Origin: Apostichopus japonicus
Lineage: Eukaryota; Echinodermata; Holothuroidea; Aspidochirotida; Stichopodidae
Direction of reading: 5' to 3'
DNA: 64,000 bases
NCBI RefSeq assembly: GCF_037975245.1
Contig: NC_092567.1
Location: forward strand, 14,834,876-14,898,875
Shown piece after piece: positions 1 to 64,000 of the stretch (the stretch's first letter is position 1; each line of letters starts with the position of its first letter). The notes under the pieces were generated by a model. The model did no database searches, was not told where the DNA came from, and saw only the letters and a list, made by a program, of their open reading frames with translations. The position numbers and the translations under genes are program-made.

Positions 1-2401
1 CTGCAAAGCTCTCATGGTACAAGGAAACGAACAACCAATAACCAGACACATAATAACAGTCCTAGAAATTAAGGAATGTCAAAAAAGGCCTCCATTAAAT
101 AAAATGCGAATTCTTCTTAAAAGTACTGATATATGTCTGGAAGATGCAATTTGAAATAAAAGAAAGATTTTCAAAATTGATTTCATGCTGGAACGTAAAA
201 GCACGGAAGTAAAAATGAGGATATCAATATCACAGAACCAAATTCCATTGGCATTTTTTCATCAAGGTATCGTTAAGAAAATATATAAATCAACACTTTA
301 TAACTGCCCTAAAGACAAAAGACCCATGTTTAGAAGAAAGTGTATGCACCTCCATGGTTTACACAGCTGGATTCTTTCTTGTTTCTGCATTCTGAATTTT
401 TATTGCCCACCTTTGCATTTATCACTGATGAGACCAATCACTTTACACTAGTTATGGCCATGCATTCACAAAGTACCTGTAATTTACAGACTTAAAAATG
501 GACTGATTTATGTTTCTAGGGTAGTATGTGTTGCTAGACCAGTGTTCTCGTAAATAAATTGGTTGATCTTCTTGCGATAGGAGAGAAGGAACTTGTTGTT
601 ATTTTTTCAAGAGTTACTCTTTACTAGAGAGGGAGATCTTTATTAACATTGAAACATTTTTCTTATTTCCTGCCTATTCTAGAATTCATACTTGGGTAAA
701 TTTATAAGAGGCAATAAGACATACAAGTATTTATTAGTTGATTTAAGTATTTATAGTTGATAAGTATTTATTAGTTGATTAGTTGATTTCTTAAAGGCAT
801 TTTCTGGTAGCTGTTCAAGTAACTTGATTGCTTTAACAGAATTGCGGGAAATTTTTCTGCCTCCTTTTAGTCAAAGCTACGTCCTGTACATCTAGTGAAG
901 ATATGAATTGTTTGAATTTGGTGACTTTTTATTAATGCATCTGGCAACAGCAGTCATGAATGACATCACTGTTCTGAAGGAGTAGAGAAGAGGAAGTAGG
1001 GGGCGCTATGTACGTTAATATAAGAGTAAAATAATGCGGTAATAATGTTTTGTTCGTGACCGAGGTTTGTTTACAAGTGATCAACAAGATGGCGATCTAA
1101 AAATACGAAGAAAACTAAACTCTGGGTTTACTTTAAATCTTTTGGTGGAGATAGCAGCGAGTCTGCAGACCAATCACATCATGGCATTGGGGCAAAATTT
1201 TGTGCTTATTGTTCTTCTTGATATGTGAATGTAGACACCGGAATATTTTATTTCTACAAACAAGTTGCATTTGGATGAAATTCTTAAAAGGGCCTACAGA
1301 GAACATTTATGACTAAGCAAACATCCAAAATGTGTCACATTTCAATGATAAATCAACAAAAAGAATAATATTGGAAAGTAATTAAGCTTTGACTAAAAAA
1401 AACTAGTTCTATATACCGGGCCAATGTTGACATCACAGACTACCTACTGTGATACACTTCCTTGAGTATGGAGGGCTTTATCAGTATGGTCAAAATGGTC
1501 TACATTCAACAACTATATCCAGAGTTTGGAAAAAGAATTGCATTGGGTTTTCAACTGACAGTGTGGAATAGTCTTTGGTTCCTTGCTCAAAGCAAAGGAA
1601 CCTTTGTAGTCAGGTCAGTGTGTGTATGTGTGTGACACTTTAGTTTTTCAGCATGATAATTCAACAAGGGGATGATTGATCAATGCCATAATTAATGGTG
1701 ATCAACAAGGAATTAATGAAGCCTATTGATATTGGTGCTCATATCATGAATATTAATGAGGTCAGATGGTCAACCGTCAAAATCTTCAAATTGCAATAAC
1801 TTGGCGACCACAAGTTGGAGTTTCTTCAAACTTGGTATGGACATATTGGTAGACCGCCTATACAAGTGGATTTGTCTTGCAATTGATTCATGCATATTTA
1901 TGAGGAGGCGGGGCTGAGCGTTACTTTTGTACCAAAGTTTCTATACACGATAACTCAACAAATAAATGATTGATCTCTTTGTATTTAGCTAGTATAAGCT
2001 GCCACATGATTATTCCTTCAAGTAGCCTATGATTGGATGAATTTTAATTCAGTTTGTTCTTTTATCATGATCAGTGTTAATTTAGAATGTACTTATACAA
2101 TGTCTTATACAATTTCCTGTTCACTCCCAGCAGCATAAATATAAGTAATGCATGAAGCCAATGATCATGATGACAACAGGGAATGCTCTTGATATTTACA
2201 GAGCCAAAAGACTTACTCTGTATTAAGTAAAATACAAGCAATGTTACTACACATAATGCCTGCCAGATTAGACTTGCTATAAGTCTTTTAATTTGTGGAT
2301 GTTTGTGGACTTGTGGGGATAGTTTGAAAGTCGGTGAGAGTTGGTGAGAGGGTGAATGCAGAATATATGTTTTTTGGGGAACAAACTGAGCTAATATCTA
2401 G
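1..2401. other. Non-coding flank, no supported gene
   Basis: I see no exon with flanking splice sites and no long open frame here. The one recognisable item is the dispersed repeat at 1574-1865. A 'caacaagATGGCGATC' stretch near 1085 resembles a start context but hits a stop after three codons. Missing upstream exons of the gene that ends at 12741 could lie here or outside the window. Confidence 0.5.
1574..1865 (+). repeat. Dispersed repeat, copy A
   Basis: It starts with a small palindrome (GGTTCCTTGC ... GCAAAGGAACC), then a TG-rich stretch. It continues through motifs such as 'gataattcaacaagg' and 'catgaatattaatgaggtca' to 'gcctatac'. The same order of motifs is found in reverse orientation at 34624-34925, so this is a mobile or formerly mobile family. 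No coding capacity is visible. A weaker relative may lie near 57540-57620. Confidence 0.7.
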
Positions 2402-2476
2402 AGATATTTCTGCACTTTTGGCATTCAGAAACTTCGTTAGGGACGACCCCTTCGCAACCAGTGGAAGTTCTTCAAG
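2402..2476 (+). CDS. Possible upstream exon of the Ser/Thr-Pro-rich gene
   Basis: This open stretch lies between an AG (2400-2401) and a GT donor at 2477. It encodes about 24 residues ending in S-G-S-S-S-(R). The donor leaves phase 2, which is what the next exon (3591) needs. The reading frame is also open upstream to about 2334, so the 5' border is uncertain. The acceptor lacks a strong pyrimidine tract. The phase match is suggestive but could be chance. Confidence 0.3.
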
Positions 2477-2884
2477 GTATTCACAAGGAATTTATTTCCA
2501 AGAAGCATGGAGCGCAAGCAGAACAGTTAGTTCTCAACCGGAATAGTACTCCAGAAAGTTCACAAAGGTATGATTCAAACAAACGTTAATATGTATGATC
2601 AGTTTGTTTTAATAATATCATATTTGTTTTAATTTCTGTTTGTTCAAAATTGTTACTTTCACTTTGTTTCTTTTGTCTTCATCTCAACAATGTTCAAGTA
2701 TTATCACATGGACTATTCTTTTGTTCTGATTTATACCACTAAAAAAAAGAAAAGCCAAAATGGTAGGCAAGCTTTTTCTTTTTCTTAATCCTAGCTGCCA
2801 CTTTTTTACAGTTATTTTATTTTCAAATCCTGTGGTTCTGTCGAAAAGATCTCCATCGATCATGACAAAGAACGACTGGAATAA

Positions 2885-3262
2885 AAAGCATTGAAGACTC
2901 GCCCCACACCGCGTGCCGCCCTCTGAAAAAAGCTAACTTTCCATAGCTTGCAAGTGAAGTTTTCTTCTTGTCACCACAAAATGCAGACAGTAATGAAACA
3001 TGATACCTTGTTATCTTTTATCTGGACCTGAGATCAGGGAGTTCCATAACAACTCCCCTGCTGAGATGTCCATCACTGCTATGTACACTGTGTTGTGGGT
3101 ATTGACTGTAGCTGCACGTATTGACTGTACACCAGTGTCTAATTACTGACAGTAGCAAGCTGTGTGTGTAATTTCTGGGATCGATGGTGGTGTCTAACAC
3201 TTCTGTTACACCTCATTCAAAACTAGGTCAGATTACCGGCATCAGACTTTTCTTTGTGTGCG
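2885..3262 (+). repeat. Dispersed repeat, copy 1 (second copy at window end)
   Basis: From 'gcattgaagactcgcccc' onward this stretch matches 63651-64000 in the same orientation over about 350 bp. Shared stretches include 'gataccttgttatcttt' and 'gatcgatggtggtgtct'. The match runs up to the window edge, so the repeat may extend past 3262. No protein product is supported. Confidence 0.7.
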
Positions 3263-3590
3263 AGTCTTCACTCTCTTTAGAGCTAATGCCAAACTTCCGA
3301 CAGAACCAAGTACTGCCTATCTCTTTGTACCGTCTAAGTCAAGCTGATCCGCGACCAAATTTTGATTTTCTTTTTTTGCTTTCCAACTGCTTAGTAGCAT
3401 ATCTGCCTTTGCAGTTGATTAAGCTCACCTCCGTTCAAGATTAATTAATTCATGACATTTGCACAGCAGTATGCCTTAGTTGGTCTACTAAAAGTTGCAA
3501 ATTGTCAGCCTATGCATTATTATGCCAATACAATTCTCTGTTTACTTCCCCAATCACTTTCACTTTATATTGTAGTTCCTCCCTCCTCAG

Positions 3591-5168
3591 AGTAAGCAGG
3601 ACGGCTGTCTCAGATCCCCATTTGCAAGCTTGCACATCCAAACAACCTGCTGTCAGCAGGAAGAGTACCCATCCCACAACTCCAAAGATGGCTTCAAGTG
3701 ATCCCACTGCTGCTAACATGAAGGGCAGCAAGCGTACTATTCCAAATATTCTTGTGAAGAAGGCAGATTCTAAAACCCCGACAAAGAGTCAAAGATGTAA
3801 AGAGACATTAAAACAGAAAAAAGCTCAACTGGTGCCAGGAACTCCCACCCATGGTGGCAGAAGTGGGAATGGTGACAAAGTGGGGCTGGAAGTACAAAAA
3901 GTACCTTGCACTCCAACTAAGGCATTCTGTGAAAAAGAAGATCATCTTGGGATAAAACACTATTGTATTAAAGGGAAGGATATAACACCCACAAAGCTTA
4001 AAGGTAAGGTATACTGGCCTGGGAGTTCAGGCTAATTACTGACCAGCTGCCAGGGGGGTTCCCCTTTTGCCAGTAGAAGAAAAATTCAGTTTTATTTCAA
4101 ATATTGGAGGGTAATGAGAAAAGTTTGAATATATCCCATTGGGACAAACTTGTTAGCATTGAGTGGAATACACTTGCTAATTTATGGTCAAACAGCAAAA
4201 AAGGAAAAACAAAAGAAAACCTAGTTGAATGTAAGATCCCAGGACCCCCCTCCCCTCACCCAGCCCCCTTTGTTTACTGATAACTGTCCGTTCCATAATG
4301 ACAATGTGTGTATCATGACATCACCAGCAGGGAGACTGCTTGTAGTACAAAGAATATGTTACATTGTGATGAGAAAAATACACAAATAAGGATTTTCTTG
4401 CCTGTGTAGCATGGCTTGAACACAAACTTTCCCAATCTGGGGCTAAAAAACAGCTTCTGACAACCTGAATTATGTTTTGGCATCTCTGAAGCAAGTTCAA
4501 ACTGGCCTGGAACTATTTCTCTAATTTTTTTCAAATGTCACCACCTATTGCAACTTACCTTATTTATAAGTCATTATAGCATAAAAGGATTATACGATTC
4601 TACCACCCCTGAAATGTGTATCCCGTATACTTACAATGTGTGATCTTTCTTGATTCTGTAATAATGTAATTAGTAACCTTTAAAATTAGCTAGAAGAATG
4701 GCAGAAGAAGTTGTAATTTTATGGAAAGATGAGGTTAAAATTTCAAGCATTGCATACATTTGGTAAACAAAAATCATTGAAACATGTTACATATTTAATT
4801 TGTAATGAAGTCTTGTTTTGTTTACTTGAGATGACTAGTTCACTTTTTACTGTCATATTATATAATAATAAAAATAATAATAAATGAGACTTATATAGTG
4901 CCAAATCAATAGACAAAAGTCACTGCTCCAGGCACTTTACAAAGAAACAAATTTCATTTACAAAAGAACAAGTGAAAAGATGGGGGTCTTAAGTAAACTT
5001 TTGAAAGTAGAAAGTTTAGAGCATGTTTGAATGTGATCTGGTAACTTGTTCCATAGATAAGAGCCAGAGTATTCAAGCTTCTGTAACCATAAGTCTTCAA
5101 GTTTGGTTTAGGAATAGTTAGATACAGTTTGTTGGAGGAACGAAGTGTGTGAGTTGGAATATAATTAT

Positions 5169-5199
<31 letters not shown>

Positions 5200-8100
5200 G
5201 TATTTTTCAAAGGTTTGTCTATTAACTACTTCCTTTCCAGCCACACATCTTTGTGACAATTGTGAATTACAAGACCTTGTCGTCACAGATCTAAATTGTT
5301 ACGAAGACCCAGGAGACTGGAGCACAGAGTAAGTTAACAAATTTCGAACAAATGAATGAGTTTACTCTTTAAACCAGCACAACAAACTTTGTATCAGGAC
5401 CACAAAAAAACTCTTTTATTTTCTCTTTTATTTTGCCTTTCATTTTTTGAAGAAAAAAAAATTGAACTTATTGACTGATTTCATTGCTCCTGGATCTTGC
5501 TTTTGAGTAATTCTATTTTGAACAAAAATTTGTCGTGAAAGGAGACATTACACAAGAAGTTTACATTCTGTGTAAATGGACCAAAATGTTGGCAAATGAT
5601 TACATCATCTTGATTTTCAAAGATTCTAAAGAGATGAACTCTCCTTTCCACCTCATTATCTCTCTCTCTGCTGTCTTGTACTTTTGCAACTTTTTCTCTA
5701 CCATAATAACAACTGTTGCTCATTATTCAACAAATATTAACTTGCGTATGTTGACATGTATCCTTTATTTTCTTGATTGGATTAATTCCATTAAATAGAA
5801 CAAAGTGCTTGAAATTGGATATTACATGTATATTTCTTTATCCTCTTGTGGAGGGCGTCGTTATGGCTTAAAGGCAATGGGACTGGCGATTTTACAGATT
5901 GCAGGTTTGAGTCCTGGCAAGATCATTACATTGTGTCCTTAATCTTCATTTGCCTCTCTTCACCCAGGTGTTTCAATGGGGACCCACAGGGTAAATATAG
6001 TTGCGGGGGCTGGTTTGCAGCTGCACTCTATGGGAAGTCCCTCAGAGGACACATTGATGTGGGGGCACTGTAGTGCCCTGGGAACGACTGTTTGAATTGT
6101 GCACACTTTGTTGTGTGGGTGTGACAGGTTACCAATGAACAGGCGGGTTATATGTTGTAAAAGTGGTGTGAGAGGGCCTTGTCTTCATACAGGACCGTAA
6201 ACATTGAAACTTTTCATTTTGATTTATGACTTACATTTTCCCAACTTAAGCAATTGGGTCATTATATTTAGTATGAGCGGTTCAAAAGTAAACCAGCAAA
6301 AACAAATTCCTCCATGAATTGTTGATGTTTTCTAATCATTGAGTCAATGTTTTTTGTTTATTTGATTCATGCATACTAAAACGTACTCCTAAAGCTTAAT
6401 CTGTGAATAATAGCTGTGGTCCTATATTTAATATTTCTTTGATTATTTTCTCTATTCTCAATGACGCTCGCATTTTGTATCATGTGTCTGATATTTCCAG
6501 GTCCTTTGACAAGCTGTTACACACACCACAGCGTAACCAGCACGATGACAGTGTTTTATTTAGGACACCCAAAATGAAACGAAAGTCATTGACGTCCCCA
6601 ACGGACTCTCACAGCAGCGGAAAACGATCGAGAAAGTGCCTCTTTAAAATTAAATCCAGAAGAGACGAAAAGAATTCTAAAAAGAAGACTAAGAAGGTAA
6701 ACTTTTTGAAACTTTCCCATATTTGGACATATATCCAAAAAATTCTGACTCTACGTCTAAGTTTCACCCCTGGAGTTCATGTAATTATAATTTTAACGGT
6801 ACTTCCTTATCTTAAATGCAGTAAAAATAATTAAGAAGCATTAATGAGATTAATCAGCTTGGAAAACTGGCAGAAAGGCAGTGACTATAGTATGAACAGC
6901 TTACATTGTGGTTGCTTCACCTTAGAGCAGCGTTAACTCTCTTATGTACAAAGGGTTCATCCATTGTCTAGTGGTGTTGGTATTAGAAAAGGTTAAGAAA
7001 CACAGCCTTTCCACAATGACGATTGAAATTGTAAATGGAGTTTATAAGAATACTTCTATCACTTGGGCTGTGTCTCTTTGTAATTCCATTGGCAATGTAG
7101 GTCAAGGTTTACAGGGAGAACTGGCCCATGCAAGGCTTACAGAACTAACTACTACAGTAAAACACACATGTATGTAAGAAAAACAGAGGCAATGGGGAGA
7201 AGCAGGGGGCCCAGGGAGCGGGGGGGGGGGTTCATCAGGGAGAGGCAAGGTATTAAGGAGACAAATGCTGAGATAAAGTCAGGAGTTTAAGACCATTTGG
7301 GGGGGGGGGGTGGAGGTTGTTTATATGTTATTTAGTTATATAATATATATAAAGGGATTGACCTGCTAGACAAGCCTACAAAGTGTTTTAGATCACTTAA
7401 CATCTTCACATATGATTTGATATACACTTTTCCTTCATGTGTATGTTGCAATAAAACAAGTAAATGAAAGGAAATGATATGATATGAAACATTGCTTGTA
7501 TCACTCTTACATCTACTCTTGTACAGTGTGTGCTCAAAAGTAATACATATAGTGCCATTTAAACTTTCCATGGTATCATGTTCTCTGGAGTCATATGTGA
7601 TGTTCTCTGAAGGATATGACAAAAACCCAACCATCAGACAGATGAAAAAATCAATTTCTAGAACACATCTATAGGTACACGTTACACATGTATGTTGTAT
7701 ATAACACCAAGATGAAATTTTGACCAATTCAGCACATTCATTGAAATTTTCTTGTAGGAGAAAGAATGTTCCCCTCCTAAGAAGTCTCGGTACTTTAAGA
7801 GGGCTACAGCAGCAAGAACGAGAGCTTGGGACCCGGTGGCCCTGAAAGTGACCAGTCCATTCCAGCCGTAAGTAATTTGTATGATCGTAAATTCTACTAA
7901 CTTTTCAGATTCAGCTTTATTGGATTAATTGAAGGAGACAAAAAATGCATTTAGCACATGATAAAACATTTGTGCAAAAAAGTGATGATAGGTCCAAACT
8001 TCTGTCAGAATTGGATAACAGATTCAGCTTTGGAAAAGAAAAAGAATAAAAACCAACAGTGTGCTATTTTTACAGTTAAGGGGAATAAGTGGAGTTTAAT

Positions 8101-11100
8101 ATGATCATGTGATTGGGAAGTAATATATACCTGCTGATGGGGTAAAATTGTACAGTTCTTTAAGGGAAGCAGCACAGCATCCATTCTTTCCTTACATTAC
8201 AGAAATAGTTGTTATGAACAATTCACACCTAGAAAAAGATATGAAAATTATTGCGGGGATTGAGAAGAAATTTTTAAGTTTTTGTCAAAGGGGAAACACT
8301 ACCCCCTGTAGACCCCTTTATTCCCTGGAGATTCTTTACAAAGAGCAAAAACAATGAAACAAAAACGGTGGATCATTACACACATATGAACGTCCATGAT
8401 TGTGGTCTAAGACTAGTGCTCCCCTTTTTTCCTTTGTTTTGGTACATGTTAGACTGTCTAAGAAGGTACTCCATTCATTACAATTTTGCCAATTGGTAAA
8501 ATGAAATATTCTACAAATTTATTTTTTTTTGATTTCAGATATAGTGGAATCTATGGTCAGAGAAAGAAGTTAAAAAGTGCTAAAGCTCCGACAAGATCTA
8601 AAGGATGTAGTAAATCACAGAAGAAGATGATAACTGCAGTGGGTCTGGGTCCAGCCTTGACCCAAGAGATCTCAGTCACTGATGGAGGAGCTACGGTCGA
8701 CCATACCAGGACCTCAAAGTAAAATATCTATTTCATTACAGAGATCATGACAGTTAATGCTTTAAAAGCTCTTTGTTGCATCCAAATATTACCTCCCCAC
8801 AATCCTATCATTTACCTCTCTTTATTTTATGGTCATATTTATACCTAACCTCTTTGTTCTATCATTACGCAGGTTCTTTGTATCACCGTTAACGAACGAT
8901 GCTTTAAACGTGGAAGCAGAAGAGGAGGCCAAATGCAGGTAAGGAAACGGCAACGCAGGATATTGGTTCCTAAATTAACTGGGTTTTTTTGTACTTCAAT
9001 AATGTTATCAGACAGGCTTGCTGCCAGCAATGGCCTTGAAATTCATTTCCAAAACTACGGGATTGCCATATCGAATTGAGAGAGTCAGGTACAAGGTTTG
9101 TAGAATTCTACAATCGAGTGCCCTCTGTCTGACTTACTAGCCTATTTGGAGGCAGTGCTGATGACCTTTCAAGATCCAAAAAGTTATTCCTAATTTGATC
9201 AGTCAGTTCTCATTTCATTTGGATGACAATTGTAAGAAAGAGAGAGAGAGAAAGGTGAAAAGAAGTAGAGGTTTGGGCTCTAATAGTAAGATTAGAGAAG
9301 TATGAAGTTTGTTCACATTTCTTTCTTTTTTTTTGCATTTACATGTTTCCTGAGTTGAGTAATCTCTCAAACTCACCTCCTGCCATCTCAGGTCTAGAAC
9401 TTACTATTTTGTAATATTCACCATTGTTCTTCATCTTTCTGCAGCCAGGATAGTTTATCCATTGCTGAGGTACCCAGTCTTCCAGCAGACATTTGTAAAT
9501 TGATTTCTCGAGATGGTGCTTTCTATCTCGAGGAGGTCAAAGACTCAGACAGCACATCACCGCATCTTAACAACTCATTAGACGTTGAACGGTCTCCCTC
9601 GGATGCCTTTCCTGGAAATACCTCACAAACAGACATTTCCAGCATGGAATCGTTTGCCAGTCAGCAGGGAGGAATGACCTTTGACCCAATGTCACACAGT
9701 GCCTTCCAAAATGACTCAGTGGATGATTATGAGCAAAGTGTCAACATAAGAGTTATGAATCAGGCTAGGGCAATTTATGAAAGTGTGTCAAGCGACATCT
9801 GCCTGGGAGATGGTAGGAAAGTTACCGGCGAAGGAGTAGGAATGGATGGTTCACCATCACAGTTGTTCACAGATTCCCAGGGTCTAAGCAGCCTAGATGG
9901 ATTGATTAAGAGGAACGTATGGCAAGGAAAACGGAACCAGGATATAACACTAGCTCAGCTACAGGTGAGAGAATGGTGCTTTTTATGGTACCATTACTCA
10001 CCCCCCCTCCCCCACCCCCTCTGGCAATCCCTTTTGTATTCTTCTTCTTTGTCATTTCTAAAATGAACATCATGTTTATGTCACAAATATAGTAAATGTT
10101 ACTTTATCTTTTTCCTACAATATTTAAGAATACATACCTGTTGATTGTATTGTGTTGATAATTTGAAGATGTAAACAAACAAAAATGAGACATACCAGAT
10201 AGCTCTGAGAAAAGGGGAACCTTCTTGTATCTGAGAAAAAAGGAAAATTCTTATCGTGATCAGGCATGGTTTGAGAGACTAAAGGTTTGCAGCACCTGTG
10301 TCAATATGAATTGTTTGTATGTTGGCTATTAGTATCCAATTCCTTGTGTGCTGTTGAAACTTTAAATTAATATCATTCATTGCAGGATGTAAATATATTG
10401 TCTACATATATAGAGTAACAGTAATTCTTGTTCTCTGTTTTGAAAATTGTCTGGGCGAAATGCACCTTTGAAATGTTACTTATGTTTAAACTAGGTCTAC
10501 CACTAAAATATTTTGTTAATATTTCAAAGTAACTACCTGAATGCTGGCCTCCCATACATGTCTCTAATTAGACAGGGAACCACTTGCAGCACTGTCAATC
10601 TGGTATTGTCTTGGTCATAGTTACAATGTAAGGGAGCTGGAAGTTTGCAGTAACAAAGAGATAGTAGTAAACTAAGGTTGTCATTGAGAGGACTTATAAA
10701 TTGGAAACTATAAAGACAAGTCAGTAAGGTTTTCTTTAATTTTTCTACAGAGACAACCCATCTTTGGTACCCACAATTCTGTGTATAGTAGTCCCCAGTG
10801 GATGAGTACCATCGCCAGTCGCTTACAGGTCAACAAAGAGACGGAGTGGGTGGACATAGAGTCCAGCAGCAGTGGACCTCTCTCCAGCGGTCAGCAGGAG
10901 AGTTGGGACACTACAGACTTCTTGTCCTCCATTGACAATGGTAGTGGACAGAGCCAATTTTCCAGATCTTCTTCACAGGTACAGGGTATAATCCTTCATA
11001 AATAGTGATGAATTTACTTCTTGGAAGACAGAAGTGTATCGGTTATTGCCTGTCAAGATCACCTTACAAGGGGGTTGTCTGTCATTCATCTATTGAAGAT

Positions 11101-12741
11101 GAATAAATTTGATAAAATGAAATATAATATAATATAGTAAAAGAGAATTCAAACTTTTCCTAAAGTGGTCCTGACATTGGTACATTGTCACCAATGAATG
11201 TATTGTATTGGTATTATCACAAAGATCAGTTTGAAGTACGAAATGGAATTTGAAGTTTGAAGAAAACCAAATATCTTGTAACAATGTGTATCTATGACAA
11301 TAACAGAAGCCTGCATTCAAATTCACTTTAGTTACAAATAGATCAATTTTAATCTGAATGATGGTTCCAAAGCTTCTTGTTTTTTGCTTGGAATTGGATT
11401 CACCTTTACCAAGATGCTTAGATTATGTTCCTCTTTTGGCAGTTCAAAGAAAATAACCTATGTTCTATTCTTTAATAGTGTTATGCAATCTCTGTACGGT
11501 TTTACTATTAACCAGCAGTGTTGATTTTGGGGAAATATTCCGTGATCTGATATGAAAAACGCTCTTGAATGACAACTATGTTTTCAGTTGTAAAAGCACA
11601 CATTTTGTTACACATTAACACAGTTGCTGTATAAGCAAATTTATGTTCCCAATCTGCAAGCAAACTGTCTGAAACTTAAAGCCCATTTGTCATATTTTTC
11701 AAAGGCTGAAAAGATCCAATCATACATAATTGATTCATTTTTTGGCCTGTTGCAAATATTTTCTGTCCTATTATTACTACTATTTTAACACTTCATGTTG
11801 AAACAGGAACCGCTTTTCCGTAAATTTCTAATCATGATAACAAGAAACAATCATGAAAATATCATACAAGTTTATTTTCTATATTCTAATGAAATAGTGC
11901 TTATAGTGAGATACCGAAAAAAAAAAATCTGTCGAGATATTACATTACGTTGCTACAGTGTAAGCTTTCGTTGGCTCAATGAAAATTCCAAATGTGGTAT
12001 GACTTTCTCAAGCAAAGTAACCCCTTAAAGAAAACGAAAGACAATGCTTGCTTGATTTATTAGGTAAGATTTTCTAAATAATGAAGAAAAACTGCCATTT
12101 TCCAGGTCAGTTGTAAATGCAACTCTACAAACTGCTTTCATAACAAGACTACAGATATGATCTCCCAGTGACACAACTTTATCTCTGAAGTAGTGTGACT
12201 GTATCATAATATTTGAATTGCTAATAAATTATACTCTCATTTAAAAATATCAAGTAGTGTCATAAGATCCACCACACATTGTGACAGTCAACGAACTGCA
12301 TGTAGGGCAAAATCAAAAAAGAGGTCACAAGAAACTATTTGATGAGTTGTATGATTTTTCCAGAAGTCGGAAAATGTAGCTACAGTTTTTAGGGCTTTGC
12401 TGAAAGTCCACAGTCCAGGCAAGCTTTCATCCATTCTGAGCATCTATTTTGAGGGGTGGAAGTTTGCTTGGTAGTGGCTCAGTATTAATGGAAGCTCCTG
12501 GGTTGTGGGCCTTAAAGTTGGAAGACAGCAGTCACAAATGTCTAAGCTTTTAGATATAAATATTCATCAACATGAAATCGTCATTCAGAATCTAAGTTCA
12601 AGCTCTGTTGTATTTTTTCCTCCAAATTTCCACTAGAACTCAACAGATAGTAGCTTCTCAGTAATGCTAGAGCCTGGCTGTGCTGCAGCCAGGGCTATTG
12701 AAGAGTATCAAGTAGTGCCACTCTACAGACCTGAGGAGTGA
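3591..12741 (+). CDS. Ser/Thr-Pro-rich nuclear-type protein, C-terminal part, 9 exons
   Basis: Exons read from the sequence: 3591-4003, 5241-5328, 6501-6696, 7758-7867, 8539-8718, 8873-8938, 9445-9964, 10751-10978 and 12637-12741. Every junction has AG/GT borders and the phases agree, giving about 634 codons to a TGA at 12739. The N-terminus is missing: exon 3591 starts with the last base of a split codon, so at least one upstream exon exists. The protein is polar and low-complexity. It has many Ser/Thr-Pro sites in exons 1-5 (TPTK occurs three times, and also TPKM, TPQR, SPPK), basic clusters such as KKKTKK and GKRSRK, and an acidic, Ser-rich C-terminal third. This is the composition expected of a nuclear CDK substrate. 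No catalytic domain or transmembrane segment is visible. I do not recognise the family. The disordered tail of a replication or cell-cycle regulator such as Treslin/TICRR is only an idea. A poly(A) signal candidate lies at 13434. Confidence 0.75.
4860..5165 (+). repeat. Probable SINE/LINE 3' tail fragment
   Basis: An AT-rich stretch with 'gacttatatagtgcc' followed by 'caggcactttacaaag' resembles the 'tatatagcgcc ... gcgctttacaa' tails of many invertebrate SINEs and LINEs. It lies in the first visible intron of the upstream gene and ends near a (TA)n run at about 5169-5200. The boundaries are approximate. Confidence 0.35.
5846..6180 (+). repeat. tRNA-derived SINE-like element, copy 1
   Basis: The 5' part has a B-box-like 'ggtttgagtcc' (near 5904) after an A-box-like 'ttatggcttaaaggc'. 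The body has 'attgtgtcctta' and 'ttgcctctcttcaccca', followed by 'aatggggaccca'. The same body follows a tRNA-like head at 17068-17360. It lies in an intron. The A box is degenerate, so it is unlikely to be a functional tRNA. Confidence 0.55.
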
Positions 12742-12960
12742 AATACAGCACCAAGACCAGTGTCACTGGCATCACACAACCCTGAATCAGATAGTGCCAC
12801 ACTACAGACCCAAGGAGTGAAAACAGCACCAAGACCAGTGTCACTGGCATCACACAACCCTGAATCAGATAGTGCCACACTACAGACCCAAGGAGTGAAA
12901 ACAGCACCAAGACCAGTGTCAATGGCATCACACAACCCTGAATCAAATAGTTCAGCATTG
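12714..12960 (+). repeat. 78-bp minisatellite, about three copies, overlapping the terminal exon
   Basis: Units begin with 'agtgccac' at 12714, 12793 and 12871, so the period is 78 bp with one extra base in copy 1. The upstream gene's TGA (12739) sits inside copy 1. Copies 2 and 3 are open in the same frame beyond that stop and would encode a 26-residue repeat, running to 13071. In copy 1 the frame is changed by substitutions and the one-base difference. Confidence 0.85.
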
Positions 12961-13071
12961 CAGACCCCCCCCCCAACCCTTCCACCCAGCTTGAAAAAGG
13001 ATTTGGCAGAAGGGTGGACAAAGATACATCACTCTCCCAATTTCATTGCCATCCAGTTGGAATTTAATTGA

Positions 13072-16000
13072 ATTTGTTTCTAACATTTATACAAAAATTT
13101 GCATTTATTTTGAATTACATTGTCCTTCTTGCCACACTTAACCTTTCCTTTTCTACTTGCATAAGTTTTCAATATTGTTAATTTTTTTGCATCATCCATC
13201 TCATACTTTTCTTTTTATCATAAATGCTACACATTATTTCAATTTTGTTGTGAATTTCCGGAATTTTTCCCCGAACCCACTGATTATAATGTATAAATGA
13301 TGGCAATTGATGCCACTTCCCTATAACTTTTGCATGGACTGGACACTAATATGAAAAGTCATTTAATATCAGTAATGATTTAATTTTTATGCTAACATTA
13401 CTCTCAAACACCTTCCCATAGCATATTCCAACAAATAAAATTGGATATTTTCAAAGTTTTCAACTTTCTCTTTGTTATTTGAAACTAAAATTCATTAATC
13501 AATGGATTCACTTTACTGTTTAACGGATTTTAGTCCCTCATTCACTTTGAGGACTTTTTACTGAGACCAATGCAAACACCTGCAATAAGAATAAGTTTAC
13601 TGTTAAACTTGAGAGAGTTTTATGTTCATATAGAGAGGCTCATCTAGGTTTCAGTTCAAAGTAAAACCCTGTTATACTATTCTGAGGTTACCGTATGAGA
13701 AAGTATGTGCAAAATTTTGCATTGCCATATATAAGCATTCTCATTCATACTGTTTTATGAGGAAATGTACAATTTGATTGGTATATTATTGTTTTTAAAA
13801 TCAACATTCATAGATCAATTTGTGTGTTATCCTTTGCATATATATAAACTTAAATTTTCAACTTACTCTAAAAACAACTGTTTGGACTACTGCTATTAAA
13901 TATTTCCAAAGATGCATGAAATTGGAAACCATTTTGTGTCAAACTTTGTTTTTCACTGATCACATTTAGAATTTATTCAAGTTTGTTGATAACTTTCATA
14001 ATTGAAATTTTTTATGAATAAATATATGTAACAATAATTGAACTCCCCATATCTTGTTTGCTTCCATCTGGTTTCATTCATGACCACACATAGTTGAGGC
14101 CCTTGAAAATATTTCCTGTTTCTGTGGGGAAGGGATGGGTTAGGGTAGCAAAATTGCAGAGCAGCCAATGTACAGGTTTTACATATTGCATACAAGAAGT
14201 CAAGATAAATACGACTTCCCATTAAGGACTACAGGATTAAAAAAAAAAACGTGGTTATAATAATATATGACTGGAAAAGCGATGATGGAACAATTATAAA
14301 CCGACCTAAATTTGGTCCTTAGAATTATTCCAATAACCGTGTCAATTGTTTATCATAGATGTGCTACAAGGTTATTTCAATTTACTCAGTGATCGTAATG
14401 AACTTGAAGCAAGTTTAGAAAGTAAGCTGATATTTTTCAACGACCAATATCAATGGGCAAATGGAGTTGCAGATCTCATCTCCGTACATTTTAGGCCAAT
14501 TTGACCTACACTTACCTCGATCCTTAACAACCACATAAGTACTATTTTACAATTTGTCTCGTTGTTCTCTCCATATCTTGTGGTTTTATGACATTTTCCA
14601 ATACTGACAAGCGGGTAATGGCCAAATAACAGTGTAGGGGGTATGTGACCTATGACGTCACTAATCACACAGGCACCTACCCACCAAGTGACCTAGATCG
14701 GACTTCTCGCAGAATTTATGCCAATTTGACTGTAAAATCGTTAGACCTGTGCACGTGCTATACATATGGAAAATTGTCACGAATGTGTGTGTTTACAAAC
14801 TTTACAATGACAGAGCTTTTAGTTCAGTTTGATGAAAACTCAAATGAAAACATGTAGCCTAAATTCAATATTGTCATTGGTTTACCGAGAATGGTGCTTG
14901 AACTGAGGAATATAATATAATAGCATGTAAGGTGAGTTACAAAATATGATAATTCCTTAGTTCCCTATAGATTTCTTGTCCCAATGGAAAAAGTTTGTTG
15001 ACCATCGATCTTATGATGTTGTTAATCTAGCCTAACGTTAGGCTTAGTTCTACAGTAATGTTAACAGCCGCCCAACCACATGTATACAAGTAGCCATGAC
15101 AATGCAGCATTGGCGATGTTCTTCTGAATTGTTTAGACAAAATATAGGTTCAGTCATCTTGGTAAGGAATCTTTCACATGCGTGTACATTGTTTTCAATA
15201 TCTTTCAATTCGAATTGAGCATTACCTGTAAATATTTCCAATGTTATTACTAGTCTAACACTAACAGTGACAAAAGTTGGGTCTAGCATGAGTTAACTAA
15301 AATTAAAACTAAAGTATGGTTCTGCCTATTTACGCGATCGTTTGGTGTATTTAGCATGACACACATGCTTATACACCCAATCTGAGAGACTCTTCAAGCC
15401 ATAGAGGAACGAAATCATGTCTATGCATTCCATCTAAACAGTCAAATCCCGCTAAGTAGGTGCATTTTCACATTTTCAGATGCATTATACTATCTCAATT
15501 CATAATGTAGTGTATTGTATCAAAAGATTGAAATTTAAGGTTTTTGTGAAATATACTTGTTATATAGCACTTTGAGGGAGTAGGCTAACATCATTACACA
15601 TTACAAAATCAGGTAATAAGCTCACATTATTTAATTGACAATAGGGTAAATAAGTAAGAGTGCCATTTATGAACTAAAAATTGGGTGAATAGCTCCTACC
15701 CAAAAGTATTGTGTAGCTGCTGAACTTTCATCGGCATTGTAGGCCAGTAGACATATATACTAATTAGAAAAAAGAATATCCATTGGTTCGATTGTGTTTT
15801 AGGGACAAAAATCAATGTATTCCTTTCATGTGTAGACTGTCAACATCGTCGGGAATTAGCTGATGCTTTTTCAGTGTTATGAAAACATTTGAAAGCGACT
15901 GATATAGGCTACTAAGCAGTCACCTTCATCAAGAATTAGAAACTACTATACTGTCCTCAGTCTTTTAGAATATATTTGCTAACAACGGCTGTCTCAAGTC

Positions 16001-17060
16001 TAGGTTCCATTACGTCTTGATGTGATTTTCAACGATCCCTTTCACCATAACAGGTGTCTGAGATTGTGTTGATGTCTACGCATCGTATAAAAAAACAATC
16101 GTAGAAATTTGTAAAGAAGTGCAAAAAAGTCATTGAAATTTGTTATCATTTTCGATACTTTTTTTTTTTTTTTTAATGGGATTAAACGTACAGGTGGCAA
16201 GCAGTTCAGTGTTAGGCATTTGGCTAACATTTTTCTTGCAAACTTACAATTAATCAGAAGTTTTGAATTTGATTGACACCTGGCAATAGGTTAAGCTATT
16301 ATCTATTATTCATGAACTGTATTATTGACCTGACCAACTTTTGACTTGTTTTTGTTGTGCCAGTTTCCGTGTAGCAATTACGAGATCCCACACCATGTAA
16401 ACTACTTTGCCACCCACTGAGGTTTAATTCTTTTTGATAACGTTCTGTACAAATATGAATATAAATACAGTGGCACAACCAAGGGGTATATATTTATATG
16501 GCAATATTTGGATTGCTTCCTAATTGCTGAGGACAACAAAGATTGTCTTGTAATTTGGTCCCCTGCCCCTCAGGGGGGCCAGACATCTGGCATAGGGCCT
16601 GACAGTCCATCATGTTATAGTGTTGTCCTCCGTTAGACATGACCTTTTGTCAGACTCATTTGTCCAGCATTTTCTACATGACTGTCAAGCCTGCCTATAG
16701 AGAAGCAGTCCTCCTCAAATTCACTCCAGTATTAATAACTTGTTACTTGATAGCAAAAACTATCCCAAGTTCTGCCAATAGGATCCATAATTGAGTACAC
16801 CTAATTAATTGACCAGCCACCCTTATGAGTGTAAACACAAATGCTCTAATGGTGAGCACTACTTCCCTGTGTGAAGACAAATTTGGCTTGACCACTGCAA
16901 TAGTACACTGTGTGTTTAATCATGAATTTGTGCAGAGGAGCATTCAGTATGGCTAGCATTACCAACTTGGGTAAAGGTATTCAATATTCCCTGTTTTTGG
17001 CAAAAAATGAGGGGGGGGGGAGGGACTCAGGTGGTATTTGCTATATAGGCAGGGAAATTG
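13072..17060. other. Intergenic, AT-rich, nothing supported
   Basis: There is a poly(A) signal candidate (AATAAA) at 13434-13439 for the upstream gene. The rest is AT-rich sequence with short chance frames. Frames of up to about 81 codons occur here but lack splice borders and coding-like composition. Confidence 0.5.
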
Positions 17061-17067
17061 GTAATGT

Positions 17068-17370
17068 AAGAGCGTGATGGCCAGTTGGCTATGGCATCGG
17101 ACTTGTGATCCAAGGATTGCTGGTCCGATTCCTGTCTAGTTCATTACGTTGTGTCCTTGGGCAAGATGCTTTATCTCACTTGCCTCTCTCTACCCAGGGG
17201 TTAAATGGGTACCTGTGAGGTAAATTGTCATTGGGCGCAGTATATAACTGCAGCCGACTGGAGGGATTGTCTCTGGGACAGGTTATCATTGACTAGGGGT
17301 AATATAACGTCTGTAAAGCGCTTTGAGACCTATTGTTGGTATAAAGCGCTAAATAAAAAATCAAATTTAA
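17068..17370 (+). repeat. tRNA-derived SINE-like element, copy 2
   Basis: The tRNA-like head 'gcgtgatggccagttggc' is an A-box region, and 'ctggtccgattcc' is a B box. It is followed by the body 'acgttgtgtccttgggcaag ... cttgcctctctctaccca', the same body as at 5846-6180. The tail is 'gtaaagcgctttgagacc ... ataaagcgctaaata', a common SINE/LINE 3' motif. The order of pol III boxes, body and tail supports a SINE. Confidence 0.7.
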
Positions 17371-17568
17371 GAAGGATTCGAAGCATGATTGAGGAGCCCA
17401 GGAAGAAAAATTGAGGTGGTCTGGAAAAAAGGGGACAAAATGTATTCTCCCCTTTATATATCTGTAGGAAGAATGAAGAGTACAACCAGAAGTTTTTGCG
17501 ATTCCTTACCCTAACATTTAACACATTCACCTGGTTGGTAAACTGATATAAGTGTAACCCTAATGAAT

Positions 17569-17571
<3 letters not shown>

Positions 17572-17617
<46 letters not shown>

Positions 17618-17619
17618 AG
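17572..17619. repeat. (TA)n microsatellite
   Basis: A nearly pure TA dinucleotide run of about 48 bp, self-complementary. Confidence 0.95.
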
Positions 17620-17867
17620 ACTAACCACTATTACATCAACAACAAAATAAGTACAAAAAAAGGATAAATCATTCTCTTGTATATTTCAGGGAGTTCCTTG
17701 AGAATTATTTCTCCCTAATGTTGAGACCACCGAATCAACAAACCAACCAAAATGACAAATTGATCTATAACATTCCTATGTCAAGAATCATTACAATGAA
17801 GAGACAAATGATGCTGGGATGATATAGAAGGTCGGGATGTATAAACATTTGAAATTCTCATCGTTGA

Positions 17868-18185
17868 GAAACACACTAACATATTATGTCTATCTATAGG
17901 AGTACTAGGTATACAGGTAGTATAGATGAACCATTGAAAATGAACTTACGTACCACCACCCACGACCTCCCCACACCTCCACCCTACCTCACCCCCAACA
18001 ACATAACAAGGCACTGATCAGCCTCTCAGTGCTCCTACAGGCATTATTGAGCTTTGATTTTGCTAAACACACTAACATATTAAATCTATCTATAGGAGTA
18101 TTAGGTATACAGGTAGTATGGATGAACCATTGACAATGAACTTAATTATGTACCACCACCCATGACCTCCCCACACCCCCACCCC
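17868..18185. repeat. Two-copy tandem duplication, about 195-bp period
   Basis: The block at 17868-17990, with 'acacactaacatatta', 'ctatctataggagtact' and 'gtaccaccaccca', is repeated at 18062-18185 with a few substitutions. A C-rich run of C and A bases ends each copy. No coding function is seen. Confidence 0.8.
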
Positions 18186-19439
18186 ACCCCCCCTACAACA
18201 TAACTCTGATCAGCCTCTCTGTTATTACCAAAGATCTTACCAAGACAGCCACTTTGTATTTCAGAGAAGCCTTTAAAGGAAGATGTGAAACTGTTGACCT
18301 AGGAGACCAGAATGTGGGGAGGATGGGGTGGGGGTGGGGGGATGGGTGAAAGCCTTGTATTTTGCCTGTAAATCAAGTAGGCATCCTTTAAAGGGAGGCA
18401 TATTGCAACAAATTTCAGATATCATTGCATGGACACTTTGTCCAAAACTTTTGATTTATCAAGGTATCACATGCAAGATGATATCTGAACCATCTGAATT
18501 TTATCCTGTGGTTCAATCTTTTATAATTATCCTATCCTCATGCTATCTTTTACCTATAGGTCAGTGAATATCTTATGCTTTGCTGTGTGAGATAACCATG
18601 CAGAAACATGAATTATCTGATGGCTTTTCTTACATTGCAAAGCCAAGACTCTCTTTTTTAGTCTATCTTGAAAAGTTCTCAAACAGCAGCAGTTGACATC
18701 AATCATTTTCTGATGCTATCAAACTTCATTTATCTACTTTTTTATCACTCCCAGGGCTTCCCATAACCTGTCACAGTATAAAAGTGTTATGAGTACTTAA
18801 CAGTATGAATGTACATGAAGATTTCAGAAGTCATACAATATGTTAATAATATTCTGTATATAATTATAGTATAAAGTTGACTTTGAGCATCAACATTTCA
18901 TACAGTTCTCCGTTGTGACAGACGTACATTGTAAAAGCACGCAAGATGTATACAAACACTGTCTGACTGATGATACCATATTATATTATATTATATATAT
19001 ATATCATATTATAAGCAATCAAGAGAGATAATTAACCAGAGCTTATGAAACCCAACTTTTGAATTGTTACAAATAAACATAAATATTTGGATGAAGGGAT
19101 GTTTTGCTTAAATTCTGGTGCTAATGTTACATATTTTGCTGTATCCTTTTGATCCCAAATGATGTTGAACAAGCATTGTCCAAAATTAAACAGAAAATAC
19201 CACAAGAAACAGTGGAAAGCAGGGCAAAAATTGGGGAATGTCTACGAATATCAATCAGAATGACTACTGTATAGTTGATATTGCATCCTTCAGATTGGAA
19301 ACATACCCAGAGCTTATAAGCATTTCTACCAAAAAATTATAAAGCCAGAAGGCTTTGGTGATTCCTTACCACATTAAATAACATATGAGAACATTTCATG
19401 TCAACTGTGTGCATACAATTTGATACTTAAAAAGAATGA

Positions 19440-19960
19440 ATCCCCATGCCAAGTGTGAAGTTCATATAAGGTTTACTTTTTCAGACTTCAACTTGCTTAC
19501 AGAGTTATTAAATTTGACCTCTGTTGACCTCAAATGATCTTTGAACTCTACGGAGAAGATTTGAGGGAGTTAAGTATTATTTTGGGAGGTTATCAGAATT
19601 TTGACCTGGAGAGAAACCAATAGGGTTCTTGTACTTAATAAGGTGGATCCAAGTTCATCAAAGCATTACTTTATGAGTTATCCTGTTACAAAGTTTCAGA
19701 ATTTGACCTCAAATGACCTTTAGACTTTGCAGACAAAACAGAGACTGTACCACGGAACGTGGTGGGATCCACATACCCAGGTATGAATGTCATCTTAAGT
19801 TCACTTTTTGAGTTATAGTGTTTACAAGGTTTTCACAGTTGGCGCCCAAATGACCTTTGACCTCTGCTGAAACAAGTTTGTTCTGTATTCAACAAGGTGG
19901 ATTCATCTACCTAAGATGAATTTCATCCACCATGTGTTATGTAGTTTGTTCAGTTATTGT
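19440..19960. repeat. Diverged tandem units with TGACCT motifs
   Basis: Three to four diverged units, roughly 150-165 bp each, share 'agttat', 'tttgacctc' and 'caaatgacctttga'-like motifs followed by 'aaggtgga'. The order is constant but identity is low, so this looks like an old tandem repeat. The neighbouring DNA at 18186-20300 holds nothing else I can support. Confidence 0.5.
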
Positions 19961-20340
19961 ATTTACAAAGCCAAGCAAGGAAGCAAACATATATATTTAG
20001 CACAAATCATGGTTTAGCTAGCTAGGAAGGGAAAGGTGTGTCTAGCATGTTTCTAGCATCTCAAAATTTGAGGGGCAGCATCATGTCCTTCAAGAGGGAC
20101 GTTTCACTACTGACATTTTACTACTAGAGAAAACAGCTCACTCTGTTGACAAATGTTCCGTTTAATACCATGTTCCAAGGTTTTATCTTGCTTGTAATTT
20201 CCTTTTTCTCAGTGGCAGACTACATCATTTTTAAAGTTTTGATTTGCATATTCATGAATATGATAATGACCAGATTAATGCATAATTATGAAAGTTATGT
20301 GAATATGACTCCAACCCGGAGAAGTGGCGCTCCATTACAG

Positions 20341-20590
20341 CGGACTATGTGGATTGGCCTGAGGCCCTCATGTCATTGTATTTATAAGTGGGCCTGTGAG
20401 GCCCTCATGTAATTGTATTTATAAGTGGGCCTGCGAGGCCCTCATGTCATTGTATTTATAAGGGTGGGCCTGTGAGGCCCTCATGTCATTGTATTTATAA
20501 GTAGGCCTGTGAGGCCCTCATGTCATTGTGATTATAAGAGTGGGCCTGTGAGGCCCTCAAATCATTGTATTTATGATAGTGGGATCTGTG
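20341..20590. repeat. Minisatellite with GGGCCTGTGAGGCCC hairpin, about 6 copies
   Basis: Units of about 37-40 bp contain 'gggcctgtgaggccctcat' plus 'gtcattgtatttataa'. Each unit holds a short inverted repeat (GGGCCT...AGGCCC) able to form a hairpin. Copies differ by small changes such as 'taggcc' and an extra 'gg' or 'ag' spacer. Confidence 0.9.
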
Positions 20591-20599
20591 ACGTACTAC

Positions 20600-23140
20600 C
20601 TACAGAACTGTAAATATAATATATACTGAATCCGGAAACGAGAGAAAAGCAAACTCTTGAAAACCCTCTTCGTGAATTTATTTCTGTCCTACTCATCCCA
20701 CGCAAGACTGACAAAAGACCTGGGCATACTCAGAGCCGCCCCTGGGCACACTCAGGGCCACCCCTGGGCGCCTTGCCACAGTATGCAATGAAAGTTTTGT
20801 ATATATCTACGTATTGACGTCTGTAACAGGCTTCACTGATGCTTTTAAGACATCTTTTGTGAAATTATTGCACCAAATTAACACTATATTTTGTGATTTA
20901 TTAACAAGACACAACCGTCTGCTAACATCAATAAATATAAATGAGAAATTTTAAGAACTCATGTGGATGTATGTAAAACTTGAAAACAGGCAATACTGCT
21001 GTTTTAACACTTTTGATTACATGTTGCTATCTTTAATTAATGAGACCATCACACACTCCTTGCCAGATATGCAAAAGTGGTATTAACCATATGCAAAGAC
21101 CTTGAAAAAACACTCTGAAGGTTCCCCACCCCCCCCCCCCCAGAAAGATGGAGGTTTGCATGGAATTCTTGTTCTGACAATATTTTAAACAACAACACGA
21201 CAAGTGTAGTTTCCACAGAATTATGCAATCGAATGATGCTTAATTTTGTTTCCCTCTGTAAGTCCAGTTGTTTCTTGGTTATGTTTTGTAGCAAGGGTTA
21301 CCATATATATACAGCTTTGGACGAAGGGTGGGGAGATTGCATCCTGGGGTGAGGAGCCTACTATGACAAGGGGAATGTGAAGAAAAGTTTTGGACTTTAA
21401 AGAGGGGTACATACCACATGGTGGCATAGTTACAGCTTTATATGCCAGTTTAGTTCAGTGTAAAATTTCCAACAAATTCCAATTTTTTTCCAACTTTCTA
21501 GGAAAAAGTCATTAATTAGCATAGTTTTTTAGCCAACTATGATTAACTATTAAAATAAGTTCACCCAACTTCTTATGGTCTACCAGTGTTATTTGTTTTT
21601 GACTTTTCTTTTGTGGCAGGGGGGGGAGCTCTATATTTAAGTTTGTGCATTGTAAAAATTGATATTTTTGGGCATCCAAGACCTTTGGAAAAATCGTGTT
21701 TTACCAGCGGGACAATACATTTTTGTTGCAAAAACGGGACAATTCCGTTAAATCTGGACACATGTTAACCCCATATTTTTATCAGGAATGGAAGCACTTC
21801 TTCTGAGATTGAGCGGCAAGGATGACGTTGTTTTGATAAGTCTTAAATCACACGAAAGACTGCCCACACATAAAGACTAAATATAAACCAAGACTGAAGA
21901 AAAATAACCCCCAAAAACATCTATGGCAGACCAAATAGCATGACACAACTTAAGACAACAATAACAATAATAAAGCTATCATTTCAGTATTAATACAAAT
22001 GGTGCATACATTCATTTCTTAAGCGTGTGGAAGACTTGGTCAAGTAAAAGCATATCTAAACTAAAACAAGAGCTCAATATATCATACAATCTTATACATT
22101 ATACACTATATGGGAGTGAGCAGATTAGAGAAGTTTCCTCTCCACACATCCCCCCACCTGCCTACACTCTTCATTGCCAACATGAAACACAGACACCAAA
22201 TTGTGTACTTTCGAGAGCCTTTAATAATTATATTTTAAAATTTTTTTTAAAAATTGTCTGGAAGAAGGCTTGGAAGGTGTGAAACCCTCTAAAGTGGGTT
22301 ATACAGGAATGAAAGTATAACTTGCTCAACTGATCCTACACAAAAGGGGGAAAAAGGGGTTCCTTTAACTGTTTTACATTACTACAAACACAAATTATAC
22401 AAAGAATTCTCATTGCAGTTAGGAGTCATAATATACAATGATACTAAATGAAGAGGCCCCCTATGACACAAACTCCTGAGCAGATCACCCCCCCCCCTCA
22501 GCTCCAGAGATATATAGAAAACAAATAACCATCAGCATGTGGTAGAATCTGAAATGGCTCAACCATTAATAGTTTGCATTTTGGGTACTGCATAATACTT
22601 AACCATTAAAGTATTTTATAACATTTTCACATCTAGAGTCTGATGTTATTTGTTGCAAAGAAAGAACTAGGAATGAATATCACATGTATGATAAAAAAAC
22701 ATCATAAAAGTTTACCTTCTCCGACCCGGTGAAGTTTCATAGCGTAACTAAATTTTTTTATTGGATCTCCTAATGGCTTCAGTGGGCCCAATTTACGATG
22801 GACATCTGTTAGGGACGTGTTTTTTTTATGGGGCAAACTTAATGCATCTGGTAGATGTACAAAATGAATCATTCATGAGGTCCGAGTAAAATATTCAACT
22901 CCTTGATCAGCTTAGGTTTGGAACCATCAATATGATGCAAAATATGAGAGGAATATTTTTCTCTAGTAAGCTCCAGCAGTTTTATTACCAAAGTTGTAAG
23001 AAGTAAATTCACTGACCCTCATTTCAGAAATATTTACCACCTTTGATAATTGCCTAGATATTCTTTATGAGGTTTGGGCAAGGAGGGCAAGGAGTTTTAA
23101 CTTAAAAACAAAAGGGGAGGGGGGGAGGCATTTGAGGCTT
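20600..23140. other. Intergenic, nothing supported
   Basis: AT-rich sequence with several homopolymer C or G runs (for example near 21130 and 22488) and no frame with believable splice sites. A candidate minus-strand poly(A) signal for the next gene is at 23143-23148 ('tttatt' on the plus strand). Confidence 0.45.
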
Positions 23141-23307
23141 CTTTTATTCTTTGCAAAATCTGCTTAAGGTTTACTAAAAAAGTTCACCATTTGGTTTACT
23201 TTCTTCACAGAATATCTGTATAATGACTGATGGTGAAGGAAAGACCAGAGTTTGGCGATTCCAACAGAAAAGGAAAAGCAGAACAAAATAATAATTGAAC
23301 CCATGGC

Positions 23308-24827
23308 TCAAGTAACCCACCCAGGTACAGATTGGTCACAATAGTTCACTGGCTTGGAATTGGTGACTCGCAGCTTCGGAGGTGCGGAAGGTGCATAAGG
23401 ATTAGGCACCGATACACTCTTCTTCCTGGATGCAAATGACCTAGTTTAATCTGAGGTATTCAAATGCACAGCTTCTTTCTGTTAGGATACAGGGTTAAGC
23501 TGCTGATGTCATGGTTTAAAGTTTAAGCCCCCTTAAAAGTAAGGTGGCTCATAAGATTTGTACATATATAGGTTTGGTTTGTCAACATCTGTGAACAGTT
23601 CTGTACACTGCTTCACGGATCTGTACAGTGTCAACTGGTTACCATGACAGTATACACTGACAGATTGCTAAAATGACAAGATCCATTAATGCAACTGTAA
23701 TTGAGAACATTTTTTCTATAAATCAACAGATTAACTTTGAACATTTTATGCCAGTGATAAGAACTACCTCTCATGTAAGACCCTACACCTTTTTGCAAAC
23801 TTTTAAGGTTCGCTTTGTAACCAAATAATTAACAAAACAATTTAACCAGAAGAAAATTTTGTTCTTTCATGCATCAGATAATTTTTTATGTTAATACGTA
23901 ACAGATCATTTTTTCATAAGTGATTTAGGTCTAGAGCTTGAAGTTTTAACACAACCAAGCTCTTTCGTCATAACATGGAAAATTGTTGACAGCCCAACAC
24001 TGAATTTGACTACAACTGATAATGATTTCCACAGCTGAATTCAAAAATAAACAATAAAAGTTTTAAGAATTAATACATTTCTAATGCATATTCAATACAT
24101 TGCTGATATAAATGCTCTTTACACTGTCACCCTATTGCACATTACTTCCATAGACATACAGTCTTCCACAGCTGTTGGAAAGGTGCGCTAAAATACCAAG
24201 CAAAATCCCAACAAATTCAACAAATAATTCGAAAAGATTGTCACATGACTTCAGTTTAACCTGTTATTATGTCGAAACGTGGACAAGTTTTTTTACTGAA
24301 GAAAATTAATTACCCAACAAGCTGCAACTTTGTGAAGAACTTTCTTCTCATATAACTCTATGATGATACTATCAGCCTGCACCTCCAATTAGACAAATAC
24401 AAAAGTTAATATCCAATATACCAAATAAATACTGTAATGTGAATGTCAAATGTGTCATAGTATAACATGCACTTCATTGCAACACACCATAGTGAGATTT
24501 CCTCAAACCATATTTAAACATCACAAATGTGATTTAACCTTTTAATTAATAAATTCATTGACTAATGAATGATAAAACTAACCGTTACCAATGATTTCCA
24601 GGACAGTTACAACAGTATTTGTGGGTTTGATTATTATATTTTCCAGTCCACATGGCAGCTTTCCAAATGTCTTTCATATCTGAGGTATTAATTAAACAAC
24701 GCTTGTGTCTGTCTTTAGACACCAAAGGTATTGTCTCGAATAAAAACCGAGCAAACAGCCTCGTTTCATTGTTTACATCTATTACAATTATTTCAAGATC
24801 GGTTTTCTTCATTTTCACAGGCAACTC
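23308..24827 (-). CDS. Unrecognised small two-exon gene
   Basis: Exon a is complement 24589-24827, bordered by 'tcttag' and GTAACG. Exon b is complement 23308-23440, bordered by 'aaactag' and ending in TGA. The junction is phase 2 to phase 2 and creates a Trp codon (..GNH-W-SFAS..). From the in-frame ATG at 24812 the product is 118 residues. The N-terminal part looks like a folded domain (alternating hydrophobics, then DRHKRC, a C-C-N-C cluster and an aromatic-rich segment). The last 40 residues are basic and Pro-rich and end in PGWVT. The frame upstream of exon a (24828-25019) is also open but is separated by the TAG that forms the acceptor, so the true 5' end is unknown. I cannot name a family. 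It could also be the 3' end of a longer gene. Confidence 0.45.
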
Positions 24828-26740
24828 CTAAGACTGACTCAACCATGAAGCATTCTTGAGAATCAAGAGGTAGTACTTAACATTGACAGGTGGCAAGTAG
24901 ACTATATGAATATATATTTTATTATAGTATCTAGATCCCCTTTCTTCACCATTATTCCACTTATCACCAGATTCACTCAAGGTCCAGGTTTTTCTTTTCA
25001 GCCAGCCAGAAAAAGGCACAATTAACTTGTAGATAACCTCAAAATGTGGTTTTGTTCCTTATTCGTACTACTTAGGATACGCTAGATACCTCTGCTAAGA
25101 AAGCCTGGTATGTTGGGATAGATAGGCCGAGACTGCTCAGTCTTGATGTTTTGAAAGCAAGATTTTAATTATCTGTCGTGACATTAACGCAACAAAATAC
25201 GAGAGCATGTTACATTCTAGTGTACGAAAGCTAGTGTGACGAAAGCATTATGTTATGGATGCATCCAGCCACAACAACATATCCAAATAGATGTATTTGC
25301 CACGTTGTAAGGAATTGGAAAGACAACTACTTGAAACCCATCTACAGCTAACTGATGCTGAACTGATACATTTCTTAAAAGCATTAAAACTGCTGCGTCC
25401 AAACTTTAAACTACACTTTATCAAAATTGAAGAAAATGAAAAAAAAAAGAAAAAAAAAAGAAGATTGCACAAGTCATAGACAATATTCATACACTTGATA
25501 AATAACTAAAATATCAGAAGTTTGCATTCAACATATGAAAACATTGCATAAAATTATGATAAGATTTACATTCCTTTAAGACCAAGCAGTTGAACAACTA
25601 ATAAATTAAACTTTCTACATAATAAAGCACAGTCAGAAGCTATTAAACCGCTCTTGCACAACAAAAATAAATTTGCATATTATATGAATAAACATGAAAC
25701 ATGTCATTCATTTCATTTATTAATGAAACGTATTGAAAAATTCTCCATCTACTACTGGTGAGTCTCTTTGGAAGGACCAGAACCTAGAAATAAACAAGTT
25801 CGGAGACACACCAGGTGGGGTTTACCATGCATATATTTGAATACACGCATACTCAGGGCCTTGTGTGGGGGTCTCCTGCTTGGCCCACAGGTTATAGCTT
25901 TGGCCTAATGGTACAAGGCCAAATTTTTAATAGTGGTCCGGATGATTTAGGTGACCAAATTTCCGTTTGGAGAAACAAGTAATGCGATAAAATCTTACAT
26001 TTCACATTGATCTTGGAAACCATGCAGCTATCCTGTTCGGGACAATCATGATGGAATGGCCAGGTTGTCACAGAAACAAGATCTTTTTCGCATTACTGAT
26101 GTTGGACCAACCAAGTTTACTCTTTTTGACAACCATGAAAGAAAGTCCAGATCCTCTGAGACACAACCAGAGAGATCCTGAACATCAGCCCTGCAGTCCT
26201 TATTTCAAAATGGCGCATGGTGCTAGTAAATCTGGGTAAAAGGCTTCTACTGTCATCTTCCAATAGGTTATTCAGCAACAAAGTAAATCTTCCTTTCAGA
26301 TTGGAAATGCTAAGGGTATCCTCCATTATTTCTTCATATCATTCCCAAAAAACAATAACATCGACCTTAAGCAGCCTCAGAGTCATTCAGTCTCTGTCGA
26401 TGATTTGTTGCTATCTAACACACTATCATTAAACATAATACTAGCTGCTACAAAACAACAGATCAAATATCAGCTACATGTAAACATGACTGATTTATAG
26501 CAAAACTAAACTTACATAGCAGATGTTTATCTGATCTGAGAGAGTTGGGTGCAGAGCAACACAATTCAAACATTATAGTCCGTAAGAAGTTCCCTGGCCA
26601 ACGTTCGAACACACTACGAACATACCTCAGAGTGTCTTGTACTACGTATAAAATGTCGACTGATAAATAATAATCCACAGATGAAGTACATTCCTTGTTG
26701 GATCTTATGCTCTTGGAGAAAATGCAACAACAAGCAAGGC
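24828..26740. other. Region with short open frames only
   Basis: A plus-strand frame at 25291-25479 encodes 62 residues with a helical, Leu-rich pattern (ELERQLLE, AELIHFLKALKLL) and a Lys-run tail. A stop precedes its ATG and the Lys run comes from a poly-A tract, so I do not call it a gene. Frames near 26048-26432 are short and unrecognised. Confidence 0.35.
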
Positions 26741-26752
26741 CATGTCACTATT

Positions 26753-27810
26753 AGACTTATTACGACAATGCTAGTGTATATCATACTTCAATGGGAGCCA
26801 TGTTTGAGGCATGTCCCGAGTGGACTTATTACAGCAATACTAGTGTATATAATACTTAATGGAGCCATGTTTGAGCCATGTCCCGACTGGACTTATTACA
26901 GCAATGCTAGTGTATATAATACTTCATGGAGCCATGTTTGAGCCATGTCCGGACTGGACTTATTACAGCAATGCTAGTGTATATAATACTTAATGGAGCC
27001 ATGTTTGAGCCATGTCCCGAGTGGACTTATTACAGCAATACTAGTGTATATAATACTTAATGGAGCCATGTTTGAGCCATGTCCCGACTGGACTTATTAC
27101 AGCAATGCTAGTGTATATAATACTTAATGGAGCCATGTTTGAGCCATGTCTCGACTGGACTTATTACAGCAATGCTAGTGTATATAATACTTCATGGAGC
27201 CATGTTTGAGCCATGTCCCGAGTGGACTTATTACAGCAATACTAGTGTATATAATACTTAATGGAGCCATGTTTGAGCCATGTCCCGACTGGACTTATTA
27301 CAGCAATGCTAGTGTATATAATACTTAATGGAGCCATGTTTGAGCCATGTCTCGACTGGACTTATTACAGCAATGCTAGTGTATATAATACTTCATGGAG
27401 CCATGTTTGAGCCATGTCCCGACTGGACTTATTACAGCAATGCTAGTGTATATAATACTTAATGGAGCCATGTTTGAGCCATGTCTCGACTGGACTTATT
27501 ACAGCAATGCTAGTGTATATAATACTTCATGGAGCCATGTTTGAGCCATGTCCCGACTGGACTTATTACAGCAATGCTAGTGTATATAATACTTAATGGA
27601 GCCATGTTTGAGCCATGTCTCGACTGGACTTATTACAGCAATGCTAGTGTATATAATACTTCATGGAGCCATGTTTGAGCCATGTCCCGACTGGACTTAT
27701 TACAGCAATGCTAGTGTATATAATACTTCATGGAGCCATGTTTGAGCCATGTCCGGACTGGACTTATTACAGCAATGCTAGTGTATAGCAAACTTCAATG
27801 GAAGCCACGT
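26753..27810. repeat. 67-bp satellite array, about 16 copies
   Basis: Units carrying 'gacttattacagcaat' start at 26822 and recur every 67 bp up to 27760. A slightly longer first copy starts at 26753 and a degraded last copy ends near 27810. Unit variants (aatac/aatgc, taatgg/tcatgg, cccgac/tctcgac/cccgag/ccggac) are arranged in higher-order groups. Frames reading through the array are by-products. Confidence 0.95.
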
Positions 27811-28300
27811 CTCAAAGAATTTACACACATGGAATTTTACTTTTATTCTGCATGTTGAATCCTAGTGCAAATTTGCCCACAATGCTGTATTTTAAACCCA
27901 TCCAATGTCTGACTTTAATCTCATATGCACACTTTACAATTTTATCTAATTTTTTTATCTTATTTGTGACAGAAATTTCAGTGAGTCATGTCTGGTACAC
28001 ATTTTAATCTAATTTTTCACTACCTGTTAAATTAAAGGTTTCACATCTCAAGGATTAACATATTTTTTTTTTATGGGTTCAAGGATATGCAACTACCATA
28101 TTAGCCCCAAAAGGCAAAACCAATACATAGTAAAGTCCCTTAGCAGCAATGACCCACTAAAACCTACATGACCTGCAAGTTAACAAGGTGTTCATAATTA
28201 TAATTGTTCCTGCAAGGCAGAAGAACTCCAAACATTAATTTAATTCATGGAACAAACTTGACTGACTGTTAATGTAGACAGAAAACCAAGTTATCCCATT
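27811..28300. other. Non-coding spacer
   Basis: AT-rich sequence between the satellite and the retrotransposon fragment. No feature is supported. Confidence 0.4.
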
Positions 28301-28305
28301 TTGAG

Positions 28306-28945
28306 ATGGCAAGGTTCGATGCCATATTTATTTCTAAAGTTTCAGTTTTGCGGAGCCACAGGCATAAAAGTCAAGTCTACACCTGTGGCAAGGAATTAGA
28401 CTTTCAGATTGATTTCCCACAGCCTTCGTTATCCCAGCATATGCACAATTATGCACAATGCGAGAAAGGAAGATCAGAATCGTATAGACTCTTTAATCCG
28501 TCAGGCGGGCCGCATAATTGGCAACAGCCAACCCTCTTACTCATCAAGTTATACCCATCTACTCCAACAGAAATTAGACATAATTTTGGATGATGCCGAC
28601 CACCCACTGCACGGACAATTTCAGAATGCAGTGATTCCTCCGAGCGGGAGGATGAGGCTGCCGACAGCCAAAACCAATCGTCACCTTTCCTCATTCGTCC
28701 CACAGTGCATCAGAATCCATAATCAAAATTACAATCGCTAGTGTTCTTGCCCTGTGGTTACACCTTCACTGTTTTTGTCATACTTAGTCTTGCCATTGTT
28801 GGACTTTGCAATTTTATTTTATTTTTGTTTTTATGTGAGTCAATTTCCATGTGCTGTATTTTAATGTTATATCCTATCTTATTTTGTACATCAAGCATTT
28901 AATTACCCGAAATGGGTTTAATAAAGTGAATCTTATCTTATTAAA
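28306..28945 (+). mobile_element. 3' end of a non-LTR retrotransposon (LINE), truncated
   Basis: The frame ending at 28741 encodes about 95 residues with the layout of a LINE reverse-transcriptase ORF C-terminus: a tract like RIDSLIRQAGRIIG, then DDADHPLH, a PSGRMRLP patch, KTNRHLSSFVP and CIRIHN before the stop. This pattern is typical of CR1/L2-type elements. An overlapping frame (28306-28593) covers the preceding part, so the copy carries a frameshift. A short 3' UTR follows, ending in 'taataaagtgaatcttatct'. The catalytic RT and endonuclease parts are absent, so it is a dead 5'-truncated copy. Confidence 0.7.
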
Positions 28946-30859
28946 CATGCAGTTCTTGGTGAACAAAGGTGTTGATGTTTTTATTTTCAGAACATATTTT
29001 GATGTATTCCAAAAAAGCAAGGACTGGACATATAATTTGATATCATACTGCTATTGGTGAAAGTCAAACAAAGGCTTGACTGTTATGTAAAATAAAGAAA
29101 CTAGTTATAAATGGTTGGCAAAGAAAAAATACACAAAACCCCAAAATTGTCTGTGATATTGAAGATAATTTCAAGAAGTTAGAACAAGTCACTCTCACAA
29201 GGTCTCATGTTCTGACAAGGGTATATAATTTTTTTTCTGGATAAAAGTACCATAGTTACTGTTGTCATTAGATGATTAAAGGTGATAATTAACTAAACTA
29301 TAGGCAAGATTTTGGCTTCATTTATAGATATCATTACGACAAACCTGCTATCTCCTATGTAGTAGATAATTTAACCCATTTTATGGGTTTTTTTGTCTTA
29401 GAATGATTTATTACATGCTGTCAGTTTCTTAAAACAGTAGTCATAACTTGTACAAAGTATAAGCAGTCAAATGCTCTGTCTTACAAGCCTAATAAAAAAA
29501 TGAATAAAAAACTTTACGACATGTTTCACATCAATCTGTGGTTGTATAAAATTGGAGGGGTTTATGAAATTTGTAAAATGTTCACAATATAATTTACACC
29601 ACGTTAATATTATCATCAAACAGAAGCATGCCACGTCAGCTAAGCCGATGCTACATAGCGATATTTCCCCGCAAGAAAAAACTTGTTGAGCACATTCTCA
29701 ATGGGTAATTACAGACAGGACCTTATATTTATTACACTGGGAGTAAGTAGACAGTGTACACAAAAGAACTACATCTACCTAAACCATCAACAGACTCACT
29801 CAGTGTGTCCTTTTAGCTGGCAATCAGCCATGAATATGCATAGACAATGCATTAATCACTTGGTTCTCAAACTTATTTTCACCACAACACACGTTTTGAA
29901 GGCTAAACCACCCAATCTTTACAGAAGAAGGAAGAACAACAAGTTCAAATTGTACAGATGGACAAATTGCGCTGACATTTTGAAATTGAGATCGTAAGAC
30001 GTGATTGGTTTGAGAGAGGATTTGACCAACAATGATCCATTCATTCAAAGATGTTAAAGGATAAGCTGTCACAGTTTCAATGCAACCATTAAAAGTAGAC
30101 ACAAATTTGGGTTGCAACCCACTGTTTGAAAACAGGCATTTATCCACTCTTGCACTAAGGTTGTATCTTCTGTCAAGAATAGGACAATACAAAGTCAAAC
30201 TCAACACTAACAAAGCTTAGCCCTGAACGCTTTGACTTACTATTGAAAACCCAGCAAAATTCACAAGTTTCTGCCTCTCCGGTAGAATTTGCAAAGAACT
30301 GTACTTATTTATGCCATCGGCAAATGTCAGATTATCATCTTTAATGATTGCATTTGAAGCCAGGAGATTAGGTTGCTCTCCACCAATCAAATAGACTGAA
30401 CAGAGAAATACTGAATACTTATGAATATTTATCTCATCGACAAACTCAAATCTTCAATGGACTTATACACTTTTTCAAAACCTTCTCGGGGTAAAATATA
30501 CCTCCCCTTGGGGGAGATCAAAAGACTCGAAAACCAACTCTGAAATGAGACAACTCATTTAGGTGAGTCTTTTTCGACTATTGGAATGTTGGCTTCCCAT
30601 AACAGTGCAATACTTTGCTCTACTTACTCACAAATGACAGATTTATAGATGTTAACTGTTATAGAAAACAGTTTCTAACAGTGAATCATATATATTAAAC
30701 CATCAACAAACTCAACAGCACTCTTCACTGGTTGCCATCCCTGATGATTGCAGCACTTTGAAAGCAGCATCATGAATATGCATCGATAGCACTGAATATG
30801 CATAAACCCATCATTATTGTAGAGTACCTGAGAATGGGGTTTGAGTACTGGACAAGGTT
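28946..30859. other. Downstream flank / possible 3' UTR of the KIAA0930 homologue
   Basis: No exon is supported. A minus-strand frame at 29824-30213 (129 codons) and a plus-strand frame at 29683-29997 overlap each other and match nothing I recognise. A minus-strand AATAAA candidate lies at 29728-29733. Confidence 0.4.
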
Positions 30860-44265
<13,406 letters not shown>

Positions 44266-44369
44266 TTTCTCACAGCAGCCTCATTGAAGGTAGCAGCCAC
44301 TAAGAGCTTGTTATAACCAGTGTTACCAGCGACAGTTGACGAAAAAACGCTAGATTGGCGAAAATAAAA

Positions 44370-45960
44370 CCCCAAACGCGCTGTATACTTAAATGTGTAA
44401 TGATCAGAAAAATGATTTTTTTTTCTTCAAAATCGATTAAATTTAGTTATGGAGCCTACTAGGATGTCCGGTTAACACCACATTAAATTAGACAGGTTCA
44501 TCTTTCACGTGGTATACCTCTACTATCGGTAACAAAAATGATTTCTTGACCAAAAGTGACCTTAAAGTTTTAACCCCGATACGGACATCTCTAAACGCGC
44601 TGTATATACGTAGTGTGTAATGATCAGAAAAATGGTTAATTTTTATTTTTTTCAAAATCGATTAATTTTAGTTATGGAGCCTACTGGCATGTCCGGTTAG
44701 CACCACATTGAAGTAGAAAAGTTCCTCTTTTACGTGGTATACCTCTACTATCGGTAACAAAAATGATTTCTTGACCAAAAGTGACCTTAAAGTTTTAACC
44801 CCGATACGGACATCTCTAAACGCGCTGTATATACGTAGTGTGTAATGATCAGATAAATGGTTAATTTTTTTTTTTTCAAAATAGATTAACTTTAGTTATG
44901 GAGCCTACTGGCATGTCCGGTTAGCACCACATTGAAGTAGAAAGGTTCTTCTTTTACGTGGTATACCTCTACTATCGGTAACAAAAATGATTTCTTGACC
45001 AAAAGTGGCCTTAAAGTTTTAACCCCGATACGGACACCTCTAAACGCGCTGTATATCTAAGGTGTAATGATCCAAAAAATGATTCTTTTTCTTCAAAATC
45101 GATTAACTTTAGTTATGGAGCCTACTAGGATGTCCGGTTAGCACCACATTAAAGTAGAAAGGTACTTCTTTCGCGTGGTATGCCTCTACCATCGGTAACA
45201 AAAATGATTTCTTGACCAAAAATGGCCTTAAAGTTTTAACCCCGATCCGGACATCTCTAAACGCGCTGTATATACGTAATGTGTAATTTTGAAAAAAATA
45301 AAAATTAACCATTTATCTGATCATTACACACTACGTATATACAGCGCGTTTAGAGATGTCCGTATCGGGGTTAAAACTTTAAGGCAATTTTTGGTCAAGA
45401 AATCATTTTTGTTACCGATAGTAGAGGTATACCACGTGAAAGAGGAACCTTTCTACTTTAATGTGATGCTAACCGGACATGCCAGTAGACTCCATAACTA
45501 AAGTTAATCGATTTTGAAAAAAATAAAAATTAACCATTTTTATGATCATTACACATTACGTATATACAGCGCGTTTAGAGATGTCCGGATCGGGGTTAAA
45601 ACGTTAAGGCAATTTTTGGTCAAGAAATCATTTTTGTTACCGATAGTAGAGGTATATCACGTGAAAGATGAACCTGTCTACTTTAATGTGGTGCTAACCA
45701 GACATGCCAGTAGGCTCCATAACTAAAATTAATTGATTTTGAAGAAGAAAAGAAAAATATCAATATTTTAAAACGTTTAGGCTACTTTTGGTCAAACAAA
45801 TCGGCTTTGTTACCGATAGTAGGTATTACACGTGAAAGAAGAAATTGTTTTCTTTGATTTGATGCTAACCGGACCTCCTTACTAGGTCGATAACTCAAAT
45901 TAACCGATTTTGAAATAATAATAATACGTTTGGATCATAACACATTACCGCGCGTTTCGA
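44370..45960. repeat. Head-to-head (palindromic) array of about 225-bp units
   Basis: Units marked by 'aaacgcgctgtat' start at 44374, 44593, 44818, 45042 and 45259 on the plus strand. The orientation flips near 45287, and two good reverse copies follow (their 'cagcgcgttta' near 45342 and 45566), then degraded reverse copies to about 45960. Shared stretches include 'cccgatacggacatctcta', 'ctactatcggtaacaaaaat' and 'tagttatggagcctact'. A frame of about 60-70 codons is kept open in at least three copies (45109-45312 minus, 45289-45501 plus, 45514-45726 plus). The array begins about 100 bp upstream of the KIAA0930 start codon. Confidence 0.92.
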
Positions 45961-46399
45961 GCTAATTTTCCCATTTGCATCCCACTCCTGTTAGGATCGA
46001 ACGGTTTGTCGCCATCGAATTTCAATAAATCAAAGTGTTACTGGCTGTTTTTTTCATACCACGTGTAAGAGGAATAACTTAACATCGTCATTGTACCCCT
46101 CTTGACTGTTGCATATTCTCATTAATTAATTGTTTAGACATTTGAAAAAAAAGGGAAAAAATGGTATAAAAATTGCCGCAGTTTACGCCTTTCTCCACAA
46201 GATTTGGTAGGATCACAAGTTTCAGTTCAATATGAATGCAGATTTCGTCAACCATTAAATTCCAAAATTATATTACATGAAAGAGCAACAACTCCTCTCT
46301 CATATGGTGCAATTATTGGCATTTTACAGTATCCATAGCGTTAATTATTATCGCTTTAAAACAGGTACGAAAAAGTAGCAGTCTTGTTATTGTCCGCTA

Positions 46400-46580
46400 A
46401 TTTAGGCTGCCCTTAGTGGCTGCTGGGATCCACTTTCCCGCCATAGCGTACCCAGCGCTCGTCACAGTGTACAAACATCAGTGGCCAACGGCGTGTAACG
46501 TTGATGTATACACTATTGGCTGCTCTTAGTGGCTGCTCTTAGTGGCTGCTACGTTCAAACAGGTCTCACAGCAGCGCCTG
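46400..46580. repeat. Repeated TTAGTGGCTGCT motifs, one shared with the KIAA0930 leader
   Basis: The motif occurs near 46412, 46523 and 46538. The 17-bp string CTCTTAGTGGCTGCTAC at about 46537 also occurs in reverse orientation at about 44290-44306, in the 5' leader of the KIAA0930 homologue. The rest of 45960-46650 holds nothing else I can support. Confidence 0.6.
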
Positions 46581-46649
46581 TATGATATGATTTGTCTGAC
46601 CACAATGCTATAGGTACGATCTGCTACGAAACCTGCAACTCAAGATGCT

Positions 46650-48015
46650 GTCCGATCCGCGAATTTTTTTTTCCCAAACAGGTTCTCAATTGTGTATAAA
46701 TAGTCGCTCATGATTGGTCGGAAAAGTTACGTCATCACAATAAAACCTTCACTTCGAAGTTATCAAAATATCTGTATCCATTCGTTGCAACGAAGATATA
46801 CCCGTTCAAAATTACCCGCAACTTTTCGTAAATATATGTAGATGTGTTTGGAATTGGTTAAGACATATTGAGCACACTAGTATTGTATGATCTACTTTGA
46901 TCGAAGATTTCTGTGAAGGCATTTATCGATAACATCGCACAGTGAACGTTTCGTACAGGAGTACATAACACATGCGATATAAGCCTGTATGTATTATAAC
47001 TGTGTACACAGTGCAGTGACGGAAATACATCATACTGTAGAGCATGGTGGGCTCATAATTGACGCACTTAAGGTATTGATCAACGTTTTCTATCAAGGAA
47101 AAATCAAAATCACTCAACTGTATGTGTTTTTCATATGTGTGGTTCCTCAGAAATGTAATGATCTCAAAATATTTATTGTTCTGTGCATATGCAACGTACA
47201 ATTGAGCAGAACTTGACCACAAAATGTCTGCCGTGTCAAGTTCTTTTTTACCCCTAAATTGAAACATTCGTCGATAAGCTAACTGTAGTGAAGGCTTTAG
47301 TATACATCCATTGACTTTAGATGCTGTTTGCTATACTTTGAGCCTCTAAGCTTAGATAGATCAGGTCCCAGAGAGTAGTGTTGTCCATGATATTGAGAAT
47401 ATGTTGGTTATTTTTAGGGTGCAAGATTTCCAAATGCCCTAAAAAACGTACAAAACTGGGGGGAAGGGTGTTAAAAGCTTTAAAATTCCACAATTTGGTC
47501 ATCAAATAGCTGAAATGGATTCAAACTCATGAAATATGTAATTCTGCTTGACTGTAAAAAGTTTAGGTGGCCTGCTGTATCGTTGCTAGTAATAATTGAA
47601 GGTGCATCAATTACGGGGGTGCGTAAATTATGAAGCCTTGACTATACACTTAACTGTTTTGCGTATATTCATTCAAGGCTGAACTCGCGTCGTGAAGTTG
47701 ATTTTGGTGTAGGCCTACCCATTCCACGAAACGAATTCCGAACGGCTGACGAATCTTGGATGACGTAAACACGAACCAAGTAGAATGTAGCGTATGTATC
47801 ATAAGTAAGGTCAACATGTTATCCAAGCATTAAAAGTAAAAGTTAGGTCGTTTGCAGGGAAACCGCGTAACAAGACTTTATTAAGTGTCAGTGTGTAACT
47901 CAGTGTATGCCTTCGAACTACCAAGCGTTTGATGCTGACGTCACGAGCAATCTGATTGGATGAAAACTCCGTAATTGAGAACCTGTTTGGGAATAAAAAA
48001 TTCGCGTCGGTCCAC
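46650..48015. mobile_element. Inverted-repeat element of about 1.35 kb
   Basis: The left arm at about 46657-46692 (CGCGAATTTTTTTTTCCC, then AAACAGGTTCTCAATT) is matched in reverse orientation at about 47975-48008. The inner flanks on both sides also share 'attgg' and 'acgtca' motifs. I do not find a clean target-site duplication, so the exact borders and superfamily are open. The interior holds a minus-strand frame of 114 codons (46923-47267), unrecognised. Confidence 0.6.
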
Positions 48016-50660
48016 CTGATTCACACCCACTGATCTGTACACTTAGTGTGCAGATCAGTGTTCACACCGTATCACGTAATATATGTACCATGAAAAGTTT
48101 ATAGGCCAAATCAACAAGATGTAGCCTATATAGAATTGTTTTGTGGTGAAATGATTAACTTTGAACTAAAAGACCAATGAGCTTCATCATTTACATGAAA
48201 CCCTGACCTAAGATGACAACAACATATTTTAAGTTTATATATGACTGAGGCTTAATCAACCACAGAAAAATAGGTCAATAAGAATTAAGGCTGCGGAAAA
48301 TGAGGTAAAAATTCTGAAGGAAATGTTATTTTGTGCATGCATGTGTTATGTTGAAAACGTGACATTTGTTGCACTCAGTAGTAGTAAATAAAACTTCATC
48401 CAAACACCACAACGTGATTCAGTTGAAATCATGCATTCTGTGAGGCAAAAGTAACTGAAAAAAAGCAAAAAGATACTCATTGACCAGTTTAGCTGCAGTA
48501 CATCTACTCCCTTTCTAAGGGACTCGTGAAACACATTTGGCAATAACATCATCATGATCACACGGTTTCGATGTAAGGGGAATGGCGTACAGCCCAGCAC
48601 CCCCCCCCCCAACCTTAATCAGTCTGGGAATTTGAAATGGTGTCGATGCACATCATTATGTGCATAATATACCTGCCAGCCAGCTCTCACCGTTTCACTG
48701 TGAGCCTATGCTTTTTGTATATCGTCGTACTGCTGAATCTCCAAATCTCACATGCAAAAAATTTAACCAGTATATAGTTTAGTTTACTCAAGTTTTGCTT
48801 CATAACCAAAGTAAAGCAGATTTACGTTTATTAATTGGATATATTTGTAATGTTAAAAACGATGAGTTTTATTTGACCTTTTTTTTTAAATCGCCATACG
48901 GCTTCGGGATTAATTTCCATGTAAAAGAGTTATCCGTGATGTTTACATCTTCGGAGAGGGGGGGGGGGGTGGGAGCTGGGATGGGATGGCAGGTCGGTGG
49001 GAGTCATAGTTTTGCAAAATACCAATAAACAAATGATACTTTTCAAGAAAAAGTCGCCCAGTAAAGAACCTGGGCACGAAAACCAAACTACCGAACGACT
49101 GATCCACTCTCAACCCCAGTCACCTTGCATCGGGACTGTGACGGTGTGATTATCGTCGGGTGTGTATCACCATTCCCCATCGAAAGGAAACAGATACTAC
49201 ACAAGTACATAAGAACCCTTGTCGAGTCTGTACTGAGATCGGTATGCACATGTACGCGTTATATGCTTCTACATCGTATCCTAGTAGAATGGATCTCAAC
49301 GACAGGTCAAACTGTATCAGAATACTGTATCATATTAGCAACCCCTATTCTTAATTACTTACAACAACAGTAATGTCAACAGTAAGACGTTATTTTAAAA
49401 GGAAACAAAATGACAGAATGTTCTCACACGATTGTCTATTACTATACGAATGGAATAAAGCCAGTTTTCATCTACTGTAAACAAGTGGGAATACCTGAAT
49501 TTTGCAGGATGGATTTCTGATTCAGTTGAAATCAAACATGTAAAGTTTAGTCGTAGCATGTAAATTTACACCCTCATGTCAAGTTACAGGGCACTTGGAA
49601 AGCCAGATTTAGCTATTTTCTTGCTTCAATGGTCACTCTTTCTCAAGTCTTTTCAAATGCTGCAGCTTGTTTATGATAAAATTTAATTAAACTTTAGCGT
49701 AGCATATATTGCTTTCGTCTGACGTCATATAGACCACAGGTGACGTTATTCACCACAAGGCTTTTGTAGAATGGAAACTTACACGTCAAATATTGAAGGT
49801 AGCATTCTTTAAGCGAATATGTTTGTGGAAAAAGAAAGTTGCAACATGAATGACAGACATTGTTTCAGTCTGTCATAGTTCCCCCTTCCCCTCCGCCCTA
49901 CCTTCAGACTCGTCCTCAAATAACTTGCAACAATTTTCCAGTAGCTTAAATTGTCATGTTTTTGTATACATAATATTAGGCTGGCATTCATTTTCCCGAC
50001 GGCCAATTCTTGTTGTGTATTTTGGATGGGATGATTTGTAAATCACAACTCCCGATCGACGGTACACTATAAAGTATATAAGAGCTGCTATAGCATTTGC
50101 AATGGAGTGAAAATGTTGGCTCAGAGGTAGTTCCCTATACCAACTTCCCACCCTCCTACCTCAATTGTCACTGCAGAAGGCAGAGACAGCAACAATCAGA
50201 ACACTCGCCGTTTACTACGTACTCACCCCTGTACTTAAAAACTTTCAGGAAACACAAAATGGCAGTGGCACATGAGGGTATTTCTGATTTATGCACAGGA
50301 TTTCAAAGGTGTGTGTGGGGGGGGGGGGTTCAAAATTACCCCGGCTGATTTAGGAAGGGTACGTGCTTAACTCTTGTGGAAGGGCCAGAGCCGAATAAAG
50401 GATTTAAAAAGGAGGGCAGCTGCCCTGAGTCATTGAAGCCGATTCTATGTAGGTTGGTCTGGGGCTTCTCCCTGACAAAACAATGGTTGAATTGTGCATT
50501 CTGAGGATCATTTAGACTTCAATTGAAGTGTATTTATAAAAGTAGGTCTAAGTTAAAATGTTGAATTGGAAGCCACCCGACGTGTAAGTTGTATTACATA
50601 AGCCCTTCCCTGCCTCACCCACATTTGTGGTCGCTTAAGCATCGTGTAAAATAACTACTG

Positions 50661-50722
<62 letters not shown>

Positions 50723-51205
50723 GTTGATGTATTACTATTATTATTATGTATTATTCATTATTTATTATTATTAGTGATGTACATCTTTATGGGAGGTCAG
50801 ACACGTATGAGATATTAAATAAAGTAAGGTACTGCCATGGTGACATCGGAGCCTACTCCCATGTATGGGGATTTCCTCTCCAAAAAGTAAAGATTAAAAA
50901 AATATAGAAATATGAATTCCTCACCCCTTCCCCGTTTAGTACGCCACGGTCCACGCACTCCCGAAAACACGCAACGTTACGTCAAATTTAAATTACTGAA
51001 GTGTCATGGAAACTGTTTCGGCTGTACAGTCTTTGTTGAGTTCCGGGTTGTTATTACGCAATTGCATACGTCTTACGGTATACGCATTGTCCAATTCCTG
51101 TTAACTGAACGCATCAATATGATGTGACAAAGTGACAATAACGGCCATATTGTGGTCATATTTTGTGAAATATTCCGCACGCCAGAGTCTGAATTGAGCA
51201 CGAAA
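48016..51205. other. Intergenic region upstream of the SPT2 homologue
   Basis: Contains G/C homopolymers (near 48600, 48958 and 50318) and an (ATT)n microsatellite (50661-50722, interrupted to about 50775). Short frames such as 49125-49373 have no support. The last about 200 bp before 51206 is richer in CpG ('cgcacgcc', 'acgtcaaa', 'tgttgagttccgggttg') and probably contains the SPT2 promoter and 5' UTR. No TATA box is evident. Confidence 0.4.
50661..50775. repeat. (ATT)n microsatellite
   Basis: Nearly pure ATT repeats for about 60 bp, then interrupted ATT/ATG stretches. Confidence 0.95.
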
Positions 51206-54200
51206 ATGGACTTTTACGACATATTGAAAGAAGCTGCCAGAAATAAGCTGAAAGCTCAAAAGGAGGTAATAGTAAAACGATTGCAAAACAGGTTCACGTT
51301 GAACCTAACGCCAACCAGACTAGTATAGTAACATACTACTAGTAGTTAGGCTAGCCTAGGCCTACACTAAGTAGACGATTAATGTTACTAAGTATGGGTA
51401 GTTTTCGGTAGGATCCAGTACCATTCCGCCATAGGGACAAAAACTCTTGAAGATTGTGTCCAAGGTCAGCTTAAAGGTCATTAGTATATTACAATATTCT
51501 TTACTACAAGTTTATATTTCCTAATGTTTTCTGGTTTTCAGAAATGTGTTGAATTTACTGCCATTTGAATAATTAATTGGACAAATCACAAATTACTTTC
51601 ATAAGTGACCATATGTGTTGATATTTTTCTCACATGGTCTGACCAGAAATACAACATTAAGATGTTCAGTGTAGTTTGCAGTCAGAAACATGGCATACTG
51701 TAGCTTATTCCGGGATTCACCGATTGAGGTGAAGATATCACCCAGAGAGAGCAAGGCTTTATTTGATTCTGTCAAATTGAAAATTTTGCTTCTCCTCTTT
51801 CTCTCTGAATAGCTTGAGGGAAACAAACGCTATAGTCTGGACTTCAAGCCCATGAAGAAGATCTCCAGGCCAAAGGTTAACAAAGCAGCAATCAATGCGC
51901 GACTGAAGAAGAAGGAGGAAGATCAGAGAAAGAAAGGTGAAAACAGCATAGGCATTCATTAAACAGCATCTAGGCATTCATTGAACAGCAAAGGCATTCA
52001 TTAAACAGCATAGGCATTCATTTAACATGTAACAGGAGGCAATGTTTTACATAATTTACAGAAATGGCATTTCTGTTTCAATGAAGCGGTCATCTAAACA
52101 TGTCAAACAATTTTTAGCGATACCATACACATTCCATATGTATGTAAACATAGCCAAAAGATGCAATTGCTAAATGGCCACCTTGGTTGTTGAAAGGAAT
52201 TATTAAAGGAAGGTCCTCATGCAATCATATATTGTAATGTGTATGTTTTTTTTTGTCATAAACTTTCTGTATCAAAATATGTACAGTGAAATAGAGATTT
52301 AAGAATAATAATTAGACCTGAATTTATCCAGCCTGATTATCATATTTGTGGCAAATTCTTGTATATCGTCTAAAGATATCATCACTGACTGTTCTTTAAC
52401 AGCTTTCACCTTTAAAGAAATCTAGCTGAAATGTGCGATATTCACAGTGTGAATCTACCGTTCCAGTTAAATTTGATGCATTGTTTATTATTTTCTTCTA
52501 CAAGGACACATTGCAGATTGTATCTATAATCAATACCTTAAGATAAGTTTAAAGACAGATTTCTCTCTCACTGAATCCTGTGTAAATCATTTTCAGTTCC
52601 CTTGTTTGTAATGAACTACTGAAGGGAGGGGGGGGGGGAAGGAGGGCCGGGGAGAATAATTGGGGGATCAAAGGCCAGCATTTCTTAACCTGTTCCTCTA
52701 CTCTCACCCCTTAGCAATTGACATATCATTCTTGCCGCCCCCCCCCCTCCTCTAGATGATTGCTCTGTGCATAATATTGATTCTTAAATGCCAGTATGTA
52801 GCTTCATACCACCTGGAATCCTGCCTTGCACCCCCAGGTGGTGTGTGCACCCCAGGTTAAAACACGATGACATAGACCCTGAACGATATTTAAAAAATAA
52901 AAAAAAATAAAAAATCAAGTGTTAAGTAATTGAATACTGTTTTACAATTTGAGGCTATACTGACAATTATTGCATTCTTTTGAGGCATCTGTTTATATTT
53001 TGAGAACTGTCAACAACTGTCAACGTCATGTTGTTGCTTTCTGGTCTGTATTTTGGTGTAAGATATCAATTCAGTGAATATGACAAACACCTTCATCTTT
53101 GTCTTTCAGCCGAGCAAGAAGAAAAGGAGAAACAGAGAGTATTAGCATTAAGAGCAGAACAAGAGGCGGCCAAAACTGCCAAGAGACGCCGAGATTCTTC
53201 ATCTCGCGGATCAAGTTCTACGAAGAGCGAGAAAGTACCAGGAAAGAAGAAGGTCGTTCATCAAGATGAAGAGAGAGAAGAGAGGCAGGAGAGGAAGAAA
53301 GTGAGTCCTTCGTTTCCCAAGGAGGAGAAACACAAAGATTTTAGGTTGAGTAACAACCACAAGAAAGAGGAAGGGAGAGTTAAATCAAAGTCTGTCAGTT
53401 CAAAGTTGTTGCCAGATGCGAAAGCAAAGCCATCATCGGCTCCAAGCTTCAAGGAACTTATGAACATAGCTGCTTCTAATGCTGGGACGTCCACATCCGG
53501 CTCAAATACTTTGATAAACGGTGAAAAAGAGAAATGTTCACCAAATGTTAAATTAAAAGCCAAAGCCGATTCCCATCGTGAAAACTTGAAGGCAAAAAGT
53601 GAGAAATCTTTCAAACGAGAACCATTGCCAGTTAAAAATGAAAGGTCCAGTCATAAACATCAAAATTCCGTAAGAGAACCGGTCCAGCAAGGGAAAAGTC
53701 ATACCGGTATGAAAGTGAAGAAAAAAACTTTTTTCACAAATACTAAAGATGCCAGTAAATCAGAGAGCAGAGGGCCTAAGTCTCGTGAATCAAGTCCAGA
53801 GAGCAGAGGGCCTAAATCTCGTGAATTAAGTCAAGAGAGCAGAGGGCCTAAATCTCGTGAATCAAGTCCAAAGAGCTCGTCAGGAAAGTTGCCAAATTCG
53901 TCAGCTAAGCAAAGCAATCTGAAGAGAGCTCCTGACAACTCGGGGGAAAAGCAGCGAGGCGAGAGAAAGGGAAAAGTGAATCGGGAGGAAATTGGGAAGT
54001 CGGTGCAACAACCAGTGAAAAGGAAAGGAGGGTGGTTAGACCCCCCTGTGACCGAACCGAAAAGAAAGCCAGAGGATTCTGCCGTGAGGAAAAATGGTGC
54101 TATTAAACATGTCATCAAGCCTAATGAGAAGAAAAGTTCTACGGCCGGTGAAATGGAACGCTCAAAAGAAAAGAAACGTGGTTGGCTGGATCCAGTACCG

Positions 54201-57200
54201 AGAAATCCCCCTGTCGGTAATGTTGCACAGTCTGAGAGCAGAGGGAAGAAATTAACTGTACCGACCAATGCAACTATGTCAAAGGTCAATAAAGCAACTC
54301 CTCCTGCCGCAGTCAAAGCAAAGAAACAAGGATGGCTAGATTCGGAAAGAAAACCAACAGGCTCTGTCCCTCCTCCCGCCAAAGGAAAGAAAGGTGGACG
54401 GCTTGATGCAGCGAAAACAAATTCCTCTTCTGGAAGAAGAGAGAAAGGTGGATGGCTTGACCCGCCTTCTGCCCCCAGGGAAAGGAGTGGGGGATGGTTG
54501 GGTTCGATACAAGAACCAACGGAGACTAGACCAGGAGGGTGGTTAGGAGGAGCAGTTAGGGAACCTACACTGGCAGCCAGACGTAAGTATACCTTGCTAG
54601 TTCTGATCCGTCTTTTGACCCCAGCATGCATATTTTTTATATTTGAAGTGAAGCGGCTAGTGGCCGTTTGGTTCTAAAACAAAAACACTTTTTACATGAC
54701 CAGATTGACGCAAAAAACTTGCACACAGTAAAAATGTCTGGATAATTAACCTTACCAGTATATATGTTAGTAACCATGATTCATTACTGCATTTTTAATT
54801 ACTTCTGCTGTTAGGCTTGACCTAGGTTCATTTGCTGTGTTAGGCTAGACCTAGGTACATCTACTGTGGTAGGCTAGACCTAAGTACATCTACTGTGATA
54901 GGCTAGACCTAGGTACACCTGATTTGATAGGTCTGTATTGGACTGTATTGTGTTTGTATACGTGTTAAATTGCATGGGTAAAGATGCAAACATAGCCAGC
55001 AGTTGTAATGATAAATTACAAGGTACAGTAAGTGACTTTTTGTTATAGCAGCCACTCTGTTTGGATGACTATGTCAGTTTTAGAATAGAGATATTAGTCT
55101 CTCACCTTGCGACATTTGATGCAATTCTTTTTTTGTTTTTATCAGGTGGTCGTCTGCTGAGCAGTGAAGACGAGGAGGAGGACAGTGACATGGATGATTT
55201 CATTGACGACACACCATACGAGGGTCCTGAAGGTGGGAACGTATCCAGCTACATCAAGGAAATCTTTGGCTATGATAGCTCAAAGTAAGACATTCATTTA
55301 TTATCTTATATTACTTAGTCAATAAGTAATTAGTGTAGATTGTATGAAAACTAGTGATCAGTCTAAAGGGAAAAAAAGGATGAATAACACATAAATAAGT
55401 GGCTATGCTAGCACAAAGTAAGAAATTCATTTATTATCTTATAGTACTTAGTCAAAAAGGTAATTTGTGTAGATTGCTTGAAAACTAGTGATCAGTCTTA
55501 AGAGAAAAAAAGAGGAATAATTAAATGTTAACACACACAGAAGTATACCTTGGTGGACAAAGTGGTCTGTACAGGAACCTTGAAGAAGAGTCCAAACTCT
55601 TAAAGATTGTATCCAAGATTGGCTTAAAGGTCATCAGTAATATTGCAATCTTCACTACAAGTACTTTTTGAGGTCAACTTTAAGGGTCATCAGTATATTA
55701 CAATCTTTACTACTAGTACTTTTTAATGTCAACTTAAAGGTCATTATTATATTACAATCCTTACTACAAGTAATTTTTAAGGTCAACTTAAAGGTCATCA
55801 TTATATTACAATCTTTACTACTAGTACTTTTTGATGGTCAACTTAAAGGTCATAAGCATATTACAATCTATACTGCAAGTACTTTTTAAGGTCAACTTAA
55901 AGGTCATTAGCATATTACAATCTTTACTAAAAGTTCTTAATAAGTACTCTTCTTGAGATTCTGACCCACCAAATAATTAACTGGGGCCTTGAGGTATGTT
56001 CAGGTTGGCAATTCTATGTGTCAGTGAGATAAAGTACTATGAAATTATTAGTAAATTGATCGTTGAAATCTAAGCACTGGCAATGATTAATGTACTACTA
56101 TATAGCATAGTAGAGGCACGACCCAGTCATAACATCAACCCTCATTGATCGGCCTACACCCCCCTTCCCTCACCCCCCCCACCAAATTTTTCATGACAAT
56201 GCCAAAACTCCCTGTATATGCTCATCACAGCCAAAGATGTTATAAAGAGGGCAATTTATCCGTTGCATGGACATTCTTGTTCCTGAATGACATTAATCTG
56301 ATCCTTTGACACAATTTTTTGGGTGAATAACACCACAAGTCTGACCTGTTTAACTGACCGCTCTTAACTGACCGTTGAGTTTAAGTAGATCTGGATAGAG
56401 TGGCCTAGCCATTTGATTTATGTGTTAAATACAAAATTATGTAAAGTTGTTGCAAGAAGTGGTTGATTGAATGAATGATTAACTTAAAAGGATTACATTA
56501 TTGAAATCTCGTAGTTGTAAAGAAGAATTTACTACATGATATGATTCCGCAGGTGGTGATTATATTGAATTGTTTATTAATGATCCTTTAAGGCATAATG
56601 ATCATTATAAAATGTTTGATGTCAGGGGGGTAGGAGCTGGGGGGGGCACTGGGGGCAAGTGCCCCTCCACTTTTTTCCAAATGAGCAAATTTGCCCTACT
56701 GGCAAATACCATGTGCCCCTTTGATGAAGAACTGTCTTTTGGATATCTTATTTGAAAAGCCGTTGTTAATTTTAATATTTTATTGTAATTATTCACGAGC
56801 ACCATAATAGTTTTGATAGCATACTAACACATCATATATACAGTATATTTAAGTGATATGGCCGTTGTGTATCGGTTTATAGCATAACGAGTGGTGGTTG
56901 TGCACTGACAGTGTGTCCCTCTGATGTTGTGCCCCCCCCCCACTTTTTGGAAGCTTCCTAGCCCCCTGTTTGACATGGAAATTGGCATTACGAAAGGTTG
57001 CACCCAAATTAAAACATATGCCACTGAACTAGATTGAAATATTGGTGACTTGGCAAGTTAAAGTTTGGTCAAATCTGTATCATGTCATCACAAAACATTT
57101 CCATCATCACATACAAGGCCCTGGTAGCAGTTCATGTTACCAGCTCCGTCTAACCTTAAACCACTTCTGATATTCCAGCTTTTACCTTTACCTCACCTCA

Positions 57201-59740
57201 ACTGCCGTTGTATAATTTACGACTATATGTGTCTTCCTGTTTTCCCTTCCAGGTACAAGTATGAGAGCGACTATGCACTGAAGAGTATGGAAGCCAGCTA
57301 CTCTCAGATATTAAAAGAGGAAGCTCGAAGGTAAGAGATGGCAGCAGTAGCATAATATCATTTAAATCTCTGACCTTTGCAAAGTGTTAGGTAAAAAATT
57401 GAAAATTACAGAAATGTCAAAAAAAGAAGAAAATGGATGTATTTTGCTATTGAGAATCTTGTTAATTTGACAAGATTTGCACATTAAAATTTATTTTCTT
57501 CTTATCATAGTTTTCATCACTAGTTGAATCAATGTGATACTTGGTAGATAGATGCCCCTTGATGGTTCTCGTCTCATGAGTATTAATGAGTGGGCGAGGC
57601 TTAACGTAAACTTTGGTACTGGTATGGTGATGTTGGTTCATAAGTCAGCACATTTTCATGATATCTCCAATTATATATATTTATGTCATATTCATCAAAT
57701 TGCAAGAAATGGTTTTTAAACACAAGACAAGAACCAAATGCTCCATTGTTTTCAACCTTGGCATATAAGGTTTGTCACTCTACATTCATACAATGAACCG
57801 TATTGTTTTTGTTTGCATATCATTAATATTAATCAGTGAACATAAAACTCGTAATCAGATATCTCTGAAATATTATGTCTTACTAGCTTTATACATGTAC
57901 TTGGATAATACAATGTATATATATAGATACTAGTGTTTACACGGGTCCAAAAATCGGGAACCGGGTACCTGAGGGCCGTTACCCGTCGGGTATCCGGGTA
58001 CCCGGAAAAAATTTGTTTACCCTCGTGTATCACGATTTTCAAGAAATTACATATTGGATGCTGTAATAAATGCATTATATTCTCTACTGACAATATTTTC
58101 ATGTTCAAATACGTAGGTGTAAGATAAGATATAAAACCTCCCTCAGTAGTTTTTATTTGCTTTTGTTTCTTTCATTAACTTGTTAATAAATTATTTAATT
58201 ATAATTAGCATTACTACAAACATCGCACTGCCGCCGCTGCTTATGCTAGCTCGTGCACGTCTATTGGATCAAACCATATAAATATCCAATTTAGCTCTTA
58301 AACAGTTTTTAATACTACTACTATCTATTATGCAGGCCCAGGGTTCGCATTAGCCGCGAGATTGCGCGATTCGCGCAATTTGATCACATTTGGAATAAAC
58401 GATTAGTAAAAAGCCACTTGCGATTACTATTTTTTGGTTATCCCGTCTATAATCCATAAACATCGCGTAAAATTCCTTGTCAGCCTTTCCTTCTTTGCAA
58501 TAAACGAATGAATAAATAATAATTTCTTCCACATGGTAGCCTAACACCACAATAAGTCAATGAGAAATCAAGCTAAGCCTAACCATCTCTTTATTTGCTG
58601 GAGTTGTGACGCAGTTATAAGACATCCATGGAATACTTTCGTGATTGCTGTTACGTTCGACCACATGGTTGACTAACACCACACTAAGTCAATGGGGGTA
58701 GTCTAGCCTAGCCATCTGTTTATTAGCTGAAATTGTGACGCAGTTATAAGATATCTATGGAAAGCTTTCGTTATTGCTGTTATCTTCGAACACATGGTAG
58801 CCTAACAACACACTAAGTCAATGGGAAATCAGCCTAACCATCGGTTTGCAATTTTTTTTTTTAAACAATCAAACTTTACGTATGATTCGGGTAATAAATT
58901 AGGAACCGGTTAGTATCGCGTAGAGCGGGCCCCTTCGTTATTGCTGTTATCTTCGACCACATTGTAGCCTAACACTACACTAAGACAATGGGAAATCTGC
59001 CTAACCGTCGGTTGCCAATTTTTTTTTTTTTTTTAAATCACACTTTGCTTAGGATTCGGGTAATAAATTATTAACCGGGTAGTATCACGTCGGGCGGTTA
59101 CCCGGGTACCCGGATAACCCGTGTAAACACTAATAGATACATGCTTATGTTATGAGAATCATAAAATTTGACTTCATTAATATTTGTGCATGTATCTGTT
59201 TTTAAAACTACATCACTAAATAGACTCTTGTCAACATGATTAAGTTCATCCCTGGTACCTTCCTTTATATGTTGCCGCATCAGTCAATAGATAATCCTCT
59301 TCATTTTGGCATGCACAAAGTTCATCAACATTAACATGTATGGCTTATCACACTTATGAATATGTTTAGACACTAAACGTTTTTTGGTTTCTGGTTACTG
59401 AATGTCTATGGAGATATATCCAGGCATGAGCTTTTTCCGCGAATTCGCAGAATATCCGTGATTTCTTCTGCTTGGGGAAAAAAATCATCCTAACACACTG
59501 TAGCTTACGCAAACTGGAGCCTATACCGCAATTTTTGCAAAATTCTGTGATTTTTTTTTTACCCCAGGCACATCCCTGTATAACAAATAGCTTGCCGTGT
59601 CAAGGGAAATTTAATTTTCTACATTTATATCTTCTTCTTTCGCTAGTGCTCGTATCGCCAGACAAGAAGATGCCGAGGAATGGAGGAAAGAGAAGGAACT
59701 GGAAAAGAAGAAACTTGCAGCTAAAGCAAAAAGGAAATAA
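51206..59740 (+). CDS. SPTY2D1: SPT2 / SPTY2D1 homologue, histone H3-H4 chaperone, 6 exons
   Basis: Exons: 51206-51265, 51813-51936, 53110-54582, 55146-55284, 57253-57330 and 59647-59740. All borders are GT/AG and phases agree, giving 655 residues; the human protein is 685. The start MDFYDILKEA matches the family start MDF(R/Y)(E/D)IL. Residues 21-61 hold the basic KRYSLDFKP and helical KKKEEDQRKK segments. Residues 62-552 (exon 3) are disordered, Lys/Ser-rich and repetitive. Residues 553-655 form the SPT2 C-terminal domain: the acidic run SEDEEEDSDMDDFIDD (559-574), SSYIKEIFGYD, then YKYESDYALKSMEASYSQILKEEARSARIARQEDAEEW and a basic tail. In SPT2 this domain binds the H3-H4 tetramer, and the protein works in nuclear chromatin during transcription. 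The histone-binding part is intact, so the gene should be functional. Confidence 0.95.
53762..53873 (+). repeat. 36-bp in-frame triplicate in SPT2 exon 3
   Basis: Three adjacent copies encode the 12-residue unit ESRGPKSRESSP, the second with ELSQ. Copies differ by only a few bases, which indicates recent expansion by slippage or unequal exchange. The unit is Ser/Arg/Lys-rich. Confidence 0.9.
54027..54551 (+). repeat. Seven GWLD/GWLG motifs in SPT2 exon 3
   Basis: Motifs at codons starting 54027 (GGWLD, residue 368), 54177 (RGWLD, 418), 54327 (QGWLD, 468), 54393 (GGRLD, 490), 54447 (GGWLD, 508), 54489 (GGWLG, 522) and 54534 (GGWLG, 537). Most follow a K/R patch and precede Pro-rich sequence. 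The first three are exactly 50 residues apart, then spacing tightens to 14-22. The linkers differ, so only the short motif is kept, unlike a plain minisatellite. Confidence 0.9.
54811..54930. repeat. 30-bp tandem repeat, four copies
   Basis: Units of the form 'taggctagacctaggtacat' plus 'ctactgtgg' in intron 3 of the SPT2 homologue. They contain the palindrome CCTAGG. Confidence 0.9.
55268..55535 (+). repeat. 133-bp tandem duplication spanning the exon 4 splice donor
   Basis: Copy 1 starts at 'ggctatgata' (55268, coding) and runs through the real donor at 55285 into the intron. Copy 2 starts at 'ggctatgcta' (55401) and carries its own GTAAG, making a second potential 5' splice site. Copy identity is high ('attcatttattatcttata', 'actagtgatcagtct'). 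Confidence 0.85.
55590..55940. repeat. 55-bp tandem repeat, six copies
   Basis: Units with 'ttaaaggtcat', 'atattacaatctttacta' and 'agtactttttaaggtcaa' recur at 55624, 55679, 55734, 55789, 55843 and 55898. A single related unit occurs in SPT2 intron 1 near 51460-51525. Confidence 0.92.
56600..56965. repeat. Probable degenerate transposon fragment with G/C-rich ends
   Basis: A G-run block ('gggggtaggagctggggg', 'cactgggggcaagtgcccc') near 56620-56660 and C-run sequence near 56930-56965 ('gtgcccccccccc') bracket AT-rich DNA. I find no clear terminal repeat or target duplication. Confidence 0.3.
57923..59140. mobile_element. hAT-like inverted-repeat DNA transposon, non-autonomous
   Basis: The element spans 57931-59132 (1202 bp). 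Ends are TAGTGTTTACACGGGT on the left and, reversed on the right, TAGTGTTTACACGGGT again. A perfect 8-bp target duplication, ATAGATAC, flanks it (57923-57930, 59133-59140). Subterminal blocks are rich in CCCGGGTACCCGG-type palindromes at both ends. The interior contains four diverged copies of a unit of roughly 130 bp beginning 'cacatggtagcctaacac' (near 58530, 58658, 58789 and 58958). No transposase is present. It lies in intron 5 of the SPT2 homologue. Confidence 0.9.
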
Positions 59741-61690
59741 AATATCAGAGAATCTTGCTTCTTCGATGATGGAGAGTCAAAAAGTGATAAGAAGAGGTAG
59801 AGAGATGGAGTCAGAGGACGACAGTCTGATGATCATTAGGATGACAGATCAAGGATAGTGGAATGGTGTCTTGTAATATTTTTAGGATTTAGAAGCTGTA
59901 CCATCTTAAATAAATACAGGATGGAAAACTGCAAAGTGGGTTTTGAAAAAGAAAAAAAAAAACTTGAACAATTAGGAGATGAAGTACTGTCAGAAGGGCA
60001 AGTAAATTGTGGTGAGAAATTAGAATTATGACGACTTAGTATAACCTGATGAAATTATTAGCTGTTTAATTGGATTTAGGGTAATATATTTTGAAAGGGT
60101 TTTGTCAATATTATGTTATATACAGTGATATTTAGACTGAAGCGATACACAGGGTTAGCCACGACGCAGGGATTGCAGAGACAGTAGAACACAACCTTCA
60201 CACTTAAAGTGATTATGTGGTCTTCAGAATAGTTAGGTGTTTGGTTTACTCAGTGAGAGGTTTGTCTACTTTTGATAAGTTGGATGGTGTTTGTACCCAA
60301 GTGTCATGTTCCAGGTGTTTGGAATACCATTTGTTATGATCCAAATATTAACTGCCTTTGTTGTTGAGTTTTCCTGTGGCCCTACACCTCATTAACCTTG
60401 TGGTGAACTTTAACAACTTAACTTTAATAACATATTTCCACAAGAAGGAAAAACTTATTTGTGAAAACTTGAAACCAGAAAGTTATGGATCAAGCTAAGT
60501 ATGAAAGATATAGCTTCTGCCTTAATCAGCTATGAAAATGTTTTAATTAAACAGACGATAATCCCTTCTAAACAAAGTGTTGATGATTGATGACTGCTTC
60601 AAACGATGTTGTTGCGAATCTTATCGTTAAGGGTAAAGTTAGAACATTATTTATGTTATTTGTTGTGGTTGTGTCATATGTAACAGTACTACTTAAAAGT
60701 GATACTACATGTAGTGGTTTTGATGTTGTCTTTGTGAGTTGATTTTGGAGTTGATATTCTATTGAAAGAGAAACAATTGCTTCTTCTTCTTCGTAATGGT
60801 ATAATTTTGTCAGCCTGACACACAGAGATAATGATCATTTCACAGCTAAGCCTTGCAAGGCAGACATATTCCCCTTCAAAATTTCAACATTAATTCTCTT
60901 AAAATATCATCATTTCATTACTAAAATTTCCTGAAAAATCTTTTCCTGTGATATGTCATATTCAAAGGAAAATTTAAATATGCATAATTTGCTTGGCACG
61001 CCTTGTCAGCTATTGGAAAAAATTTATATCTTGTGTGAGAGATATAATATCTAATATTGCATAAGTAGGATTTTTTTGTCTTTCCCAGACATGTTCCCTC
61101 TGAGACCAACATTCCTTCTTAGAGAGCATTCAGTGAATGTTATATTTACAGTTTTGTAGCACTGCACACAACATCACAGCTAATGTTCAATTTAGTACTA
61201 GTCATCAAGGACTCGAGTAATAATTGAAGAAATAATATCATTATCAACTCTGGAAATGTTATTGTAAGAATAGTTGACAAACTGTATGAATAGCATTACT
61301 TTTGTTTAGATAATATTTAGTAGGGGGGGGGGAGGGGATGTGAGTGGCTTGGATGACTGACCTATTGGGTTTTTCAATCTTCAGACACATACAACAAGTT
61401 CATGACATCTCTATCCTTGATTAGCACAATTGTAAGTTCCTCCACCGTCCAAGTGGCCCCAGCCATTGTACACTGTTTTTTTTTGATAATTTATCCTTCC
61501 TTAATACCATCAAAGTTGAATTTCGCCCAATACACTCATATCTGACTGCAAGCATTAAGTAAATGACTGTTGGAAGTTGGGAGTGTATGTATCAATATTG
61601 GACAAGAGTCTACACAGTCTGTAATTTCTGGAGAAAGAAACATAGATATATAAAACTTTGTATTAAAATTTAGCCGTTCTGCTTAATAAA
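59741..61690 (+). other. Probable 3' UTR of the SPT2 homologue
   Basis: Immediately after the stop codon. AATAAA occurs at 59909-59914, only 170 bp downstream, and again at 61685-61690, so short and long 3' UTR forms are possible. No other gene is supported here. Confidence 0.5.
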
Positions 61691-63650
61691 ATTCTATTTT
61701 TTTGTCAGTTCAGTTTTGATCAACCCAGCATCTCCTCAAGTCAGGTTAAATGGTGGCAGGCTTCACAAATATTGCTTCTCTAATACCTACCATAGTTTTT
61801 GATAGCAATGTGTGAATCATTTTCCGGTCCAGATTTCCTGCAAATCTGATCTGAGAGATCTGTATGTACTTTATATTATTGTGGGTTTTTTTTTTACAAA
61901 CATAGTACAGGAAAGGGCAGAGGAGGATTAATTTATCTTGGTTTTTGTAGCTTAATGTTGAGTAAAGGTCAAAGTTTTCCACCTGGATGTGCCTAAGAAC
62001 CCCACAGTCATGTTTAGAAATGGGGAGGCCACGGGGTGGAAGGAAAGGGGAAGGGAACTTTGTCAAGCTGTTCTAAGTGTCTTAACTCCACGACTTTAAT
62101 GTGATTATTTTTATTTTGTTCGTATTAAATGTCTAACATTTTAATGTGTGATCCTTCCTTAAAAGTTAATTTGACTTTATTTTGGACTGAAAAAAAAAAA
62201 TTCTGCAAAATATTGGAAAATTAAATGGCTCACTTTGGTTACTAACTTTGAAACTGCAAAGTCAGAGTGCAGCTTCAAAGAAAAAAAAACACTTTTTGCT
62301 CCATGGCTTAGATGCATTTTGTTTACAAATATAATTAGTTTCTGTCCATCTCAACAATAACTAAATTTTTTAACTTGAGTATTTTCATACTCTTTTGACA
62401 AAATCCTTGATTCATACAATGAATTAATGCTATCCCATTTATTGTTTATCTTCTGTTTACTTGACATGTTTTGTTTTTTTATTTGACATCATGAAATGCA
62501 TATAAATGTTTACTTATTTTTTTTTTTTTGCTCCTTTATTGGTTTTATGGGAGGTGCAATATTTTTGTTGAAAAGGGAAATTAGAAATGTTTTTCTATTT
62601 TCTACATTTAGAACAATCTTTGACATTGTTGACACAGTTCTTAGCCTGAGATTGAATACTCCTTTTTGAAGACAATATGAGAATGTCCTGATTCCAATGG
62701 CCAATTCTCCAGTGACAAGTCATGAATAAGCTTGTGAGGAGGAATTGTGCCCCCCCTCCCCCCCCCCCCCTTTTTAGTCACCTTAAAGGTATTTAACAGT
62801 TACTCCACTTTTTGATTTGCCCAGAAAATGGAGAGAATTATTTCAATATTGAAGATAACAAATCAAATTGCTGGGTTTTCTTTTGATGTCACTTCTTTGT
62901 GAGTTTGTGTTGAATGCAATAATCTGCTTTGGATAGAGATTTTATTTATTAAATGTGAGACACATGAATTGTTTGTAATTGAGAGGGCAAAAAAAATGGC
63001 ATACTATGATTTACCGTGAATGGGAAAAAATGTTTAATTTACTTTCGTCAAAATTATTTCTTTAATCCAGTTTGACAATGTTTCCATCTGTTATATTTAA
63101 TAGTTATCAAAGGTAATGAAATAAGCTATTCATGAAAACTTAAAATGACAAATGCAAAATTCAAGTCCTTTTCTTATTACGGTAAATTAAGTGAACTTTT
63201 TTTTTCAATTTCCAGTATTAAACATTTTGACATATAGTAATTGTTTCATTTTTGCTATTACTGTAACACCTGCTTTAATCATGAGAGATCACCGAAACTA
63301 AACAGAAAAAGAGAACTAATATTCATTTTGTTTTGGCATTTGTTCTTTCCATTAATACTTAATTACAAGGGAAGATCCAAGATTTTAACAGCAGGGGGGG
63401 GGGGGGGGGCGGAGTGACCATGAAGATAATGCAGATGTGTGCCTGGTTTATGTTCATAGTGCTGGCTAAATACAAGGATCAAAACTTTTGTAATTGTTTC
63501 ACCCACATGGATCATTTTTCTTTTAAACAATGTCTCTAATAATTTGTGAGGACCCTCTCCCTCCACATAATTTTTTTTTTTTTTTTTAAACATTTTATGC
63601 AGGGGCACAGCAATTGCTGGATTTTTTAAAATGGTCACAATTCCAAAGCT
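61691..63650. other. Intergenic, nothing supported
   Basis: AT-rich with homopolymer C (62750-62770), G (63394-63409) and T runs. Short open frames lack splice context. Confidence 0.45.
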
Positions 63651-64000
63651 TAAAGGCATTGAAGACTTGCCCCAAACAATGTGCGGTCATCTGAAAAAGT
63701 TTACTTTCTGTTGCTTGCAAGTGACATTTTGTTTGTGTCGCTACAAAATGCTGACAGAAATGAAACGTGATACCTTGTTATCTTTAGTTGGACCGTCTTT
63801 AGAGATATCCATCGCTGTATCGTTTGTACACTGTGCTGTGGGTATTGACAGCAGCTTGTATGTACAAACTGTACACTAGTGTCTAATTACCAAGCTGTGT
63901 ATTTTCTGGGATCGATGGTGGTGTCTTACACTTCTGTTACACCTCATTCCAAACTAGGTCAGATTACCGGCATTAGACATTCCTTTTTGCGCGAGTCTTC
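63651..64000 (+). repeat. Dispersed repeat, copy 2, cut by the window end
   Basis: Starting at 'gcattgaagacttgcccc' it matches 2885-3262 in the same orientation with moderate divergence. The 5' end follows 'ttaaag', compatible with a TTAA-targeted insertion, but the 3' border is outside the window. Confidence 0.7.

Follow-up and report, generated by a model that had tools for sequence, protein, structure and literature searches.

A repeated GWL[DG] motif in the middle exon of a sea cucumber SPT2 gene suggests a set of putative docking sites

The SPT2 gene of the sea cucumber Apostichopus japonicus encodes, within its middle exon, six copies of the short motif G-W-L-[D/G] together with a single G-R-L-D, and the pattern of these copies suggests that selection has kept the motif as a set of putative docking sites. 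We favour, at about an even chance, the reading that residues 363-552 form a multivalent short-linear-motif docking array for a putative reader, positioned beside the H3-H4-binding end of the protein. Our conclusion on the array draws on one sequence from one species. Coordinates refer to the window, meaning the whole 64,000-nucleotide stretch of DNA that was analysed, and all of the features described below lie on its + strand.

The SPT2 gene and its GWL[DG] array

We built an exon model from AG/GT borders and the open frame, in which six exons yield a single 655-aa frame for SPT2. Exon 1 (51206..51265; residues 1-20) supplies the ATG start and a GT donor in an open frame, exon 2 (51813..51936) continues that frame between AG/GT borders, and exon 3 (53110..54582; residues 62-552), again with AG/GT borders, bears the array. 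Exon 4 (55146..55284) encodes an acidic stretch and the start of the histone-binding domain, and exon 5 (57253..57330) the part of that domain holding Met611 and Glu621-622, both exons having AG/GT borders; exon 6 (59647..59740) opens at an AG acceptor and closes the frame at its stop codon. The Pfam model PF08243 (SPT2) matched residues 558-649 (E 8.1e-22, 78.3 bits against a cut-off of 24), PF22878 (SPT2_N) matched residues 1-86 (E 9e-11, 42.9 bits against a cut-off of 26), and the human SPT2 chains 5bs7 and 5bsa aligned to the C-terminus (E 1.8e-18 and 3.6e-18, respectively). According to the alignment with these two chains, Met611 and Glu621-622 are the counterparts of human Met641, Glu651 and Glu652, with identical spacing; the human residues are reported to hold H3-H4 (PMC7615752). 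Judged by its sequence, the gene is SPT2 with a predicted histone-binding domain of the typical kind. No relative was found in viral contigs, searched with both the whole protein and the histone-binding domain, or in prokaryote genome contigs, searched with the domain.

Motifs 1 (GWLD; GGG TGG TTA GAC; 54030..54041), 2 (GWLD; GGT TGG CTG GAT; 54180..54191) and 3 (GWLD; GGA TGG CTA GAT; 54330..54341) start at residues 369, 419 and 469. They are followed by the degenerate motif 4, which is without Trp (GRLD; GGA CGG CTT GAT; residue 491; 54396..54407), and then by motifs 5 (GWLD; GGA TGG CTT GAC; residue 509; 54450..54461), 6 (GWLG; GGA TGG TTG GGT; residue 523; 54492..54503) and 7 (GWLG; GGG TGG TTA GGA; residue 538; 54537..54548). 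Gaps between successive motifs measure 50, 50, 22, 18, 14 and 15 residues, the first three copies being exactly 50 residues, or 150 nt, apart, just as the sequence-only reading of this DNA had claimed. That reading was likewise correct as to coordinates, frame and location in SPT2 exon 3 (53110-54582). It had also described the motif as seven-fold; the array itself is present, with Trp in six of the seven copies and a CGG codon in its place in copy 4. The last residue of the motif is Asp in five copies and Gly in copies 6 and 7. Every one of the six Trp residues of exon 3 lies inside the motif, the sole further Trp of the protein being residue 637 in the C-terminal domain, and a six-frame translation of the whole window contained GWL[DG] at these six places only.

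Residue shuffles of exon 3 (200,000 shuffles of the first 490 of its 491 residues, every motif included) produced 416 sequences with one GWL[DG] and none with two or more, compared to the six observed. The composition-based probability of finding G before and L after all six Trp residues is about 2e-15. The array is more than independent chance, which is what both of these nulls describe; duplication is addressed by the codon comparison discussed below.

A basic flank accompanies the motif, the fuller form being roughly [K/R]-x-[K/R]-K-x-G-W-L-[D/G]. Against a Lys/Arg background of 24% in exon 3, Lys or Arg stands at -3 in six of the seven copies (P 0.001) and at -2 and -5 in five copies each (P 0.01 each), these P values being uncorrected with 18 positions looked at; Lys at -2 is missing in copies 6 and 7, as is the basic residue at -5 in copy 7. 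Gly occupies -1 in five of the seven copies and Pro directly follows the motif in three, while at positions +4 to +9 the most frequent residue is found in at most three. The 190 residues of the array contain six Trp, one His and neither Phe nor Tyr, leaving Trp as the sole F/Y/W residue, and WL accounts for six of the seven hydrophobic runs. Lys and Arg make up 22% of the array, and when residues 301-560 are divided into 13 twenty-residue blocks, 11 of them carry a net positive charge. Single-sequence AlphaFold gave a mean pLDDT of 45.2 for exon 3 and block means of 36-44 for the array, with helices predicted at exon-3 positions 2-25, 114-125 and 149-167 and none in the array; since single-sequence models are poor, we take this result as consistent with disorder and go no further.

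Divergence and duplication among the copies

A 150-bp repeat unit was considered and rejected. Outside the motif, the first three 150-nt units match one another at 34, 32 and 34 of 120 bases (27-28%), which is the level expected by chance (null mean 33.3, sd 5.1) and agrees with the earlier claim that the linkers had diverged. The exact 50-residue spacing does not come from a recognisable 150-bp repeat and may be a coincidence. Copies 1 and 7 have a 14-nt run in common, and a 22-nt stretch of copies 4 and 5 shows 91% identity; thus, some duplication may be recent. The same exon also contains a 36-bp tandem repeat (53761..53876; 3.2 copies, TRF score 204), coding for ESRGPKSRESSP-like units, that lies ~150 bp upstream of the GWLD array and is separate from it.

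The codons used for the motif core differ from copy to copy. Five kinds of Leu codon occur (TTA, CTG, CTA, CTT, CTT, TTG and TTA in copies 1-7), the core Gly codons are GGG, GGT and GGA, and the Asp codons vary too. Because five Leu and three Gly codons are used, a motif acting at the DNA level, such as a splicing enhancer or microsatellite, was judged unlikely. Over the 21 copy pairs, pS in the core was 0.85, near saturation, and pN was 0.125 (ratio 0.15), a low pN that is partly built in because the compared places were picked for their agreeing residues; for copies 1, 2, 3 and 5 alone, core pN/pS was 0.016. The corresponding ratios for four flank or linker stretches were 0.79-0.94 with all seven copies and 0.97-1.29 with copies 1, 2, 3 and 5, and 3,000 random 4-codon sets drawn from exon 3 gave 0.94 as the median ratio and 0.67 as the lowest-1% point. 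As a comparison between copies within one sequence, this is weaker than a between-species dN/dS; the copy number and the synonymous spread are the part of it that is independent of motif picking.

The combination of synonymous spread and low pN indicates that few of the copies can be recent duplicates of the DNA, and the codon comparison suggests that the protein was the target of selection or of repeated gain. Old copies may have been maintained for the peptide that they encode, or the motif may have been gained repeatedly, and both point to peptide-level selection. This constraint is not absolute, given that copy 4 is without Trp and copies 6 and 7 are without Asp.

Described Trp motifs and alternative readings

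With described SPT2/SPTY2D1 (PF08243, PF22878), the A. japonicus protein has in common the N- and C-terminal domains as well as the histone-contact Met and Glu-Glu, and to described metazoan SPT2 its middle exon adds the six-Trp GWL[DG] array. The middle part of vertebrate SPT2 has a different, Gly-rich repeat, and vertebrate SPT2 is not known to contain GWLD. A search of titles and abstract starts among the papers listed, with most subscription journals outside its coverage, found no description of such a Trp array in SPT2. Pfam, which includes an Ago_hook model, gave no match to the array at E up to 1, and no solved structure in the PDB matched it either, the sole profile match there being a designed protein at E 7.9. 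The conserved regions listed in a 2024 study of metazoan SPT2 are N-terminal, central and histone-binding, and none of them is given there as a Trp array (PMC7615752).

The SPT2 motif appears similar in kind to Argonaute-hook, MTR4-arch and U2AF-ligand motifs, and we do not place it as a member of any of them. The MTR4 arch motif has the consensus x-aromatic-x-x-D-(x)1/2-G/P, and the W-AIM of NVL, an MTR4 arch-interacting motif, reads GWFIDKTP (PMC6662825), with Gly, Trp, an aliphatic residue and Asp in common with the motif described here. Asp in SPT2 stands two residues after Trp rather than three, and this candidate, although close by eye, was rejected, with none of the seven copies fitting the consensus. 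Two matches to the same consensus lie elsewhere in the SPT2 protein, at residues 26 and 570.

Argonaute hooks have their Trp mostly in GW/WG contexts within disordered chains, and two or three Trp are said to suffice for one Argonaute (PMC10991848). In plants, hooks are carried by the histone chaperone SPT6L, by SPT5L and by NRPE1, for all of which a link to small-RNA silencing has been proposed or shown, and the same source describes animal SPT6 as being without an Argonaute hook (PMC10991848). As a special case of the docking reading, an Argonaute/PIWI hook would have the GW motifs tie SPT2 to small-RNA-guided chromatin silencing, a proposal that we regard as very improbable. The array resembles the hook platforms SPT6L, SPT5L/KTF1, NRPE1 and GW182, proteins of elongation or silencing in which GW likewise recurs along a disordered chain: its six GW copies, in a histone chaperone as in SPT6L, fall in a stretch without predicted structure (the published definition of a hook asks for three or more motifs, each with a Wsearch score of at least 6), and successive gaps between its last four Trp measure 40, 14 and 15 residues. 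Inherited nuclear RNAi also needs worm SPT-2, but this link is genetic and dependent on histone binding (PMC7615752). In contrast to the described hooks, Leu after Trp is invariant in SPT2 and mostly followed by Asp, and the flank is basic instead of rich in A, S, E, N and D (PMC2904775); nor does the array match a curated hook family (Pfam, E up to 1). The U2AF ligand motifs are of the Arg-Trp-Asp type, with at least five in SF3B1 (PMC6633205, PMC7648758), and those of SF3B1 and SF1 have several Trp motifs, basic residues upstream and a disordered chain in common with SPT2. That the array is a ligand of this type for a UHM domain strikes us as extremely improbable, despite the several copies and the basic residues before and the acid after Trp (compare KSRWDE; PMC7648758, PMC6633205): known motifs place a salt-bridging Arg directly before Trp (PMC6633205), where Gly is found in all seven copies here, and Leu rather than Asp or Asn comes next. 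The pattern [KR]W[DEN], close by eye, matches none of the seven and was rejected.

It is also possible, though rather unlikely in our estimation, that the Trp-Leu pairs are stickers in a basic spacer that serve weak self-association or DNA/RNA contact, through Trp stacking and Lys/Arg, with no single protein reader. The array's Lys/Arg content, its largely net-positive blocks and the lack of any other F/Y/W residue would suit such a role, and binding to branched DNA has been described for SPT2 from yeast, worm and human (PMC2585797, PMC7615752). The motif is nevertheless narrower than stickers would require, with L after and G before the Trp position in seven of seven copies and D in five, and an acidic Asp beside Trp would not be expected to favour nucleic acid. 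Finally, the array may be what repeat expansion left behind, a functionless relic in a disordered exon that drifts fast; we regard this as unlikely. The persistence of the core residues, despite linkers at random-level identity (27-28%) and near-saturated synonymous sites in the core, argues against a relic, whereas the nearby upstream 36-bp tandem repeat in the same exon, the DNA strings common to copies 1/7 and 4/5, and the absence of Trp from one copy in seven argue for it.

A putative docking array beside the histone-binding end

The sequence-only reading had proposed that Trp motifs kept within an otherwise disordered region are docking sites. The between-copy constraint, the stretch without predicted structure and the absence of any other F/Y/W residue support that proposal in part, docking itself being putative. 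Were the array to act in docking, the Trp-Leu pair, in most copies with an Asp after it, would fit a hydrophobic pocket of the partner, the Gly before Trp would let the chain turn, and the upstream basic patch could contact nucleic acid or an acidic rim of the partner. With six Trp copies on a flexible basic chain, SPT2 could then hold one partner tightly via several weak contacts or, alternatively, could gather several partner molecules, and the putative docking array would adjoin the C-terminal domain that holds H3-H4. Protein binding at all is inferred here, and so are its multivalency, what the Gly, the Asp and the basic patch would do, and a part in transcription-linked chromatin.

The place of SPT2 in the histone chaperone network is described as still unclear (PMC7615752). 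The association of human SPT2 with ASF1 is histone-dependent (PMC10114496). In worms, transcriptional upregulation is stronger in nulls than in histone-binding mutants, which, to the authors, hints at a possible contribution from histone-independent functions of SPT2 (PMC7615752). A broader proposal, which we consider improbable, is that an animal SPT2 acquired a Trp-motif platform of its own, with no connection to those of plants, that directly loads an Argonaute/PIWI-family silencing factor, or another transcription-machinery protein with a Trp-Leu pocket, onto an H3-H4 chaperone; if true, such a platform would link histone recycling to signals from small RNAs or from RNA processing. Next to the histone-binding end, a docking-like motif in several copies offers a concrete handle, in the form of one bait peptide. 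Should that peptide lead to a reader, it would reveal what places SPT2 on chromatin that is transcribed or silenced, and by what route disordered exons acquire multivalent docking sites.

Consensus matches and repeats within SPT2

A pattern scan of the SPT2 protein for the MTR4 arch-motif consensus, x-aromatic-x-x-D-(x)1/2-G/P, returned two matches beyond the exon 3 motif array: RYSLDFKP (residues 26-33; 51828-51851) and DFIDDTP (residues 570-576; 55196-55216). Both probably arose by chance. Exon 3 also carries a 36-bp tandem repeat at 53761-53876 (3.2 copies, 92% matches), a partial echo of which lies at 54234-54252, between the second and third motifs of the array. Intron 3 holds a 29-bp tandem repeat of about four copies (54809-54931).

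A transposon-like insert in intron 5

A 1202-bp insert occupies 57931-59132 of SPT2 intron 5. Its terminal inverted repeats are perfect over 16 bp (TAGTGTTTACACGGGT), and ATAGATAC immediately flanks it at each end as an 8-bp target-site duplication. The insert resembles a non-autonomous transposon of the hAT type.

Open frames and an inverted repeat elsewhere in the window

A stop-free frame of 618 codons at 31208-33061 is built of satellite-like repeats, including a block present twice with 100% identity (31366-31665 vs 31993-32292) as well as a 42-bp array (32592-32969). Since further reading frames are likewise open there, this stretch is probably not a gene. On the minus strand, a frame at 35149-35523 matches Pfam DUF2045 (PF09741, E 2.3e-7) and probably represents an exon of an adjacent gene encoded on that strand, opposite to SPT2.

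At 44416-45754, 225-bp repeats are arranged as four direct copies followed by two reversed ones, and together form an inverted repeat with 464-nt arms that are 94% complementary. If transcribed, this inverted repeat could give rise to a long hairpin RNA.
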